Below, piece by piece: positions 1 through 64,000 of a stretch of 64,000 nt of DNA. The notes under the pieces were generated by a model, which did not search any database, had not been told where the DNA came from, and saw nothing but the letters and a program-made list of their open reading frames with translations. The position numbers and the translations under genes were made by a program. Source of the stretch: Acidobacteriaceae bacterium (GTDB taxonomy: Bacteria; Acidobacteriota; Terriglobia; Bryobacterales; Bryobacteraceae); assembly GCA_019240405.1 (NCBI GenBank), contig JAFAYL010000027.1:1-64000 (forward strand), in the 5' to 3' direction. Within the stretch, counting starts at the first letter, position 1. Each line of letters starts with the position of its first letter.

Positions 1-505
1 GCGCTCTTCCAGCAACGTATTCCATCGCAATGAACGTTACGCCGTTTTCTTCCCCGACTTCGTAAATCGTGCAGATGTGCGGATGGTTCAGTTGCGACGC
101 AGAGCGCGCTTCGTCAAGCAGCCGCTTACGACCTTGCAGGTCATCCCCAACGGCGGGATGCAGAATCTTTATCGCAACGTCACGGTGGAGGCGTTCATCG
201 TATGCACGATAAACCTCGCCCATGCCTCCTGCGCCGAGCAGAGAAACGATTTGATAGGGGCCAAGTTTTGTGCCGGCAGCAAAAGGCATTGATGAGTCCA
301 TGGTGCCCCAATGCCCGGAGTGCTGATGAATTGCGGGACGCTCGAGAAAGCCGTCCGCTCCCTCGTAAGAAACGAGTAACGAATCGATATGACGCCGCAG
401 CTCGGGTTCAAGACCCGCCTGGTCGAGATAGCGCGGGCGTTCTTCAGGAGGGATTTGCAGAACCGCATCCAGGATGTCACGAATTTGATGCCAAGTCGCC
501 GCCAT
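1..505 (-). CDS. Serine/threonine protein kinase, N-terminal part (runs off the window)
   Basis: Reading the minus strand from ATG at 505 gives 168 codons open to the window edge. Residues 1-60 form the short helical preamble usual before acidobacterial kinase domains. The kinase fold follows: a glycine-rich loop GAGGMGEV at about 91-98, the ATP-binding lysine in AIKIL at about 113, and the hinge region MEYVAGR at the edge. The catalytic loop and any C-terminal sensor domain are outside the window. The start overlaps the 3' end of the upstream sigma gene by 29 bp, so the two are probably translated together. An inner ATG at 301 would cut off the preamble and is less likely. By family it phosphorylates Ser/Thr on proteins. 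Its partner is probably the adjacent sigma factor or the pathway that sigma factor controls, which is inference. Confidence 0.85.
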   Translation of the reverse strand, partial: MAATWHQIRDILDAVLQIPPEERPRYLDQAGLEPELRRHIDSLLVSYEGADGFLERPAIHQHSGHWGTMDSSMPFAAGTKLGPYQIVSLLGAGGMGEVYRAYDERLHRDVAIKILHPAVGDDLQGRKRLLDEARSASQLNHPHICTIYEVGEENGVTFIAMEYVAGRA

Positions 506-1088
506 CCGCCACTTCACCTCGCTTCTTGGGTCTCAGTTCGTGATACAGCCAAGCTCTTGCTCCAGCCCATTGGCGCTGCACGGTGGCCGGTGAAATACCA
601 AGAACAAGTGCGCTCTCCTCGTTAGAAAGTCCGCCAAAAAATCGCAGCTCCACGATTTGGCTTCGCTGCGGATCGACGCTGGAAAGGCGCTGAAGGGCCT
701 CATCCAGGGCCAGCAGATCCACATCGCGTTGCGGAGATGCCGCCAGGCCCTCGTCTAATTCCACGCGCGTGCCGCCTGCGCCTCGTTTTCGAGTGAGCTG
801 AGCCTTGGCATGATCCACCAGAATCCGACGCATCATTTGCGCAGCAATTCCAAAGAAGTGAGCCCGGCTATTCCACTGCACGTGCTGATCAATCAGCCGC
901 AGGAAGGCTTCATGAACCAAGGCTGTGCTTTGGAGAGTTGCGCCGGGGCGCTCTCGCCGCATGTAGAAGCGCGCCAGGCGGCGGAGTTCGTTATACACCA
1001 GCGGAGCCAGCGTTTCCAGAGCATTCTCGTCTCCCTCGCTCCAAGCCAGTAGAAGCTGCGTGACATGGTGGGACTCAGGTTGGCGCAA
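477..1088 (-). CDS. ECF-type RNA polymerase sigma factor (TIGR02999-like)
   Basis: This 203-residue protein should direct RNA polymerase to a specific promoter set. Region 2 is seen from about residue 30 to 100, with the typical words [19 protein letters not shown] and [17 protein letters not shown]. Region 4 is at about 135-190, with a helix-turn-helix in [21 protein letters not shown]. The pattern matches the acidobacterial/planctomycete group of ECF sigma factors that sit beside Ser/Thr kinases and lack a classical anti-sigma gene. The kinase gene overlaps its 3' end by 29 bp, so kinase-linked control is likely but inferred. A second pair with the same architecture lies at the other end of the window (58,699-61,870). 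Confidence 0.9.
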
Positions 1089-1396
1089 AACAAACCCTCC
1101 CGCCGGCCAATATCACGATGAACCCAGGCACACGATCTGTTGCCGGAATGGTATAGCGTTCGTTTTCGAAAGTCAAACGCGACAGCGGGGAGCCCTTCGG
1201 CTCAGCAACCGGCGGGAACTGCTGCCGTGCCATACGAAAAAACACTTTCAACTTGTGATCAGGTTTTCCGCTAATTCTCGCGTTCCAAGGTACGGAACGA
1301 TGCAGCAAGGATCGGAAAAACATGTGCAACGACAGATTTGCATTCTTTGGCCGAGACACCTGCATTATCCAAAAGCCCACCATTAGGAGAAAAACC
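1089..1396. other. Divergent intergenic region
   Basis: This 308-bp stretch lies between the divergent sigma gene and the exported protein gene. I see no convincing gene, RNA or strong repeat in it. An upstream in-frame ATG at 1322 exists, but the ATG at 1397 has the better ribosome binding site and signal peptide. The region probably holds promoters for both sides; no clear -35/-10 pair could be assigned. Confidence 0.4.
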
Positions 1397-2245
1397 ATGT
1401 TTAATTCCTTGATCAGAAAGTTCAGATTTACTAGTGTTGCAGCAGTCTTTTCGGTGCTGCCGCTGTGTTTACCCGTCGTGGGGCAGATACCTGGCCCGGC
1501 GGTTCCTCAGCTAACCGATGCGCAAGCGCAGGCGTTGCTTCAGATCAGCCAGTCCGGTGTGCAGCTAACGTCCGAGCAAACCCAGATGTTGGCGCAATAT
1601 GTGTTGCGAAAGAGCCAGTCTGCGGCCCCGCAGCAAGGTGCTCCAACGGCGGGTGCGTCAGTCGCGGCCACGCCTGCGGCAGCGCTCGCCGACAAAAAGA
1701 TGGGCGTCGTGCGCATTGGAATTGTGATGCCCAAAATGCAGCTAGGACAGGGACCCCAAGACCCCTCTGCCGGCGAGCCGATGCGTAACATTCTTGCCCA
1801 GTATCTGACAGGTCCTTCGATTGAGGTCACATCGATTGGCGCTCTCTTACCGCAGCAGATTGAAGCGGAAGCCACCGCGAACCGATGCGATTATCTGGTC
1901 TATAGCAGCCTCACGCAGAAGAAGAGTGGCGGAGGGCTTGGCTTCCTCAAAGGCGCCAGCGGCATGGCCGGTATGATTCCGATGCTGGGAGGCGCGAGTG
2001 CAGCTATGGGGGCCGTCACTGCCGCTGCCACTGCGGCGACTGCCGCCCAGCAGGCAGCCTCGCTATCGAGCGGAATCAGAGCGAAGAGCGAAGTTGTCGT
2101 GGCGTTTCACGTGAAGGCCGCCGGCAGTTCATCGCCGGTGCTCAGCAAGAGCATCAGCGCCAAAGCGACGGCCGACGGAGAAGATATCATCTCGCCTCTC
2201 ATCGAGCAGGAAGCAACGGCGATCATGGCTCAAGTACGTAAGTAA
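1397..2245 (+). CDS. Exported protein of unknown function
   Basis: The ATG at 1397 is preceded by AGGAGA with a suitable gap, and the protein (282 aa) then begins with a basic segment and a hydrophobic core, a signal peptide ending near PVVGQ at about residue 30. An Ala/Gln-rich linker follows, with a DAQAQALLQ/TSEQTQMLAQ pair at about 40-65. A compact domain spans about 105-190 (KMGVVRIGIVMPK through CDYLVYSSLTQK). A Gly/Ala-rich segment at 195-235 could insert into or lie on a membrane. A beta-rich end (SEVVVAFHVKAAG) closes the protein. I recognise no enzyme motif. The layout resembles periplasmic or outer-membrane accessory proteins of acidobacteria, but no function can be given. Confidence 0.75.
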   Translation: MFNSLIRKFRFTSVAAVFSVLPLCLPVVGQIPGPAVPQLTDAQAQALLQISQSGVQLTSEQTQMLAQYVLRKSQSAAPQQGAPTAGASVAATPAAALADKKMGVVRIGIVMPKMQLGQGPQDPSAGEPMRNILAQYLTGPSIEVTSIGALLPQQIEAEATANRCDYLVYSSLTQKKSGGGLGFLKGASGMAGMIPMLGGASAAMGAVTAAATAATAAQQAASLSSGIRAKSEVVVAFHVKAAGSSSPVLSKSISAKATADGEDIISPLIEQEATAIMAQVRK

Positions 2246-2329
2246 GATGTTGTCCAGCAAGCGGGCGGTGTGACGCATTACCTGTGGAGCTGCATGCACG
2301 GCGCGATGGTTTGATCAATGCAGTGCGGT

Positions 2330-2418
2330 CCGCTGCTACCGGCTCTTCAAGTCCGAGGTTCGCGTCGCGAATAAGCTCGGATCACTTTCCGCGCCGTGAG
2401 AGAAGGAAGCTTAGACAT
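2330..2418 (-). pseudogene. hicA-like toxin remnant with internal deletion
   Basis: An ATG at 2418, two bases past the hicB-like stop, begins MSKLPSLTARKVIRA, which matches the usual start of HicA mRNA-interferase toxins. The frame then closes at 2347. From about position 2386 another frame reads ELIRDANLGLEEPV, which resembles the usual HicA C-terminus. The middle of the domain, with the catalytic histidine region, is missing, as if about 40 codons were deleted across the junction. The call rests on remembered family patterns in short stretches. Confidence 0.5.
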
Positions 2419-2419
2419 T

Positions 2420-2672
2420 CTAAGCGGGAATAGTGATTGGAACGGTCACTCGGCCCTGGAAGGACGGGCCCTCAACGGAATAGCTCTTTGTGAGCCGACA
2501 AGCTCTCGATATAGAGCGCGATCGCCTCCCTAACATTGCGCTCCGTTTCTTCCAATGTCTCCCCTTGGGTGTGGCATCCAGGAAGAGAGGGAACGAATGC
2601 CACGAAGCCTCCTTGGGAGTCCTGTTCATAGAAAACCGAATAGGAGAATGTTTGAGGACCAGCCCTTTTCAT
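2420..2672 (-). pseudogene. hicB-like antitoxin, frameshifted
   Basis: The frame from 2672 reads as a HicB-type antitoxin: YSVFYEQDSQGGFVAFVPSLPGCHTQGETLEETERN, then REAIALYIESLSAHKE. It stops at 2472. One base out of register, the sequence continues as SVEGPSFQGRVTVPI and ends at 2420, which is the tail expected for this family. A single-base change near position 2480 would restore one protein of about 83 residues. With the damaged hicA-like gene directly downstream, the pair looks like a dead toxin-antitoxin module. HicB antitoxins normally neutralise HicA and repress their own operon. Confidence 0.6.
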
Positions 2673-2929
2673 GGATCAATTCTAAACGTTCGCATTCGTT
2701 GTGACTACGGTCACATGAACCCGGAGTTTCGCAGCCGTTTACGGGGCCAAATCCTCCGTTCGCATCAGTGCGACTGACCGTGATAACAGCAGTGTCAGCT
2801 CGCGGCAGGCGTCATCAAGAGAGGCGAGGGTTGGGCGTGCTCTGGCGGTGCGGTTCGAATCGACGCTAGGGTGCTTTGGATGACACGCGCAACCTACTGA
2901 AACAATGAGGCCGTTTTTCGGAAAAGTAA

Positions 2930-2960
2930 TGGCTCCCCGACATGGATTCGAACCACGATT
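2930..2960 (-). repeat. 31-bp copy of the tRNA-Gln 3' end (att-like site)
   Basis: These 31 bases are identical to 11,284-11,314, the 3' end of the intact tRNA-Gln gene: the CCA, the discriminator base, the 3' acceptor strand, the whole T arm and three bases of the variable loop. No other part of a tRNA follows. A duplicated T-arm-to-CCA block is the usual footprint of a tyrosine-recombinase element integrating into a tRNA gene. Confidence 0.85.
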
Positions 2961-2977
2961 AAGCTAAGCCTTTGATA

Positions 2978-2994
2978 ATCAGTAACGTACTGAT
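2978..2994. repeat. Perfect inverted repeat next to the tRNA fragment
   Basis: ATCAGTA and TACTGAT face each other across a 3-bp spacer, 17 bp inside the 31-bp block. No T-run follows, so it is more likely a protein-binding site, for example for a recombination accessory factor, than a terminator. Confidence 0.45.
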
Positions 2995-3038
2995 TTCAAA
3001 ACTGTCCAGATCTCAGGAATTGGCAGGAAATTGGGTCA

Positions 3039-3060
3039 TTCGTACATGGTTCGTACATGG
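3039..3060 (+). repeat. Tandem 11-bp repeat TTCGTACATGG
   Basis: Two perfect adjacent copies (3039-3049 and 3050-3060) lie 79 bp inside the element end. A copy with one mismatch is at 11,234-11,244, inside the opposite end. This is the arrangement expected of arm-type integrase binding sites; function is inferred. Confidence 0.5.
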
Positions 3061-3152
3061 CGGGCCAAACTGGCCATGAGGGTATAAAGCGGACGAGCAC
3101 TTACTTCCGCAACTGCAAGCGGAAAATCTGCATCGTGGTTCAGCCATATGCA

Positions 3153-6100
3153 TCACTGCTCTGATTCATACTTAACAATAACTTTTATCCCACCTCCAGC
3201 AATTGGAACAACGGTAATGTCCGTAATAGTAACTCCAGGCTCAGTGGTTGTCACCGAGTAGCTGGCCGCACTTCCATCTGAATACGTCACACTAATGTCC
3301 GCACTGGTACCTCCCTGACCCATCACTGTTACAGTACTGTCGACACGCGGCGCTTGATCGGTGAGAACAGCAAAGGAGCCTGCGTAACTGCCCGCGAAGC
3401 TGCCTCGGGAGAATGTGCTCTCGATGTCTTGTTTCAGGTGGCCCATGGAGGCCAACGTGGCCACTTGTATCGCCGCAATTCCCCCAACAACTCCAACCCC
3501 GGCACCAAGAGCCGGGGCCCCCCCCATCGCAGCGGCAATGGTGGCACCTACCTGGGGTAGACCTACCTGGGTGAAAGCATATAAGGTTGCTGATGGCAGC
3601 AGCCCGGCTCGATATAGTCCTGTTAAGTACCAGCCCCCGGAGTAAAACAAAGAGCGAGATGGAGTCCAGTCGGGAAAAGACAACTGGCCAAGCGGGTCTG
3701 TCGCGTTGACGGGGTCGTTCTCCACATACGCATAAAGATTCAATGACTGGGGATTAAGCGGCCGAACCGCGCCCATTTCCGCTGGATCCGCGGTGATGAA
3801 CCGTGTTGCGGAATCATAGTAACGGTTTACGGCGTAATCGAGACCGCTGAAAGGACCACGGTCATAAGATGTGAACAGCGGATTGAGTGTGCTCGAGGAT
3901 TCGCTAGGAAGAAGCGTGCCAAACGGCAGTGTCACCTGTGTAGTGGCGCTCACCGTAGAGTCATCCGTGATGAGCTTAACTCCCAAGCGATCTGGGTGAT
4001 AGTAGCGGGTGAGGGTTCCAGAGCCAGTCGGTTGAAGCGCAGCCAAAACGCGGTTTCCCAAGTATATCGAGCTCTTGGACCATAGAAGCTTGCCGCCCGC
4101 GATGGGAGTGTGATACTCCCCAATCGCATTGTCACCATCCCATGAGTAATAGGTGCTACGTCCAGACGCGCTAGGGCTGTTGGCGATCAGTCGGTGACCG
4201 TCTGCGGCATAGGAGTAGGATTCGACGATTGCCCCCGCATCCGTCAAAACCGCCGCGAGGCGATTCGCCGCGTCGTAGCGATATCGCAGCCAACTTCCGT
4301 CTTCGCGCTGCAACCGTGTTACGTTCCCAGCTGCATCGTACAAAAAACCCGGAGTCGAAATGTGGTTCGTTGCAGGGTTATAGCGAACCAGTGGCAGTCC
4401 GTCCAACGGAATCGCAGAGCCATTGGCCGCTACGCCGTTTACGCTCGTACTCGTGCGGTTGCCATACCGATCGTATTCGTATGACATCCGCCAGTAAGGA
4501 GGATCCTGCACCGTGACGAGGCGTTCGAGAGCGTCGTAACTGTACGAGCGCTGATGTCTCGTATCGAGACTGTCGATGAGGCTTGTCAACTGCCCGGTTG
4601 CACCGGCTATGTTATTGCCGACGTATCCATATGCAAGGTTCAAAAGATCAATATTGCCCCGCCTCACCGTTTGTCCGCTGAGGCGTCCGGTCAGCGGATC
4701 ATAGGAGAAAGCGTCCGTGGTCGATTGGGGATTTCCCTCAGCAAAGACGAGTGAGGCCACTTGGCCGGTCGCGTCATAACTGATTTGGGATGCGACCGGT
4801 ACGCCGTCCAGCTTCATCGCCGTCACGATATTTCCGATACCGACGCTATCGGAAACAACTCTTCTGGCCAGCTTCTGTGTTCCGTACTCGGTCGGATAGG
4901 TTCGACCAATAATTCGGTCAAGGCTGTCATAACTGTAGTCGAGAACCAGGGGCTGTCCTGCGCTACAGGTCGAGGTGTTCGAAGTCAGCCTACCTTCTCC
5001 GTCGTAGCCATAATCCTGCTCGCACCAGGTCGGATTGCCAGATTGCGGCATGTGGATTGCTGTGGGCCGCCGGATGTCCCCCGTGCTCACATAATCCAGC
5101 ATCACATTGGGTATCGCTACGATAGGATTGGCCGTGTCCCAAGCACCGCTGAGGTCGTACGTGATCCCCTGCAAACGATCGAGCGGATCATTGTTGTACA
5201 GGAACGCGGTCTTCACGCCCCGCGCATCTGTGTGAGAGATCAAATTTGATCGCTCGTCGTACGCGAAGAGATCGCTCCACACTCCGCCCGATGTCACGTG
5301 ATGACCGTGAGCGTCAAAGCTCCGATTTTTCTCGGGCAGATACTCGGCTGTCAGATTCCCGAGCCCGTCATACTGAAACTGCCGCGCCTGCTCGCCTTGC
5401 ATAACTTGTAGTAGGCGCCCGAGAGCATCGAACGAGTAGCGCGTCAACATATTACCCGGCGCAGCTACCGTGCCGTTCCCTTTCGGGTTAGGCTCGACCA
5501 CTTCCGCAAGATTGCCCAGGCCGTCCAGGCGAGACCACCTTTCCCGTCCCCAGGAGTCCGTCGAGCGAATAGTTTCGCCTGGCGATCCTGTTGCGGAACT
5601 GGGCTGCAACGGATCGTCATAAGAGGTTACAAACTGGTTTCCGTCGGCCGTTTGCCGTGTTATTACTCTCCCCAGTCCGTCGTAGGTGATTGAAGTCCAA
5701 GCGGGTTGTGATGAATTGACGCGATAGGGCAGGGATTTCCGTGCGACTCGGCCTCTTGCGTCGTACTCCGAGTCCACTGCGTTCCAGACGTTGCCGTCGG
5801 CTAGTGAAGAGACTCTCACCGGCAGATGCAGCCCGTTCATTTTGGTAATGGTTTGCGTTGCGAGCGCCGGCGGAGTCCCAGCAGCATAAACAGTATCCGT
5901 AGTCGTTCGATTTGCATCGTCGTAAGACAGAATCTCGGTGGCGTTTGTTGGCCACGTCGTGCCGATTCGACGCAGAGACGGCTCGTCGTAATTGAACTTC
6001 GTCGTACGGCCGTTTGCGTCGGTGGAAGAGGTCAAGAGCCCGGTGCTGTAGTCGTAGGTGAACGCCTGCGATATCGAACATTTCGTCGCGCACGCGAATC

Positions 6101-8147
6101 GCGACGCAAGTACAGCTGCCTCCGGATAGCCATAATCGGTCTTTTGCGTATACGCAAAAGTTGCCTGACTTGGGTTGCGAATTGAAGTTACGAGGTTGCC
6201 CGCAATATCGTAACGGCGATCTTCAGCAAGTCCTGCAGCTGGAAGATCGCCGGGATTTGTGACGTGGAGAATTTGCGTGATGTTTCCACGGAAGTCGGTA
6301 CTTTTGTCGTATGCGGGATTGCGGGGATCAAACACGTCCAAGTGATTTGTGATGGAAGGCGTTTCAGCCAATGGCTGGCCATCATAGTTGTAACCGGTTT
6401 CCGCCAGTGCAACGTCATTTCGTCCGACAATATCGATTATGCCGGGCAGATTGAAGATATGTCTCGCATCGTAGCCCGAGGCCTGTACGTAGGCGACGCG
6501 CGTCGTTCTGAGGACTGTCTTCCCATCGTAATCTAGTTCTTGGACTCTTGTGACCTGATTGTGGTGGGGTCCGTATGTGAATACCGTACTTGTGGTCTGG
6601 CCTAAGACATTAGTCTTTTGGATCATCTGGACCCGTGGGGACTGGTAGTCGCCTAACTCGTAGGTCGTCTGAATCTGAGTGAGAACGGCGGGAGTGCCGC
6701 CGTCCATGAGCTCGTCGTAGACCAGTCCATTCGTGAATGTTGTGGGGTCCGTGTCGGTATAGGTATAGTGCCTGGCTCCATCGGGATAGGTCACCGTCAG
6801 AAGCTGAAACAGCGGGAACTGTTGCAGCGAATAACTCGTCACCGCCGGCGGAGTGTTCATTCCAGCCCAGGATTCGGTCATTGTTGTGTAACTGGGAGCT
6901 TCCGATAGTGCCGGTGCGCCATTGGTTACGCTGGGATAGTTGTACACAGACTCGTAGGTCATTGTTCCAGGCGAAATTGTTCCCTGGTCGCCATCGGATG
7001 ATCCCGGTTGAAAGGTCATCGCGCAACGCTGGCTGACTTTGGTGATCATTCCGTAAGAAGAGTAGGAATCGAACCAATAGCCACAGCTATCACCGGGAAA
7101 GTAGATCGCATCGATACCATAGAAATCTCCACGACGGACAATTCCACCGCCGCCAACAAACGCATAGGCGAGTAATTGGTGAGCATAGTGGAGGCGAACC
7201 CGAGTCCGAGAATGACCGCCAATTCCCGGTGCAGAAATTGAGGTGAGGCGCGCGTCGGGCAAATCGGAGTCGTAGTGGAAGGTGGTCACACGATTGAGCG
7301 TATCGGTTATTGAAGCGATCCTTGGCCCAAAAGCCTTCGACTCGACCTTGTCTGCGTATTCGATAGAGATATAGTTTCCATTTGGGTCCGTAATGCGTGT
7401 GGGGAACAACGAGCTGCCGCTTGGGTCAGTCGTGCCATAGTCCGCAGTCGTACCGTATGGATAATAGACGCGCCCGGATTTCAGAAATTGATCCTGGACC
7501 TCGTCGAAGACGTACGTAACATGGCAATCCAACAGGGTTCCGTCATTGGCCTTCCCGTCCAAAATCCAAAGGCTCTGAGCAGCGTCAAATCGCGCGTTCC
7601 CAACACACAAATGGCGTGTTGCATCCGCGTCCTGGATGATGAACGCGGACGAGCCGGCAGCGTAGATCTGGCCGAACCCGAGCGACCAGCCAGGGGCCGG
7701 CCAATCGTGGTCGTGATCGAAAACGAAATTTTTGGAGTTGGTCTGTTGCCAGAGCAAAGAGTTGTAGAACAGCGTGAGCGAAAGCGGTATTCCGCGCCCC
7801 GGAAGCTCGTGGAGCGGAACGTTCAGAAGATAATTACCGTTTCCAGTTCCTGAGTCGGCATCTAAGTTTTGAAGTCTACTTTTGTTCAGAACGGCTCTGT
7901 GCACGTCGCGGCCGCGCCTATTGTCCATACGCATCGCATTGCGATATTCCCGAGCGCGCCATCCGGGACCCGTCTCTGGCGGCTCGCGAAGCCCTGCGCC
8001 GCTTCTGGCCACGCCGCGATGCGCATCGACTGATGAGAGTGCCGAGGCGCTCAGAAATTGCAGCGTAAAGACGAAGAGCAACGATAGAGCTGCCCAGCGG
8101 ACCGTCGGCAGTCGCTTTGCATACCGTTGAGGAGCATCTAAAACCAT
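3153..8147 (-). CDS. RHS/YD-repeat giant protein with variable C-terminal region
   Basis: About 1,664 residues. A hydrophobic segment near the start (WAALSLLFVFTLQFLSAS) suggests export. The middle is built of many YD repeats of the form YDxxGRL and YDAAGNV, the modules that form the RHS shell around a C-terminal cargo. The core end is clear: YDSATRFITADP, then NLYAYVENDPVNATDPLG. After it come about 177 residues (3153-3686) unlike the core, with a glycine/alanine hydrophobic stretch (VGATIAAAMGGAPALGAGVGVV) and a beta-rich end. In polymorphic toxin systems this position holds the toxin, but I recognise no nuclease or other toxin motif, and no immunity gene follows on the same strand. The start is uncertain: ATG at 8147 has GGCGAG upstream; TTG at 8162 is in frame. 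It sits inside the putative tRNA-Gln element. Confidence 0.85.
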   Translation of the reverse strand: MVLDAPQRYAKRLPTVRWAALSLLFVFTLQFLSASALSSVDAHRGVARSGAGLREPPETGPGWRAREYRNAMRMDNRRGRDVHRAVLNKSRLQNLDADSGTGNGNYLLNVPLHELPGRGIPLSLTLFYNSLLWQQTNSKNFVFDHDHDWPAPGWSLGFGQIYAAGSSAFIIQDADATRHLCVGNARFDAAQSLWILDGKANDGTLLDCHVTYVFDEVQDQFLKSGRVYYPYGTTADYGTTDPSGSSLFPTRITDPNGNYISIEYADKVESKAFGPRIASITDTLNRVTTFHYDSDLPDARLTSISAPGIGGHSRTRVRLHYAHQLLAYAFVGGGGIVRRGDFYGIDAIYFPGDSCGYWFDSYSSYGMITKVSQRCAMTFQPGSSDGDQGTISPGTMTYESVYNYPSVTNGAPALSEAPSYTTMTESWAGMNTPPAVTSYSLQQFPLFQLLTVTYPDGARHYTYTDTDPTTFTNGLVYDELMDGGTPAVLTQIQTTYELGDYQSPRVQMIQKTNVLGQTTSTVFTYGPHHNQVTRVQELDYDGKTVLRTTRVAYVQASGYDARHIFNLPGIIDIVGRNDVALAETGYNYDGQPLAETPSITNHLDVFDPRNPAYDKSTDFRGNITQILHVTNPGDLPAAGLAEDRRYDIAGNLVTSIRNPSQATFAYTQKTDYGYPEAAVLASRFACATKCSISQAFTYDYSTGLLTSSTDANGRTTKFNYDEPSLRRIGTTWPTNATEILSYDDANRTTTDTVYAAGTPPALATQTITKMNGLHLPVRVSSLADGNVWNAVDSEYDARGRVARKSLPYRVNSSQPAWTSITYDGLGRVITRQTADGNQFVTSYDDPLQPSSATGSPGETIRSTDSWGRERWSRLDGLGNLAEVVEPNPKGNGTVAAPGNMLTRYSFDALGRLLQVMQGEQARQFQYDGLGNLTAEYLPEKNRSFDAHGHHVTSGGVWSDLFAYDERSNLISHTDARGVKTAFLYNNDPLDRLQGITYDLSGAWDTANPIVAIPNVMLDYVSTGDIRRPTAIHMPQSGNPTWCEQDYGYDGEGRLTSNTSTCSAGQPLVLDYSYDSLDRIIGRTYPTEYGTQKLARRVVSDSVGIGNIVTAMKLDGVPVASQISYDATGQVASLVFAEGNPQSTTDAFSYDPLTGRLSGQTVRRGNIDLLNLAYGYVGNNIAGATGQLTSLIDSLDTRHQRSYSYDALERLVTVQDPPYWRMSYEYDRYGNRTSTSVNGVAANGSAIPLDGLPLVRYNPATNHISTPGFLYDAAGNVTRLQREDGSWLRYRYDAANRLAAVLTDAGAIVESYSYAADGHRLIANSPSASGRSTYYSWDGDNAIGEYHTPIAGGKLLWSKSSIYLGNRVLAALQPTGSGTLTRYYHPDRLGVKLITDDSTVSATTQVTLPFGTLLPSESSSTLNPLFTSYDRGPFSGLDYAVNRYYDSATRFITADPAEMGAVRPLNPQSLNLYAYVENDPVNATDPLGQLSFPDWTPSRSLFYSGGWYLTGLYRAGLLPSATLYAFTQVGLPQVGATIAAAMGGAPALGAGVGVVGGIAAIQVATLASMGHLKQDIESTFSRGSFAGSYAGSFAVLTDQAPRVDSTVTVMGQGGTSADISVTYSDGSAASYSVTTTEPGVTITDITVVPIAGGGIKVIVKYESEQ

Positions 8148-8374
8148 GGCAATTCTCGCCAAAAGCCTATCGGGGAGGTCATCCTGACTTGTGCCTTTTC
8201 CCGCTTGCGCGAGTCAGATCACTTTTACGCCGTCCGCGCAAGCTGATCAAGAACCCTTGCGGTGGTTTCGGCTGGTTACCGCGCAAGCGACTGATGTTTA
8301 AAGGTTTCCGACTCGTGGTTCCCAGGTGGTTGCCGCGGTGATAAACTGAACTCCACTTAGAGCTTGGTGCCCCG

Positions 8375-10645
8375 ATGGAAGCATCTCCGAAGCAAAAGCA
8401 GGTGCTCAGGTTTGGCATTTTCGAAATTGACCTCAGGGGATCTGAGCTTCGCCGGCACGGCTTGCGGCAGAAACTCGCGCCACAGCCCTTTGAGGTGTTG
8501 CGGGCGATGCTGGAGCGGCCTGGCGAGGTGATCACACGGGACCAGCTGCGGGAGCGACTGTGGCCCGATGACAAGTTTGTTGATTATGACCTCGGTTTGA
8601 AGAAGTGTATAAACCGAATTCGCGAGGTGCTGGGCGATTCTGCCGAGAATCCCCGTTTCATTGAGACCGTACCACGCCATGGCTATCGCTTTATTGCGCC
8701 GCTTGAGCGGGTCGCAGGATTCAGCCCGATCAGGGCGGGAGTTCTAGAGCGATCTCCACTCCGAATCGTGCAGATGCGAACCGGCCGGGGTGAGGACATT
8801 GCCATTGCAGAGCCAGACACTACGACGCAAGCCAATGTACCTGCCGAACCCGGTACTCGATGGGATCGCAAAGGGCTTTCGCAGATAGTCATTGCGGGCG
8901 TCGTGCTTTTGATCCTCGCAGTGATATCTACCTCACTTCTAAGGAAGTACAGATCCGCTAAGCACCCCGGCGCCATGCCCGAACCGATCATCTTGCCTTT
9001 AATCGGCGTTGCTGGAGAAGAGACCATGCCGGCGTTTTCCCCGGACGGAAGCCGAATCGCGTTCGTGTGCCACGATTCAGGGCAGAAACAGTCTGGGATT
9101 TATGCGGGGGTCGTGGGGATCCAAAGCTTCGTACGGCTGACACAAAACGGCGACGATTATTCTCCGGTTTGGTCGCCAGACGGTCGGGAAGTGGCATTCC
9201 TCCGCAATGAATATGACAAATTCCTCATTGGGGTCGTGCCAGGACTAGGCGGAGCGGAAAGAGTGATCTACACGGGCCCGCGAGCTCCGCTCAGTTATGA
9301 GACTGGGGGCGGGGGTTTATCTTTCTCTCCGGATAGCAAGTATCTGGCGTTCTCTGAATGGAATGCGGACACACAGGAAGCTTCGATTAAATTGCTTACC
9401 CTTCAAGATCGGAGGACGCACTTCCTCACGTCCCCTCCTACTGGCTCCCACGATCGGCGTCCCGCATTTTCGCCGGATGGGGACAATCTCGCGTTTATCC
9501 GTTCCTGGGGACCGACTTCCGTTGAAGAGCTCTTTGTGATTTCGACAGCCGGTGGCGAACCCAAACAGTTGACATTCGATCGCAAGCTGATCTACGGTCC
9601 GCCCACTTGGACCTCCGATGGGCACGAGATTCTTTTTTCTTCCACACGAGGTGGATTGACAGCGATCTGGCGGATGTCAGTGACAGGACGAGTTGTTCAG
9701 CGAGTCTCTGGCGTCGGTCCAGTTGCTCGCTATCCGTCACTGTCTTCTTCTGGTCGCGAATTGGCGTACGAGCATGTCGATGAACAGCAGAATCTGTGGC
9801 GCGTTGAACTGAGGGACGTTACACACGCGCGGGGTCCAGCTTCGGTCCTAGTTCCATCTGCCAAGACCCAAAATCTTTTGCCGCAGTTCTCACCCGACGG
9901 GCGCAAAATCGCATTTCAAAGCTTGCGCTCTGGTTATTCAGAGATATGGATTTGTGATGCCGGTGGCTCCAACCTCGTGCAGGTGACGCAGCTCGAAGGT
10001 TATGCCGGAAGTCCGCATTGGTCGCCTGACCATCGCTTTCTCGCATTCGATCACCGCCCGCGGGAGCACAGCGAGATCTACATTGTAGAAGTCTCGACTG
10101 GTCGCTCGCATGCCGTGGCCACCTTTCCAGACGCCGATAACGTTGTCCCAAGCTGGTCGCGAGACGGGAAATGGATCTATTTCGCTTCGAAACATGGAGG
10201 AAAGGCTTATCAGATCTGGAAAGTTCCGATTAAGAGTGAAACCGCAACACACGTACCAATTCAGGTCACGAAATATGGCGGCTTTGCAGCCGCAGAATCC
10301 ATGGATGCCCAGCAGTTGTTCTATTCAAAGTTCTTTGAGCCGGGCATTTCGGCAGTCGCGCGCGATGGGGGCCGCGAAGCTGCCGTGTGGCACGGACCGG
10401 GGCCCGATTACTGGAGCAACTGGGTCATTACGAAAGATGGTGTGTACTTTTTTGCACCCGAAGGTGAGGGACTTCCTCCTGTGATCGAGTTTTTGGATTT
10501 CAAGGCGAAACGAGTCTCGCGCCTAGCGAAGCTTGATAAACCATCGTTTTATGGCCTGACCGTTTCGCCCGATGGCAGCGCACTCGTGTACTCGCAAATG
10601 GATCGCAATGAGCATCAGATTTTTATTGTGCAAAATTTTCGATAG
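8375..10645 (+). CDS. Winged-helix DNA-binding protein with TolB-like beta-propeller
   Basis: Residues about 10-108 are an OmpR/PhoB-type winged helix (FGIFEIDLRGSELRRHG through PRHGYRFIAPLE), the class found in CadC-like regulators. One membrane segment follows at about 170-190 (IVIAGVVLLILAVISTSLL). The rest, to residue 756, is a chain of TolB/PD40 repeats with words such as PAFSPDGSRIAFV, PVWSPDGREVAFL and PQFSPDGRKIAFQ, probably a periplasmic propeller. The layout suggests a one-component membrane regulator that senses outside the cell and binds DNA inside; the signal and targets are unknown. It is divergent from the RHS gene across about 227 bp, so it may control that gene. This type is common in acidobacteria. 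Confidence 0.88.
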   Translation: MEASPKQKQVLRFGIFEIDLRGSELRRHGLRQKLAPQPFEVLRAMLERPGEVITRDQLRERLWPDDKFVDYDLGLKKCINRIREVLGDSAENPRFIETVPRHGYRFIAPLERVAGFSPIRAGVLERSPLRIVQMRTGRGEDIAIAEPDTTTQANVPAEPGTRWDRKGLSQIVIAGVVLLILAVISTSLLRKYRSAKHPGAMPEPIILPLIGVAGEETMPAFSPDGSRIAFVCHDSGQKQSGIYAGVVGIQSFVRLTQNGDDYSPVWSPDGREVAFLRNEYDKFLIGVVPGLGGAERVIYTGPRAPLSYETGGGGLSFSPDSKYLAFSEWNADTQEASIKLLTLQDRRTHFLTSPPTGSHDRRPAFSPDGDNLAFIRSWGPTSVEELFVISTAGGEPKQLTFDRKLIYGPPTWTSDGHEILFSSTRGGLTAIWRMSVTGRVVQRVSGVGPVARYPSLSSSGRELAYEHVDEQQNLWRVELRDVTHARGPASVLVPSAKTQNLLPQFSPDGRKIAFQSLRSGYSEIWICDAGGSNLVQVTQLEGYAGSPHWSPDHRFLAFDHRPREHSEIYIVEVSTGRSHAVATFPDADNVVPSWSRDGKWIYFASKHGGKAYQIWKVPIKSETATHVPIQVTKYGGFAAAESMDAQQLFYSKFFEPGISAVARDGGREAAVWHGPGPDYWSNWVITKDGVYFFAPEGEGLPPVIEFLDFKAKRVSRLAKLDKPSFYGLTVSPDGSALVYSQMDRNEHQIFIVQNFR

Positions 10646-10668
10646 CTCGCCGAGACGCGGTGTTCTCA

Positions 10669-11099
10669 TTATCCGATCCGCGTCTCATTGCTCACCAGGT
10701 CCTGCATCGCGAGCTTGGCTTCTCCGACCATTGCACGCCCTGCGCTCTTCAGCAAACGGTCGTATCGCTCCTTCGCTCGCGCCACGGCTTGAGGCTTCGC
10801 TTCTGTAGGCGGTTCCGGCACGCAAGTCAGAACGGTCTTCGTCAGAATGTCCATATACGCGAACAGCGCCTGCTGCACACGCATGATTCGGTACAGGTCT
10901 CTTCGGACTTGCTCGATGCTCGCGGCCAGCCGGTCTGCCGCGCCGTCAGACCGTCCTGACGCCCGGACAATTCTTGTTCAACGGCAGGGCGAACAAAGGC
11001 GCTCCTCGATGCGAAGCCTTGTTCCTTTGCCGCAGCCTCAATTCGTTTCGCTATCGTGTCGGAAAACCTGATTACGCGCGGATTCGTCTGGCCCTCTAA
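10669..11099 (-). pseudogene. Ribbon-helix-helix accessory protein, frameshifted and without a start
   Basis: Two minus-strand frames join into one sensible protein. The upstream frame reads VIRFSDTIAKRIEAAAKEQG, then FASRSAF and AVEQELSGRQDGL, a ribbon-helix-helix pattern. Near 10,940 the sense moves one base to DGAADRLAASIEQVRRDLYR and continues through MRVQQALFAYMDILTKTVLT to the stop at 10,669. The upstream frame has no ATG, GTG or TTG before a stop at 11,100-11,102. The gene is therefore damaged twice. Such RHH plus helical-tail proteins often accompany mobilisation genes, which would suit an element, but this link is inference. Confidence 0.55.
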
Positions 11100-11223
11100 T
11101 TACTAAGAGCCTGCCGCTGCCGATTAGGGACGCTCTGCGCCCAAATCGAACGGCGTATTACACAGCGAATACGTTACGCGCAAAACGTATCCACACAAAA
11201 CGACCGCTTGAGGCGCGCCCCAG

Positions 11224-11244
11224 CGTACGAATATTCGTACACGG
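11224..11244. repeat. Inverted GTACGAA motif at the inner edge of the element
   Basis: CGTACGAA and TTCGTACACGG face each other around ATA, about 40 bp inside the 31-bp block of the tRNA-Gln end. The right arm matches the TTCGTACATGG repeats at 3039-3060 in 10 of 11 bases. A recombinase or excisionase arm site is the simplest reading. Confidence 0.45.
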
Positions 11245-11283
11245 CGTCAAATCCAGGCCGTAAACAGTTGGTTTCATTGGGTT

Positions 11284-11357
11284 TGGCTCCCCGACATGGA
11301 TTCGAACCACGATTCACGGCTCCAAAGGCCGCTGTCCTACCATTAGACGATCGGGGA
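11284..11357 (-). tRNA. tRNA-Gln (anticodon TTG), CCA encoded
   Basis: The minus strand folds into a full cloverleaf of 74 nt. The acceptor pair is TCCCCGA/TCGGGGA, the D stem GTCT/GGAC, the anticodon stem GCGGC/GCCGT with loop CTTTGGA (anticodon TTG), and the T arm CGTGG-TTCGAAT-CCATG. The discriminator is G and the CCA is in the DNA. Its last 31 bases are repeated at 2930-2960, which marks it as an integration target. Confidence 0.93.
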
Positions 11358-11415
11358 GCAACAGAGGGGATCGCGACGCAGATTCAGTGTAACAAGCTGC
11401 GAGACGCGCAGAAGG

Positions 11416-11844
11416 TCACCAGTCTGCGTAGGGAGTGCCGTCTAAGGCAATCTTCTCCGATCCGCTATGCACGTCAAAGATGCCAGGCGGGTTGTTGCTG
11501 CCGTTGATCGGCGTGTCCTCCATCGTGATCTTCCACGTTTGGTCCGAACCGGTAATCGGATCCTGCGGTATCTGCCGCAGATAGCCTTCCGACACGAGAT
11601 CCTGCAGAGTCTCGGGCGCCTTTTGCTTATCGATCGTGTACTCGTCAATCATTGAACGGAGCGTAAATAGGTTATTGCGGAGAACACTTTCCTTCGCCCG
11701 GATGATCGACTTCTGATAAATGGGAAGCGCAATCGCGAGCAGCACGGAGATGATGGCCATGACGACCATCAGCTCGATCAGCGTGAAACCGCGCTGCCAC
11801 TCCGGCCTGGACTGGATTGCTTTTCTAGTAAGATAGCCGCGCAT
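11416..11844 (-). CDS. Type II secretion/type IV pilus pseudopilin (GspG-like), second copy
   Basis: The ATG at 11,844 overlaps the stop of the preceding pseudopilin gene (TAATG), so the two are coupled. A short basic leader ends at RGFTLIELMVVMAIISVLLAIALPIY, a prepilin peptidase site followed by the hydrophobic helix, with the conserved Glu at position +5. The C-terminal part carries the GspG-like words PQDPITG and GSEKIALDGTPYADW. About 142 residues. It should be cleaved and N-methylated by a prepilin peptidase and assembled into a short pseudopilus. Together with the secretin upstream it forms part of a secretion or DNA-uptake machine; the ATPase and platform protein are not in this window. 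Confidence 0.88.
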   Translation of the reverse strand: MRGYLTRKAIQSRPEWQRGFTLIELMVVMAIISVLLAIALPIYQKSIIRAKESVLRNNLFTLRSMIDEYTIDKQKAPETLQDLVSEGYLRQIPQDPITGSDQTWKITMEDTPINGSNNPPGIFDVHSGSEKIALDGTPYADW

Positions 11845-12356
11845 TACCAATCCGAGTACGGAGTTCCGTCGCTCGCCTTATCCGTTGTTTTCGAGTACAC
11901 ATCGAACACATTTTGCCCGCCCCAGGAAGTGGACGTCGGCTCGTCTTGCATGCTCCGCTTTCCCCAATCCGTGTCACCGGTCATCGGATCTTTGGGAATT
12001 CTGCGCAAAAAGCGAATTTTCGAGCTCTGCCCGAGGCCGCTGATCTTGTTGTTCATCTGCACGCCATCAACGAGAATCTCAAGACTCGGCGGATAACAGT
12101 AGGTGTCTGGACCTGTGGATTGAATCTTGCCGTCGTCGCATTGGTCCTTGTAGCGGTCGACCGCCTTTCGCATCTCGCGGAGGTCGTTGAGGAGATCCCT
12201 CTCGCGCTGCCGGCGTATTTGGTAGCGGGTCATCGGAACCGCCATACTCGTGAGGACCAGCAGAATCGTGAATGCGACGATCAGCTCGATCAGCGTAAGG
12301 CCGGCCTGGCTTTTGCGCCGCCTTTGCAAAGCCTGAAACTCGTTACTGCGCAACAT
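11844..12356 (-). CDS. Type II secretion/type IV pilus pseudopilin (GspG-like), first copy
   Basis: 170 residues from ATG at 12,356. The prepilin site is QAGLTLIELIVAFTILLVL, with the conserved Glu five residues after cleavage. A long amphipathic helix with many charged residues follows (RRQRERDLLNDLREMRKAVDRY). The C-terminus ends FDVYSKTTDKASDGTPYSDW and echoes its neighbour, so the two genes are probably a tandem duplication. A Cys pair in DQCDDG and DTYCYP may form a disulfide. The gene lies 45 bp downstream of the secretin stop and is translationally coupled to the next pseudopilin. Confidence 0.88.
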   Translation of the reverse strand: MLRSNEFQALQRRRKSQAGLTLIELIVAFTILLVLTSMAVPMTRYQIRRQRERDLLNDLREMRKAVDRYKDQCDDGKIQSTGPDTYCYPPSLEILVDGVQMNNKISGLGQSSKIRFLRRIPKDPMTGDTDWGKRSMQDEPTSTSWGGQNVFDVYSKTTDKASDGTPYSDW

Positions 12357-12401
12357 CTAAACGACGCGTTTGGCTGAGATCATTATGAAACGAGTTGCAC
12401 G

Positions 12402-15002
12402 CTAACGTGATCCTTCGATTAGCCAGTTGCCGCTGCGGTTAGCGAGCAGGTAAGTTACTTTCACCTCTGGACTGTGTTTCTGAACGCCGTCGCTGAACAC
12501 CTCGTCCACCTGTTGCACGCAATCGATCGTAGCGTGATCGCCTTCGATCTTCGGACTCGAAGTAGGTTGAATCCGCACGAATATGGAGCGCGCCGCTGAA
12601 AGCTCTTTCTCCACGGTTCGGCGGGCCAACTCCGGCCGAATCGCGGTGATGCTCGCGACATCTTTGGTATTCCAGGCGTCCGAGTATTTTTCTAACGCTG
12701 CGATCGCTGCACTGGCATCCCGCGACTGTGCCTTGGCGCCGGCTCGCGCCGGTGTCGAGGTTTGAGCATCATTCGCCGCATGCTCCGATTTTGGGCTGGC
12801 TTCAGCGCCCTGCGGAGTCGCATCCTGTGGACTGCCCGACGGCCCAGTCTGTAGGGCGGGATTGGCCGAGGATGGCGAAGCCGAACTCGAGGGAGCCGGA
12901 TTTGGAGGTATCGCGCTGGGGCGTGCCGGGTTCGGTGTTGGCGTAAGAGGCGGAGCCGGAGGCACTGGGACCGGCGCAGGTTGCGTCACTGGCGTCGTTG
13001 CTTCAGGCGCTGTTTCGGGACGCCGGATTACTTTGATCACACGCTCCGTCCCGGCTACAACCTCGTCTTCAGCTAAAACACCCAGGTCGGGGGCCCTCAC
13101 GATGTGCGGAATGAGCGCAATCAGGATATCGTCGTTCTCGTGTGATTTGACCCTGGTTCCGAAGAGGTATCCGAGCACGGGAATGTTGGCAACGCCGGGG
13201 ATGCCGGAAATCGAATTCTGATCGTTTGTCAGAGATAGACCGCCAAGAACGCTGACTTCGCCGTCCTTCATGCGGATATTCGCCTCATTCACCCGCTGGC
13301 CGATGATTGGCTGCTGAACGCCCGCAATTGTCTCGGTGCTCGTAACGTTTGAGATCTCAACTTTGATGTGCATGCTGACATCGTCCGGCCCATTCACATG
13401 GGGCTCCAAATCAACGTTTACGCCTACGTCCACTTCTTGGAACTGTGTCGTCGCGTAGGGAATCGCGCCCGGGGTGGCCACGGCAGAGTTCAGCGAACCG
13501 GAGACGTATGGAATTTTGCTGCCGATTTTCAGCGACGCTTTGCCGCCGTCGGTAACGCGAATTTGGGGTCGCTGCATCACGCGCGTATTTGCATCCTGCA
13601 TTAATGCCTGGATCAGTGCGCCGGGCATAGTGATCGAATAATCGCTCGTTGAGATATGTCCCACCTTGGACAGCAGGATGGAATTGCTGGTGCTGTTCCC
13701 CGTAGTGGTCCCGGTGTTTAGACCCGTCGTGCCATTTAGGTCGCCCGTGCTTCCAGTCGTACTTCCAGTGCTCCCGGTTGTACTTCCAGTGCTCCCGGTC
13801 GTGCTGCCAGTGCTTCCAGTTGTACTTCCAGTGCTTCCAGTTGTGCTCCCAGTACTCCCGGTGGTGCTGCCCGTCGATTGTCCTGAGGTTGCAATGGAAT
13901 TGCGTGGGGTAAAGCTGATCGGAACGTTCAGACCGCCGGTTTGCCCTGCAAGCGCCGCTCCAATTGTGCTGCTCCTTTGTTTGTCTACCTCCATGACGAT
14001 CACGTCTAGAACGATCTCCGCCTTAGGCTTGTCGAGATCGTGAACCAGCTTCTCAACAAGAGCGACCGTATCGGGGCTGCCGCGAGCCACAATCGCGTTC
14101 TGGCTTGCGACCTGGAATAGACCCGTCGTCAACTTGGCGCCCGTGCGGACGCCGTTGTAGATCTCGTTGAATTCATTCGGCGTAGTGGCGTTCTGAATAT
14201 AGAAAACCTTCACCACCTCATCCTGGTATTCCAGGCGCTTCTGCTCGCTCTCCTGGGTGACGAAAATCGCGTTCCGGCTGATCGGCTTCCAAAATGTATG
14301 CGTCACCAGCGCGACGTAATTGAGGGCCTCATCCAGCGTTACGTTGTTCAGCTCCAAATTGAAATTCCGCCCAGCCGTGGTTTCAAAACCCTGCGGATCG
14401 AACAGAACGTTGATACCGGCCAGCTTTGCGACGGTCTCATATAGCACGCGCGCCGGCTGGTTGTTCATTTTGAGACTCGTGATTTGGTTCGTAATGGGCC
14501 GGAGCTTGGGAGGACCCTCGAGGGAATTGATACGCCGTTCGACCTCTTGCCGGACTCTCTCAGCAGGGGTCAATACAGGCGTGCCCGCAGGGAGTTTGTT
14601 GCGCTCCTTGATCATGGCCGTGGTCAGCCGAATTTCTTGAATGGCGATCTGGGAGGACGGATCCGACAGGAATGCCTTTTGAAACGCAACGAGCGCCTCA
14701 TCCAGCTTTTGCTGCTCTTGCAGTCTCTTGCCTTCCGCGATGTGACCTTCCGCTGCCTTGCTGCGAACGCGTTGATCGGCTAGCAAGTAGGCGGGGTCAC
14801 GAGGGTCAGTGGCGAGCGCCTGGTCGTAAAAGTTCAGCGCGATGTCATACTGCTTTTGAGCCTCAGCCTTTTCGCCCTCCTTGAGGAGTTTGTCTCCCTT
14901 TTTGGTGTGGCCGTCCACCGAAAAAACGGTAAGGGAGATGGCCGAGGCGAGCACGGCGAATCGCCGTAATCCGTTCCAAAACTTCACTTTAACCGAATCC
15001 AA
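12402..15002 (-). CDS. Secretin of a type II secretion/type IV pilus-like system, with TPR start and NTF2-like tail
   Basis: 866 residues forming the outer-membrane ring through which the pseudopilus or substrates pass. A hydrophobic N-terminus (FAVLASAISLTVFSV) is followed by TPR-like helices at about 32-125, an STN-type domain at about 175-250, an N1-type domain at 262-325, and the secretin barrel from about 328 to 640 with VDVGVNVDLEPHV and the end motif SGIPGVANIPVLGYLFG. A Thr-Gly-Ser tandem repeat interrupts it at about 376-420. A Pro-rich linker leads to an extra C-terminal domain at about 765-866 (ALEKYSDAWNTKDVASI to GNWLIEGSR) that resembles SnoaL/NTF2-like folds. The start is uncertain: TTG at 15,002 or GTG at 14,990. 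It is the first gene of a three-gene unit. Confidence 0.9.
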   Translation of the reverse strand: MDSVKVKFWNGLRRFAVLASAISLTVFSVDGHTKKGDKLLKEGEKAEAQKQYDIALNFYDQALATDPRDPAYLLADQRVRSKAAEGHIAEGKRLQEQQKLDEALVAFQKAFLSDPSSQIAIQEIRLTTAMIKERNKLPAGTPVLTPAERVRQEVERRINSLEGPPKLRPITNQITSLKMNNQPARVLYETVAKLAGINVLFDPQGFETTAGRNFNLELNNVTLDEALNYVALVTHTFWKPISRNAIFVTQESEQKRLEYQDEVVKVFYIQNATTPNEFNEIYNGVRTGAKLTTGLFQVASQNAIVARGSPDTVALVEKLVHDLDKPKAEIVLDVIVMEVDKQRSSTIGAALAGQTGGLNVPISFTPRNSIATSGQSTGSTTGSTGSTTGSTGSTTGSTGSTTGSTGSTTGSTGSTTGSTGDLNGTTGLNTGTTTGNSTSNSILLSKVGHISTSDYSITMPGALIQALMQDANTRVMQRPQIRVTDGGKASLKIGSKIPYVSGSLNSAVATPGAIPYATTQFQEVDVGVNVDLEPHVNGPDDVSMHIKVEISNVTSTETIAGVQQPIIGQRVNEANIRMKDGEVSVLGGLSLTNDQNSISGIPGVANIPVLGYLFGTRVKSHENDDILIALIPHIVRAPDLGVLAEDEVVAGTERVIKVIRRPETAPEATTPVTQPAPVPVPPAPPLTPTPNPARPSAIPPNPAPSSSASPSSANPALQTGPSGSPQDATPQGAEASPKSEHAANDAQTSTPARAGAKAQSRDASAAIAALEKYSDAWNTKDVASITAIRPELARRTVEKELSAARSIFVRIQPTSSPKIEGDHATIDCVQQVDEVFSDGVQKHSPEVKVTYLLANRSGNWLIEGSR
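13743..13877 (-). repeat. Coding tandem repeat (Thr-Gly-Ser) in the secretin gene
   Basis: Roughly 15-18 bp units repeat here and encode alternating TGS and TTGS segments, a flexible low-complexity linker inside the secretin. Copy number may vary between strains by slippage. A long plus-strand frame across it, rich in Val and Pro, is only its shadow. Confidence 0.8.
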
Positions 15003-15233
15003 GCTTTAATGTTAAGCTACTTGGCACGGCACCCTTCAGCAGCCCGACCGCACGGCTTAACTCTCCATTATTGTTTCAAATCAAGCGCTTATCGAGGCGC
15101 AGAACCCCTCAGGAACACTGTCCCCAAGGCAGTATGATCCTCTCTTTCGAATGGAAGACGCACTTACCTCGCCTCCCGTGGATGCCAACAGCGCCACTGT
15201 GGGACATTGATCAAGGGTGAGCGCCTAGAAATC

Positions 15234-15704
15234 ATGGCCCAGCACGGCGAAATCAGGATTCTGAGTGACAACCGCACAGCCGGCCACAATTACCATTTGC
15301 TTGACCGTTATGAAGCAGGCATTGCGCTGACCGGAACCGAAGTGAAGGCCGCCAAAACCGGGAAGGTCCAACTAAAGGAAAGTTATGCCGAGGTCAGCGA
15401 GGATGAAGCGTGGTTGATGAACGCTCACATCAGCGAGTACTCGCACGGCAATATCATGAACCACGTGCCGGTTCGGAAGCGCAAATTACTGCTCCATCGC
15501 GGGGAAATCGAGAAGTTACGGGAGGAGACCCGGGAAAAGGGCCTGACTCTGATTCCGACGCGAGTCTATTTGAAGGGTGGCCGAATCAAGGTGGAGATCG
15601 CCGTCGCGAAGGGGAAGAAGTTTCATGACAAACGCGAGGCAGCGAAGGCCAAAGAGATGCAAGCTGAGGCAAAGGCTGCGATCGCGAGGCGTGCACGGCA
15701 GTAA
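15234..15704 (+). CDS. smpB: SsrA-binding protein SmpB
   Basis: 156 residues, normal family length. SmpB binds tmRNA and brings it to stalled ribosomes for trans-translation. Family words are clear: [19 protein letters not shown] near residue 30, [11 protein letters not shown] near 70, [11 protein letters not shown] in the C-terminal tail that enters the decoding site. The ATG at 15,234 gives the expected start; an upstream in-frame TTG at 15,207 is possible but less likely. pepA follows 44 bp downstream on the same strand. No tmRNA gene is visible close by. Confidence 0.95.
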
Positions 15705-15748
15705 CTTAGGGGTCGTAAGAAAGTACTTGGTACTGTTTGTAGGAATCC

Positions 15749-17236
15749 ATGCAAGTTCAAATCGAAACCGCGCCTTTTGACAAATTGAGCCCGGATGCCC
15801 TGGCATTCTTCTGCTTCGAACCGGATACGACCGAGACTCACGATCCCGAAATCGCCCAACAATCGGGCTGGCTGCCAGATCTGCGAGAATCGGGCGAATT
15901 TACGGGCAAACTCTACGAGATTGCCATCTTGCACCGGCCGCAAGGGACGGCTGCAAAACGGCTGGTGGTCATCGGAGGCGGAAAACGCGAGAAATTTTCG
16001 TCCATTGAAGCGCGGAACTCGAGCGGGGCGCTCGTTCGCGCATTGAAATCGAAAGGGGTGCGGAGCATCGCGCTCGCGCTCGACACTCATCCGGCTGAAT
16101 TCGTGACGGCGGCTGTTGAAGGCGCGATCCTTGGCGCGTGGGATGCGGATAAGTACAAATCTGATCCCAAAGCCAAAGAGAAGCCGCTCGATTCATTTGC
16201 CATTGCTATTCCGGGCAGCAAGGCTGGCGAGTTCCAACCAGCTTTGCGCCGGGGTGAGATCATCGCGGAGTCGCAAAACCTGACGCGCGACTTGGTCAAT
16301 GAACCTGCAAACAGGCTCACGCCGGCAGCATTGGTGGAGGCCGCCAAGCAGATGGCCGCTGCCGCGGGACTCGAATGCGAAACTCTGGATCGGGATGCGA
16401 TGGCGAAGCTCGGCATGGGTGCGCTGCTCGGCGTCTCGCAAGGCAGCGCCAATCCACCGTTTTTGATCGTTCTCAAGTATCAGCCAGGCGCTCAAAGGAA
16501 AACCGGGGATCATCTCGCCCTTGTCGGGAAAGGTGTGACTTTCGACACTGGCGGCGTTTCCATCAAACCTTCGGAAGGCATGGAGAAGATGAAGTACGAC
16601 ATGGCGGGCGCGGCCGCGGTCATCGGCGCGATGCGCGCCATCGCGGATCTAAAGCCCGCCGTTCCAGTGACCGGCTATGTTCCCACGGTCGAGAATATGG
16701 TCGGAGGGAACGCGCAGCGGCCGGGCGACATCGTTACCGCGCTTTCTGGTAAAACCGTCGAGGTGTTGAATACGGACGCCGAAGGCCGGTTAATTCTTGC
16801 CGATGCGATTACCTATGCCAAGCGGAACGGCGCGACACACCTGGTAGACGCGGCAACCCTGACTGGCGCGATTGTAGTCGCGCTGGGGCACTACAACGTG
16901 GGCGCATTCACGAATAATGAAGCGTTCTTGGGCCGCGTGCTTGCGGCTTCCCGAACCGCCGGTGAAAAGACTTGGCAGCTTCCGATGGACGACGAGTACA
17001 AGGATTACCTGAAATCCGCCTTCGCGGATCTGCCGAACATTGGCGGGCGATATGGAGGCTCTATCACGGCAGCCTGGTTCTTGCGCGAATTTGCCGACCC
17101 CACACCCTGGGTGCATCTCGATATTGCGGGTACAGCGTGGCTCGACGATGGCAGGGCGTGGCTTTCGAAAGGTCCGACTGGAGTAGCCGTTCGGTCGTTC
17201 GTTCAGTTGGCGTTGGACTGGCAAGCCAGCCGGTAA
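15749..17236 (+). CDS. pepA: Leucyl aminopeptidase (M17 family)
   Basis: 495 residues, full length for cytosolic leucine aminopeptidases, which remove N-terminal residues from peptides. The catalytic C-terminal half holds the two-metal site: K261 and D266 in GKGVTFDTGG, K273, D284 in KYDMAGAAAV, and the signature NTDAEGRL at 341-348 with D343, E345 and R347. The N-terminal half is the variable domain seen in this family. AGGA lies just ahead of the ATG. It follows smpB closely and precedes glgC by about 95 bp, all on the plus strand. Confidence 0.95.
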   Translation: MQVQIETAPFDKLSPDALAFFCFEPDTTETHDPEIAQQSGWLPDLRESGEFTGKLYEIAILHRPQGTAAKRLVVIGGGKREKFSSIEARNSSGALVRALKSKGVRSIALALDTHPAEFVTAAVEGAILGAWDADKYKSDPKAKEKPLDSFAIAIPGSKAGEFQPALRRGEIIAESQNLTRDLVNEPANRLTPAALVEAAKQMAAAAGLECETLDRDAMAKLGMGALLGVSQGSANPPFLIVLKYQPGAQRKTGDHLALVGKGVTFDTGGVSIKPSEGMEKMKYDMAGAAAVIGAMRAIADLKPAVPVTGYVPTVENMVGGNAQRPGDIVTALSGKTVEVLNTDAEGRLILADAITYAKRNGATHLVDAATLTGAIVVALGHYNVGAFTNNEAFLGRVLAASRTAGEKTWQLPMDDEYKDYLKSAFADLPNIGGRYGGSITAAWFLREFADPTPWVHLDIAGTAWLDDGRAWLSKGPTGVAVRSFVQLALDWQASR

Positions 17237-17330
17237 CAATCATCAATCCTGCGCTGGCGCCGCACGTTCCTTGCGCTTCCCAAAATCCGGAAGCTGCTTC
17301 AAGTATGCTAAACGGCGGAGGTCTGTCAGG

Positions 17331-18584
17331 ATGCAGATTCGGGTGCTCGCGTTTGTGCTCGCGGGCGGGAAAGGAACGCGCCTTTATCCATTGACCAAAG
17401 AACGGGCGAAACCGGCGGTTCCGTTTGGCGGACGCTACCGGATTGTCGATTTCGTTCTCAGCAATCTCCTCAACTCTGGAATCTATTCGATCTATGTCTT
17501 AACGCAGTTCAAGAGCCAGTCATTGCTACAGCACCTGCGCGAGGGATGGGAAGTGAGCGGTTTGCTCCGGAACAACTTTATAATTCCGGTTCCGGCGCAG
17601 ATGCGCTCGCCGCAAGAAGACTGGTACCGGGGCACCGCCGACGCGATCACGCAAAATGTGAATCTCATCGAGCAGGCCGATCCGCACGTCGTCGTCATCT
17701 TTGGCGCAGATCATATCTACCGGATGAACATCCGGCAAATGATCGAGTATCACGTTGAGAAACGCGCCGGGGCAACCGTAGCCGCAATTCCGGTCGAAAA
17801 GGAGCTGGCTTCGGAATTCGGCGTTATCGAAACAACGCCCGACGGTAACATCGTCGGCTTCCATGAGAAAAAGAAAGACGCGCCTACCATGCCCGAAGAT
17901 CCCACCCGCGTGTACGCTTCGATGGGCAATTATGTATTCTCGACGGATCTATTGCTTCGCGAGCTATACGAAGATGCAAAGAACGAAAAAAGCTCGCATG
18001 ATTTCGGGAAGGATATTCTTCCTTCACTCATAGGGCGTGCCGACATGTATGCCTACGATTTTCAGACCAATATGATTCCCGGAGATACGATCGGCGCCCC
18101 CCATTATTGGCGCGACGTAGGGACTTTGGATGCGTATTACGAGGCCAGTATGGATCTACGCGCCGTTTCGCCGGAGCTGAACCTGTACAACCGCCAGTGG
18201 CCATTGCGTACAGCGAGCTATTTTGACGCGCCTGCGAAGTTTGTATTTGATGAGGACAACCGGCGGGGCATCAGTATCGATTCCATCATCGCCGGAGGCA
18301 CGATCGTTTCGGGCGGACTTGTACGCGGCTCGGTCCTTGGGCGCGGAGTTCGCGTCCATACCGGAGCGGTGGTCGAGGATTCGATACTCTTCGACAACTG
18401 TGACATCGGACGACATGCGAAAGTCCGCCGCGCCATTTTAGACAAAAACGTAAGAATTCCTGAGGGCGAGGAAGTCGGCTACAACACCGCGGAGGATCGA
18501 AAGAAGTATTTCGTCACTGAAACGGGCATCGTGGTGATCGAAGGGTATCGCTCCACCGTAGATATAGCGAGCTTGCAGGTCTGA
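17331..18584 (+). CDS. glgC: Glucose-1-phosphate adenylyltransferase
   Basis: 417 residues. Makes ADP-glucose from ATP and glucose-1-phosphate, the committed step of bacterial glycogen synthesis. The start at 17,331 has GGAGG 10 bp ahead and begins directly with the nucleotide-binding loop (VLAGGKGTRLYPLT). Further marks are KPAVPFGGRYRIVDF, the catalytic WYRGTADA, and IFGADHIYRM. The C-terminal third is a left-handed beta-helix with repeating hydrophobic turns (IDSIIAGGTIVSGG to RRAILDKNVRIPEG). Other glycogen genes are not in the window. The next gene is convergent with a gap of only 4 bp. Confidence 0.95.
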   Translation: MQIRVLAFVLAGGKGTRLYPLTKERAKPAVPFGGRYRIVDFVLSNLLNSGIYSIYVLTQFKSQSLLQHLREGWEVSGLLRNNFIIPVPAQMRSPQEDWYRGTADAITQNVNLIEQADPHVVVIFGADHIYRMNIRQMIEYHVEKRAGATVAAIPVEKELASEFGVIETTPDGNIVGFHEKKKDAPTMPEDPTRVYASMGNYVFSTDLLLRELYEDAKNEKSSHDFGKDILPSLIGRADMYAYDFQTNMIPGDTIGAPHYWRDVGTLDAYYEASMDLRAVSPELNLYNRQWPLRTASYFDAPAKFVFDEDNRRGISIDSIIAGGTIVSGGLVRGSVLGRGVRVHTGAVVEDSILFDNCDIGRHAKVRRAILDKNVRIPEGEEVGYNTAEDRKKYFVTETGIVVIEGYRSTVDIASLQV

Positions 18585-18588
18585 AGCA

Positions 18589-20286
18589 TTACGCAATTTG
18601 AGCGGCCGGAGTACGAGCGCGGCGGAGATCGGTCAACGCGATTCCCACTGCAACGACGACAACGCAGCCGATCACGTTGTACCAAAGAAACGAGATTTGC
18701 GTGAATGCCGCCGTTGCGAAAATTGCCGCCTCACCAGCAATAACACCCCAGAACGCCGCCGTTCCCTGAACCCGTTTGAAAAAGAAGGCCAGCATAAACA
18801 CGCCCAGCAGCCCGCCGTAGAACAGAGAGCCGACGATGTTCACGCGAACAATCAGCGCTCCAAAACCGCGCGCGCCGATCGCTGCGAACGATATGGCGTA
18901 CACTCCCCAAAAGATTGTCAAACAACGGGAGGCGATCAGGTAATGCCGGTCGCTTGCCGTTCGAACGAAGTATCGCCGGTAGATATCGATCACGGAAACG
19001 GTAGCAAGTGAATTGATTTCTCCTGAGGTGGAGCCCATGGAGGCCGAAAAAATAACGCCAATCACTAAACCGACAAAGCCAATCGGCAAATAAGATGTCA
19101 CAAACAAGAGAAAGATGTAGTTCGTATCGTCGAATTTCTCGCCGCCATAGATGCGTTCGACAATTTGAAGCGCGCGCTGGCGGCTGCCCACGAAAGCAGC
19201 TTGTGCATCGCGAAATTGCGCTACGGAATGCTTGACTTCGGGCCCACCATTGCGGGCATCAGCCGCGAGTTGATACGCCACCTCGCGACGCCGCTCGAAC
19301 GCTGCTCGGTAATTCGCTTGCGCCGGCTTCCACGAAGCAGAGTTTGCCGCTTTCAAAGCTTCCACGGGTTGGAAGACGGCGGGAAACTGCACGAACAGCG
19401 ATAGCACGAAAACCATCGCGCCTATGAACAGAATTACGACCTGCATTGGAATCTTCACCACTGCCGTGAACATCAGGCTGAGCCGGCTCTGTGTAATCGA
19501 TCTGCCTGTCAAGTATCGCTGCACCTGGCTTTGATCGCATCCAAAATAGGCCAAGGCCAAGAACGCTCCACCGATTAAGCCGCTCCAAATGTTGTAGCGA
19601 TCGCTGAAATTCAATCCAAAATCCACCGCGTTTAGCCGGCCAGCCGCTCCGGCTAGATGCATCGCGTCTAAGAAGGAAATACTCGAGGGCAACGCGTGAA
19701 TGGCCACGAACAGGCTCACCATCAGCGCCACAAAAATCATCGTCATCTGTTGAACGTCGGCCCATGTGAGCGCCTTAATGCCGCCGCTTGCCGTGTAGGT
19801 GATCACCAGGATGCCTATGAGAGCTGTCGTCAGCCGGTCCGACCAGCCCAGCACTGCCGACAGCGCGACTGCGGGAGCATACAATCCGATTCCCGCCGCG
19901 AGACCTCTTTGGATAAGAAACACGAGGCTGACGAGCCCGCGCGTTTTCCCGTCGAACCGCCGCTCGAGAAATTCGTATGCCGTGTACACTTTGGCGCGAT
20001 GAAAGATCGGAACCGCCGTCGCGGACAGAAGAATCATCGCAACCGGCAACCCGAAGTAAAACTGCACAAAACGCAGGCCATCGACATAACCCTGCCCTGT
20101 CGTTGAAATAAACGTGATGGCGCTCGCTTGTGTAGCCAGAATCGAGAGCCCCATTGCGTACCAGGGCATGCTTCTTCCCGCTAGCAGGTATTTATTGACG
20201 CTGTCGCTTCCACGGCCTCGATAGATTCCGTAAGAGACCAGCGAAATGAGCCAGGCGAAGAATACGATCCAATCCAGCGTTCTCAT
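18589..20286 (-). CDS. Sodium/solute symporter (SSS family)
   Basis: 565 residues from the ATG at 20,286, which overlaps the cutC stop in an ATGA arrangement; the longer upstream frame is read through cutC DNA and is not used. A 13-helix-type membrane protein: first helix IVFFAWLISLVSYGIY, then the SSS word YLLAGRSMPWYAMGLSILATQASAITF, and the sodium-site region SASMGSTSGEINSLATVSVIDIY. A soluble insert at about 340-410 (SWKPAQANYRAAFERRREVAYQLAADA) is unusual for the family. It should import a small organic solute with sodium. The substrate cannot be told; a sugar-acid or sialic-acid type solute is one possibility. Confidence 0.9.
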   Translation of the reverse strand: MRTLDWIVFFAWLISLVSYGIYRGRGSDSVNKYLLAGRSMPWYAMGLSILATQASAITFISTTGQGYVDGLRFVQFYFGLPVAMILLSATAVPIFHRAKVYTAYEFLERRFDGKTRGLVSLVFLIQRGLAAGIGLYAPAVALSAVLGWSDRLTTALIGILVITYTASGGIKALTWADVQQMTMIFVALMVSLFVAIHALPSSISFLDAMHLAGAAGRLNAVDFGLNFSDRYNIWSGLIGGAFLALAYFGCDQSQVQRYLTGRSITQSRLSLMFTAVVKIPMQVVILFIGAMVFVLSLFVQFPAVFQPVEALKAANSASWKPAQANYRAAFERRREVAYQLAADARNGGPEVKHSVAQFRDAQAAFVGSRQRALQIVERIYGGEKFDDTNYIFLLFVTSYLPIGFVGLVIGVIFSASMGSTSGEINSLATVSVIDIYRRYFVRTASDRHYLIASRCLTIFWGVYAISFAAIGARGFGALIVRVNIVGSLFYGGLLGVFMLAFFFKRVQGTAAFWGVIAGEAAIFATAAFTQISFLWYNVIGCVVVVAVGIALTDLRRARTPAAQIA

Positions 20287-20966
20287 CCGAGCAAGCTCTT
20301 GAGCGACGCAATCTGGGTGCGGCTCACTCTCCCGGATGTAGTTTGTGGAGTGCGAGCGGCCCGTCCGATATGAATTTCTCCTAGTGGGCAGTGCTGACTC
20401 ACGTCGGCGAGAATCGAGGGGCACAAACCTGCCGCGACTATAAGACCGATCTGCGGAGCGGCCGCGCGCTGCCAGTCTATGAGCCGGTTCTTGCGTTCGG
20501 CCCAAGGTCCCTCGCCTCCCGTTGTCAAAATGCGATCCACTTGCGGCAGTGTCTTCAATTCTTTGATCGCTCGCAGCGGGTGAGCGAGACGATCGAAGGC
20601 GCGATGAAACGTGACGCGGCAAGCTGGTGCTTCCGCTAAAACGGCCGTAGTCGCAGTGAGGTCAACGGCGCTGTCTTTGATGAAACCTAAAACAAGACCG
20701 TCGATTGGAAAACGGCACAACTCGCGCACGCAATCTTTGAGTCGCTTGGTTTCCGCTGGTCCGTCAATAGACATCGAGGCGTTTGCTCGAACCATAACTC
20801 GAACTGGAACCGATACGGCATCAACAATTTTCTGAACGACTTCAAGCGGCGGAGTCAGACCGCCGTTCTCGAGTGAATCGACCACCTCCAAACGATCTGC
20901 GCCGCCAAGCTCCGCCTCCACAGCTTCATCGCGCGACGTGACAATCACCTCGAGGAGTTTTCGCAT
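20283..20966 (-). CDS. cutC: CutC family protein
   Basis: 227 residues, a TIM-barrel protein. Diagnostic segments are EVIVTSRDEAVEAELGGADRLEVV at the start, NGGLTPPLEVV, VRVMVRA, VTFHRAFD and ILTTGGEGPWAER. The family was named for copper homeostasis in E. coli, but that role is disputed and a sugar- or nucleoside-related enzyme role is plausible. Here it is coupled to a solute symporter by an ATGA overlap and preceded by a small membrane protein gene, which fits a metabolic role better than copper handling. That last point is inference. Confidence 0.9.
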   Translation of the reverse strand: MRKLLEVIVTSRDEAVEAELGGADRLEVVDSLENGGLTPPLEVVQKIVDAVSVPVRVMVRANASMSIDGPAETKRLKDCVRELCRFPIDGLVLGFIKDSAVDLTATTAVLAEAPACRVTFHRAFDRLAHPLRAIKELKTLPQVDRILTTGGEGPWAERKNRLIDWQRAAAPQIGLIVAAGLCPSILADVSQHCPLGEIHIGRAARTPQTTSGRVSRTQIASLKSLLG

Positions 20967-20994
20967 CTGAGTTTTTTCGGTTTGAGCCAGTTTC

Positions 20995-21147
20995 CTAATA
21001 ATGGAACACGCGAGACGCGACGTACAACAGAGCGATCACAAAGGCCAGGTAGCAGAGCACGAATCCATAAAAGCGTTCCCAACTGCCGAAGATGGGTGCT
21101 GGATCGGAATGATCCGGCGGGAGATCGTCGGTGTGGCGGTCTTTCAC
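20995..21147 (-). CDS. Small single-span membrane protein
   Basis: A 50-residue frame from GTG at 21,147, with GGA seven bases ahead, to TAG at 20,995. The N-terminal 22 residues are polar and acidic, followed by GSWERFYGF and one membrane helix (LCYLAFVIALLYVASRVF). It ends 28 bp before cutC on the same strand, so it probably belongs to the cutC/symporter transcript. A helper subunit of the symporter is possible, by analogy to small subunits of other SSS carriers. The sequence itself shows only a membrane-anchored peptide. Confidence 0.6.
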   Translation of the reverse strand: MKDRHTDDLPPDHSDPAPIFGSWERFYGFVLCYLAFVIALLYVASRVFHY

Positions 21148-21232
21148 TTATTCCAGCATGCGCCACCCGCTCCTAAGACCGCAATATTTGCTAGTGCTCG
21201 GAAACCGTGATGATCGGCTACACTGAAAGACC

Positions 21233-22651
21233 GTGGGAAATCAAAACTCACGCGTTCCCATCAGCGTCCTGGTCGTGGATGATGAGGAATCGCAGCGTGG
21301 ACCCTTAGCCGCGATGATTTCGGCGTGGGGTTTTAGCGTCGAAACCGCAGCCGACGGACAGGAAGCGCTCGACAAGCTCACCACCTTTCCTGCCAACGTG
21401 ATCGTGACGGATCTGATGATGCCGCGCATGGATGGCTTTGAGTTGATGAAACGCCTGGCGGCTGATGGAAACATGCCGCCAGCCATCGTTTTGACCGCGT
21501 TTGGAAACATTGAGACCGCAATTCAGACCATCCACGATCTCGGTGCGTTCTGGTTCCTCGAAAAGCCGATTCAACCCGCCGCTTTGCGTGTTCTCTTAGA
21601 GCGCGCGGCATCGCAGAGCCAGTTAGCCGAAGAGACCGAGCGCTTGCAACGCCAGCTCTCCTACACCGGAGTGCTGGTTGATATGGTCGGTACCTCGCCG
21701 GAAATGCAGCAGGTGTTCTCAATTATCCGGCAGGTTGCGCCCAGCAAGGCTCCCTTACTAGTGGCGGGCGAGAGCGGGACCGGAAAAGAACTGGTTGCTC
21801 GCGCAATTCACCAATTAAGCAATCGCCGAGCTGGTCCGTTTGTGGCGATCAACTGCGCTGCTATGCCTGAAACGCTCATGGAAAGCGAGCTCTTCGGCCA
21901 TGAGAAGGGTGCATTTACAGGAGCGCTCGAGCGCCGCGCGGGTTGTTTTGAACTCGCGCAGCACGGCACGCTGCTTTTGGACGAGCTGGCGGAGATGCCT
22001 TCCGGCACTCAGGCAAAGCTTCTCAGAGTACTCGAGGATTCGCAAGTCCGGAGGCTCGGCGGGAAGAGCGAAATCTCGGTAGACGTGCGTGTCATTGCTG
22101 CGACAAACCGAGTGGTTGAGGACGCGCTCAAGAAAGGCGATCTGCGCGAGGACCTTTATTACCGCTTGAACGTCTTCCAGATTTACCTGCCTCCTTTGCG
22201 GCAACGGCTCGGTGACCTCCCGGTCTTATGCGAGACGCTGATCAGCCATCTCAATCGCAAACATTCCTGCAACATTACCCACGTGACACCCGACGTTATG
22301 GAGGCTTTCAAGAAACACTCCTGGCCGGGTAATGTTAGGGAGCTGCGCAATGTTTTGGAGCGCGGTGTGATCATGGCGGGGGAAGGCGCTGTTCAAATGG
22401 CGCATTTGCCCTACGATTTTGGCGCGCCGGGGGGATCGCGCCCGCCGGCTCAGGTGTTCGAGCCCGAAAGCGTTCGTCTTCCTGTGGGAACGAGCGTCAG
22501 CGATGCCGAAAAGGCTCTCATACAGCTAACACTTCAGCACACCAAGAACAATAAGACGCGGGCTGCCGAAATACTTGGAATCAGCCTAAAAACTCTGTTC
22601 AACAAGCTAAAAGAGTACGGTGCGTCCGAAGTTTCAGAACCCGCCGGCTAG
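21233..22651 (+). CDS. NtrC-type sigma-54-dependent response regulator
   Basis: 472 residues from GTG at 21,233. Receiver domain at 10-125 with phosphorylatable D60 and K111. AAA+ domain at about 150-385: Walker A GESGTGKE at 169-176, the sigma-54 contact loop GAFTGA at 216-221, and Walker B region LLLDELAEM. A Fis-type helix-turn-helix is at the C-terminus (NKTRAAEILGISLKTLFNKLKEYG). It should drive sigma-54 promoters on phosphorylation by a histidine kinase, which is not encoded nearby. It ends 36 bp before gcvT on the same strand and may be co-transcribed with, or regulate, the glycine cleavage genes; this is inferred from position. Confidence 0.93.
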   Translation: MGNQNSRVPISVLVVDDEESQRGPLAAMISAWGFSVETAADGQEALDKLTTFPANVIVTDLMMPRMDGFELMKRLAADGNMPPAIVLTAFGNIETAIQTIHDLGAFWFLEKPIQPAALRVLLERAASQSQLAEETERLQRQLSYTGVLVDMVGTSPEMQQVFSIIRQVAPSKAPLLVAGESGTGKELVARAIHQLSNRRAGPFVAINCAAMPETLMESELFGHEKGAFTGALERRAGCFELAQHGTLLLDELAEMPSGTQAKLLRVLEDSQVRRLGGKSEISVDVRVIAATNRVVEDALKKGDLREDLYYRLNVFQIYLPPLRQRLGDLPVLCETLISHLNRKHSCNITHVTPDVMEAFKKHSWPGNVRELRNVLERGVIMAGEGAVQMAHLPYDFGAPGGSRPPAQVFEPESVRLPVGTSVSDAEKALIQLTLQHTKNNKTRAAEILGISLKTLFNKLKEYGASEVSEPAG

Positions 22652-22687
22652 ACAAGTCCTCATGCTACGCTGAGGTTTCTTGTCTGA

Positions 22688-23794
22688 ATGACCGCAGCCG
22701 CCGACCTCAAGAGAACTCCGCTCTTCGAGGTGCATTCTGCATCCAACGCCAAGATGGTCGACTTCGGCGGATGGAACATGCCGGTCCAATACTCGAGCAT
22801 TTTGGAAGAGCACCATGCTGTCCGGACGGCTGTGGGAATTTTCGATGTCAGTCACATGGGCGAGATTGAAATCGAAGGTCCCGAAGCGAATCAGCTTGTC
22901 AATTACGTTTCAACGAACAACGCTTCCAAACTGAAGCCCGGCCAAGCGCATTATTCGGCGCTGCTCTATGAACATGGCGGATTCGTCGACGATATTTTGG
23001 TCCACAAAATTTCTGAGACTCATTTCTTCCTTTGCGTAAATGCTTCGAATCAAGAGAAAGATTTCGAGCACATCCGTTCCCACAATCACTTCGACGCCGG
23101 CTTGGTGTTTGCAAGCGAGCGTTACGCGCAATTGGCTATTCAGGGGCCGAAGTCGCGCGAAACTTTGCAGAAATTGACCGCTACGCCCCTGAATGAAATT
23201 AAATATTACTGGTTCACTGACGGCGCTGTGGCCGGCGTACCCGCGCGTATCGCGCATACCGGCTACACGGGCGAGGACGGGTTCGAGATTTACATTGCTC
23301 CCGATTCCGCGCAACAGATCTGGAGTAAAGTCTTGCAAGCGGGTGAAGAGTTCGGTATCAAACCTTGTGGCTTGGGCGCGCGCAATACACTGCGCCTCGA
23401 AGCGAAAATGGCGCTATACGGACACGAGCTCACCGCTTCCATCAACCCGTTTGAAGCCGATCTGGCCTGGATCGTGAAGATGGACAAAGGCGATTTTGTG
23501 GGTCGCTCGGCTTTGGAGAAAGCGCTTCAGCAAGGCGTGACGCGAAGACTTGCCGGATTCCAGATGATCGGCCGCGGTATTGCCCGCGACGGCTACGAAG
23601 TATGGATTGATTCGAAACCGGCCGGATGGGTGACAAGCGGAGGACCATCGCCCACGCTAAACAAGAACATCGGACTTTGTTATCTGCCCGTCGAAAAAGC
23701 AGTCCCTGACGTGGTGATACAGATCCCGATTCGGAATTCGCCCGTCGAAGCGATGACCGTCCTAACGCCCTTCTACAAGAGGCCAAAATCATGA
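22688..23794 (+). CDS. gcvT: Aminomethyltransferase, glycine cleavage T protein
   Basis: 368 residues. Transfers the methylene group from the aminomethyl-lipoyl arm of H protein to tetrahydrofolate and releases ammonia. Family marks: FEVHSASNAKMVDFGGWNMPVQY at the start, VGIFDVSHMGEIEIEG, YSALLYEHGGFVDDILVHK, YTGEDGFEIY, and CGLGARNTLRLEAKMALYGHEL, which shapes the folate site. Its last codons overlap gcvH (ATGA), so the two are translationally coupled. First gene of the gcvT-H-PA-PB run. Confidence 0.96.
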   Translation: MTAAADLKRTPLFEVHSASNAKMVDFGGWNMPVQYSSILEEHHAVRTAVGIFDVSHMGEIEIEGPEANQLVNYVSTNNASKLKPGQAHYSALLYEHGGFVDDILVHKISETHFFLCVNASNQEKDFEHIRSHNHFDAGLVFASERYAQLAIQGPKSRETLQKLTATPLNEIKYYWFTDGAVAGVPARIAHTGYTGEDGFEIYIAPDSAQQIWSKVLQAGEEFGIKPCGLGARNTLRLEAKMALYGHELTASINPFEADLAWIVKMDKGDFVGRSALEKALQQGVTRRLAGFQMIGRGIARDGYEVWIDSKPAGWVTSGGPSPTLNKNIGLCYLPVEKAVPDVVIQIPIRNSPVEAMTVLTPFYKRPKS

Positions 23795-24174
23795 GCTATC
23801 CCGAAAATTTCAAATACACGAAGGAACACGAGTGGGTCAAAGTTGAAGGCGACTCGGGCATTATCGGCATCACCGATCACGCTCAGGAGGAGCTCGGCGA
23901 CATTGTCTTTGTGGATTTGCCGAAGTCGGGCGCAAAGGTGAGAAAAGGAGAAACATTTGGTTCGGTCGAGTCGGTCAAGGCGGTCTCGGATATCTATTCT
24001 CCTGTTTCCGGCGAAGTGACCGCGGTGAATGAGCTGCTGTCGACCAGTCCGGAAAAGCTGAACGAAGATCCGCATGGCGCAGCGTGGCTGATCAAAGTGA
24101 AGCTATCAGACTCGGGAGAGCTGAATGGCCTGTTATCGGCCGCCGATTACCAAAGCTACATCGGCGCAGAATAG
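23791..24174 (+). CDS. gcvH: Glycine cleavage H protein
   Basis: 127 residues. Carries the lipoyl arm that shuttles the aminomethyl group among P, T and L proteins. The lipoylated lysine is K63 in SVESVKAVSDIYSP. The usual start (KYTKEHEWVKV) and the ITDHAQEELGDIVFVDLP segment are present. Overlaps gcvT by 4 bp and precedes gcvPA by 27 bp. Confidence 0.97.
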   Translation: MSYPENFKYTKEHEWVKVEGDSGIIGITDHAQEELGDIVFVDLPKSGAKVRKGETFGSVESVKAVSDIYSPVSGEVTAVNELLSTSPEKLNEDPHGAAWLIKVKLSDSGELNGLLSAADYQSYIGAE

Positions 24175-24201
24175 CTTTCCTATTCGTAGCCAGGAAAAAT
24201 A

Positions 24202-25518
24202 TTGCGATACTTACCGAAATCAGACTCCGAGCGCCGCGAAATGCTCGAGACGATCGGACTTGACTCTGAAGAAGACCTGATCTCATATCTGCCTCAAGAT
24301 GTACGTTTCGACAAGGCGTTGTCGATTGATGATGGCAAGAGCGAGTACGAAATTGTCGAGTATTTCAAGCAGCGTGCTGCCCAGAATGGAAACGGCTATC
24401 GAAGTTTTCTCGGTGCGGGAGTTTACAACCACTATCGCCCTGTTCTAGTCGACACGGTCGTCTCGCGCGGCGAGTTTCTCACCTCCTATACGCCCTATCA
24501 GGCGGAGATAGCGCAAGGCACGCTGACCAGCATTTTCGAATTCCAAACCATGGTCTGCCAGTTGACGGGCATGGAGGTTGCGAATGCTTCCATGTATGAC
24601 GGATCGTCCGCTGTCCCGGAAGCCGCGATGATGGCAGTCCGCGTGACGCGCCGCAACAAAGTTCTCATTGCGCGAACTGTTCATCCGGAATACCGCGAAG
24701 TTTTGCAGACCTACACGCGCCACCAGGGCATCCCTGTCGGCGAGCTGCAATACAAAAAGAACGGCCGCATCGATCTCGACGCTTTGAGCAAGGCACTTGA
24801 TGACGACGTCGCGGCAGTGATCGTTCAATCGCCAAATTTCTTCGGCATTTTGGAAGACATCAAAGAAACATCCCGGATCGCGTCTGCCAAAGGGGCATTG
24901 TTAATTGTCGTTTTCACCGAAGCCGTTGCTCTCGGATTGATTGAGCCGCCGAAGGAAGCCGACATTGTCGTGGGCGAGCTGCAGAGTTTCGCCATTTCGC
25001 CGAGCTATGGCGGTCCTTACGCCGGGATTATTGCTACGCGCGAAAAATACATCCGCCAACTACCCGGCCGGCTCGTGGGCGAGACAACCGACGCAGAGGG
25101 ACGGCGCGCTTTTTGCCTGACGCTCGCGACCCGAGAGCAGCACATTCGGCGCGAGAAGGCGACCTCGAATATCTGCACGAACCAAGCGCTCCTGGCGCTT
25201 ATGGCCACGGTCTTCATGACCGTCTATGGAAAGGAAGGACTGCGCGAGCTTGCGGAGCAAAACCTGGCGAAAGCGCTTTACCTTGCGAGCAAACTGCCGC
25301 TCGAATTCGACGCGCCTTTCTTCAATGAATTCGTCGCGCGCTCAAACGGCACATCGCCGGAGCAAATCAACTCCAAACTTGCCGAGCAGAAAATCACCGG
25401 CGGTCTCGCGCTCGGCCGGTTTTATCCCGAGCTGAAGAATGGTATGTTGCTTTGCGCGACTGAGATGAACCGTCGCGAGGACATGGATGCGGTTGCGGCT
25501 GCGTTCGCAGCCTCCTAG
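24202..25518 (+). CDS. gcvPA: Glycine dehydrogenase (decarboxylating) subunit 1
   Basis: 438 residues from a TTG start with AGGAAAA just ahead. The N-terminal half of the P protein, which in this lineage is split in two genes. Typical words: [64 protein letters not shown] and [20 protein letters not shown]. It lacks the PLP lysine, which is in subunit 2, and forms a dimer with it. Standard length for subunit 1, and complete. Confidence 0.96.
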
Positions 25519-25533
25519 TTTCGAATCCGGTCA

Positions 25534-27036
25534 ATGATCAAGAAGGTTTCAAGTCACATCGTTCAGAATGAGCCGCTCGTGTTTGAGTTGAGCTCGCCTG
25601 GAAAGCGGGGTTATCAGCTTCCCGATCTCGACGTCCCGCCGGTCGATGCGGCCCAAGCCCTCGGCGCTGAAAACGTCCGCTCCGAAATCGAAGGCTTTCC
25701 AGAGATTAGCGAAATTGAAACGATTCGCCACTTCACGCGCCTCTCCACTTGGAATTACGCGATTGATTTGGGCCTGTATCCGCTCGGTTCCTGCACTATG
25801 AAATACAATCCGCGCGTAAATGAGCTGGTCGCGAGGACCGAGGGGCTGGCGTGGGCCCACCCTTATCAGCCTGAGGAGTTCTCGCAGGGCTGCATGGAAA
25901 TCATCGCGGCACTTGAAAAAGCTCTCGCCGAAATAACGGGTCTGGATGCAGTAACCTTGCAGCCCGCAGCCGGCGCGCACGGCGAGTTCACCGGCATTTT
26001 GATGATCCGCGCGCTTCTTGAAACGCGGGGAAATCCGCGCAAGAAGATTCTCGTCCCTGATTCCGCGCACGGCACAAATCCCGCAACCGCGATGATGGTC
26101 GGCTACACGGTTGAGAACATCAAGTCCAACAACCGGGGCATGGTGGATTTAGAGGTATTGAGCCGCGTCACAACGGATGATGTCGCGGCATTCATGATCA
26201 CAAATCCGAACACCGTCGGCGTCTTCGAAGAGAATATCCGGAAAATCTGCGCCATCATGCACGAGAAGGGCGCGCTCGTTTATATGGACGGCGCGAACAT
26301 GAACGCGCTCGTTGGAATCGTGCGCCCCGGTGAGCTTGGCATCGACGTGATGCATCTCAACCTGCATAAAACATTTTCGACGCCCCACGGAGGCGGCGGC
26401 CCCGGCTCAGGAGCTGTGGCCGTTGCGAAGGTGCTGACTCCATTCCTGCCTTCTCCGCGTTTAGAACGCGACGGTGATCGATGGACGTGGAATTTCGATC
26501 TGCCCGATTCTATCGGGCGGGTTCGCGCCTATTACGGAAATTTCGGTGTACTGGTCCGTGCCCTCGCCTATATCATGGCCCACGGTGGCAACGGGTTGCG
26601 GCAGGCCACGCTCGATGCTCTGCTGAACGCGAATTATATTCGGGCTCTCCTCGAGCCTTCCTACGATCTCGCGTACCGTGCTCCGAGCATGCACGAGTGC
26701 GTGTTCAGCGACGATCGTCAGGCGAAAAAAGGCGTGCGCACGGGCGACATTGCAAAGCGGCTGATTGATTACGGCTTTCATCCATACACAGTGAGCTTTC
26801 CCTTGATCGTGCGCGGCGCGCTCATGATCGAGCCGACTGAAACTGAGAGCAAACGCGAGCTCGATCTATTCGCCGATGCAATGATCTCAATCGCCAAAGA
26901 AGTGGAAGAGAATCCGGAGCTGGTGCTAAAAGCCCCGCATTCCACGCTCATCCGGCGCGTCGATGAAGTAACAGCCGCGCGTAGGCCCATCGTGCGCTGG
27001 AAGCCACAAACGAAAGCCAGTCAAGCCGCCGATTGA
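25534..27036 (+). CDS. gcvPB: Glycine dehydrogenase (decarboxylating) subunit 2
   Basis: 500 residues. Binds pyridoxal phosphate on K279 in LNLHKTFSTPHGGGGPG and decarboxylates glycine, passing the aminomethyl group to H protein. YPLGSCTMKYNPRVNE near residue 82 and PDSAHGTNPATA near 175 are diagnostic. The gene lies 15 bp after gcvPA, completing T-H-PA-PB. The L protein (dihydrolipoyl dehydrogenase) is not in the window. Its last 16 bp overlap the convergent phosphatase gene. Confidence 0.96.
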   Translation: MIKKVSSHIVQNEPLVFELSSPGKRGYQLPDLDVPPVDAAQALGAENVRSEIEGFPEISEIETIRHFTRLSTWNYAIDLGLYPLGSCTMKYNPRVNELVARTEGLAWAHPYQPEEFSQGCMEIIAALEKALAEITGLDAVTLQPAAGAHGEFTGILMIRALLETRGNPRKKILVPDSAHGTNPATAMMVGYTVENIKSNNRGMVDLEVLSRVTTDDVAAFMITNPNTVGVFEENIRKICAIMHEKGALVYMDGANMNALVGIVRPGELGIDVMHLNLHKTFSTPHGGGGPGSGAVAVAKVLTPFLPSPRLERDGDRWTWNFDLPDSIGRVRAYYGNFGVLVRALAYIMAHGGNGLRQATLDALLNANYIRALLEPSYDLAYRAPSMHECVFSDDRQAKKGVRTGDIAKRLIDYGFHPYTVSFPLIVRGALMIEPTETESKRELDLFADAMISIAKEVEENPELVLKAPHSTLIRRVDEVTAARRPIVRWKPQTKASQAAD

Positions 27037-28474
27037 AGTCTCTCGTTGGCAACGTCGATCACCACGAGCGTGATGTCATCGGCCTGTGGCTGTGGTTTGT
27101 CTTTCCCCGGCCAATCGTTCACGTCCCGAAGCAGGCGCTCGGCAAACTCGTCGGCGGAAACGTTCTCATGCGCGTTCATAAAGTCCGCCAATCGAGCTTC
27201 ACCATATTTTTGGCCGCGAGTGTTGGTTGCTTCAGTTAAGCCGTTCGTATAAATAAGAAGCCGATCACCTGCCCTCAACGGAAACTCTGCCTGGATGTAA
27301 TCCTCCTTCGGTCGCACTCCGAGCAGCAGTCCGCTCTCGTTTAGCAATCGCAGAGTTTTTGTGCTTCGTTCCCACAGCAATGGCGGCGGATGTCCCGCGG
27401 CCGCATAGTACCCTCTTGCTTTGACTCGTCCAGATACACGCACACGGCAGTCGCGTATTGCCCTTGAGCTTGCTGGCAGAGAGTTGAGTTCAGATTCCGA
27501 AGGATTCTGCCTGCGTCTAAGCAGTCAGCCAACTGTGATGAGATAGCCACTTTCACCATGGATGCCACCAGCGCTGCGGGCACTCCATGTCCGGCGACAT
27601 CGGCCACGACTATTCCCGCGCACCCCGGCCGGTGCAAAAGAAAGTCGTAGAAATCGCCCGCAACAGCAGCCATCGGGGCATATCGGACAGCGATATCCAG
27701 AGTCTCGAACCTCGGTACGCTTCGCGGCAGAATGGCGGCTTGAATCTTTCTTGCTGCACCCATCTCTTCGCTTAATGCCGCAAGTTGTCTCTCATTTTCC
27801 AGCACTCGCCGCATGGCGACGTACCCCAAGCAACAAATCAGGAGAAATAATCCGTACGGTTCCGTCTCCGTGGGCAAATGGACTACATTAAGGGCCGCTA
27901 GCCGGTCCTGCGCAAACGTGATCAGAAATATAAGAAGGCCGCCCAAGAGCAGGCCCGGACTTTCGATCCGCGGATGCTGATAGCGGGTGAACCGCCCAAG
28001 GACGAGTATTAAGGGCAAACCGAACACAATTCCGATTCCGGCTGTTGGAACAAGTTCTGGATTCTGCCGGATAATGATCTGAGTGAATGCAACGGTGAAA
28101 AACACCACATAAGCCCAGATAAACCTGCGAACCACGGATCGCCAGCCTTTTCCGTAAAACTCCTCGAACAGAAGGAGCGCTGGAACGAGAATTGCAAAAT
28201 CCACAAACTTTCCAGCGAAGATCCAGAAACGCTGCGGCTGCCCGAAGGCCAGTTGAAATGTGGCGGTGCTTGAAATCAGCCGAAGCCCGTAAGGCGCGGC
28301 GAATAAACCAAACCAGAGCAAAACTCGATCGCGCGATCGCTGCCGCAACATTTGGACAATCAGTGCACTTATGCCAATCGCGGCAATCACCGATCCGAGA
28401 ATCAACAACGGAACGTCCGTTTCGAGCCGTCCAGAAATCCGCTGTTCAGATAATGCTGCGGTCAGCGTGTCCAT
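27021..28474 (-). pseudogene. Membrane-bound RsbU/SpoIIE-type PP2C phosphatase, frameshifted
   Basis: The frame from 28,474 codes for about seven membrane helices (LLILGSVIAAIGISALIVQ onward) and the first two-thirds of a PP2C domain: AARKIQAAILPRSVP, the metal-site VAGDFYDF, and VADVAGHGVPAALVASMV. Near 27,415 the sense moves to another frame: the first ends soon after YLDESKQ, while the other carries on as ARGYYAAAGHPPPLL through LLIYTNGLTEATN to the closing metal motif ADDITLVVI and stops at 27,021. A one-base change would give one protein of about 484 residues. Either the gene is inactivated or the base is a sequencing error. The family dephosphorylates anti-sigma-factor antagonists. Last gene of the ald unit; it overlaps gcvPB tail to tail. 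Confidence 0.8.
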
Positions 28475-28508
28475 TACGGTGCAAGCAGCGCCTATCCAGG
28501 CAGGTCCG

Positions 28509-29501
28509 CTAGAGATGAGCCAGCATCTGCCCTACGATATCGTCGCAATGCGCGATGTAGCGGTCCACCAATTGCAACAGCGTGATCGGTTCTTCGATTC
28601 CGACTTTGCACTGCATGCGCGCTTTTTCCTCCGTTACCTGAGCAAGCACGTGCATTAGCAACTGGTTCGTGCAGAGCCATAGATCGACAAGATCCGTCCA
28701 CGAGAAATCGGCGTATTTCTGCGCAGAGACCCACTCATCCTGTGGATATTCGTCGGCGTGCAATGTGGCTTCGGTGAGTGCGCGAGTGAGCCATTGCTGA
28801 TAGCACATTCCCCAGTCAATGAGATGGCCCAGCGCTTCCTTTCGCGACCACGATTTTCGTTTCAAGCGCTGCTCACTGTAAGGCCCTGAGTAGGCTTGAA
28901 TATTCTGGAGCATTGTTCCGATCAGGTGCGCCAGCCCAGCTATGGCCGCCTGCATTGGCACACCGGCGGGGCGCGGCTCGATTCCTGACCACGCATACAG
29001 ATCATCGAGCGACGCACTCAGGCGCTCGAAAGCTCGCGGACGGGATTCCCCCGGGACGCCGCCTTCGCGCTCTGCTGTTAACTGAAGAACTGCATCCCGG
29101 CATTCCGTGAGGTTTATACCGTGCTGTTTCAATACGGACGCGGCACCGCAGTTTTCAATGCGGAGGAGGCCAAGGAGAAGGTGGCCGGAACCGATGTGCT
29201 TGTGTTCCAGCTCGTTCGCCTCTTCTGCCGCGTAGCTGAGAGCGAGCCTCGAGTTCTGACTCAGTGGCATGTCAACGGACGTCGGACGCGACAACCCGGC
29301 CGGATTTCGAGTGCTTTTCTCGATTTCATCCTGAATTGCATGTTGCGCATTCAGTTTCAATCTTGCGAAAAGCGCCTTGTCCTCTCGCATCAAGCCTAAT
29401 AGCAGATGCTCGGATTCAATGTAATCGCCCCCGAGTCGGGAAGCTTCGTATCGGGCGAAAAAGATGACTCGCCGCGCCTTTTCGGTATATAGCTCAAACA
29501 T
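28509..29501 (-). CDS. Clp N-terminal domain fused to a DinB-like domain
   Basis: 330 residues. The first part (about 1-150) is a double Clp_N repeat: ARYEASRLGGDYIESEHLLLGLMRED, and again SYAAEEANELEHKHIGSGHLLLGLLRIE. This is the substrate- and adaptor-binding domain of ClpA/ClpC, but no AAA+ ATPase follows. The second part (about 165-330) looks like a DinB/YfiT four-helix bundle (MLQNIQAYSGPYSEQRLKRKSWSRKEALGHLIDWG, then ITLLQLVDRYIAHCDDIVGQML), with histidines that could hold a metal. Function unknown; a stress-linked adaptor or a metal-dependent thiol enzyme are possibilities. It starts 3 bp after the ald stop and ends 34 bp before the phosphatase. Confidence 0.85.
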   Translation of the reverse strand: MFELYTEKARRVIFFARYEASRLGGDYIESEHLLLGLMREDKALFARLKLNAQHAIQDEIEKSTRNPAGLSRPTSVDMPLSQNSRLALSYAAEEANELEHKHIGSGHLLLGLLRIENCGAASVLKQHGINLTECRDAVLQLTAEREGGVPGESRPRAFERLSASLDDLYAWSGIEPRPAGVPMQAAIAGLAHLIGTMLQNIQAYSGPYSEQRLKRKSWSRKEALGHLIDWGMCYQQWLTRALTEATLHADEYPQDEWVSAQKYADFSWTDLVDLWLCTNQLLMHVLAQVTEEKARMQCKVGIEEPITLLQLVDRYIAHCDDIVGQMLAHL

Positions 29502-29504
29502 CCG

Positions 29505-30617
29505 CTACATCACAGCGGTGAGCTCGCGCCACGGTTTGCCTTGCGATTCCGCAACGGCCGCGTAAGTGATTTCCCCCTGATACGTGTTGACGCCTTCTTT
29601 GATGGCATTGCTTTCTTCGCATGCCTGCTCGAGACCTTTATCCGCCAGCGCAAGTAGATACGGCACGGTCGCATTTGTCAGTCCGAACGTCGATGTGTGC
29701 GGAACAGCAGCAGGCATATTGGAAACACAGTAATGTAGGACGCCATCGACGTAATAGATAGGATCGGTGTGCGTGGTCGCGTGCGCGGTCTCGACGCAGC
29801 CGCCTTGATCGATCGCAACATCCACCACCACCGCGCCTTTCTTCATCCGCGAAATCATGTCGCGGCGCACCAGCTTGGGTGCCGAAGCGCCCGGAATCAG
29901 AACCGCGCCGACCACTAGATCCGCTTCCCGAACCGCCTCTCGAATTGTGTATAAGTTGGAAGCCAGTGTGCGGATCGAGTTCGAATAGATGTCGTCCAGT
30001 TCGCGTAGCCGGTTCAGATTGCGATCGATAATCGTGACGTTCGCGCCGAGTCCGCATGCCATCTTCGCCGAATTGTGTCCCACCACGCCCCCGCCGATCA
30101 CGACAACATTCGCCGGAGCAACGCCCGGTATCCCGCCCAGCAAAATGCCGCGCCCACCATTCGGCCGTTCCAAATATTGCGCCCCGACCTGCACTGCCAT
30201 CCGTCCTGCAACCTCGCTCATCGGAGTCAACAGGGGCAAGGAATTGTCGCGTTCCCGGATCGTTTCGTAGGCAACGGAATTAACGCGCGATTTTACCAGC
30301 GCTTCGGTCAACTCCGGCAATGGCGCCAGATGAAGATAGGTGAAGAGAATTAATCCGGGACGAAAAAATTGATACTCGCCGGGCTGGGGCTCTTTGACCT
30401 TTACGATGAGATCGGACTTGCTCCACACTTCAGCGGCGCTGTCTAAAATAATGGCCCCAGCCTCGGCGTAATCTTCATCTGGAATGGAGCTGCCTTCGCC
30501 GGCCTTGCTCTCGACCAGCACTTCGTGTCCGCGCTCGCGTAACGCGGTAATCATGCTCGGCACGCAGCCGACGCGAGTCTCATGATCCTTTACCTCTTTC
30601 GGTACGCCGATGACCAC
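29505..30617 (-). CDS. ald: Alanine dehydrogenase
   Basis: 370 residues. Interconverts L-alanine and pyruvate plus ammonia with NAD. Marks: [19 protein letters not shown] at the start, the active lysine in [22 protein letters not shown] with the catalytic histidine, and the NAD loop [22 protein letters not shown]; the end has [13 protein letters not shown] and [20 protein letters not shown]. The GTG start at 30,617 has AAGGAG about 10 bp ahead. First gene of a unit with the Clp_N/DinB and phosphatase genes. Confidence 0.95.
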
Positions 30618-30652
30618 TCGAGTGATCTCCTTTGTTGAATTTTGCGCACGCG

Positions 30653-31099
30653 CTAATGCGGAGGACTTGCCGGTGACGAGCGGTCGGCCTGATCGGGTGT
30701 CGGGGGCGTCGTTGCGGTATTGGGCGCCGTACCGGAGGTGGAAGGACCGCCTGCGCCTTCGCTATGTTTTGGACCGAGCCCCAAACCGATCAAGGAAAGG
30801 GAATCGATTTTCCCATCGTTGGGGATCTTCTGATCTGCCTGAAAACGCTTTAGAGCGTCAACGGAATCCTCACCCCATTGCCCATTTACTTCGCCTTTGA
30901 AATAGCCCCTCTCCGCAAGCGCTTTTTGGATTTCTTGATAGCGCTCCGCGTCAGGATGCGATTGATAGCTCGGCGTTGAGGCGCGACCCGATCGCCTGCG
31001 TTTCGTCGAATGCCGGTTTGTTTGCGGCTTGTGGCTTGTCTGAGTGAACGCAGGAATCGCAATCGCTCCAAACACCGTGAGCGTCAACAGCCACTTCAT
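30653..31099 (-). CDS. Exported peptidoglycan-binding-domain protein
   Basis: 148 residues from ATG at 31,099, which gives a clean signal peptide ([18 protein letters not shown]); a longer frame to 31,198 would hide it. After a basic linker comes one PG_binding_1 repeat at about 55-110 ([23 protein letters not shown], then [21 protein letters not shown]). The tail is low-complexity Pro/Thr/Ser. It probably binds the cell wall in the periplasm without own catalysis. It diverges from the aroF leader with about 110 bp between starts, and ends 35 bp before ald on the same strand. Confidence 0.85.
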
Positions 31100-31173
31100 G
31101 ACCGAGACGATTTTAGCACCCAATCGAGGCTTGGAGGCGGAATCTGCGGTCCCGAAAACCAGTACCGAACGCC

Positions 31174-31201
31174 TTGCATTCCGCACATTTTGTGTCATAC
31201 T
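31174..31201 (+). promoter_or_regulatory. Candidate sigma-70 promoter of the aroF leader
   Basis: TTGCAT at 31,174-31,179 and CATACT at 31,196-31,201 are spaced 16 bp apart. The leader ATG begins only 9 bp after the -10 box, so the leader mRNA would be nearly leaderless. Fair but not perfect matches to consensus. Confidence 0.4.
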
Positions 31202-31210
31202 CGTAAGTTC

Positions 31211-31288
31211 ATGACGGCTTACGCGGCCTACTTTTATTGGTTTCGATTTTGGTTCCGGCCAGAATCGTGCCGACGGGTGCCCGCGTAG
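31211..31288 (+). CDS. Aromatic-rich leader peptide for aroF (attenuation)
   Basis: A 25-codon ORF ending at TAG 31,286-31,288. Codons 4-15 contain nine aromatic residues: Tyr4, Tyr7, Phe8, Tyr9, Trp10, Phe11, Phe13, Trp14, Phe15. The remaining codons are Arg-rich and ordinary. A stable GC hairpin with a T-rich run lies 30 bp after the stop and just ahead of aroF. This is the layout of trp/phe-type attenuators, in which a ribosome slowed by scarce charged tRNA lets transcription go on. The bases GGGTGCCC at 31,275-31,282, within the last codons, could pair with the 5' arm of the terminator (31,317-31,323). Unusually all three aromatic amino acids are represented, as suits the first common enzyme of their pathway. 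Confidence 0.75.
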   Translation: MTAYAAYFYWFRFWFRPESCRRVPA

Positions 31289-31318
31289 AGCTAGAGATTA
31301 ATAGAAGCTTTTGAAAGG

Positions 31319-31354
31319 GGCCCACTCGGCAGCGAGTGGGCCTTTCGTATTTTT
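31319..31354 (+). terminator. Attenuator terminator ahead of aroF
   Basis: GGCCCACTCG and CGAGTGGGCC form a perfect 10-bp stem with loop GCAG, flanked by A-rich and T-rich bases (TTTCGTATTTTT). It lies between the leader ORF and the aroF ribosome binding site, so it can only act as a conditional stop for aroF. Confidence 0.8.
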
Positions 31355-31375
31355 GAGCACACTTGCGAGGGTCAA

Positions 31376-32413
31376 ATGATCATTTCGATGAAACGCCATG
31401 CGACGAAAGCCGAAATAGAAGAAGTTTGTGATCGTATCCGCGAGTTCGGCTACAAAGTCCATTCGAGCGAGGGCGAGGAGCGCGTCATTATCGGTGCAGT
31501 TGGCATCGGTGATGTGACTGCCTGCCTGGAATCGCTCGAAGCAATGCCGCAGGTCGAAAAGGCTGTGCGGATTTCCGCCCCATATAAGTTCGTCAGCCGC
31601 GAATTTCGCCCGGCGAAGTCGCAAATACGAGCCGATGGGATAGAAATCGGCGGCGACGAGTTCGTGGTCATGGCCGGTCCATGCTCGGTAGAGAGCGAGG
31701 CGCAGATTATCGAGACCGCCCGCTTCGTCGCGCAACACGGCGCCAGCTTTCTGCGGGGTGGAGCGTTCAAGCCTCGCACTTCTCCTTATGAATTTCAGGG
31801 TCTGCAGTTAGACGGTCTGAAACTGCTGTATCAGGCCAAGCAGGAAACCGGGCTTGGAATCATTACCGAGGTGATGAGCGATGCCGATGTCGGGCTCGTC
31901 GCCGAATATGCTGATATTCTGCAGATCGGCGCGCGCAACATGCAGAATTTCGCGCTGCTGAAAGCTCTAGGAAAGATCAACCGCCCCGTCATGCTGAAGC
32001 GGGGCATGAGCTCGACGATCAAAGAGCTGCTTATGTCTGCCGAGTACATCGTCGCTCATGGAAACTCAAATGTGATTCTTTGCGAACGCGGGATCCGAAC
32101 CTTCGAAACGGAGACTCGGAACACCTGTGATATTACGGCCATCGCGGTGCTGAACGAGTTGTCGCATCTGCCGGTAATTCTCGATCCGAGCCACGCGACA
32201 GGCAAACGCAGCCTCGTGCCCGCGCTGGGCCGCGCCGGGGTTGCGATTGGCGCTGATGGGCTTATCGTTGAGGTTCACCCGCATCCCGAAAAGGCCCTGA
32301 GCGATGGGGCACAATCGCTCTCTTTCAGCCAGTTCGAAGCCATGATGCGCGATCTCGCGCCTTATATCGCTTTATGGAAGCAGGCCCGCGTCGCTGAGGC
32401 TGTGACTGCTTAA
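31376..32413 (+). CDS. aroF: 3-deoxy-7-phosphoheptulonate (DAHP) synthase, type I-beta with ferredoxin-like domain
   Basis: 345 residues. First step of the shikimate pathway: condenses PEP and erythrose-4-phosphate. Residues 1-75 are the ferredoxin-like regulatory domain known from Thermotoga-type enzymes, where Tyr or Phe inhibits. The barrel holds the metal ligands C103 (AGPCSVES), H273 (DPSHATGKR), E299 and D310, and the substrate loop [16 protein letters not shown] at 127-142. GAGG lies 5 bp ahead of the ATG. Control seems double: allosteric through the N-terminal domain (family knowledge) and transcriptional through the leader/terminator upstream (seen). No other aro gene adjoins. Confidence 0.95.
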
Positions 32414-32449
32414 AACAGGAATCACGGAGCCGCAAATCGTAGTAACGTT

Positions 32450-35272
32450 TCAGCTCCCCAATGTAGCCGCCAGCACAACAAGGTTTCGATTGTTGGGCAA
32501 TGTGAGGCTCTTCACCGTCTTGGAATGATCCAGATGAAACGTGTAGCCGTACAGGTTGAACGTCCGGTTGTCCTCGCCGCCGTTCGCTTGATCGCGATAA
32601 GGCATGGCTACTGCTTCAATCTCGCCGCGAAAGAACTGCGGAACGAACCAGTCGCTGAAACTCTGCGTGAATTGTGAAGTCGTTCCGTCAGTGTACGTCA
32701 CCGTAACTGGTTGTGATGTCTGGCTGCCATTGACGCCAGTCGCTAAAATCATCAAGGTTGAGAAGTGGTCCTCGGGTAGTTTGATGGGATCGCCGGTGCC
32801 GCTTACCGCGTCGAGCCGATTCGCAGGCCCAAAGCGGAACTGAACGCCGCTAAGAACACGCGACTGAGTCAATAAATTCGCCGAGTACGAATACCCGTCT
32901 CCATCAAGCCCGCCGCTCGAGTAAGTTGCTCCATCCGTGTAAATCCCCGCAACATTGTAGGCTGCGGACAAATCCGCCGTTTTCCCGATTCCGCCCGTAC
33001 CACTGGCCGCGCTCACCGCGAGGTTAATCCCGGCTGTTTGCGTGAGATTGCCTGACCGTGCCGTAATCGTAACGGCCGCGAATCCTGTCCGTGCCGTGCT
33101 GATCGCTGAGAGCTCCAGCTTGCTCTTGTTCTTCGCGCAAGCTGGTTCGAAGGATGCCCTAACTCCCGGCGGCAATCCCGAAATCGAGAGCTCAACGTTG
33201 TCGTCGAAACCGTTCAGGTCGCTGATGGTTATAGCGCTACTCGCTGCTCCCCTCTGATTCAGGAATACGTTGCCCTGCGTGATCAGCGTGAAGCCGGGCA
33301 GTGCGAGCGTGACGTAAGCGGTTTGCGTCACGCCTCCGCTACGACCGGTGATCACGATCGGCAAATTGCCTCCCGGGGCTTCGCCAGTCGTCGTGACGGT
33401 TAGGGTCGAAACGCCTGAGCTGGTGATCGATGCCGGATCGATATGCGCCGTCACGCCGGGATGCTGTCCCAAAATCGCGACCGTAAGATCGACAGTCCCA
33501 TGAAACCCGTTCAGAAACGTAACTGTGATTTCGCTCGTCCCGTCTTCACCTTGCTTGAGTTTCAGCGTGTCGGGCGATGCCGTAACCGCGAAATTTGGCC
33601 CGGTGGGCACTGGACCAAGTGCATTCAGCAGGTCCCGTCCGTTCGGCGAGCCCCAGCCTGTGACGAGATCGTATCCATCGACTGCTTGAAACAGATCGGG
33701 ACTTCCGGAGTTGAAATTGTTTCCGCTCACAATGTCATGGAAGTCTTCGTCGTACTTCGATCCGCGGCCGATCGCGTAAATAATCGGATTCAAGAAACCA
33801 ATTGGAAAGCCGTCCGCCTGCTGATTGGCCAAGGCCAAAAAACCCGCCCATCGCGGCGCCGAAAGACTCGTTCCGCCGACTCCTCCCTGGCACGACCCAT
33901 TCGCGCAGAAGTAATTGTCTGTATCTGCTTCCGCCGCAACATCCGGGACATTACGCAAAGTTTTTGAGCCGTGGTTGGATGAATTGATCGCTGGCACCTG
34001 ATATTTGGGAATGGAAAATCCGTTGGTGCTATAACCTCCACTGCTGCCAAACCAGGCAATTTCCGATTCCCATGGCCCGCCCGCGCCTTTCGTCGTTAAG
34101 TGGGTTCCGCCCGCAGCAGTGATGTAAGGATCGTCCTCGGGATAGAACGCCACATTGCAATTGCTCGTGCAGCTAGGAGGTGAGTAGGCTCCGCTATCTC
34201 CAGAGGCAACAAACAGGTTCTGCCCTTGCGCGGCGAATTCTTTGAATATCGGCTCATCCGAGGCTGGGTCAGCGGGCAACCAGCCGAAGGAACAGCTCAG
34301 TTGCTTCGCGATATTGTCCGTCGCCATTTGGTTAAGCATGTCCGTGTCGTTATTGCCCTCATACACGACTATTAAGGAGAGGTTCGGGGCCATGGATATG
34401 GCCTGCTCCATGTCGATCACCTCTTCGCCGTCATCACAGCCCATGCCGCAGATGCCGTTCACGCCGTCCAGCAGCACGTTGACAATCGGAACCTTTAGCG
34501 GCTGATGGATGGTGCTGAAATAGTTTTCGACATCGCTAAGGTTGTAGGGTCCGAACTCGAAAAGCCCGATCGCTTGCCCACTGCCGTCGAGCGTGACGCC
34601 GGGGGCGTAAGCCGCGCGCATATCGCTGCCGAGAAACTGGCCTCCCGGACCGGAGCCAGTCTGGTTCGCGCCAAAGCTCGCCCCTGGCGCAGCATATTTC
34701 AGCCCAACTGGCCGGGGCGGCGCGAAATTGTTGAGCCCTGAAATCCCTGTTACCGGAATGCCCATCTCAACCGAGGGCTCCACGTCAGGCGCATAGTAGG
34801 TGCGATTTTCCGTTGGGTGCCGGTAGACCTGCATCGTCACCTTAAAGGCTTGCTCAATCTCTGCGACAGTCCCGCTGACATCAAGAACCAACCGGTTCGC
34901 AGCTCTGTTGGTCACCGTTAACCCATACGACGTGACGAAATTGATGACCTTCTCGTAGTCTGCCGTCGTAGGCCCAAATTGTTCTGTGAACTGCTCAACG
35001 GACAGGAACTGACGATAATTGGGACTCCCGGGATCGTAGAGTTGCCCGAGCAGAGTATCAAGTTCGTCCCGATTGCGCAGCGACAGAGTTATTGCCAAAT
35101 TGAGGCGCTCGGATGCGGCGAGTCGACCGGCCAGTTGGGCATCTGGAGTTGCGGCCAACCGGGTTTCGAGCGTTCGCCTTTGTTGCGCGCCTATAGGTAT
35201 CGCAAACAAAAGCGACGCTATCGCGCCTATTGCTCGAGTTCCTGTTCTCCCTCGACGGAAATGCAGATTCAT
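32450..35272 (-). CDS. Secreted S53 family (sedolisin/kumamolisin-like) protease
   Basis: 940 residues from ATG at 35,272, which has GGAG 5 bp ahead; an in-frame ATG at 35,302 lacks this. Signal peptide (AIASLLFAIPIGAQQ), then a pro-domain at about 30-190 (LDTLLGQLYDPGSPNYRQFLSVEQF). The catalytic domain carries the Glu and Asp in GEEVIDMEQA, the oxyanion Asp in VASGDSGAYS, and the nucleophile Ser in GVGGTSLSAPRWAGF. After it come two beta domains (NFAVTASPDTLKLKQGEDG to GGNLPIVITGRSGG, and a second copy) and a C-terminal beta-sandwich. It should be active at acid pH and digest protein outside the cell. Confidence 0.93.
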   Translation of the reverse strand: MNLHFRRGRTGTRAIGAIASLLFAIPIGAQQRRTLETRLAATPDAQLAGRLAASERLNLAITLSLRNRDELDTLLGQLYDPGSPNYRQFLSVEQFTEQFGPTTADYEKVINFVTSYGLTVTNRAANRLVLDVSGTVAEIEQAFKVTMQVYRHPTENRTYYAPDVEPSVEMGIPVTGISGLNNFAPPRPVGLKYAAPGASFGANQTGSGPGGQFLGSDMRAAYAPGVTLDGSGQAIGLFEFGPYNLSDVENYFSTIHQPLKVPIVNVLLDGVNGICGMGCDDGEEVIDMEQAISMAPNLSLIVVYEGNNDTDMLNQMATDNIAKQLSCSFGWLPADPASDEPIFKEFAAQGQNLFVASGDSGAYSPPSCTSNCNVAFYPEDDPYITAAGGTHLTTKGAGGPWESEIAWFGSSGGYSTNGFSIPKYQVPAINSSNHGSKTLRNVPDVAAEADTDNYFCANGSCQGGVGGTSLSAPRWAGFLALANQQADGFPIGFLNPIIYAIGRGSKYDEDFHDIVSGNNFNSGSPDLFQAVDGYDLVTGWGSPNGRDLLNALGPVPTGPNFAVTASPDTLKLKQGEDGTSEITVTFLNGFHGTVDLTVAILGQHPGVTAHIDPASITSSGVSTLTVTTTGEAPGGNLPIVITGRSGGVTQTAYVTLALPGFTLITQGNVFLNQRGAASSAITISDLNGFDDNVELSISGLPPGVRASFEPACAKNKSKLELSAISTARTGFAAVTITARSGNLTQTAGINLAVSAASGTGGIGKTADLSAAYNVAGIYTDGATYSSGGLDGDGYSYSANLLTQSRVLSGVQFRFGPANRLDAVSGTGDPIKLPEDHFSTLMILATGVNGSQTSQPVTVTYTDGTTSQFTQSFSDWFVPQFFRGEIEAVAMPYRDQANGGEDNRTFNLYGYTFHLDHSKTVKSLTLPNNRNLVVLAATLGS

Positions 35273-35371
35273 AAGGACTCCGAACTCCACATTAAGCGGC
35301 AAATTCCTGCCAAAGAGATCAAATCTGGATGAAATTTTCCTGAAAGTCAGATGAGAAGCGCTGAAACTTCA

Positions 35372-37465
35372 CTACCGGCAGATACCGGCCGAAGTCGATG
35401 CGCTTAAAACCGGCTGAGGGGCAGCCGCGAGCGATCTCTTCGCGTGGATTACTTCCGGCACATCCGGATCGGCATAGCGCGAGATCCGTAGAAAGCGCTC
35501 ATATGCCAAACGGCTTTGGTCAAACTGGCACTTCTGCTCGTACGCGCGAGCCGAATGATACTCGGCCAATGGATAGCTGGGGTTGAGCCGGAGAATGCGC
35601 CGATATTCGGCGATCGCCTCGTCGGGATGGCCGGTCTCGAGATAGGCGTTGGCTAGGCAGTCCTCATATAAATCGAGCCCCGAACTCGGGGGGAGATGCT
35701 GGAGGGCGCTTTTGAAATGCGAGATGGCCTGCTCGGTTTCCCGCCGTTTCAGAGCCAGCGTGCCCAGGTAGTAATCGTAGCTTCTCAGTTCCTGCCTGAC
35801 GCCCCGCTCAGGATATGGAAAGTTCTCGAACAGTTTTTCTTTTAACTGAGAGGCCCTGACGGTATCGCCCCGATCCAGCGCAAACAGTAGTGAATTCCAC
35901 ACCGCTCCCTTCTCGCATTTCATCTCATTCTTTGCAGCGATCTCGCCGCGCGCCGGCTCATGCATGCGCTGCCATACTTGTGCGATGCTGCCGTATCCAA
36001 CCGCTCGCGCCGCGTTGGAGCGCGTGACCCGAATGTAGCGCTCGTATTGCCGGATGGCTTCGCGGTATTGCCCGCGTTGCGCGTAAACGTCGCCCAAATG
36101 AATCATTGCCGGCTCGAAAGCCGGGTTGAGGAACAGCGCAGCTTTGTATTCGTCTAACGCTTCGTCGAATCTTCCTGACTGCTCATAAGACATCCCCAAA
36201 CTGTCGTGAGCATTAGGCTCTTTGGGATCTAATTGGACATAGCGCTGATGTGCGGCGATTGCCTCCTCATAGCGCATCAATCCCAGGTAACATATACCCA
36301 GCACGTTATATAGCTCACTGTTTTCACGAGCTGTTGTTAATCCTTGCTGAAGAGTAGCGATCGCTTCAGCGGGATGTTCTTCGCGGTAAAGAAGCCGGCC
36401 CAGCCGGGCATACGCCTCATTCTCCGCGGGATATTCAGTGACAATCTGTCGAAGGTGAGCAATCGCTGCGGGGTAGTCATTTCGCGCAATCGCATACCAG
36501 GCAGTCACATAGAGCCTGTCCTTTTCGGTGAGGTGATCGGAAAGTTGAATCGCCTTCTCCAAATACGGCTTTCCTTTTTCCGGCAAAAAGTCAGTGACTG
36601 CGTAGGCAAATCCGATTCGCGCGTACGCCATCGCAAATGTCGGATCTACCTGAACCGCTTTGTGCAAGAGCTCCACTGCCTGCGCGTTTTCAAAACCCTG
36701 CGCTTCTCTCACGCCCAGCGAGTAATAGCGATACGCCTCGAGATTATTGGTCATCACCTCGGCGAGGCTGGTCTCGTTCGCCGTGCTGCTCGGCGCCGAG
36801 GGCCGGTGGTCGGCCGCTAATCCACTGCTTCGCGGCGCTGCGAGCGGCGGATCGGTATGCCGTTCGGTAGGATGCGGAGAAAATCGCAGGAATACGATGA
36901 ATACTCCGGCAGCAAAAGCTGCCAACGCGAGTTTTTGCGCCAGCCCGATGAGTGGCCGTTTGATCTCCTCCCCTTTAGATTTCAGTTCACCCTGAGCGCT
37001 CTCGATTTGGTGTCCGGATGCGCCGCTGGTCTCTATCCCTTCGTGCGCGTGAACCGGTTCCACCAGATGGGGACAGCACTCCTCCAGCGGTCCGATAAAG
37101 CGGTAGCCGATGCGAGGGATCGTTTTCACGAACCGAGGCTGGTGTGGATCATCGCTCAAAACCTTCCGAATATCAGCGACGCATTGAACCAGCGCGTTGT
37201 CCGTCACGGAAATCCCCGGCCAGAAATTCTCGATGAGCTCTTCTTTGCTGACCAATCGATCGCGATGCTCGATCAAATAGATCAGTATGTGAAACGATTG
37301 AGGCCGAAGGTATTGTTCGCCGCCTTCACGCCTGATGCAGCCTTGGCGGCAATCGATTTCTATTTCAGCGCAGCGGTACACGATCCTCAGCGGATCAGCC
37401 GGCGCAACGGCAATCACACCCGGCTTGGGTTTGCCGGCCTGAGAAGTGGCGGCATGTGCAGCCAT
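35372..37465 (-). CDS. Winged-helix DNA-binding protein with TPR repeats
   Basis: 697 residues from ATG at 37,465, chosen because GGGAG lies 8 bp ahead; the frame itself extends to 37,528. An OmpR-type winged helix spans about 25-120 (YRCAEIEIDCRQGCIRREGG to PRIGYRFIGPLEEC). A single membrane helix at about 178-195 (LALAAFAAGVFIVFLRF) follows. The rest is about ten TPR units (YARIGFAYAVTDFLPEKGKPYLEKAI, YNVLGICYLGLMRYEEAIAAHQRYVQLDP and others). A membrane-anchored one-component regulator, with the TPRs as a protein-binding sensor; targets unknown. Its divergent neighbour is not close, and it may form a unit with the S53 protease 99 bp downstream. Confidence 0.9.
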   Translation of the reverse strand: MAAHAATSQAGKPKPGVIAVAPADPLRIVYRCAEIEIDCRQGCIRREGGEQYLRPQSFHILIYLIEHRDRLVSKEELIENFWPGISVTDNALVQCVADIRKVLSDDPHQPRFVKTIPRIGYRFIGPLEECCPHLVEPVHAHEGIETSGASGHQIESAQGELKSKGEEIKRPLIGLAQKLALAAFAAGVFIVFLRFSPHPTERHTDPPLAAPRSSGLAADHRPSAPSSTANETSLAEVMTNNLEAYRYYSLGVREAQGFENAQAVELLHKAVQVDPTFAMAYARIGFAYAVTDFLPEKGKPYLEKAIQLSDHLTEKDRLYVTAWYAIARNDYPAAIAHLRQIVTEYPAENEAYARLGRLLYREEHPAEAIATLQQGLTTARENSELYNVLGICYLGLMRYEEAIAAHQRYVQLDPKEPNAHDSLGMSYEQSGRFDEALDEYKAALFLNPAFEPAMIHLGDVYAQRGQYREAIRQYERYIRVTRSNAARAVGYGSIAQVWQRMHEPARGEIAAKNEMKCEKGAVWNSLLFALDRGDTVRASQLKEKLFENFPYPERGVRQELRSYDYYLGTLALKRRETEQAISHFKSALQHLPPSSGLDLYEDCLANAYLETGHPDEAIAEYRRILRLNPSYPLAEYHSARAYEQKCQFDQSRLAYERFLRISRYADPDVPEVIHAKRSLAAAPQPVLSASTSAGICR

Positions 37466-37570
37466 ACTGAAGACTCCCGAAGGCTCAGAGCGTCGGCAAC
37501 GCTCCACTAACGCGCGATTATATCCCATGCGCGCCCATGCCGGAGATCGCGTCGGTTCCTAATTTACGTT

Positions 37571-38458
37571 TTACGGAACAACGAGGTTAGTGCGGCTGCT
37601 GAGTGGCCGGGCTTTTCCATTCGCAATCTCGATGAACTCGTCTCTGACGGTGTCATAGGGCGGCCGACCGACAAAGAACTTGTAAGTGTAATGCGTTTGC
37701 GTCCGCTGCCCATTGCTGTTCAAACCAGTCTCACGGTAAGCGTCGAGAGAAAAACTGCGGATGCCCTCAGATGCTTCCTTCGGATGCTCCTTGGCGAATT
37801 GAATTTGGTCAAAATCGCCGCTTTCAAGAGTAATTCTGAGGAAGATCTTGCCGTCCTTTGATACCTGGCCCAGATCATAGACTTTGTAGTTCCCCCAGGG
37901 CTCGAGGGATGTCCGAATCACCAATGTGTCTTCTCCAACCTTGATACGCTCCAGAATGTAGTGAAGCATTCCTCGCGGCGTAACTCCTCGCGGGTAGAGG
38001 TCAATCATGTGTGCCATCCCTGAGTCGCGGCAAGTTTTGTCGCCCGACTCGGCGCACGCGCGTGTGAGCAAAGCGACGGCCTGCCAGTCGTCCGGGTTTG
38101 CCGTCACAAGCGGCTTCAAGATCGTCATCGGATAGTTTGTGTCTCCTGTATTCAGCGCTGCTTCACTAGCGAACTTCGATATCACCGGATCACCCTGCAA
38201 CTGCGAGAGCATTTGTTTATACACCGCGAGTGCATCGGCGTACCGTTGTGCATTGAAGGCTTTCGTGGCTTGATCGAACTGTTGCTTCTGCTCCGGAGTT
38301 AAGCGATTGACGAGATCTTGCACAGACTCGGCCTGAGATGCCGCAGGTGCCTGTGCAAATCCGATTCCTCCAAACATCGGAAATACTAAAGTGAATGTCG
38401 TCGCAAATAAACCGAACGAATGCCCGCGAGGTAAGCAGGAACGCATGCGGATCAGCAT
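37571..38458 (-). CDS. Exported TPR-like protein of unknown function
   Basis: 295 residues. A signal peptide (GLFATTFTLVFPMFGGIGFAQA) is followed by a helical TPR-like region at about 45-165 (LTPEQKQQFDQATKAFNAQRYADALAVYKQML). A beta-rich domain follows at about 170-295 (GEDTLVIRTSLEPWGNYKVYDLG to GRPPYDTVRDEFIEI). No enzyme motif seen. Probably a periplasmic protein. It diverges from the DUF6677-like gene with 39 bp between starts. Confidence 0.8.
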   Translation of the reverse strand: MLIRMRSCLPRGHSFGLFATTFTLVFPMFGGIGFAQAPAASQAESVQDLVNRLTPEQKQQFDQATKAFNAQRYADALAVYKQMLSQLQGDPVISKFASEAALNTGDTNYPMTILKPLVTANPDDWQAVALLTRACAESGDKTCRDSGMAHMIDLYPRGVTPRGMLHYILERIKVGEDTLVIRTSLEPWGNYKVYDLGQVSKDGKIFLRITLESGDFDQIQFAKEHPKEASEGIRSFSLDAYRETGLNSNGQRTQTHYTYKFFVGRPPYDTVRDEFIEIANGKARPLSSRTNLVVP

Positions 38459-38497
38459 AGCTCAGAGTAGGCAACGCCTCCGGCTAAAATCAAATAA

Positions 38498-38914
38498 ATG
38501 CCGGTAACTTCCTCTCGTGCGGCCGTGTCACCAAGCGAGCGCTCGCCCTATCTGCCTGTGGCGCTTGCGTGGCTGATTCCCGGCGCGGGCCATTTTCTGC
38601 TCGGGCGTCGATGGCGCGCCGCAATCATCTTCTTCTCCGTCACCCTGATGTTCGTCATTGGGCTGCTGATGCGTGGACCGCTGTTTAAGATTGGCGGCGC
38701 CGATCTGCTCTCACGATTAATTCAGTTCGGCGGCTTCCTCGGCGATCTGGCCTGCGGCTTTCTCTATTTCTTAACAGTTTGGCTTGGTTATGCGGCTCCT
38801 GATATCGCTGGGCACAACCCGGACTATGGGTCCAAATTTCTCGTAGCTGCCGGGTTGCTGAACGTTTTGGCAATGGTTGACGTCTACGAAATCGCGACGA
38901 AGCAGAAAGAATAA
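38498..38914 (+). CDS. Small multi-span membrane protein (DUF6677-like)
   Basis: 138 residues with about three to four membrane helices. The word PGAGHFLLGRRWRAAIIFFSV resembles TM2-type and DUF6677 proteins of acidobacteria, which have a Gly-rich helix near a basic turn. No catalytic residue stands out. It is followed 12 bp later by another small membrane protein and then miaB, all on the plus strand. Function unknown. Confidence 0.8.
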   Translation: MPVTSSRAAVSPSERSPYLPVALAWLIPGAGHFLLGRRWRAAIIFFSVTLMFVIGLLMRGPLFKIGGADLLSRLIQFGGFLGDLACGFLYFLTVWLGYAAPDIAGHNPDYGSKFLVAAGLLNVLAMVDVYEIATKQKE

Positions 38915-38926
38915 AGTCAGCGCTCC

Positions 38927-39109
38927 ATGCATATCACCCTCAATCACTTTGAAGTTTCGATTATTTTCGCGCTCATCGCCAGCGTCGTCTTAGGATTGGT
39001 TACCAAGCGCACAGATCGGGAGCGCGTCCGCTACGGCCTGTACTGCTTCGGCTGTTTTATAGCCGCGCTCTTCGGCATTGGTTGGGCTATGCATTTTCTG
39101 CACGGATGA
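38927..39109 (+). CDS. Small membrane protein upstream of miaB
   Basis: 60 residues with two hydrophobic helices (FEVSIIFALIASVVLGLVT and YGLYCFGCFIAALFGIGWAMHFL) joined by a basic loop KRTDRERVR. Its stop overlaps an ATG in the miaB frame (ATGA at 39,106-39,109), so the two are likely coupled. Unknown function. Confidence 0.7.
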   Translation: MHITLNHFEVSIIFALIASVVLGLVTKRTDRERVRYGLYCFGCFIAALFGIGWAMHFLHG

Positions 39110-40491
39110 GCGAATTACTCGAAGCTTCGCGAGCAATGAAGAAGTTCTACATCGAGACGTTCGGCTGTCAAATGAACGCCCACGATTCAGAGAAAGTGGT
39201 GGGAACGCTTGTCCGGCAAGGCTACACGCAAGTCGATTCGCCCGAGCAGGCCGACCTGATTTTCTACAACACCTGTAGTATTCGCGATAAAGCCGAGCAA
39301 AAGGTCTTCAGCCGCCTTCAGCAATTTAAGCGCGATGCCGGCAAGGGCAAAGTCTTCGCTGTTCTCGGCTGTGTCGCCCAACAGGAAGGCGAGCGCATTT
39401 TTGAGCGCGCGCCTCACGTCAGTTTGGTTGCCGGTTCGGCGAGCTATACCAAATTGCCTGAAATGCTCGTGCAGCTCGAGGCAGGAAATCGCCGTGTGAC
39501 CGGGCTCAGCCTCGACACCACAGAAACCTTCGATACTCCGTTTACCCGCCGCGATAATCCTCACCGCGCCTATATCACGATCATCGAAGGTTGTGATAAA
39601 TCGTGCGCCTATTGCGTTGTGCCGTTCACGCGCGGCCCCGAGCGCAGCCGTACCAGCGAGAGCGTCATGCGCGAAGCACGCACTCTCGCCGAAGCCGGAT
39701 ACTCGGAGGTTCAGTTGCTCGGCCAAAACGTAAACAGTTACCGCGATCCATCGCCCGCCGGTTGGGACTTCTCTCAGTTGCTCGCCGGCACAGGCAAGAT
39801 CGACGGCATTCGCCGCGTCCGATTCACTACTTCGCATCCCCGCGATTTCGTAAAGAACATCGTCGACGCAATCGATGCCTGCCCGGCGCTGTGCAATCAT
39901 GTGCATCTCCCTGTTCAATCGGGATCGGATGCGGTACTGTCACGCATGCAGCGCCTCTACTCGCGAGATCAATACATCCGACGGATTGAGTGGATCAAAA
40001 ACTCGAAGCGCGATATCGCAATCACAACCGACATAATCGTCGGCTTTCCCGGCGAATCGGAAGCCGATTTCAATCAGACCCTTAGGCTTGCCGAAGAAGT
40101 CGAATACGATTCGATGTTCATCTTCAAGTATTCCAAGCGTCCGAATACGTCCGCCCTTCAATACGAAGACCACATTCCTGAGGAAGAGAAAACGCGCCGT
40201 TTAATGGTCCTGCAGGAACGGCAGCGGACGATTCAGATTCGCCGCAACGCGTCTTATATTGGCCGAACCGAAGAAGTACTTGTGGAGGGCTACAACCTGG
40301 CAACCGATCAATGGATCGGGCGCACAAGCCAAAACAAGACGCTCAACTTTTCTGATTCAACTCTGCCTGCGCCCTCGAACGATAACACTCTGGTCGGCCA
40401 ATATTCCGACGTGCTGATTACTCGCGCAGGACCGAACAGCCTCGCTGGAGAGCGCTCGTCTCCCGAAGCTGCCTCGCTTGCAGTAAGCTAG
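39106..40491 (+). CDS. miaB: tRNA-2-methylthio-N6-isopentenyladenosine synthase MiaB
   Basis: Radical-SAM enzyme that adds a methylthio group to i6A37 in tRNAs reading UNN codons. N-terminal UPF0004 domain with cysteines in TFGCQMN, NTCSIRDKAE and VLGCVAQQEG holds the auxiliary cluster. The radical-SAM cysteines are in GCDKSCAYCVVPFTRG. A TRAM domain closes the protein (IGRTEEVLVEGYN). The start is either ATG 39,106, coupled to the previous stop, or ATG 39,136 (MKKFYIETFG), which is the usual family start. The i6A37 made by MiaA is needed first; miaA is not in the window. Confidence 0.95.
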   Translation: MSELLEASRAMKKFYIETFGCQMNAHDSEKVVGTLVRQGYTQVDSPEQADLIFYNTCSIRDKAEQKVFSRLQQFKRDAGKGKVFAVLGCVAQQEGERIFERAPHVSLVAGSASYTKLPEMLVQLEAGNRRVTGLSLDTTETFDTPFTRRDNPHRAYITIIEGCDKSCAYCVVPFTRGPERSRTSESVMREARTLAEAGYSEVQLLGQNVNSYRDPSPAGWDFSQLLAGTGKIDGIRRVRFTTSHPRDFVKNIVDAIDACPALCNHVHLPVQSGSDAVLSRMQRLYSRDQYIRRIEWIKNSKRDIAITTDIIVGFPGESEADFNQTLRLAEEVEYDSMFIFKYSKRPNTSALQYEDHIPEEEKTRRLMVLQERQRTIQIRRNASYIGRTEEVLVEGYNLATDQWIGRTSQNKTLNFSDSTLPAPSNDNTLVGQYSDVLITRAGPNSLAGERSSPEAASLAVS

Positions 40492-40587
40492 GTATCAAGC
40501 CGACACGGCCAGGGAAACGCCCAGTACATTTTTCTCAAACGGCCCGCAACGAGTGTGCGTCTACTCTTGTGGCAAGCGGAGGCAATC

Positions 40588-41073
40588 TTGGAAGTAGAGA
40601 TGAAAATTCGCGGTCTCATGATGGATCCCATGACCAATATGCCCATAGTGGTGCTTAAGGATTCGACCGGAGATGCGGTCCTGCCGATCTGGGTCGGAAT
40701 CTATGAAGCCAACGCGATCGCCCTCGAGATCGAAAAAGTGAACACCCCTCGCCCGATGACGCACGATCTCATCAAAATTCTGCTGATGGGCCTCGAGACG
40801 TCAATCAAAAAAGTCGTCGTGAATGAGTTAAAGGACGACACCTTCTACGCCCTAATTTGGATCGAGCGTGAAGGCAAGCTCATGAGCGTCGATTCGCGCC
40901 CTAGCGATGCTCTCGCGCTCGCGCTCCGTCACGATTGTCCAATCTACGTCGAAGATAAGGTTCTGCAGTCCTCTCGCAGCTCGGGCAGCGTCTCCGAGAA
41001 GGTCAACAACGAAGAACTGCGTAAGTGGCTCGAGAATCTGAACGACGAGGATATGGGCCGCTACAAAATGTAG
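40588..41073 (+). CDS. Bifunctional nuclease family protein (DUF151)
   Basis: 161 residues from TTG at 40,588, with GGAGG 5 bp ahead; an upstream GTG frame at 40,555 has no such site. The family is clear from VLPIWVGIYEANAIALEIEK, TPRPMTHDLIKILL and SVDSRPSDALALALR. Some members have reported DNase and RNase activity and plant members affect stress responses; the bacterial role is uncertain. The acidic/basic C-terminal tail (NNEELRKWLENLNDEDMGRYKM) is often present. It is commonly linked to miaB in acidobacteria-like genomes, which is the order seen here. Confidence 0.9.
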   Translation: MEVEMKIRGLMMDPMTNMPIVVLKDSTGDAVLPIWVGIYEANAIALEIEKVNTPRPMTHDLIKILLMGLETSIKKVVVNELKDDTFYALIWIEREGKLMSVDSRPSDALALALRHDCPIYVEDKVLQSSRSSGSVSEKVNNEELRKWLENLNDEDMGRYKM

Positions 41074-41100
41074 GTCGGGGACACTGCCCAAAACCCGTAG

Positions 41101-41120
41101 GGTGCGGGCATGCCCGCACC
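41101..41120. terminator. Perfect palindrome between convergent genes
   Basis: GGTGCGGGCA and its exact complement TGCCCGCACC meet without spacer, so RNA from either strand can form a strong hairpin. It lies between the ends of the nuclease-family gene and the exported TPR gene. No long T-run follows, so termination would be only partly intrinsic. Confidence 0.55.
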
Positions 41121-41122
41121 GT

Positions 41123-42517
41123 TTACGACGGACGTCGCCGTCTCGGCGCGCGCTTCGGCGCAGGTGGCGTGGCACTCTTCAAGCTCGGTGAAGTCGGATC
41201 CTTGAACACGAGCATGTACGGATTCGCCGTGTAGCTGTCCACCACTCCCGAAAACTCCAGCTTGTCGCCCGTCTTCACTCCGTTGGGCGTGACCGGTTGC
41301 GTAAACTCCAGCGTCGCATCCGGTTTGGTCGGATCTTCCACAGCCACCACAATCTTTGTCGGCTTATCTGGCGGGTCCATCGAAACAATCGTTCCACTGA
41401 AGTTCTTCACTCCCTCGGCGCCGCCCGGAATGTCAGTATCCTTTACGTCGCTCGTAAAAAACTTCTCGCCTTGATCGCCTGTCAAATTTGTTTTGATGGT
41501 GTACCAGAGTTTGAAAGCCGGGTCTGCATCCATTCGTTTCTGAAGTTCGTCGGCCTGCTGCTTAGCAATGTCGCCCGCGCCCTCGATTTTGAAATCGGCT
41601 GGTGGAAGAGCGCTCGTCTTAGCCTCTGCCAGCACTTTATCTGCCCCGTCCGCGTTGCCGTGAAATTGCCCGTAGACTTTGTTGAAATAAGCTAGGAGCT
41701 GCGGACGCGCGCTCGCGGGAACTGCGCTCGGCCCATCATATTGGGCGGCTCGCGCAAATTGAAATAGGGCATCCTGATATTTCTTGTCATCCATCAGGAG
41801 CTTGCCGTATAAATACGACACATTTCCTTGCTCCGGGTTTACCGTCAGGCTTTCCTTGTACTCGTTCTCCGCAGTCGCTGTATCTTTCTTTGACGTCGCC
41901 TCCCAAGCGAGCGCGTTGTGCGCAATTCCAAGCACCTGGTTTTTCGCCTTCGTCCAATCGGCATCGCTCATACTCGCGGGCTTCTTACTCGCCGGAAAGG
42001 CAGCGTCTGCGCCATCGATCACGCCGTGCGCCGCCGAGTCCGTGCTGCTCAATAGATCCGGGGACGGATTAGTTCCCCCTACCGCCGGACCCCACAAGGC
42101 AATGTAATAGAGCGCTGTGAAATTCTTCGCGTCAGCTTTCAGCAGATCGTTGCATCTATCGATCAACTGCTGCCGAACGGTCTGATCATTCGGAGCAAGC
42201 TGGCCAAGCGTCGCTACGAAGTATTGCAGCCGGTCTTGTGCGTAATCGCTTTGGGGGTACTTGGTCTGCCATTGGTTTAGCAGATCCAGCCGCTTCTTCG
42301 GATCCTGTGCTTGGGTGACCTGCAAATAGATGTCGTATTCCCCGCGGTCTTTGTAGTTCTTCTGGGCGCCCCCTTGCTGCGCTCCCTGGGCCGCCGGCTG
42401 CTGTCCTGCGCTACTCTGCGCCTGTCCGCTTCCTGCCACAGCCAAGCTGGTCAAAACAAACGCGGAGATTGTAATCCCTGCGGCCAACCTTGCTCCTCGC
42501 CCTAAACAAAAATTCAC
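41123..42517 (-). CDS. Exported TPR protein of unknown function
   Basis: 464 residues. Signal peptide LAAGITISAFVLTSLAVAGSGQA, then a Gln/Ala-rich linker, and helical TPR-like repeats from about 55 to 300 (YDIYLQVTQAQDPKKRLDLLNQW, ENEYKESLTVNPEQGNVSYLYGKLLMDDKKYQDALFQFARAA). A beta domain follows at about 365-445 (FSGTIVSMDPPDKPTKIVVAVED to DKLEFSGVVDSYTANPYMLVF), an OB-like fold by appearance. The end is a Lys/Arg/Pro tail. No catalytic motif. Common in acidobacteria as a periplasmic protein without assigned role. Confidence 0.8.
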   Translation of the reverse strand: MNFCLGRGARLAAGITISAFVLTSLAVAGSGQAQSSAGQQPAAQGAQQGGAQKNYKDRGEYDIYLQVTQAQDPKKRLDLLNQWQTKYPQSDYAQDRLQYFVATLGQLAPNDQTVRQQLIDRCNDLLKADAKNFTALYYIALWGPAVGGTNPSPDLLSSTDSAAHGVIDGADAAFPASKKPASMSDADWTKAKNQVLGIAHNALAWEATSKKDTATAENEYKESLTVNPEQGNVSYLYGKLLMDDKKYQDALFQFARAAQYDGPSAVPASARPQLLAYFNKVYGQFHGNADGADKVLAEAKTSALPPADFKIEGAGDIAKQQADELQKRMDADPAFKLWYTIKTNLTGDQGEKFFTSDVKDTDIPGGAEGVKNFSGTIVSMDPPDKPTKIVVAVEDPTKPDATLEFTQPVTPNGVKTGDKLEFSGVVDSYTANPYMLVFKDPTSPSLKSATPPAPKRAPRRRRPS

Positions 42518-42769
42518 GACAACCCTCCTTCAGAGGAATTCTACGTCTTTGAATCTGGAAAACGGATGCATCTGTCGTTCCGGTACTTCCGGAGGCGCAA
42601 TCTCGCAAACTTGCCAACCAACGCCGCTGGCATTGGCAAAGCCGGAGTATATCGGAACGGCTAGGCTATCCGCAACCTTCCTTACTAGTCTAGATGCGAG
42701 GTTCGTGAAACTTGTTCCCTTGCGGGTACTACGACTTCACTGCTAAAAGCGATATCCGAAACGCATGCT

Positions 42770-44245
42770 ATGATCCACGTTTCCATGCGCGTTGCGGACC
42801 TCGCCGTCATAGCAGCCTACCTCCTATTTATTACCTGGTTCGGAGCGCGATTCAAAGAGAGCCAGAAGAGTCTCCGAGACTACTTTCTTGCCGGTCGCGG
42901 GGCTCCCTGGTGGGCCATAGCCTTTTCCATCGTGTCGGCGGAGACCAGCACGCTTACCGTTATCGGTACCCCGGCCCTCTCTTTCGCGGGAAATTTTCGC
43001 TTTTTGCAGTTGATCCTCGGATACCTGCTCGGCCGAATTGTGATCTCCATCCTTTTTCTACCCCAATATTTTCGTGGAGAAATGTACACCGCTTATGAGC
43101 TCATGCAGCGGCGCTTTGGTTCCCACGTCCGGAAATTTACGGCTGGAACGTTTCTGCTTCTCAGAGCCCTCGCCGAGGGCGTCCGCGTCTTTGCGGTGTC
43201 CATCGTAATCTCCGTTGTGCTCGGAACCGGCGAAGTTGCTTCCATCGCCCTCATCGTGTGCCTCACGCTCTTCTATACCTTTGAAGGCGGGATGACAGCC
43301 GTCATCTGGACTGACGTCGTTCAGATGATCCTCTATGTCGGCGGCGCGCTTCTGAGCTTCTTCCTCATGCTCTCTCTCATTCCCGGAGGTTGGCCGCACG
43401 TACTCGCTATTGCCGGTCCCGCCCACAAGTTTCGCTTCTTCGATTTTCGTTTCTCGCTTTCCTCTGCATTCTTCCAGCGCAACTATAGCTTCTGGGCCGG
43501 CCTGATCGGCGGCTGTTTCCTCACAACTGCCAGCCATGGAACCGAACAGCTTCTTGTCCAACGTCTCCTATCGGCGAAGAATGAGCGCGAAAGCCGCTTA
43601 GCGCTGTTCTCGAGCTGGATCGTAATTTTCTTTCAATTTGCCCTTTTTTTGGCTATCGGCGTGCTCCTCTATGTTCACTACCTTGACATTGCACGCCCGG
43701 CGCCCGCGATCCCGGAACGCACTTATCCGGAATTCGTCTGGAACAATCTCCCTGTCGGCTTGGCCGGTCTCGTGATTGCCGCCATTCTCGCCGCCGCAAT
43801 GTCCAATTTGAGCGCTGCGCTCAATGCGCTCGCGTCCACCAGCGTTATGGATTTTCTGAAGCCGCTCTGGCCCGCCTACCCGGAAGCTCGCTACTTGCAG
43901 ATCGCCCGCTGGGCTACGGTCGTGTGGGGTGTCATTCTGTTCGCAGTGGGTTTGATCGCGCGCCACTGGGGACGCGTCCTCGAAGCGGGGCTTTCTATCG
44001 CATCCATCCTCTACGGCGCGCTTCTCGGAGTTTTTCTACTTGGCGTGCTCACGCGCCGCCCCGGTGAATGGTCGGCTATCGCGGGCATGAGCGCCGGTTT
44101 CGCAGCTACCTTGCTCTTTCGCAGCCATGTCGCCTATACGTGGTATGTGCTGACAGGATCCGTCGCAACGTTTGTCGTCGGCTATGCCGCAAGCTTTTTG
44201 ATCCCCGATCGCGCGCCGGTCGAACATGCCCGTGCCGTACGATGA
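42770..44245 (+). CDS. Sodium/solute symporter (SSS family)
   Basis: 491 residues with about 13 membrane helices. SSS marks: VIAAYLLFITWFGARF, SLRDYFLAGRGAPWWAIAFSIVSAETSTLTVIGTPA, FTGG-like turn FEGGMTAVIWTDVVQM, and the sodium-site AILAAAMSNLSAALNALASTSVMDF. Imports an unknown solute with sodium. The end overlaps the start of the APC permease by 20 bp, so the two transporters are probably one unit. Related in family, but not near-identical, to the symporter at 18,589-20,286. Confidence 0.92.
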   Translation: MIHVSMRVADLAVIAAYLLFITWFGARFKESQKSLRDYFLAGRGAPWWAIAFSIVSAETSTLTVIGTPALSFAGNFRFLQLILGYLLGRIVISILFLPQYFRGEMYTAYELMQRRFGSHVRKFTAGTFLLLRALAEGVRVFAVSIVISVVLGTGEVASIALIVCLTLFYTFEGGMTAVIWTDVVQMILYVGGALLSFFLMLSLIPGGWPHVLAIAGPAHKFRFFDFRFSLSSAFFQRNYSFWAGLIGGCFLTTASHGTEQLLVQRLLSAKNERESRLALFSSWIVIFFQFALFLAIGVLLYVHYLDIARPAPAIPERTYPEFVWNNLPVGLAGLVIAAILAAAMSNLSAALNALASTSVMDFLKPLWPAYPEARYLQIARWATVVWGVILFAVGLIARHWGRVLEAGLSIASILYGALLGVFLLGVLTRRPGEWSAIAGMSAGFAATLLFRSHVAYTWYVLTGSVATFVVGYAASFLIPDRAPVEHARAVR

Positions 44246-45665
44246 ACATCTCAACGGCGGGCCGCTGACTCGCGTCGCCTCTCCTTACCGCGTCTCCGGC
44301 CCCAGCCTGCAGCGTGTCCTCGGCTTATGGAGCGCCGTTTCCATCGTCGTCGGCACCGTTATCGGCAGCGGAGTCTTTCTCGTCCCCTCGACGATGATCC
44401 GCTACGTCGGCTCGCCGCGAAATCTATTTATCGTTTGGATCGTTGCCGGCCTGCTCAGCCTTTTCGGCGCCTTGACCTATGCCGAGCTCGCTGCCGCGCT
44501 TCCCGAAGCCGGTGGCGAATACGTCTACCTCAGCGAAGCCTATGGGCCGTTCTGGGGTTTTTTATATGGTTGGACTCAGTTCTGGGTTGCGAAAAGCGGC
44601 TCCATCGCCACGCTTGCCGCAGGTTTCTACACATATCTCACCCTCTTCGTCCCCGTTCTCGGCGCGACACTCTGGACCGTTCCGTTGCACATCGGACCGG
44701 GCGGCAGTCTGCTCGAAATTCATTACGGTCAGCTCGTCGCCATAGCACTCATCTTGTCCCTCGCTGGTGTGAACTACATCGGGGTCCGCTCAGGTGGGAA
44801 CATTCAAGTCCTGGTCACCGCAATCAAGATGCTTTTGATCGCCGGGATCGTTTTCGTCGGACTCTTCTCGGGACGCGGCGAAAGTTCGCATTTCACCGGA
44901 CACATTTCGAGCCTCGGCGGAGTGGCCGGATTTTTCGCAGCAATGGTCAGCGCTCTCTGGGCGTACGACGGATGGAACAACGTAAGCATGGTCTCTTCGG
45001 AGATCTGTGAGCCGCAGCGCAATCTTCCCCGCGCGCTCATCTTCGGTACCGCCGCTGTGATCCTGACTTATATTTCTATCAATCTAGCCTACTTTTACGT
45101 CTTGACCCCGGAGCAAGTGGCTGCTAGCCATCGCGTCGCGGCCGACATGATCGCAAGCCTCTACGGTCCGCTCGCCACCCATGCCGTCGCCATAGCCGTC
45201 ATGATCTCCATTTTTGCGGCCCTGAATGGTTCTATTCTTTCCGGCGGGCGAATCCCCTATGCCATGGCGCGCGACCGGCTTTTTTTCCGCTACGCAGCCG
45301 ATGTCCACCCGAAATTCAGAACGCCAGGACACGCCATGATCTTGCTGTGCCTCTGGTCTTGCGTCGTCGTCCTCAGCGGCTGGTATGACGACCTCTATAA
45401 TTTCGTCATTTTCGGAAGCTGGATTTTGTACCTCATGACCGCCGTTTCGGTCTTTGTATTGCGCAAAAAAAGACCCGACTTACCGCGCCCATACCGTGTG
45501 ATTGGCTATCCCATCGTCCCAGTACTGTTCATTGGCGTAGCGATGCTGCTGCTCATAAGCACGGTCCAGACCAGGCCTCGCGAGTCGCTTATGGGCTTAA
45601 TTCTAATGGGGTTAGCCGTCCCGTTCTACGCTTTCTGGAGAAATTCTCGCCGGTCGCGCCGATAA
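44226..45665 (+). CDS. APC-family amino acid permease
   Basis: 479 residues with 12 predicted membrane helices. The N-terminal GLWSAVSIVVGTVIGSGVFLVPS and the following ELAAALPEAGGEYVYLSEAYGPFWGFLYGW are the APC/LAT signature. SALWAYDGWNNVSMVSSEI is the helix-6 motif. Likely takes up or exchanges amino acids; exact substrate unknown. Overlaps the preceding symporter gene by 20 bp, implying coupled translation. Confidence 0.9.
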   Translation: MPVPYDEHLNGGPLTRVASPYRVSGPSLQRVLGLWSAVSIVVGTVIGSGVFLVPSTMIRYVGSPRNLFIVWIVAGLLSLFGALTYAELAAALPEAGGEYVYLSEAYGPFWGFLYGWTQFWVAKSGSIATLAAGFYTYLTLFVPVLGATLWTVPLHIGPGGSLLEIHYGQLVAIALILSLAGVNYIGVRSGGNIQVLVTAIKMLLIAGIVFVGLFSGRGESSHFTGHISSLGGVAGFFAAMVSALWAYDGWNNVSMVSSEICEPQRNLPRALIFGTAAVILTYISINLAYFYVLTPEQVAASHRVAADMIASLYGPLATHAVAIAVMISIFAALNGSILSGGRIPYAMARDRLFFRYAADVHPKFRTPGHAMILLCLWSCVVVLSGWYDDLYNFVIFGSWILYLMTAVSVFVLRKKRPDLPRPYRVIGYPIVPVLFIGVAMLLLISTVQTRPRESLMGLILMGLAVPFYAFWRNSRRSRR

Positions 45666-45691
45666 GAATAGTGACATATTTGACAGATCTT

Positions 45692-45723
45692 CAATTTAGT
45701 ACTAGGACGGCAATTTAGTACTA
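45692..45723. promoter_or_regulatory. Palindromic TTTAGTACTAAA repeats ahead of the AT-hook gene
   Basis: CAATTTAGTACTA occurs at 45,692-45,704 and again at 45,711-45,723, 19 bp apart (nearly two helix turns). The second copy extends to a perfect 12-bp palindrome. TTGACA at 45,680-45,685 lies just upstream as a possible -35 box, though no good -10 box is seen. A further partial copy (TTTAGTACC) occurs in the gene at about 46,033. The layout is that of an operator. Confidence 0.5.
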
Positions 45724-45863
45724 AACCGAGCAGCCTTTTATTGAAATTCACCATAAAGTGGAATTAAACTTCTTTTAAAACATCCGATGGTAAATAATCA
45801 ATCCTGGATGGGTGTGAACGCAGTCGAACATCGACCTGGGATGAGAGCGGGAGGTCGTTTATT

Positions 45864-46127
45864 TTGGACATCGACAAAATGCTTAATGAGCTGCGCGTCG
45901 AACGCCAGCAGATCGAAGAAGCAATTCTCACCCTGGAACGGCTAGCGAGAGGTCGCGGAAGGCGTCGCGGTCGTCCACCGTCATGGCTGAAGGAAGCAGC
46001 CGCATCGGCATCCGAGGGGAGTGAAAGTGAGCAGTTTAGTACCAACGGAGCAACTCCGGCTGAGCCCAGGCGCCGTGGCCGTCCGCCAGGCAGCAAGAAG
46101 CAGCTAGCTCAAGCCGCTGAGGCCTGA
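45864..46127 (+). CDS. Small AT-hook DNA-binding protein
   Basis: 87 residues from a TTG start with GGGAGG about 9 bp ahead. The first 30 residues are a charged helix (IDKMLNELRVERQQIEEAILTLERLA), perhaps a dimerising coiled coil. Two AT-hook words follow, GRRRGRPPSW near 35 and RRRGRPPGSKK near 75, separated by a Ser/Ala/Glu linker. AT-hooks hold the minor groove of AT-rich DNA, so this could be a nucleoid or regulatory protein, fitting the AT-rich repeats in front of its gene. Function otherwise unknown. Confidence 0.75.
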   Translation: MDIDKMLNELRVERQQIEEAILTLERLARGRGRRRGRPPSWLKEAAASASEGSESEQFSTNGATPAEPRRRGRPPGSKKQLAQAAEA

Positions 46128-46170
46128 TCGACAGTTTTCGAAAGTTTTGTCCACGCTCCGGTCTGCGCTG

Positions 46171-48513
46171 TCAATACAGCAGGTACGGTTTTCTTCGCTC
46201 GCTGAACTCTCGGGCCTGTTCCTGCGCCTCGCTCCAAATCGCGCTCGCATCTTTCCCCGATTTAATCCCCTCCAGCGCCGGCCGGTTACCGATCAAGTAG
46301 CGGTCCTTTTCAAAATCCAGCTTTCCTGGAAACAACTGTTGAACTCCGCTCGCAACCTCAATGCCGAGCCTCGTGCTGTCAAAAGCCTCCCGGTCCGTAA
46401 TTACGAACCGGACGCCTTCCACTTCGCGTCCTTCGAAATACGAAGACGTCGGTCGAAATTTTGTCGCGTAGACTCGCACGCCCGGAATAAACCGGGAATT
46501 CAAATATCGCGCCAGTATCTGTCCCTGAATCCAGTCTGCGCCAATCTGCTCGAATGGCGCGTCAGTTCCGCGGCCCACTGAATAATTCGTTCCCGCTTCC
46601 AACATTGCAATACCGGGATAAAGCAGCGCCGCGTTCAAACTTCGCATGTTCGGCGACGGGTTCACCCAAGTGAGCGTGGTTGTATCGAACCAATCGCCGC
46701 GCTCCCAATTCTTCATTTTGATCACGTGGAGATCCACGCCCCAGTGCTGCTCGCTGTTGGCCATCGTCGCGAGCTCGCCGAATGTCATCCCATGCCGCAG
46801 CGGCATATCGTAGCATCCGACGAAGGATTCCAGATCCTTGTCCATCAACGGACCCTCTACGTGTGTGCCGGTTATCGGATTCGGCCGGTCGAGAAGAAAG
46901 AACGGTTTCTTCGCCTTGCCTGCCTCCTCAAGCGCGTACAGCATCGTGCACGAATACGTGTAAAACCGCGCGCCCACATCTTGAATGTCGTAGATGATCG
47001 CATCCAGATTCTGCATTTGTTCCGCCGTCAAGCGCCGCTGATTCGGCTGATACAGGCTGATCACTGCTAATCCCGTCTTCGGGTCAGTGGCATTTCCCAC
47101 ATCTGTATCCTGCGTGCCGCTGATTCCGTGTTCGGGCGAAAAAAGCGTCTTCACGTTGACTCCCGATGCGAGCATCAGGTCCACGTTGCGCCGTCCCCCG
47201 CGATCTATTCCGGTGTGATTTGTGATTAAACCGATCCGCTTCCCCTTCAGCTCTGCGAAACCATCTTGTTCCAGGACGTCAAGCCCGGTTAGTGTCTCGG
47301 CATTCCGCTGCACGACTCGGTGAACGCCAGCCCCGGTGATCGTCTCGTTATACCCGGTAAGCTCGACATGCTGTATGTCAATGCCGAAAGAAGCCGCTAC
47401 CGCAGTCGCGACTCGCGCGCGTAGAGAACTGAGCGACTTGCCTCTCGTCGGATGCACCACGTTGGTCATCAAAATCACGTAGGAGTTCGTCCAGGGATCC
47501 AGCCAAATGGAGGTTCCCGTGAACCCGGTGTGACCGTAGGAACCAATAGGGTACAGCTCGCCGCGATTGCTCGAAAAAGGCGAATCGATATCCCATCCTA
47601 GGCCTCTTAGAATGGGTTGATCCGCGGGACTGCCCGGCTCGGTGAACTTCCTCACCGTCATCGGATCAAAGATACGTACCCCTCCGCGTTCTCCCTTGCC
47701 GAGCATCGTCTCGGCGTATTTCGCGAGATCGTCGGCCGTCGTGAATACCCCTGCATGACCCGCAATTCCGCCCATATAACGGGAGGTCGGGTCGTGTACC
47801 ACGCCGCGAAGTGGTTGCGCCGTATCGTTATCTATATCTATCTCCGTCGGCGCGATCCGTGAACGCAGCGCGGCAGGAGGCTGAAAGTCGGTATCGCTCA
47901 TCCCAAGTGGCGCGAAAATCTGCTGGTGCGCAAATTCCGACAACGTCATCCCCGAAAGCCGGCGCACGATTTCGCCCAGCAGAATGAAATTGATATCGCT
48001 ATATATGAAGCGCGCCCCCGGAGGCGCAATGGGTTTATCCGTAAGCGCCTTCTGAATTCCCGTCTCGTATCCGCTCCACCGTGGAATCAGATCCAAGTCG
48101 GGTCGCAGCCCTGAAAAATGGGTCAACAAAAGCCGCACCGTGATGTCGCTCTTGCCGGCTTGAAATTCAGGAAGATACTTTGTCACTGGATCGTCCAGCC
48201 ACAACTTTCCTTGCTCGAACAACTTCATCACCGACGGCGTCGTCGCCATCACTTTCGTCAGCGACGCAGCGTCGAAAATGGTGTCTATGGTCATTGGCTC
48301 ACGCTTTGGAATCAAGGCGCGTGAGCCGTACGAATTCCGATACAGAATCCTCCCGTTCCGCCCTACAATCACCACCGCGCCCGGGATCAGCCCGCTCTGA
48401 ACCGCTTCGTTAATCGCCGCATCGAGAGAAGCCGCCGCGCCGAATCTACTCTCTTGCGGTTTCGCCAAGACAAGTTGGCTCGCCAAAACCAGAACAGCTA
48501 CCAGAGATTTCAT
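46171..48513 (-). CDS. Serine beta-lactamase-fold hydrolase fused to DUF1343 (NamZ-like)
   Basis: 780 residues. Signal peptide (SLVAVLVLASQLVLA). The first domain (about 25-385) is a class-C/S12 beta-lactamase fold with the active Ser-Lys pair S84-xx-K87 in ASLTKVMA, YSDINFILLGEI, and HTGFTGTS in place of the KTG box. The second (about 400-780) is DUF1343, whose best-known member NamZ is an exo-N-acetylmuramidase: GKRIGLITNHTGIDRGG, LFSPEHGISG, YDIQDVGARFYTYSCTM, LDRPNPITG, and NPSPNMRSLNAALLYPG. Together they suggest periplasmic breakdown or remodelling of cell-wall fragments. Fused order is complete. Last gene of the hfq unit. Confidence 0.93.
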   Translation of the reverse strand: MKSLVAVLVLASQLVLAKPQESRFGAAASLDAAINEAVQSGLIPGAVVIVGRNGRILYRNSYGSRALIPKREPMTIDTIFDAASLTKVMATTPSVMKLFEQGKLWLDDPVTKYLPEFQAGKSDITVRLLLTHFSGLRPDLDLIPRWSGYETGIQKALTDKPIAPPGARFIYSDINFILLGEIVRRLSGMTLSEFAHQQIFAPLGMSDTDFQPPAALRSRIAPTEIDIDNDTAQPLRGVVHDPTSRYMGGIAGHAGVFTTADDLAKYAETMLGKGERGGVRIFDPMTVRKFTEPGSPADQPILRGLGWDIDSPFSSNRGELYPIGSYGHTGFTGTSIWLDPWTNSYVILMTNVVHPTRGKSLSSLRARVATAVAASFGIDIQHVELTGYNETITGAGVHRVVQRNAETLTGLDVLEQDGFAELKGKRIGLITNHTGIDRGGRRNVDLMLASGVNVKTLFSPEHGISGTQDTDVGNATDPKTGLAVISLYQPNQRRLTAEQMQNLDAIIYDIQDVGARFYTYSCTMLYALEEAGKAKKPFFLLDRPNPITGTHVEGPLMDKDLESFVGCYDMPLRHGMTFGELATMANSEQHWGVDLHVIKMKNWERGDWFDTTTLTWVNPSPNMRSLNAALLYPGIAMLEAGTNYSVGRGTDAPFEQIGADWIQGQILARYLNSRFIPGVRVYATKFRPTSSYFEGREVEGVRFVITDREAFDSTRLGIEVASGVQQLFPGKLDFEKDRYLIGNRPALEGIKSGKDASAIWSEAQEQAREFSERRKPYLLY

Positions 48514-48528
48514 TGCGGAATTTTCGAG

Positions 48529-48834
48529 CTAACTTGCCTGGAATGGCGCGGTGTAAATGGAATCGAGCAATCGCGCTAATTTCAAATCTCGCTCTGTAAT
48601 CCCGCCGGCATCGTGCGTCGTGAGATCCACCACCACGCGGTTGTACACGTTGAACCACTCCGGGTGGTGATTCATTTTCTCAATGAAGACCGCGGCCGTT
48701 GCCATGAATCCTAATGCATGTGGGAAGTCCGCGAACTTATATTCGCGATGTAGCTTCTCATTCTTTACCGCCCAGCCCGAGAGCTGCTCAAGAGACGAGC
48801 GCAACTCCTGCTCGTTTAACTTTTGTGCTGCCAT
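48529..48834 (-). CDS. phhB: Pterin-4a-carbinolamine dehydratase
   Basis: 101 residues, the usual size. The motif [31 protein letters not shown] holds the catalytic histidines, with [24 protein letters not shown] ahead. The enzyme recycles oxidised pterin cofactor in aromatic amino acid hydroxylation; in genomes without a hydroxylase it may act on other pterins, such as molybdopterin. It lies between hflX (30 bp) and the beta-lactamase/DUF1343 gene (15 bp). Confidence 0.93.
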
Positions 48835-48864
48835 CTCGATATTGTAGTTTTACGCCTGATACGG

Positions 48865-50190
48865 CTACTCCGGAACCGCGAATTCCGACAGCTTTTCGCA
48901 AAGCGATTCTGGCGCGTCCGCCAGTACCTCGCAGTAGTCCTCCCCATAATGCTTCGATAGAATCGCCGCCCGGTCGTGCAGTAAGTGCAGCACCCGTCCC
49001 TCCCCAAAGGGCAGTCGAAAGCGCTTCCTGACCACCGGATCCTGTGCAAGCTGTTTGTCGATCAACTCCAGAAGTCTTTCCACCCCCGCGCCCGTCTGAG
49101 CCGAAATCAAAACGGCCGGCGTGTCGTTTTGGCGCGCCGTTTCTCCCAAAACCCGGTGTGTCACGGTGCCCGGATCCTGCTCCAGGTCGGCTTCATTTAA
49201 CCTGTCGCTCTTGTTGAGAACCAAAATCTGTTGTGTGCCTTCCGCCCCGATCTCCCCAAGCACCTTCATTACATGTGCAGTTTGTTCCGCGACCAAAGGA
49301 GAGGTTGCATCCACTACGTGCAGCAGGAGCACCGCTGCCGTCACTTCTTCAAGCGTGGCGCGGAAAGCGTCAATCAGTGTCGTCGGCAGATTCCGGATAA
49401 AACCCACCGTATCGCTCAGCAGCACGCGCCGCTGCGATGGCAACCGAATTTGCCTCACCACTGGGTCGAGCGTCGCGAACATCTTCGCGTCCGCAAGTAC
49501 GCCCGCCCCGGTTAGCCGGTTAAATAGCGTCGATTTGCCCGCATTCGTATAGCCCACCAGGCTCACCGTCGAGAGCGGCACGGCTTGACGCTGCGACCGC
49601 TGCACCCCGCGAGTCGCGCGAACGCGATCAATCTCTCCCTTTAACTTTGCGATTCTTCTTCCGATCCGCCTCCGGTCCGTTTCGAGCTGCGTTTCTCCAG
49701 GACCGCGCGTTCCAATTCCTCCGCCCAGCCGCGACATCTCCGTCCCCCGGCCTGCCAGGCGCGGCAACAAATAGTTGAGCTGCGCCAGCTCCACTTGCAG
49801 TTGCCCTTCACTCGTCCGCGCCCGCCGGGCGAAAATGTCGAGAATCAACTGGGTCCGGTCGAGCACCTTCACCTCAAGCCGCCGCTCCAGATTCCGAAGC
49901 TGCGTAGGTGTCAATTCGTGGTCAAAGATGACGGTATCGATCGAGTCCGCCTCAATCTGGGCCTTAATCTCGGAAACCTTTCCGGCCCCCACCAATGTCG
50001 CCGGATCGAGCGCCTCCCGCGCTTGTGTCAGCCGATCTATGACCGCTGCCCCAGCGCTTTCCGCAAGCGTTGCAAGCTCCTCGAGCGACTCGCTTGCGTC
50101 TGGTTCGGGTCCCGCGTTTGCAGAGCTCACGCGGCGGCGTCCCGTTATGTCAACGCCAACCACCAGGGCTCGTTCTTCTGGTGACCGCAC
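48865..50190 (-). CDS. hflX: Ribosome-splitting GTPase HflX
   Basis: 441 residues from GTG at 50,190. The N-terminal HflX domain has TLVGAGKVSEIKAQIEADSIDTVIFDHELTPTQLRNLE; the segment LLPRLAGRGTEMSRLGGGIGTRGPGETQLETDRR is diagnostic; then the GTPase domain with P-loop GYTNAGKSTLFNRL and NKSD. HflX dissociates stalled or idle ribosomes, especially after heat stress. It follows hfq by 17 bp, the order known from many bacteria. Confidence 0.95.
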   Translation of the reverse strand: MRSPEERALVVGVDITGRRRVSSANAGPEPDASESLEELATLAESAGAAVIDRLTQAREALDPATLVGAGKVSEIKAQIEADSIDTVIFDHELTPTQLRNLERRLEVKVLDRTQLILDIFARRARTSEGQLQVELAQLNYLLPRLAGRGTEMSRLGGGIGTRGPGETQLETDRRRIGRRIAKLKGEIDRVRATRGVQRSQRQAVPLSTVSLVGYTNAGKSTLFNRLTGAGVLADAKMFATLDPVVRQIRLPSQRRVLLSDTVGFIRNLPTTLIDAFRATLEEVTAAVLLLHVVDATSPLVAEQTAHVMKVLGEIGAEGTQQILVLNKSDRLNEADLEQDPGTVTHRVLGETARQNDTPAVLISAQTGAGVERLLELIDKQLAQDPVVRKRFRLPFGEGRVLHLLHDRAAILSKHYGEDYCEVLADAPESLCEKLSEFAVPE

Positions 50191-50207
50191 TCAGAGACTC
50201 ATATCGC

Positions 50208-50504
50208 CTAGCTGACACTCTCCGGGCGTTCCGGTCCGGGAACCACTGGTCCCGGCACGCTCGCTCCCGAGCCGCTGTGCGCGCCGCCGTGCAGCGGTGG
50301 TTTCGACACCACCACTGTTGAAATAGCGTGCTTGAAAATCAGTTGCTCCTGGTTATTCGTTTCTAAGATGACAGAGTATTTATCGAAGCTTTTAATTCGT
50401 CCTGACAATTTAACGCCACTCATCAGGTAAATCGTGAGAAATACCTTGTCTTTTCTCGCGTTATTGAGAAAGGACTCTTGAATGTTTTGCGCGAGCTTTT
50501 CCAT
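50208..50504 (-). CDS. hfq: RNA chaperone Hfq
   Basis: 98 residues. The Sm1 region ([27 protein letters not shown]) and Sm2 region ([10 protein letters not shown]) are present, so the hexameric ring and its RNA faces should form. The tail after residue 70 ([25 protein letters not shown]) is Gly/Pro-rich and longer than in some lineages. AGGAAAG precedes the ATG. First gene of the hfq-hflX-phhB-beta-lactamase/DUF1343 run. Confidence 0.96.
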
Positions 50505-50690
50505 TTTCTTTCCTTTTTTTGCAGCGCGTTCTTATAAAAGATCCAACCCCGCTGGCGAGCTTAGCCGATTCTCCTGACATCGAAGCGCTTTTATCCACGC
50601 CTACATAGTTGGATTTTTATTCCCGACCGGGCGTTTCGACCCACTTAGCCCTCCACCTCTTCGAAAAACACTCCGATATGCTCGAAACGT

Positions 50691-51674
50691 ATGGACGCCA
50701 AGCCTTCACGGGCCCTTGGCAGAGAGGACAGGCCAGCGAGCCCCGACGAAGTAACGGGTCGCCGCATCGCTCTCGCCAGCGTTATCGTTGGTGTCGTTTT
50801 ATCAGCCGCCAAAATTCTTGTCGGTGTCCGTGTAGGTTCTACCGCCGTCCTTTCTGACGGTGTTGAAACGGCAGGCGACGTTTTGTCCTCGGCTCTGGCT
50901 TTGGCGGGATTATGGCTCGCGAGTAAACCGCCGGATTACGAGCACCCGTACGGTCACGGCCGCTACGAAACACTCGCGGGGCTCGCCATCGGCGCGATGC
51001 TCTTGCTCAGCGGCATCGCTATTTTTTGGCACGGCTTTACGTCCTTGGGCGAACGAAGCCGATTGCAAGCATATGCGCTATATCCCCTGCTCGCGGCAGT
51101 GTTCGTAAAAATCACCTTTGCCGCGCTGAAGCTTCGTACCGCGCGGCGGATCGATAGCGCCGCTCTAGAAGCCGACGCCTGGCACGACCTGACCGATCTT
51201 TTATCAACATCCGTCGCCCTTGCGGCTGTCTTAATGACGCTCTCTAACCCCGCGCGCTTCGGTGTGGCCGATCACGTCGGCGGAATGCTGATCGGCGTGA
51301 TCATTTTCTTTCTCTCCATCCGCGTCGTGCGCCAAACCGTCGGCCAGCTTCTCGATACCATGCCCGAACCGCGCAAAATGGGCCAGATCCGGCAGGTTGC
51401 CTTAAGCGTTCCCGGCGCGCTCGGCATAGAAAAATGTTTTGCCCGCCGCACTGGCTTGAAATATCATGTCGATCTGCACCTCGAAGTCAATCCGCATATG
51501 ACTGTCCTCGAGTCCCACGACATTGCAAAGCAAGTCAAAACTGCGCTGAAAGAACGTTTGGGCTGGGTCGCTGATGTGCTGGTTCATGTGGAGCCGGCGC
51601 CCTTTTCACCCGGCCCGGGTTCTGCAGGACACGCCGAAGCCGTCACGCGTAAGCAAACGATAAAATCGCGCTAA
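50691..51674 (+). CDS. Cation diffusion facilitator (CDF) transporter
   Basis: 327 residues. Six membrane helices from about 25 (ALASVIVGVVLSAAKILVGVRVGSTAVLSDGVET) to 215 (MLIGVIIFFLSIRVVRQTVGQL), then a ferredoxin-like cytosolic domain (KMGQIRQVALSVPGALGIEKCFAR). The metal sites of helices 2 and 5 appear as VLSDGVETAGD and LEADAWHDLTD; HPYGHGR is the family loop. It should export Zn2+, Mn2+ or Fe2+ in exchange for protons; helix 5 reads HDLTD. Divergent from hfq. polX follows 25 bp later. Confidence 0.92.
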   Translation: MDAKPSRALGREDRPASPDEVTGRRIALASVIVGVVLSAAKILVGVRVGSTAVLSDGVETAGDVLSSALALAGLWLASKPPDYEHPYGHGRYETLAGLAIGAMLLLSGIAIFWHGFTSLGERSRLQAYALYPLLAAVFVKITFAALKLRTARRIDSAALEADAWHDLTDLLSTSVALAAVLMTLSNPARFGVADHVGGMLIGVIIFFLSIRVVRQTVGQLLDTMPEPRKMGQIRQVALSVPGALGIEKCFARRTGLKYHVDLHLEVNPHMTVLESHDIAKQVKTALKERLGWVADVLVHVEPAPFSPGPGSAGHAEAVTRKQTIKSR

Positions 51675-51699
51675 GCTTCCGGAGTTCGGAACGCGCTGG

Positions 51700-53430
51700 A
51701 TGGAAAACAAAGAAATCGCGAGACTCCTTTCGGAAACCGCCGACCTCATGGAAGTAGCGGGCGAAGATGCATTTCGCATCCGGAGCTATCGTAACGGCGC
51801 CGCAGCGGTTGCCAGCTATCCCGAGCGCATTACAGATCTCCTGTGCAACCCGGATCGTAAGGTCACGGAAATAGCAGGAATCGGAAAAGGGCTTGCGTCA
51901 GTGATTGCCGAAATCTGCCAGCGCGGAACATTCGAGCGCCGCGAACAGATGCTCTCGAAATATCCGGCGTCCGCCCTCGAGCTGCTCAAAATCCAAGGCC
52001 TGGGCCCCAAAAGCATCGCGCTTTTGTACGAACACCACGGCGTCAAAACAGTCGACGACTTGGAACGCATCTGCCGCGAGCAAAAGCTCCGCGAGTTGCC
52101 GCGCATGGGCGCCAAGCTCGAAGAAAAAGTTCTTCGTTCCATCGAGGCCTACCGCAAAACCGCCGGTCGCTTTCTCCTCAGCTTCGGTCGCCGCGTCGCG
52201 GACGAGCTTCGCGATGAATTTCTCGCCTTGCCGGGCATCGAGAATGTGGAAGCAGCAGGCAGTTTGCGTCGCGGCCGCGAGACCATTGGCGATCTGGATC
52301 TGCTGGTCACCGGTCCCGGCTCAGCCGAAACGCTTAACCGCTTAGTCAAACATCCGAAAGCGTTCGAAACTTTGGGGCTGGGCGCGAATAAAGCGAGCGT
52401 GAAATTCGGGGTAGAACACTTGCAGGTAGACGTCCGCGCTTTGAGCGCCGAAAATTTCGGCGCGGCGCTGCAATACTTCACAGGCAGTAAAGAGCACAAC
52501 GTGGTGCTGCGGACCAACGCCATCAAGCGAGGTCTCACGCTGAATGAATACGGGCTCTTCGCGATTGAGACGAACGAGCGTGTCGCGGGTGGGGACGAGG
52601 AGGAGGTCTATCGCCGCCTGGGTTACGACTGGATTCCGCCTGAGCTGCGTGAAAACTGTGGCGAGCTCGAAGCTGCGCAGGCCCATTTGTTACCAAAGCT
52701 ACTTGAATTGACGGACATCCGCGGCGACCTGCACATGCACACCACCGCGACTGACGGCAAGGCTTCACTTCGTGAAATGGCCGATGCCGCCGCCGCGCGC
52801 GGCTACCAATACATCGCGATAACTGATCACTCGAAAGCGCTCGCCATGTCGAACGGTCTGGACGAAAAACGCGTCGTCGAATTTGCGCAAGAAGTCCGCG
52901 AGCTGAATCGTGATGGCCTGCCTCTACGCATCTTTTCTGGACTCGAGTGTGACATTCTGCGCGATGGCGCGATGGACATCGCTGAGGACGCCCTTGTCGA
53001 ACTCGACCTTGTCATTGGCAGCGTCCATAGCTATATGAATCTCGAGCCGCCGGAGACGACCGATCGCCTGCTTCGTGCTCTCGATTCCCCCTCGCTCAGA
53101 ATCTTGGGCCATCTGACAGGCCGGCTTCTCTTACAGCGCGAATCCTACGTCTTCGATTTCGATCGCGTCGCTGCGAAAGCTGCCGAGCGCGGCGTCTGCC
53201 TTGAAGTCAATGCCAGCCCCGAGCGCCTCGATCTGCCGAGCCACTTAGTTCGAACTGCCAAGCGAAAGGGCTGTAGATTTACGATCTCGACCGACGCTCA
53301 CCGCACGACGCATCTCGATAACATGCGCTTCGGCGTGATCACCGCCCGACGCGGCTGGCTCGAAGCCTCCGATGTCCTCAATACGAAGCCTTTGGCGGAA
53401 TTTGAAGCCGCGATCAAAGCCAGATCATGA
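51700..53430 (+). CDS. polX: DNA polymerase/3'-5' exonuclease PolX
   Basis: 576 residues, full length for bacterial PolX. N-terminal helix-hairpin-helix domains (IAGIGKGLASVIAEI and IQGLGPKSIALLYEHHGV), a polymerase-beta palm with aspartates in IGDLDLLVTG and LQVDVRAL, and a C-terminal PHP domain with metal residues in DLHMHTTATDGKAS, ITDHSKALAMS, FSGLECDI, GSVHSYM and ISTDAH. It fills short gaps in base-excision repair and proofreads. The PHP metal ligands look complete. Confidence 0.94.
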   Translation: MENKEIARLLSETADLMEVAGEDAFRIRSYRNGAAAVASYPERITDLLCNPDRKVTEIAGIGKGLASVIAEICQRGTFERREQMLSKYPASALELLKIQGLGPKSIALLYEHHGVKTVDDLERICREQKLRELPRMGAKLEEKVLRSIEAYRKTAGRFLLSFGRRVADELRDEFLALPGIENVEAAGSLRRGRETIGDLDLLVTGPGSAETLNRLVKHPKAFETLGLGANKASVKFGVEHLQVDVRALSAENFGAALQYFTGSKEHNVVLRTNAIKRGLTLNEYGLFAIETNERVAGGDEEEVYRRLGYDWIPPELRENCGELEAAQAHLLPKLLELTDIRGDLHMHTTATDGKASLREMADAAAARGYQYIAITDHSKALAMSNGLDEKRVVEFAQEVRELNRDGLPLRIFSGLECDILRDGAMDIAEDALVELDLVIGSVHSYMNLEPPETTDRLLRALDSPSLRILGHLTGRLLLQRESYVFDFDRVAAKAAERGVCLEVNASPERLDLPSHLVRTAKRKGCRFTISTDAHRTTHLDNMRFGVITARRGWLEASDVLNTKPLAEFEAAIKARS

Positions 53431-53502
53431 CCTTGTGCGAAGGGATGGCATCCACCGCGATTATTTCGCTGCCTGCGCATTCAAAAATGGTAACGATTAA
53501 AC

Positions 53503-53934
53503 ATGTCTACTCGCATCTTTTGCCCAATCGCCGCGCTCGTTCTCTTTATCGCTGGGTACTGCACAGGATCGGTCCACTCTACCGTTCACGCCCAGACCGG
53601 CAATCGGGTGTTTGAGCTCCGCACCTATCATGCCTATGACGGCAAACTGGATCCCTTACTGGCGCGGTTCCGCGACCATACAGTCAGCATCTTCAATAAG
53701 CACGGCATGACCAGTGTCGGCTATTGGCTCCCAACGGACGAACCGCTGAAGGGCAAGACGCTGATTTACATGCTGGCCTTCCCGAGCCGTGAAGGAGCCG
53801 CAAAATCTTGGGCCGAGTTCCATGATGATCCCGAATGGAAGCGGGTCGCTGCCGCTTCAGAGGCCAATGGCAAGCTCGTCCAAAAGGTTGACTCAATCCT
53901 TCTCGAACCGGCGGATTTTTCCGCCATAAGCTAG
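53503..53934 (+). CDS. NIPSNAP-family protein with N-terminal signal
   Basis: 143 residues. A signal or anchor segment (IAALVLFIAGYCTGSV) precedes one NIPSNAP domain: VFELRTYHAYDGKLDPLLARF, then GYWLPTD and FPSREGAAKSWAEFHDDPEWKRV. The ferredoxin-like fold is that of Dabb/ABM dimeric barrels. Exported version is common in soil bacteria; function unknown. Convergent with the S4 gene with a 10-bp gap. Confidence 0.88.
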   Translation: MSTRIFCPIAALVLFIAGYCTGSVHSTVHAQTGNRVFELRTYHAYDGKLDPLLARFRDHTVSIFNKHGMTSVGYWLPTDEPLKGKTLIYMLAFPSREGAAKSWAEFHDDPEWKRVAAASEANGKLVQKVDSILLEPADFSAIS

Positions 53935-53944
53935 ACGGCGCGCC

Positions 53945-54326
53945 TCACGCTCTTCCTCGAATTCGCGCCAGCTTGCGCCGGTCTCGCTTCGACGGTCTGC
54001 CTTCGTGTAACGCTTCCAAATGCGGCATCGCCTTCCGCTCTTCCGCCAACCTCGCCCGCTCCTCCTTGCTTGCGTCACTCTCCTGATAAAGCCTCTGCGC
54101 AACCGCCGCCGGGACCGCGCATTTCGCTGAGGAGCAGAATCTGCAATTCGAACTCCCCTGAGTCGTTTTTCACGCGCAACTGGTCCCCCACGCGGACCTC
54201 GCGAGAAGCTTTCACGTGCTGTCCGTTGCATTGAACTCTGCCAAGCTCACACGCTCGCGCAGCAAGCGACCGCGTCTTGAAGAACCGAGCCGCCCAGAGC
54301 CACTTGTCCACTCTCAGGCCCGTCAT
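53945..54326 (-). pseudogene. S4-domain RNA-binding protein (Hsp15-like), frameshifted
   Basis: From 54,326 the frame reads an S4 domain: VDKWLWAARFFKTRSLAARACE, GRVQCNGQHVKASREVRVGDQL. Just after LLLSEMRGP an extra base in a run of three C's near 54,110 throws the frame, which then stops early at 54,075. In the corrected frame the tail reads AAVAQRLYQESDASKEERAR, EERKAMPHLEALHEGRPSKR and DRRKLARIRG, as in the family, ending at 53,945. The repaired product would have about 126 residues. Hsp15 relatives bind 50S subunits carrying a stalled nascent chain. Damage or sequencing error cannot be told apart here. It starts 3 bp after the VOC gene. Confidence 0.75.
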
Positions 54327-54329
54327 GGT

Positions 54330-55292
54330 TCAACGGCTTGCAATTTGTAAAATCGACTCCAAGCTCGACAGCATGGGCGAACAGCATGGCGTCTCTACAG
54401 GCTTGAACTCCATCAACTCCGCCCGCGTGTAATTCGGATCGTAGAGATTTAGCTGCCATTTTCCATCTCGACCGATTTTCGGAGCCTCGCGCGGCTTGAA
54501 TCCATGATCAAGCACAGTCTTATACGCTGTCTTGACATTCTCCACGCCCAAAGCCAAATGATGCATAACACCAAGCTGCTTGGGAGAAGGGTTATGCACG
54601 TTCAGCATGTACTCTAACCAGTCGGTCCCTTCAGGCACTCGCATATCCACCCAATCCGTGCGGTCGTCCTTCATCCCCCCGTACCACATCAATTTGAAAC
54701 CGAGAATGTCCTTATAAAAGCGATCCGCCACCGCGCGATCCTGCACTGTCACCCCGACGTGAATCATGCGATTCGAAACTCGCGTACCTGGTAGCAGCTT
54801 CCCGAAATTTCGGCTGTGTAGTGACCCCGGCATATACTGCACGAATTCGACATTGTGGCCGTCGGGATCTTTGATCATCATGCTGACGTTCCCGTCTAAG
54901 CCCGTTTTCAAGGACTCCGGCACCTTAACATCGCGGCTCGCGAGATAATCCCGTAGCTTCTGAATGTTCCCCGTCTCAAAAGCAATGTGGGAAAGCCGGT
55001 CTTCCGCTTCGCTCCTCAGCTCTGGAAAAATCTCAATGTATTGATGATCATTGACCTTGTAATAATTAAGCATCAGGCTGCCTGTCGGTTTGTCCAAGCT
55101 GAAGTGGTCATAGCCGAGGTCGTGGCCATAGAACTGATCCGCCGCCGCAATATCGTTCGTCTTTAAACCAATGTGTGCAACCCCGACGATAGGCGGCCGC
55201 TCAATCGTCCCTGCCTCCCCACCTTGGCCGATCACATAACCGGCCGCAATAATCGCAAGTAGGGAAACCGGAAATACGCGTTTCAGAGACAT
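54330..55292 (-). CDS. Exported protein with two VOC (glyoxalase/dioxygenase) domains
   Basis: 320 residues from ATG at 55,292; the frame reaches 55,616, but that part overlaps the divergent epimerase gene and lacks a signal peptide, which starts here (VFPVSLLAIIAAGYVIGQ). Two VOC halves: HIGLKTNDIAAADQFYGHDLGYD to KDPDGHNVEFVQYMPG, and MIHVGVTVQDRAVADRFYKDILGF to NLYDPNYTRAELMEFKP. Histidine/glutamate metal ligands appear (HIGL, HNVEF, MIHVG, HHLALG, AELMEF). The enzyme activity cannot be assigned. The S4 gene follows. Confidence 0.85.
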   Translation of the reverse strand: MSLKRVFPVSLLAIIAAGYVIGQGGEAGTIERPPIVGVAHIGLKTNDIAAADQFYGHDLGYDHFSLDKPTGSLMLNYYKVNDHQYIEIFPELRSEAEDRLSHIAFETGNIQKLRDYLASRDVKVPESLKTGLDGNVSMMIKDPDGHNVEFVQYMPGSLHSRNFGKLLPGTRVSNRMIHVGVTVQDRAVADRFYKDILGFKLMWYGGMKDDRTDWVDMRVPEGTDWLEYMLNVHNPSPKQLGVMHHLALGVENVKTAYKTVLDHGFKPREAPKIGRDGKWQLNLYDPNYTRAELMEFKPVETPCCSPMLSSLESILQIASR

Positions 55293-55433
55293 TTCTTTGC
55301 TCGTATTCTTAACCGAAAAAAGAATATCAAAAGCTGCGGCTCGTTCTTTAAACCACGCATGAGCATGCCCACAGCGAAGCGCGTTTATCCCAAAGGTAAG
55401 TACGCGGCACTCTGATGAAGTAGACTTCTTTGC

Positions 55434-56438
55434 ATGAAATTCCTCGTGACAGGTGGCACTGGCTTCATCGGCTGGCGGGTCGCGCGCAATCTCCTGAGCC
55501 GAGGAGTGCCGGTCGTAGTCGCGGACTGGAATATCGATCCATCCGTTCAACGCCGCCTGACCGCAGAATCTGGCGGACTTGCTGAGTTCGTAGAGTGCGA
55601 TGTTTCGGACGCTCACGATATCGCACGCATTTTCTCAGCGCATCCCGAGATAACACACGCCGTTCATCTCGCTTATCTGATGAGCGCGGAAGTCGAAGCG
55701 GACCCCCCTCTCAGTGTTCGTGTGAACGTTTTGGGAATGGCGAATATGTTTGAAACTGCGTTGAAACATCGTCTTCAGCGCCTGGTATTCACGAGCAGCG
55801 AAACAGTTTACGGCGCTTCCCAGCGAATCTATGGAGATCGCCCCATCACGGAAGTCGATTTCTGTTCGCCCGCGGATCACGTCTTCACGTATGGCGTGAT
55901 GAAGATCCTGAATGAATTCATGGCCCAGAAATACGTGCAAAGGCACGGGATCGATATAGTTTGTACCCGCCCCCCCGTCGTATTTGGGCACGGCAGGAAG
56001 CGAGGCTCACTGCTTTGGGCTGAATCCTTTGTCTCCTTACCGGCAATTGGTGAGCCGGTAAGCCTTCCGTTTGCTTCCGAAACTCGCGATTGTTGGGTCT
56101 ATGTCGACGATTGCGCTGAACAACTCGTGCGCCTCGCTTTAAAACCCACACTCGCGCATTTCTCCTATAACTCAACCGGATGTTCGGTCTCTGCCCGTCA
56201 GTTTGCGGATTGCGTTCGCTATTGGTTACCGGAAGCGAAAATCGCCTTCGATGAAAACAAGCCGGTAACCCCGCTTGTCGACGATCTGGACGGCAGTCGC
56301 CTTGTGGAAGAGATCGATTTCACGCCGCGTACATTGAAAGCAGGTATCCTCGCTCACATCAACGAAGCACGCGAGGCAGCTTCCCTTCCGCCGCTCGCAG
56401 CAGCGAGCCACCACCTAAAACGAGGCGCGCAATTATAG
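55434..56438 (+). CDS. NAD-dependent epimerase/dehydratase (extended SDR)
   Basis: 334 residues. Rossmann loop TGGTGFIGWRVARNLL, then DVSDAHDIARIF, HLAYLMSAEVEADPP, and the SDR catalytic Ser-Tyr-Lys set TSSETVYG plus YGVMK at about 158-162. The C-terminal substrate region is complete. Acts on a nucleotide-sugar or other hydroxyl substrate. It precedes the MetE-like gene by 8 bp, so the two are probably one unit acting in the same catabolic path, perhaps on an aromatic or methoxylated compound (inferred). Confidence 0.9.
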   Translation: MKFLVTGGTGFIGWRVARNLLSRGVPVVVADWNIDPSVQRRLTAESGGLAEFVECDVSDAHDIARIFSAHPEITHAVHLAYLMSAEVEADPPLSVRVNVLGMANMFETALKHRLQRLVFTSSETVYGASQRIYGDRPITEVDFCSPADHVFTYGVMKILNEFMAQKYVQRHGIDIVCTRPPVVFGHGRKRGSLLWAESFVSLPAIGEPVSLPFASETRDCWVYVDDCAEQLVRLALKPTLAHFSYNSTGCSVSARQFADCVRYWLPEAKIAFDENKPVTPLVDDLDGSRLVEEIDFTPRTLKAGILAHINEAREAASLPPLAAASHHLKRGAQL

Positions 56439-56446
56439 GAGAACGC

Positions 56447-57451
56447 ATGCAACGTTACCGTGCTACTGTCGTCGGAAGTTTTCCGAGGCCAGCCGCAGTT
56501 GCCGACACGATGAAAAGGCCGTCATTGGCGCAGCCGGAAATTGATGACCTGATCCGCTGGGCAGTTGCGCAGCAGGTGGGCCTTGGCCTGGAAATCATCA
56601 CCGACGGCGAAGGCTACCGCGAAAACATGTATTACTACTACCAGAAGCGCATGGACGGCGTTTCGATGGAAAACATGGTCCCGCAGTCCTTCGGGCCGGC
56701 TGGTTTTACCATTGAGTGCGCCCGCGTGGTAGGAACGCTCGCGAATCCCCGGTTCCATCTCGCCCATAACTGGAAGGTTGCGCGCGAAGCCGCTCCGGCA
56801 GGCATTGTTGTGAAGCAAACCGTTACCGGCCCGCACATGCTGACCCGCTTCAGCCTCAACGAGAGGCCCGATTTATATCCTGACGAGCAGGCGTTGTGTC
56901 GCGCTTACGCGAACATCTTGCGGCAGGAGCTGAACGAATTAATAGCCGCCGGTTGCGAGCACATTCAGTTTGACGAACCCGCATGGACCGAGTCGCCGCA
57001 GCAGAGCGAATGGGCAGTGGACATTCTAAACGAACTAATCGATTCACTCAATCGCGTTCGCATCGGTCTGCACGTCTGTGGTGGAAATCCACGAAGAAAG
57101 CGCGTTTATTTCACCAAGTACACAGATTTGGCTCCCGCGTTCCGGAAAGCACATATCCACGAAGTCCTCCTCGAGCACTGCACGCTTGGCTACAATCTCA
57201 TGGATTTATGGAAGCTGTGGGATTTTAAAGGTGACCTCGGTCTCGGCGTCATCGATCAGCGTAGCGACGTCATCGAGACGCCAGACGTAATTCGTCAAAG
57301 ACTGCAGCCTGCCCTGGAATACTTTCCTCCTGAGCGGCTGCTGCTGACCAGCGAGTGCGGCTTCGGCCACGTGCCCGTAGATATAACGAGAGCGAAATTG
57401 AGCACTCTGACTCGCACTTCGCGCGAGCTCGGCAGAGCGGCATCTGCATAG
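56447..57451 (+). CDS. MetE-like (cobalamin-independent methionine synthase C-terminal type) methyltransferase
   Basis: 334 residues, matching only the C-terminal zinc-binding half of MetE. Start VVGSFPRPAAV, then ITDGEGYRENM, IQFDEPAWTE and IGLHVCGGN; the metal site is H and C in HVCGG, E in VLLEHC, and C in SECGFGHVP. AGGAG sits 5 bp ahead of the ATG. Single-domain relatives transfer methyl groups from corrinoid or small methyl donors, or act on methylated substrates, and not always on homocysteine. The tight pairing with an epimerase argues for a catabolic role rather than methionine synthesis. Confidence 0.85.
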   Translation: MQRYRATVVGSFPRPAAVADTMKRPSLAQPEIDDLIRWAVAQQVGLGLEIITDGEGYRENMYYYYQKRMDGVSMENMVPQSFGPAGFTIECARVVGTLANPRFHLAHNWKVAREAAPAGIVVKQTVTGPHMLTRFSLNERPDLYPDEQALCRAYANILRQELNELIAAGCEHIQFDEPAWTESPQQSEWAVDILNELIDSLNRVRIGLHVCGGNPRRKRVYFTKYTDLAPAFRKAHIHEVLLEHCTLGYNLMDLWKLWDFKGDLGLGVIDQRSDVIETPDVIRQRLQPALEYFPPERLLLTSECGFGHVPVDITRAKLSTLTRTSRELGRAASA

Positions 57452-57671
57452 TCGCTCGCATTGCGGTGAGATTTCGCTGGCATTAAGTTAAGGACATCCC
57501 GATCGTGATAGGCGCATGGATCTCGCGTCCATTCGCCTATCCACAAAATCTTTCTTTTCCCGCTAAATTTTCCTCCCCGCAGCGCAGGTAGGAGTAGGAC
57601 CCGGCAGCAGATAGTTCGCAGGGGTCTAACCGTTCCGCGGATTGCGGACGGAAGAACAAGGAGAACTTAAA

Positions 57672-58568
57672 ATGAAAAACAATGTCACTATCCTCGCCCT
57701 CGCGCTAGGCATTACCTGCGTGCAGTCTGTACCAGCACAAACGTTTAAGAGGGTGAAAGTCAATGGAAACGCCCCGCTCGCTCAAGTAGCCTCCGGAGGC
57801 GCCAGCGTCTGGGCTCTCGCTAGCAATGGCAACCCGTACATTTTGAACGGCAATATTTTCGTGTTGGCGAACAGTATCTCTCTAAGCCAAATCAAAGTCG
57901 GGGGAGGCAATGTGGCCCAACCCGATGAGGTTTGGGGGCTGAATTCTTTAGGCGATATCTTCCGGGCCAGCAGAAGTGGACCATCCTGGACCTTCGCACG
58001 AGTTCCGGGTTCACTTGACCTCGTTGAGGTCGGTCCCGGCTATCAAGATAGTTGTCACCCGTACGAAGTATGGGGATTGAATACTGGTTCCGAGATCTTT
58101 CGTTATAACTATTGCACGAAACAGTTCCAGCAGCAGCCCGGATTCCTTTGCGACATACACGTGGGCGGCGGCGACATATGGGGGGCGCAATGCGGCCCTA
58201 ATGTCTTTCGCTTCAACTTTTCTACCGGTGTTTTCGACCAAATAACCCCTGACCCATTTGGAGCTTTTCCGCAGCTTTCGGTCGGGCCGAATGGGGAAGT
58301 ATGGGCGATAGACACCAGCAATTCTGTTCTTTACGAGTACAATGACTTCTCAGGATCCTTCACAGACCTCGGGTGTTGCGCTAGCGAGATTCACGCCGGC
58401 GGGAACGGAGTTTGGGCACTCGCCAACAGCAACATCTACCGGTGGGAGCCAAGCGCATTGGGTTTTGAGCAGGTTCCGGGCGCCCTCGTTTCCCTCAGCG
58501 TGGGGAGCGGCGGTGGAGTCTGGGGGATTAACAGCTCCCACCAAGTCTTCGCATTCTCCACGCCCTAA
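57672..58568 (+). CDS. Exported tectonin-like beta-propeller protein
   Basis: 298 residues from ATG at 57,672 with AAGGAG 10 bp ahead. Signal peptide (VTILALALGITCVQSVPAQ). Then six or so repeats of about 40-45 residues with the words VASGGASVWALASNG, VGGGNVAQPDEVWGLNSLGD, EVWGLNTGSEIFRYN and VGSGGGVWGINSSHQVFAFS, as in tectonin/TECPR beta-propellers. Related proteins bind sugars such as methylated glycans. Several Cys pairs could form disulfides. A strong terminator follows at 58,638. Confidence 0.85.
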   Translation: MKNNVTILALALGITCVQSVPAQTFKRVKVNGNAPLAQVASGGASVWALASNGNPYILNGNIFVLANSISLSQIKVGGGNVAQPDEVWGLNSLGDIFRASRSGPSWTFARVPGSLDLVEVGPGYQDSCHPYEVWGLNTGSEIFRYNYCTKQFQQQPGFLCDIHVGGGDIWGAQCGPNVFRFNFSTGVFDQITPDPFGAFPQLSVGPNGEVWAIDTSNSVLYEYNDFSGSFTDLGCCASEIHAGGNGVWALANSNIYRWEPSALGFEQVPGALVSLSVGSGGGVWGINSSHQVFAFSTP

Positions 58569-58637
58569 GTTCGGTGTGTATCTCCTACTGCGTGTAAGAA
58601 GGATTCTTCGATCAGATCGAGTCCCAAACTGATACGC

Positions 58638-58677
58638 AGCCCCGGGCCGTCCGGTACGGCTCGGGGCTTTCTGTCTT
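58638..58677 (+). terminator. Rho-independent terminator after the propeller gene
   Basis: A 13-bp GC-rich stem, AGCCCCGGGCCGT against ACGGCTCGGGGCT with one G-T pair, loop CCGGT, followed by TTCTGTCTT. It stands between convergent genes and ends transcription of the propeller gene from the plus side. Confidence 0.85.
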
Positions 58678-58698
58678 ACCGGACACGCCTCTTCCCAG

Positions 58699-61317
58699 TT
58701 ACTTACTTGCCGCCGCGATTTGCCGCAGCACAAACACGTTGTTGGGGAGCTTCTGGTCCCAGTGTCGCCAGAGGCTCAGCCGCTTTGCTTCCAACGCAGA
58801 TGCAAGATCGAATTGCCGGTTGCGGCGATACAGGGTAGCTAGCGGCGCCCAAATGTTAGATACGACCACGGCGTCTCCGAGGCTCTTCTCCGGCTCGGCT
58901 TCAATCTGCTTGAATAGCCCTTCGTAGATCTCGATTGCTTGGGGAACATTGCTGGTCTCAGCTTCGTGATCTGCAAGAGCGCAGATCGCCGTACGCACTT
59001 CGGATACTTCTACTCTTTCCGCGATTTTGAGCTGGCGCAAACGCTCGAACGCCGCATCCAGCCGCTTGCGCGCTTCGGCGGGCCGTCCCAAATGCCGCAA
59101 TGGATAACTGGAGCCAGCGAGCGCGCTCACCTCATAGAGCAGAAAGCTCGAGTTATTTTTGACCTCAGCGAGATGACGGAGTGTGTGCTCGTAAATCCCA
59201 AGCGCCCGAGCCGCGTCTGAATGCCGCAGGATATCAGCCAGACTGATTCCAGCCATCGCCAAGCGGCCTCTGGAGCTTTGATCCAGTGGGTCCTTGTGAA
59301 CCAGCTCATCCTCTATTTCGAACGCTCGCTCGAGACAACGCACTGCTTCTTGGGATCGCCCAAAGCTGATGTCTCCGTCCTGAGCCAAAATCCTGCCTTC
59401 CTTAATGAGGGCCAGACCGAGATTGTGGATGGATGTCTGCCCCATGTCCCCGCTACCGAGATCGAGTAGTCTCACGGATTCGCGAATGTCCTTGAGAGCC
59501 TGTTCGAGCTCGCCCCGGAATAGATAGGCCTCCGCCGAAACCCAAAGCAAGTCACCGGCGTAGGAGCGGCTGTCGAATAAGCGGGCAATTTCTGTTCCGC
59601 GTCTACAAAGGCGGAGAGTTTCGTCAAACTGTTCTTCCAGTCTGAACTGGTCAGCGACACCCAAATAAGTGTTCAGCACCGCTGTCATTTCGGGTTTGTC
59701 GCTCGCCTGAGCATGAAACTTCTCCACCAACTCGGCTGATTTCCGCGCCAGTGCCAACGCATCATCAGGACGCCCGCTGAGACGGGCCACGATCATTCGA
59801 TCGTGAGCGATCTGCGCGGCTCGCAATATACCTGTCCGGTTGGATGGTTGCGAAACGAGCACCGACTCGATCAATCCCTGCGCGATTTTCAGACTCTGTT
59901 CGGCCTGATCCATCTGGCCGAGATTCGGCGCGATAGGAACGCCTTGTACGCGCGCGACTCGCATGTAAGCATTGCCCAGATCCAGCGCCAGCTCGGAGTC
60001 TCCCTGGATATTGGGCTTCAGCCGACGCAAGTACTCGAGAGATGTGTCCACGATCAGTTGCCTGGCCCTCGTGCTGCCGGGCAGTTCCGCGACTCGAGCA
60101 TCAACGTCAAATAGCTTGTTAGCCAGTTGGCGCACATCCTGGAACCGCCGCTCCGCGATCAAACGCTCGCGATTGGCAATGTAGAGTCCGACCCCGAGAC
60201 TAGCGATCACGAGTGCCGCTGCACTCACCGGTACCCAATAGCGCCGTACAAATTTGCGGGTTCGATACCAGGCATTTCCTGATCGTGCCCGTACTGTGCG
60301 GAATTCAAGGGAAGCCAGGAGGTCGTCGGCAAATTGTTCGACGGTCGCATACCGCTCGTGCGGATCTTTACGCAGAGCCTTCAGAAGGATACATTCGACA
60401 TCGCCCTTCAGCTCTGGAGCCCATTTACTCGGCCGCGTCACTTCGCGCGACGTGGCTACCCATGCGATTGCCTCCGGCGAGTGGTCTTCGAACTCGTGTA
60501 CTGGCTTGCGCGTGAGCAATTTGTACAGCACCGCGCCCAAAGAATAGATGTCCGTTGCTGTCGTCACTCTCCCGCCCGTCACCTGCTCTGGACTTGCGTA
60601 ATCGGGAGTTAACATACGCATGCTGGTGGCCGTCGAATCTGTAGTTACGTCCAAAAATTTCGCGATGCCGAAGTCGAGCAGCTTTGGCTCGCCCTCGTCG
60701 GTTACGAGGATGTTGCTCGGCTTGAGATCGCGGTGCACGATTAGATTTCGGTGGAGATAGCCGACCGCTGCGCAGACTTTGAGAAACAGCGTGATTTTCT
60801 GGCGCACGCTCAAGCCGTCGCAAAATATATCGATCGGCTTGCCTTCGATATACTCCATAGCCAAAAAAGGTTGACCGCTCTCGAGATGCCCGGCATCCAG
60901 CATGCGCGCGATATTGGGGTGCGCAAGGGACGCGAGAATCTGTCGTTCCTGAAGAAAACGCTTACGCTGAGGATCGCCCGCACCTGGCGGCAACAGCTTC
61001 ACGGCCAGCCGTTGCGTCACTTCGCCGTCCGCGCGCTCTGCCAGATACACTGCGCCCATCCCTCCGCGTCCGATCAGGTCCAGCAGCCGGTAGGGGCCGC
61101 AACGCCATTCTTTCCCTTGGAGCTGCGGTAGCGCGCTGTTCGCGGCGATACTAATGTCGCGTAGTAAAAACGAGCTCGCGCCCGAGTCAAAGTCCAACAG
61201 CGCCTCTACTTCGCGGCGTGTCTCCGCGTCGATCTCATGCTCGGCAAAATAATTCGACCGGGCCTCAGGCGATAGATCTGCCAGTTCATGAAATAGCTGT
61301 TCGACTTCGATCTTCAC
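58699..61317 (-). CDS. Serine/threonine kinase with C-terminal TPR region
   Basis: 872 residues. Preamble to about 60, then the kinase: GRGGMGAV at 83-90, ATP lysine K107, HRDLKPSN at 185-192, DFG at 205-207, and APE-like ASPEQ at 231-235, so all catalytic marks are present. One membrane helix at about 350-370 (WVPVSAAALVIASLGVGLYI) is followed by about 480 residues of TPR-like repeats (YMRVARVQGVPIAPN, LRRGTEIARLFDSRSYAGDLLWVSAEAYL). The membrane layout suggests an outside sensor. It overlaps the sigma gene by 32 bp, as in the pair at 1-1,088, pointing to a joint sigma/kinase signalling unit. Confidence 0.93.
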   Translation of the reverse strand: MKIEVEQLFHELADLSPEARSNYFAEHEIDAETRREVEALLDFDSGASSFLLRDISIAANSALPQLQGKEWRCGPYRLLDLIGRGGMGAVYLAERADGEVTQRLAVKLLPPGAGDPQRKRFLQERQILASLAHPNIARMLDAGHLESGQPFLAMEYIEGKPIDIFCDGLSVRQKITLFLKVCAAVGYLHRNLIVHRDLKPSNILVTDEGEPKLLDFGIAKFLDVTTDSTATSMRMLTPDYASPEQVTGGRVTTATDIYSLGAVLYKLLTRKPVHEFEDHSPEAIAWVATSREVTRPSKWAPELKGDVECILLKALRKDPHERYATVEQFADDLLASLEFRTVRARSGNAWYRTRKFVRRYWVPVSAAALVIASLGVGLYIANRERLIAERRFQDVRQLANKLFDVDARVAELPGSTRARQLIVDTSLEYLRRLKPNIQGDSELALDLGNAYMRVARVQGVPIAPNLGQMDQAEQSLKIAQGLIESVLVSQPSNRTGILRAAQIAHDRMIVARLSGRPDDALALARKSAELVEKFHAQASDKPEMTAVLNTYLGVADQFRLEEQFDETLRLCRRGTEIARLFDSRSYAGDLLWVSAEAYLFRGELEQALKDIRESVRLLDLGSGDMGQTSIHNLGLALIKEGRILAQDGDISFGRSQEAVRCLERAFEIEDELVHKDPLDQSSRGRLAMAGISLADILRHSDAARALGIYEHTLRHLAEVKNNSSFLLYEVSALAGSSYPLRHLGRPAEARKRLDAAFERLRQLKIAERVEVSEVRTAICALADHEAETSNVPQAIEIYEGLFKQIEAEPEKSLGDAVVVSNIWAPLATLYRRNRQFDLASALEAKRLSLWRHWDQKLPNNVFVLRQIAAASK

Positions 61318-61870
61318 CGGCCACCTCCTTGTGCAGCCAGGCCTGCGCGACGCGCAGTTCGCGGCGAACCACGTGCGGGGAGATCGCCAATGCCGTGGCG
61401 GATTCCTCAGCCGTCATGCCCCCGAAGTAGCGCATCTCGATCAGTTGGACTTTGAGCGGATCTGTCCGCGCGAGCCGGTTCAAAGCTTCCTCGATTACCA
61501 GCACCGACTCATTGGGCTGCCGGCCGAGATCGGGAATGTCGGCCAACGGCACCTCCTTCAGAGCGCTTCGCTTTTCTCTGGATCTGGCACGCGCTAGATC
61601 CACCAAAATCTGCCGCATTAATCGCGAGGCGATTCCATAAAAGTGAGACCGGTTTTGGTAGCTGGGTGCTTGACCTTGAGCCAAGCGCAGAAAGGCTTCA
61701 TGGACGAGGGCCGTCGTGTCAAGCGGCCGGGCTTTGCCTTCCCTCCTCAGGTGCGCCGCAGACAATTTCTTGAGCTCGTCGTAAACCAGCGGAATCACCG
61801 TATCGAGAGCTCGTTGATCGCCGGCATGAACGCGCTGGAGGAGTTCCGTGATGTCCACGTCGCATGACAT
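61286..61870 (-). CDS. ECF-type RNA polymerase sigma factor (TIGR02999-like)
   Basis: 194 residues from ATG at 61,870 (start MSCDVDIT); a longer frame to 61,969 would enter the divergent gene. Region 2 has [29 protein letters not shown] and FYGIASRLMRQILVDLARAR; region 4 has FGGMTAEESATALAISPHVVRRELRVAQAW. Same subgroup as the factor at 477-1,088. Its stop lies inside the kinase gene. The divergent NAD(P)-binding gene starts 52 bp away, so promoters for both lie in this short space. Confidence 0.9.
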   Translation of the reverse strand: MSCDVDITELLQRVHAGDQRALDTVIPLVYDELKKLSAAHLRREGKARPLDTTALVHEAFLRLAQGQAPSYQNRSHFYGIASRLMRQILVDLARARSREKRSALKEVPLADIPDLGRQPNESVLVIEEALNRLARTDPLKVQLIEMRYFGGMTAEESATALAISPHVVRRELRVAQAWLHKEVAGEDRSRTAIS

Positions 61871-61922
61871 AATACTCCAAAATCGACGGGGACGGCACGT
61901 ATTGACTTGCGGAGCAACTATT

Positions 61923-62594
61923 GTGAACAGGCCATTTCTCGCCCGTAGAGTATTCATTACCGGAGGCACCGGCTATATCGGAACTCGCGTGATCCCGTTG
62001 CTCCGCAAACATGGGCATTCTGTAATCGCTCTTAGTCGCGAAAGCTCGCCCCGCAAGCTCCCGCCCGATTGCAGCCTTGTCATCGGTGATGCGCTCAATG
62101 GCGAATCCTACAAAGACCATCTCTCCGAATGCGATACTTTCATTCACTTGGTTGGCGTTTCTCATCCCGGTCCAGCCAAGGCGCGCCAGTTCGTTGAAAT
62201 CGATCTGAAGTCCGCCCGAGAGGCTATTCGAGTCGCCCACAATGCAGGTATCCAGCACTTCATCTATATGAGCGTTGCTCATCCAGCCCCAGTCATGAAA
62301 GCCTACATCGACGTGCGCTCCTCATGCGAAGACGCTCTTCGCGAAACCGGGATGAATGCGACCATTCTGCGGCCCTGGTACGTTCTCGGGCCGGGGCATC
62401 GCTGGCCCGTCGTATTGAAGCCGTTCTACCGGCTTGCCGAAAGCTTTCCCGCAATGCGGGACGGCGCACGGCGCCTCGGCCTGGTAACACTCGATGAGAT
62501 GGTCAATACCGTCGTCTCCGTCACCGAGGATCCCGCTTCCGGAGTTTGGATCGTTGAGGTTCCCGAAATCCGCAGCCGCGGTCACGCGCTCTGA
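61923..62594 (+). CDS. NAD(P)-binding atypical SDR (NmrA/epimerase type)
   Basis: 223 residues from GTG at 61,923, with GGAG 8 bp ahead; an in-frame ATG at 61,848 would overlap the sigma gene. Dinucleotide loop FITGGTGYIGTRVIPLL, then VIGDALNGESYKDHL and THLVG-like FIHLVGVSHPG. The usual YxxxK pair is not evident, which points to an atypical SDR that binds NADP without the standard catalysis. Role unknown. The carbon-nitrogen hydrolase follows within 40 bp. Confidence 0.85.
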   Translation: MNRPFLARRVFITGGTGYIGTRVIPLLRKHGHSVIALSRESSPRKLPPDCSLVIGDALNGESYKDHLSECDTFIHLVGVSHPGPAKARQFVEIDLKSAREAIRVAHNAGIQHFIYMSVAHPAPVMKAYIDVRSSCEDALRETGMNATILRPWYVLGPGHRWPVVLKPFYRLAESFPAMRDGARRLGLVTLDEMVNTVVSVTEDPASGVWIVEVPEIRSRGHAL

Positions 62595-62632
62595 AGCGCG
62601 AACCGGTTTTGCTGTGCCAGTCACATATTAAA

Positions 62633-63427
62633 TTGAACACGTTTCGAATCGCGCTCGCGAACCTCCGGTTTCCGGCTAACCCAGAGGATTCGGTCAGCTT
62701 GGCCGAGCAGGCTATCGCGGAAGCATCCGTTAAACGAGCCGGTCTAATTTGCTTTCCTGAATGCTTTGTTCCTGGTTACCGAGGATTGGGCAAGACCGTG
62801 CCGCCTCCGGACCCAACCTTCCTCGAACACGCTTGGTCTACTATCGCTCCGGCGGCGGCGAAGGCAAATCTCGCAGTTGTTCTTGGCACCGAGCGCGTCG
62901 TCAATCACGCCCTATTAGCCACCGCGCTGGTCATCAATCCAGAGGGATCGGTCGCCGGCTTCCAAGACAAAGTTCAACTGGATCCCTCCGAAGAGGCTAT
63001 CTATTCACACGGTTCGGGGAGACGAATCTTCCAAACGGGTCCGCTGACATTTGGAGTGGCTATTTGTCATGAAGGTTGGCGCTATCCGGAAACCTTCCGG
63101 TGGGCCGTCCGGCACGGAGCGCAGATCGTATTCCATCCGCACTTCCACGAAGCCGAACCCGGCGGTTATCGCCCCTCGACTTTCGCCGATCCCGCAAATT
63201 CATTCCATGAAAAAGCAGTCTTGTGTCGTGCCGCCGAGAACACCTGCTATGTCGCAACCGTAAACTGCGCAAGCGCTGGATCACCCACTACATCGGCCGT
63301 CGTGCGGCCTGATGGCACCTTGCTCAGCTACCAGCCATATGGCAAAGAAGGACTGCTTATCGCGGATATCGATCTCAGCGCAGCGACAGGGGTGCTCGCC
63401 GCGCGGCTCAAGTCTGGCGTCGAATAA
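62633..63427 (+). CDS. Carbon-nitrogen hydrolase (nitrilase superfamily)
   Basis: About 264 residues. Nitrilase-fold catalytic Glu in GLICFPECFVPGYRG, Lys in FQDKVQLDPSEE, and Cys in FGVAICHEGWRYPE. These form the Glu-Lys-Cys triad that cleaves amide or carbamoyl C-N bonds. The start is uncertain, with TTG 62,633 or TTG 62,609 in frame and no good ribosome binding site at either; the first fits family starts. Substrate unknown. Confidence 0.9.
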   Translation: MNTFRIALANLRFPANPEDSVSLAEQAIAEASVKRAGLICFPECFVPGYRGLGKTVPPPDPTFLEHAWSTIAPAAAKANLAVVLGTERVVNHALLATALVINPEGSVAGFQDKVQLDPSEEAIYSHGSGRRIFQTGPLTFGVAICHEGWRYPETFRWAVRHGAQIVFHPHFHEAEPGGYRPSTFADPANSFHEKAVLCRAAENTCYVATVNCASAGSPTTSAVVRPDGTLLSYQPYGKEGLLIADIDLSAATGVLAARLKSGVE

Positions 63428-63457
63428 GGCGCACTGTCTCGTGCTCATCCTCGCTCC

Positions 63458-64000
63458 ATGAAGACTGTAATTACCAGCCTCCTTGCCGTCCTGGTCCAGC
63501 TTGGCCTCGCTATTCTCGGCTGGGGCGGATTCGCTGCGTTCTTCTCGCACCCGGCTCTCGCCGCCACTACAGCCGTGACGTTCGTTATGGGCACGGCCGC
63601 CCTCTTCAGCCGCGCCAATCTGAGCCCGGGAGTGCGCGAGGACCGCGGCAACCGGTGGGTAATCGGCGCATTCAGCATGCTTGCAATCCTGCTTGCGTAT
63701 TTTTCCGCATTAACGGATCGCCACGATTTTTGGACCATCGACGGTGACGCTGTTCGCTGGGCAGGCTTCGTTCTCTTTGTCTTAGGCGACAGCTTGCGCT
63801 TATGGCCGGTCTTCGTGCTTGGACCCCGCTTCAGCGGCCTCGTTGCAATCCAAAAGGACCACACGCTGGTCACCACCGGGATCTACGGCCGCATTCGCAA
63901 TCCCAGCTATTTCGGTTTGCTCATCGCCTCATTCGGATGGGCTCTCACGTTTCGAGCGGGCCTCGGCGTTGTCATCGCGGCTCTTTTGCTCATACCTTTG
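63458..64000 (+). CDS. Isoprenylcysteine methyltransferase-like membrane protein, N-terminal part (runs off the window)
   Basis: From ATG 63,458 the frame stays open to the window edge (181 codons). About five membrane helices are seen: VITSLLAVLVQLGLAILGWGG, ATTAVTFVMGTAALF, WVIGAFSMLAILLAYFSAL, WAGFVLFVLGDSLRLW. The cytosolic motif HTLVTTGIYGRIRNPSYFGLL matches the SAM-binding end of the ICMT/PEMT family. Bacterial relatives methylate lipids or small membrane substrates. The 3' end lies outside the window. Confidence 0.85.
   Translation, partial: MKTVITSLLAVLVQLGLAILGWGGFAAFFSHPALAATTAVTFVMGTAALFSRANLSPGVREDRGNRWVIGAFSMLAILLAYFSALTDRHDFWTIDGDAVRWAGFVLFVLGDSLRLWPVFVLGPRFSGLVAIQKDHTLVTTGIYGRIRNPSYFGLLIASFGWALTFRAGLGVVIAALLLIPL

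Follow-up and report, generated by a model that had tools for sequence, protein, structure and literature searches.

Repressors such as GalR and lambda CI act from two operators that flank a promoter, with looping of the DNA between them, and in class-I activation the activator is bound upstream of the promoter. RGRPP hooks on a flexible tail are found in the eukaryotic HMGA proteins and in bacterial AT-hook proteins of the CarD type. H-NS and Lsr2 reach into the minor groove with a Q/RGR motif that resembles an AT-hook, and these hooks favor TpA steps over A-tracts (PMC6936261). Our literature search returned no title on AT-hook, H-NS/nucleoid-associated or XRE-regulator work of this kind in Acidobacteria, Solibacter usitatus or Bryobacter, and the nucleoid-type proteins of Acidobacteriota seem to be hardly studied. 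The locus described here comes from a soil bacterium of the order Bryobacterales and was analyzed within a stretch of 64,000 nucleotides, called the window below. An earlier note had singled out two boxes ahead of a small AT-hook gene; judged from the genomes compared, the more interesting feature seems to be a two-operator circuit of the relatives, which the clade of the window has apparently abandoned.

The features of the locus are listed in Table 1. The clade of the window was represented by 16 non-redundant upstream regions, 14 from the same genus plus G024 and L053, and was chosen by the first protein residues, so that its start codons are true by construction. Read by eye, TTGAAT or TTGAAA was present at the putative -35 in 14 of the 16 members, TAAACTTC at the putative -10 in 12 and a GGAGG ribosome binding site in 13. 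In the first 44 codons, the ORF of the window was separated from each of its 15 orthologues in the clade by 14-27 synonymous and 4-11 non-synonymous codon differences. Because synonymous changes outnumbered non-synonymous changes in 15 of 15 comparisons, the ORF behaves as a real gene would.

Table 1. Coordinates of features at the AT-hook locus, numbered from the first nucleotide of the window.
Feature	Position	Strand	Basis or remark
Upstream neighbor, presumably amino-acid-permease-like	44226..45665	+	5' of the AT-hook gene in 66/77 loci
Box 1, CAATTTAGTACTAGGAC	45692..45708	+	TTTAGTACTAGGAC in it is the counterpart of the clade element GGTACTACTAGGAC
Box 2, CAATTTAGTACTAAA	45711..45725	+	contains the 12-bp palindrome TTTAGTACTAAA; second copy found in this genome alone
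Putative -35, TTGAAA	45741..45746	+	18 bp ahead of the -10; consensus match, inferred
Putative -10, TAAACT	45765..45770	+	inferred
Ribosome binding site, GGAGG	45850..45854	+	precedes the TTG start
AT-hook gene, 87 aa, TTG start	45864..46127	+	ORF list; clade comparison
Convergent neighbor, presumably a serine-hydrolase plus NamZ-like protein	46171..48513	-	3' of the AT-hook gene in 41/78 loci

The proposal that the gene encodes a small protein with two AT-hooks was borne out, since RRGRPP occurs twice in the 87-aa ORF and the protein has the GRP core with basic flanks by which AT-hooks are recognized. It begins with MDIDKMLNELRVERQQIEEAILTLERLARGRGRRRGRPPSW, continues through a variable linker and ends in the second hook, RRGRPPGSK. 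The layout of the family is a helix, GRGRRRGRPPAW and often a second AT-hook; among 30 aligned members the first hook was RRGRxP in all 30, the second was absent from some, and the 20 invariant positions all lay within residues 1-41. Hooks of this form had been called uncommon in bacteria. This fails for the present order, in which the family is widespread as judged by homologues in 48 of the 60 genomes searched (the window's own included, some matches being weak). Among the best 80 of 183 loci from a scan of the genome collection, the titles were those of Acidobacteriota except for one 'Arcobacter sp.' record.

AlphaFold2 modeled residues 3-30 of the window protein as a helix with high pLDDT and residues 40-50 as a short second helix at low confidence; the remainder was without a fold (mean pLDDT 70.7, pTM 0.34). 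Heptad spacing, read by eye at positions 7, 10, 14, 17, 21 and 24, suggests that the N-terminal helix could form a dimer or oligomer. Against the Pfam family PF00816 (Histone_HNS) the protein scored 13.4 bits, below the gathering cut-off of 25.6, and Pfam listed Histone_HNS (E up to 1) for 21 of the 30 members, with a best E of 0.0046. NCBIfam listed nothing for the window protein, the PDB sequence search yielded no relative of the family with a solved structure, and no relative of the HMGA or CarD type emerged when Pfam, NCBIfam and PDB were searched by sequence. The family may work as a minimal H-NS-type protein and is at most a candidate member of the H-NS family. The genome of the window also holds a second, diverged AT-hook paralogue (G000:C43:88036-88191, in L151), and in L105, upstream of 3692, such a paralogue lies directly 3' of an apparent 5S rRNA gene (by eye).

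The two boxes ahead of the gene were found as described in the earlier note, 19 bp apart and one of them palindromic. The 13-bp CAATTTAGTACTA is present at 45692-45704 and again at 45711-45723, both copies directly 3' of the permease-like gene and 5' of the likely promoter, and the 12 bp of TTTAGTACTAAA at 45714-45725 form an exact palindrome. A search of the source assembly (4.45 Mb, 95.8% complete), which the earlier note had proposed, found the exact palindrome once. At up to 2 mismatches there were 3 matches in the window compared to 0.55 expected, a number equalled in 1 of 100 shuffles. The box pair is the only exact 13-bp direct repeat within 40 bp in the window besides the repetitive stretch 13759-13832. 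Of 20 order-2 shuffles, 18 gave no such repeat, one gave 1 and one gave 2; taken alone, the repeat is unusual and not extreme. Lengthened to 14 bases, Box 1 had 4 further matches in the genome (at most 2 mismatches), versus 33 for the reversed control. The partial copy said to lie inside the gene, TTTAGTACCAAC, is indeed present at 46035 but is not conserved: at up to 3 mismatches, of the 16 ORFs of the clade only that of the window had it, and we regard it as probably due to chance. Elsewhere in the window, 13720-13880 is repetitive with units of about 21 bp and presumably repeat-coding.

All 16 clade regions contained an element near GGTACTACTAGGACT, followed by TTGAA(T/A) paired with a sequence like TAAACTTC. 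Among relatives, the KBS 96 genome (L061/L017) carries the element. It matched with 2 or fewer of 15 positions mismatched in 9 regions and with 3-4 mismatches in the other 7, the window included. The distance from the start of the element to the -10 was 66-68 bp in 11 of 16 regions. Outlying distances were 55 and 56 bp (L012/L003), 64 bp (L014) and 70 bp (window), and the element of L013 lies about 79 bp from the -10 if aligned on TAGTACTA; the steps, each about 12 bp, look like helical phasing. By this alignment Box 1 is a diverged copy of the clade element. Few boxes of the clade are as diverged as that of the window, whose second, perfect copy sits nearer the promoter. The doubled box with the perfect palindrome was seen only in the genome of the window, the other 15 members having one related box there (by eye). 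The conservation ahead of homologous genes to which the earlier note had looked was thus found, as a related box that the window's clade keeps, for the most part, equally far from the -10. This counts against the view that the boxes are functionless, having arisen by chance or by a neutral tandem duplication in an AT-rich spacer. That view would account for a doubling and a perfect palindrome unique to one genome, for an internal copy that looks accidental and for a repeat that 2 of 20 shuffles reach per window, but we consider it very unlikely. The two boxes are, as part of the explanation that we prefer, probably a locally doubled version of the clade element.

The relatives outside the clade presented a different arrangement. 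In 77 non-redundant upstream regions, a pair of GTTCYGANNTCRGAAC palindromes 80-90 bp apart (3 or fewer mismatches) was present in 43, compared to a mean of 0.02 in an order-1 Markov control of 50 rounds, and at 2 or fewer mismatches the pair was present in 30 regions and in none of the control. All spacings were 82-87 bp. The first copy is followed by a CTTGAA-like -35 and the second lies in the leader (by eye). At up to 2 mismatches GTTCYGANNTCRGAAC was absent from all 16 clade regions, and 27 of the 77 non-clade regions had no copy even when 3 mismatches were allowed. A further pair of GTTC palindromes, 86 bp apart, was seen in genome G019 (L146:1864-1965) ahead of a 389-aa ORF, a possible further target. 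LexA was considered as the binder of either site and rejected: the promoters of 10 lexA and 14 of 15 recA genes from 9 genomes (for the remaining recA the contig ended too early) had no shared operator and gave two weak matches only. Most lexA promoters (L227-L235) have something like TTGACTTTCGN7TTCGCC, possibly a LexA box (by eye).

A candidate for the binder of the GTTCYGANNTCRGAAC operators is an XRE-like regulator. A palindrome of this type precedes its gene in 56 of 60 rows compared, including the window's genome, where it lies 158 bp before the start. At 1 or fewer mismatches it was present in 29 of 30 rows of one set and 27 of 30 of a second, two rows of which seem to duplicate genomes of the first, and a variant occurred 1178-1313 bp past the start of the gene in 22 of 30 rows. 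Counted over 15 genomes on one strand, GTTCYGN4CRGAAC had 59 places to the control's 47, which we do not take as above control. The product is a helix-turn-helix protein of about 260 aa. HTH_3, HTH_19 and HTH_31 of Pfam were listed for all three proteins tested, each below cut-off, the best score being that of HTH_31 (23.7 bits, cut-off 27), and the one match to a solved structure was unconvincing (E 0.093). The C-terminal half may resemble S24/LexA; such a half was not listed by Pfam or NCBIfam.

The XRE-like gene was present in 37 of 60 genomes. In a comparison of 49 of 62 genomes, split after the operator survey and ignoring kinship, it was found in 25 of 26 genomes whose AT-hook gene had one or more operator-like sites, compared to 13 of 23 genomes whose AT-hook gene had none; operator-bearing genomes in which no XRE-like gene was detected were G033 and G087. 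GTTCGG-type variants were found at both the AT-hook and the XRE-like promoters in the sister genomes G034 and G106. Because a GTTCGG-type variant at the AT-hook gene of L082 stands with an ordinary XRE-like promoter in the same genome, covariation of operator letters between the two promoters appears weak.

The GTACTA-type element has a second place beside the XRE-like gene. Exact GGTACTACTAGNAC had 4 matches in 16 genus genomes, as did the reversed control; three were ahead of the AT-hook gene and the fourth was beside the XRE-like regulator gene. A looser pattern gave 14 matches in 17 genus genomes versus 20 in the control, with 5 ahead of the AT-hook gene, 4 beside the XRE-like gene at a small-peptide gene and 5 elsewhere. 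Genome-wide counts are not above control and the case for the element rests on its place. The small ORF beside the XRE-like gene was readable in 16 of 16 clade rows (by eye) and has a signal-peptide-like start followed by one to many proline-rich units, e.g. PPLPNPNSPYPP. In 9 of the 16 rows this gene has an element (4 or fewer of 16 mismatched) whose start is 19-33 bp ahead of a variant of the GTTC palindrome; elsewhere in the 30 loci examined there were 7 such matches. This distribution argues for a binder whose regulon is very small. We rejected a broad regulon of the GTAC element, since only 5 of the 14 looser matches lay off the two recurrent places and their contexts were mixed. The XRE-like gene itself stands in a cluster with genes for a 150-175-aa protein (e.g. 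DLWLRDLSHIRTSYGRLVYLAGLRNPDTGRYEHYG), the small signal-peptide-like ORF and a membrane protein (L136:3051-5546, L137:2859-5501, L138:2178-4766 and, as clade rows, L153-L176). The proline-rich units, one to many, differ among genomes, and the cluster may be a secreted-peptide system.

These results bear on what binds the element. The earlier note had favored self-control, by which the AT-hook protein would bind both TAGTACTA boxes and control its own gene. The boxes do lie in AT-rich DNA before the gene, each adjoined by AATTT, and TAGTACTA has TpA steps of the kind that the hooks of H-NS and Lsr2 favor (PMC6936261). Self-control was nevertheless not supported: the core of the box is GTAC, the family has a different pair of palindromes ahead of it in 43 of the 77 upstream regions outside the clade, and the internal copy is not conserved. 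Self-binding is made less likely still because the element also precedes the unrelated small-peptide gene, and we regard autoregulation as unlikely. Alternatively, the XRE-like regulator might also bind the GTACTA-type element, or might have switched specificity in the window's clade. Both types of element stand side by side at the small-peptide gene, yet the clade's XRE-like gene retains an ordinary GTTC palindrome before itself, and we think a shared or switched binder quite unlikely. A separate factor, probably an activating one because the position of the element suits a class-I activator site, is likelier on the GTACTA-type element than self-binding.

GTAC sites also occur outside the clade. 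In 50 operator-type regions TAGTAC/GTACTA was in excess (17 versus 3.6), while the full GTAC motif, by a matrix trained on sites that it re-finds, was barely above the shuffles (6 of 50 versus 2.1, shuffle maximum 6); some GTAC matches in these loci are apparently within the coding end of the permease (by eye). A third group, of loci without operators, had GTAC pairs 14-19 bp apart in 6 of 9 compared to 0.34 in shuffles, a lead only, since the 9 were picked after looking. The six (L021, L073, L104, L107, L111 and L116) resemble the window in place and, with its 19 bp, in spacing.

The start codon differs between the clade and its relatives. Among the same-genus loci L002-L016 (n = 15), 14 start with TTG and 1 with GTG, whereas 74 of 77 non-clade loci start with ATG. 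The same-genus set was defined by kinship and is thus independent of the choice by first residues. TTG and GTG are the weaker starts, and a weaker start would fit translation lowered after repression was lost. In a tree of the XRE-like protein, 14 of 15 clade rows fell in one supported group, which G024 did not join, although a single origin may hold; the root of the tree is arbitrary. Seven of the 10 rows without operators formed a second group (support 100/100). Two further families of the order have operator pairs as well (G036; G043 and G048), so that the clade has probably lost them.

The explanation that we consider on balance probable is that the gene is held by a repressor in much of the order and has been rewired to the GTACTA element in the window's clade. 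Its product would be a small nucleoid-type DNA-binding protein with an N-terminal helix and one or two minor-groove AT-hooks. An autoregulated XRE-like repressor would hold the gene, perhaps with looping, through a pair of GTTCYGANNTCRGAAC operators spaced by about 84 bp (8 helical turns), the first near the -35 and the second in the leader. In the window's clade both operators would have been lost, and the gene would be governed by a separate factor on the GTACTA-type element, which in most members lies 66-68 bp before the -10, in the place of a class-I activator; the TTG start there may compensate for the loss of repression. What was observed directly is the conservation of the sequences, their spacing, the second target and the start codons. 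We put forward a larger claim tentatively, as a possibility somewhat short of probable: an undescribed Bryobacterales circuit joining the autoregulated XRE-like repressor, its two operators about eight turns apart, a new minimal H-NS-like AT-hook family and a secreted proline-rich repeat peptide that differs between genomes, with one clade rewired by operator loss, the GTACTA element and a TTG/GTG start. If true, this would provide a family of small architectural proteins whose operator pair can be tested, together with a natural experiment on how a promoter is rewired.

Compared to the described systems, the window protein is like H-NS and Lsr2 in being small, with a helical N-terminus and a basic G-R hook. 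Unlike H-NS, it stays under the PF00816 cut-off and its model has no confidently folded C-terminal domain, and unlike both H-NS and Lsr2 the family has one or two canonical RRGRPP hooks. With the HMGA and CarD-type proteins it shares RGRPP hooks in a flexible tail, although the N-terminal helix is different. As for GalR and lambda CI, one promoter is flanked in the related genomes by two palindromes whose spacing is close to a whole number of helical turns; here, in contrast, an XRE-like protein would regulate the gene of a nucleoid-type protein, and the pair is absent from the window's clade.
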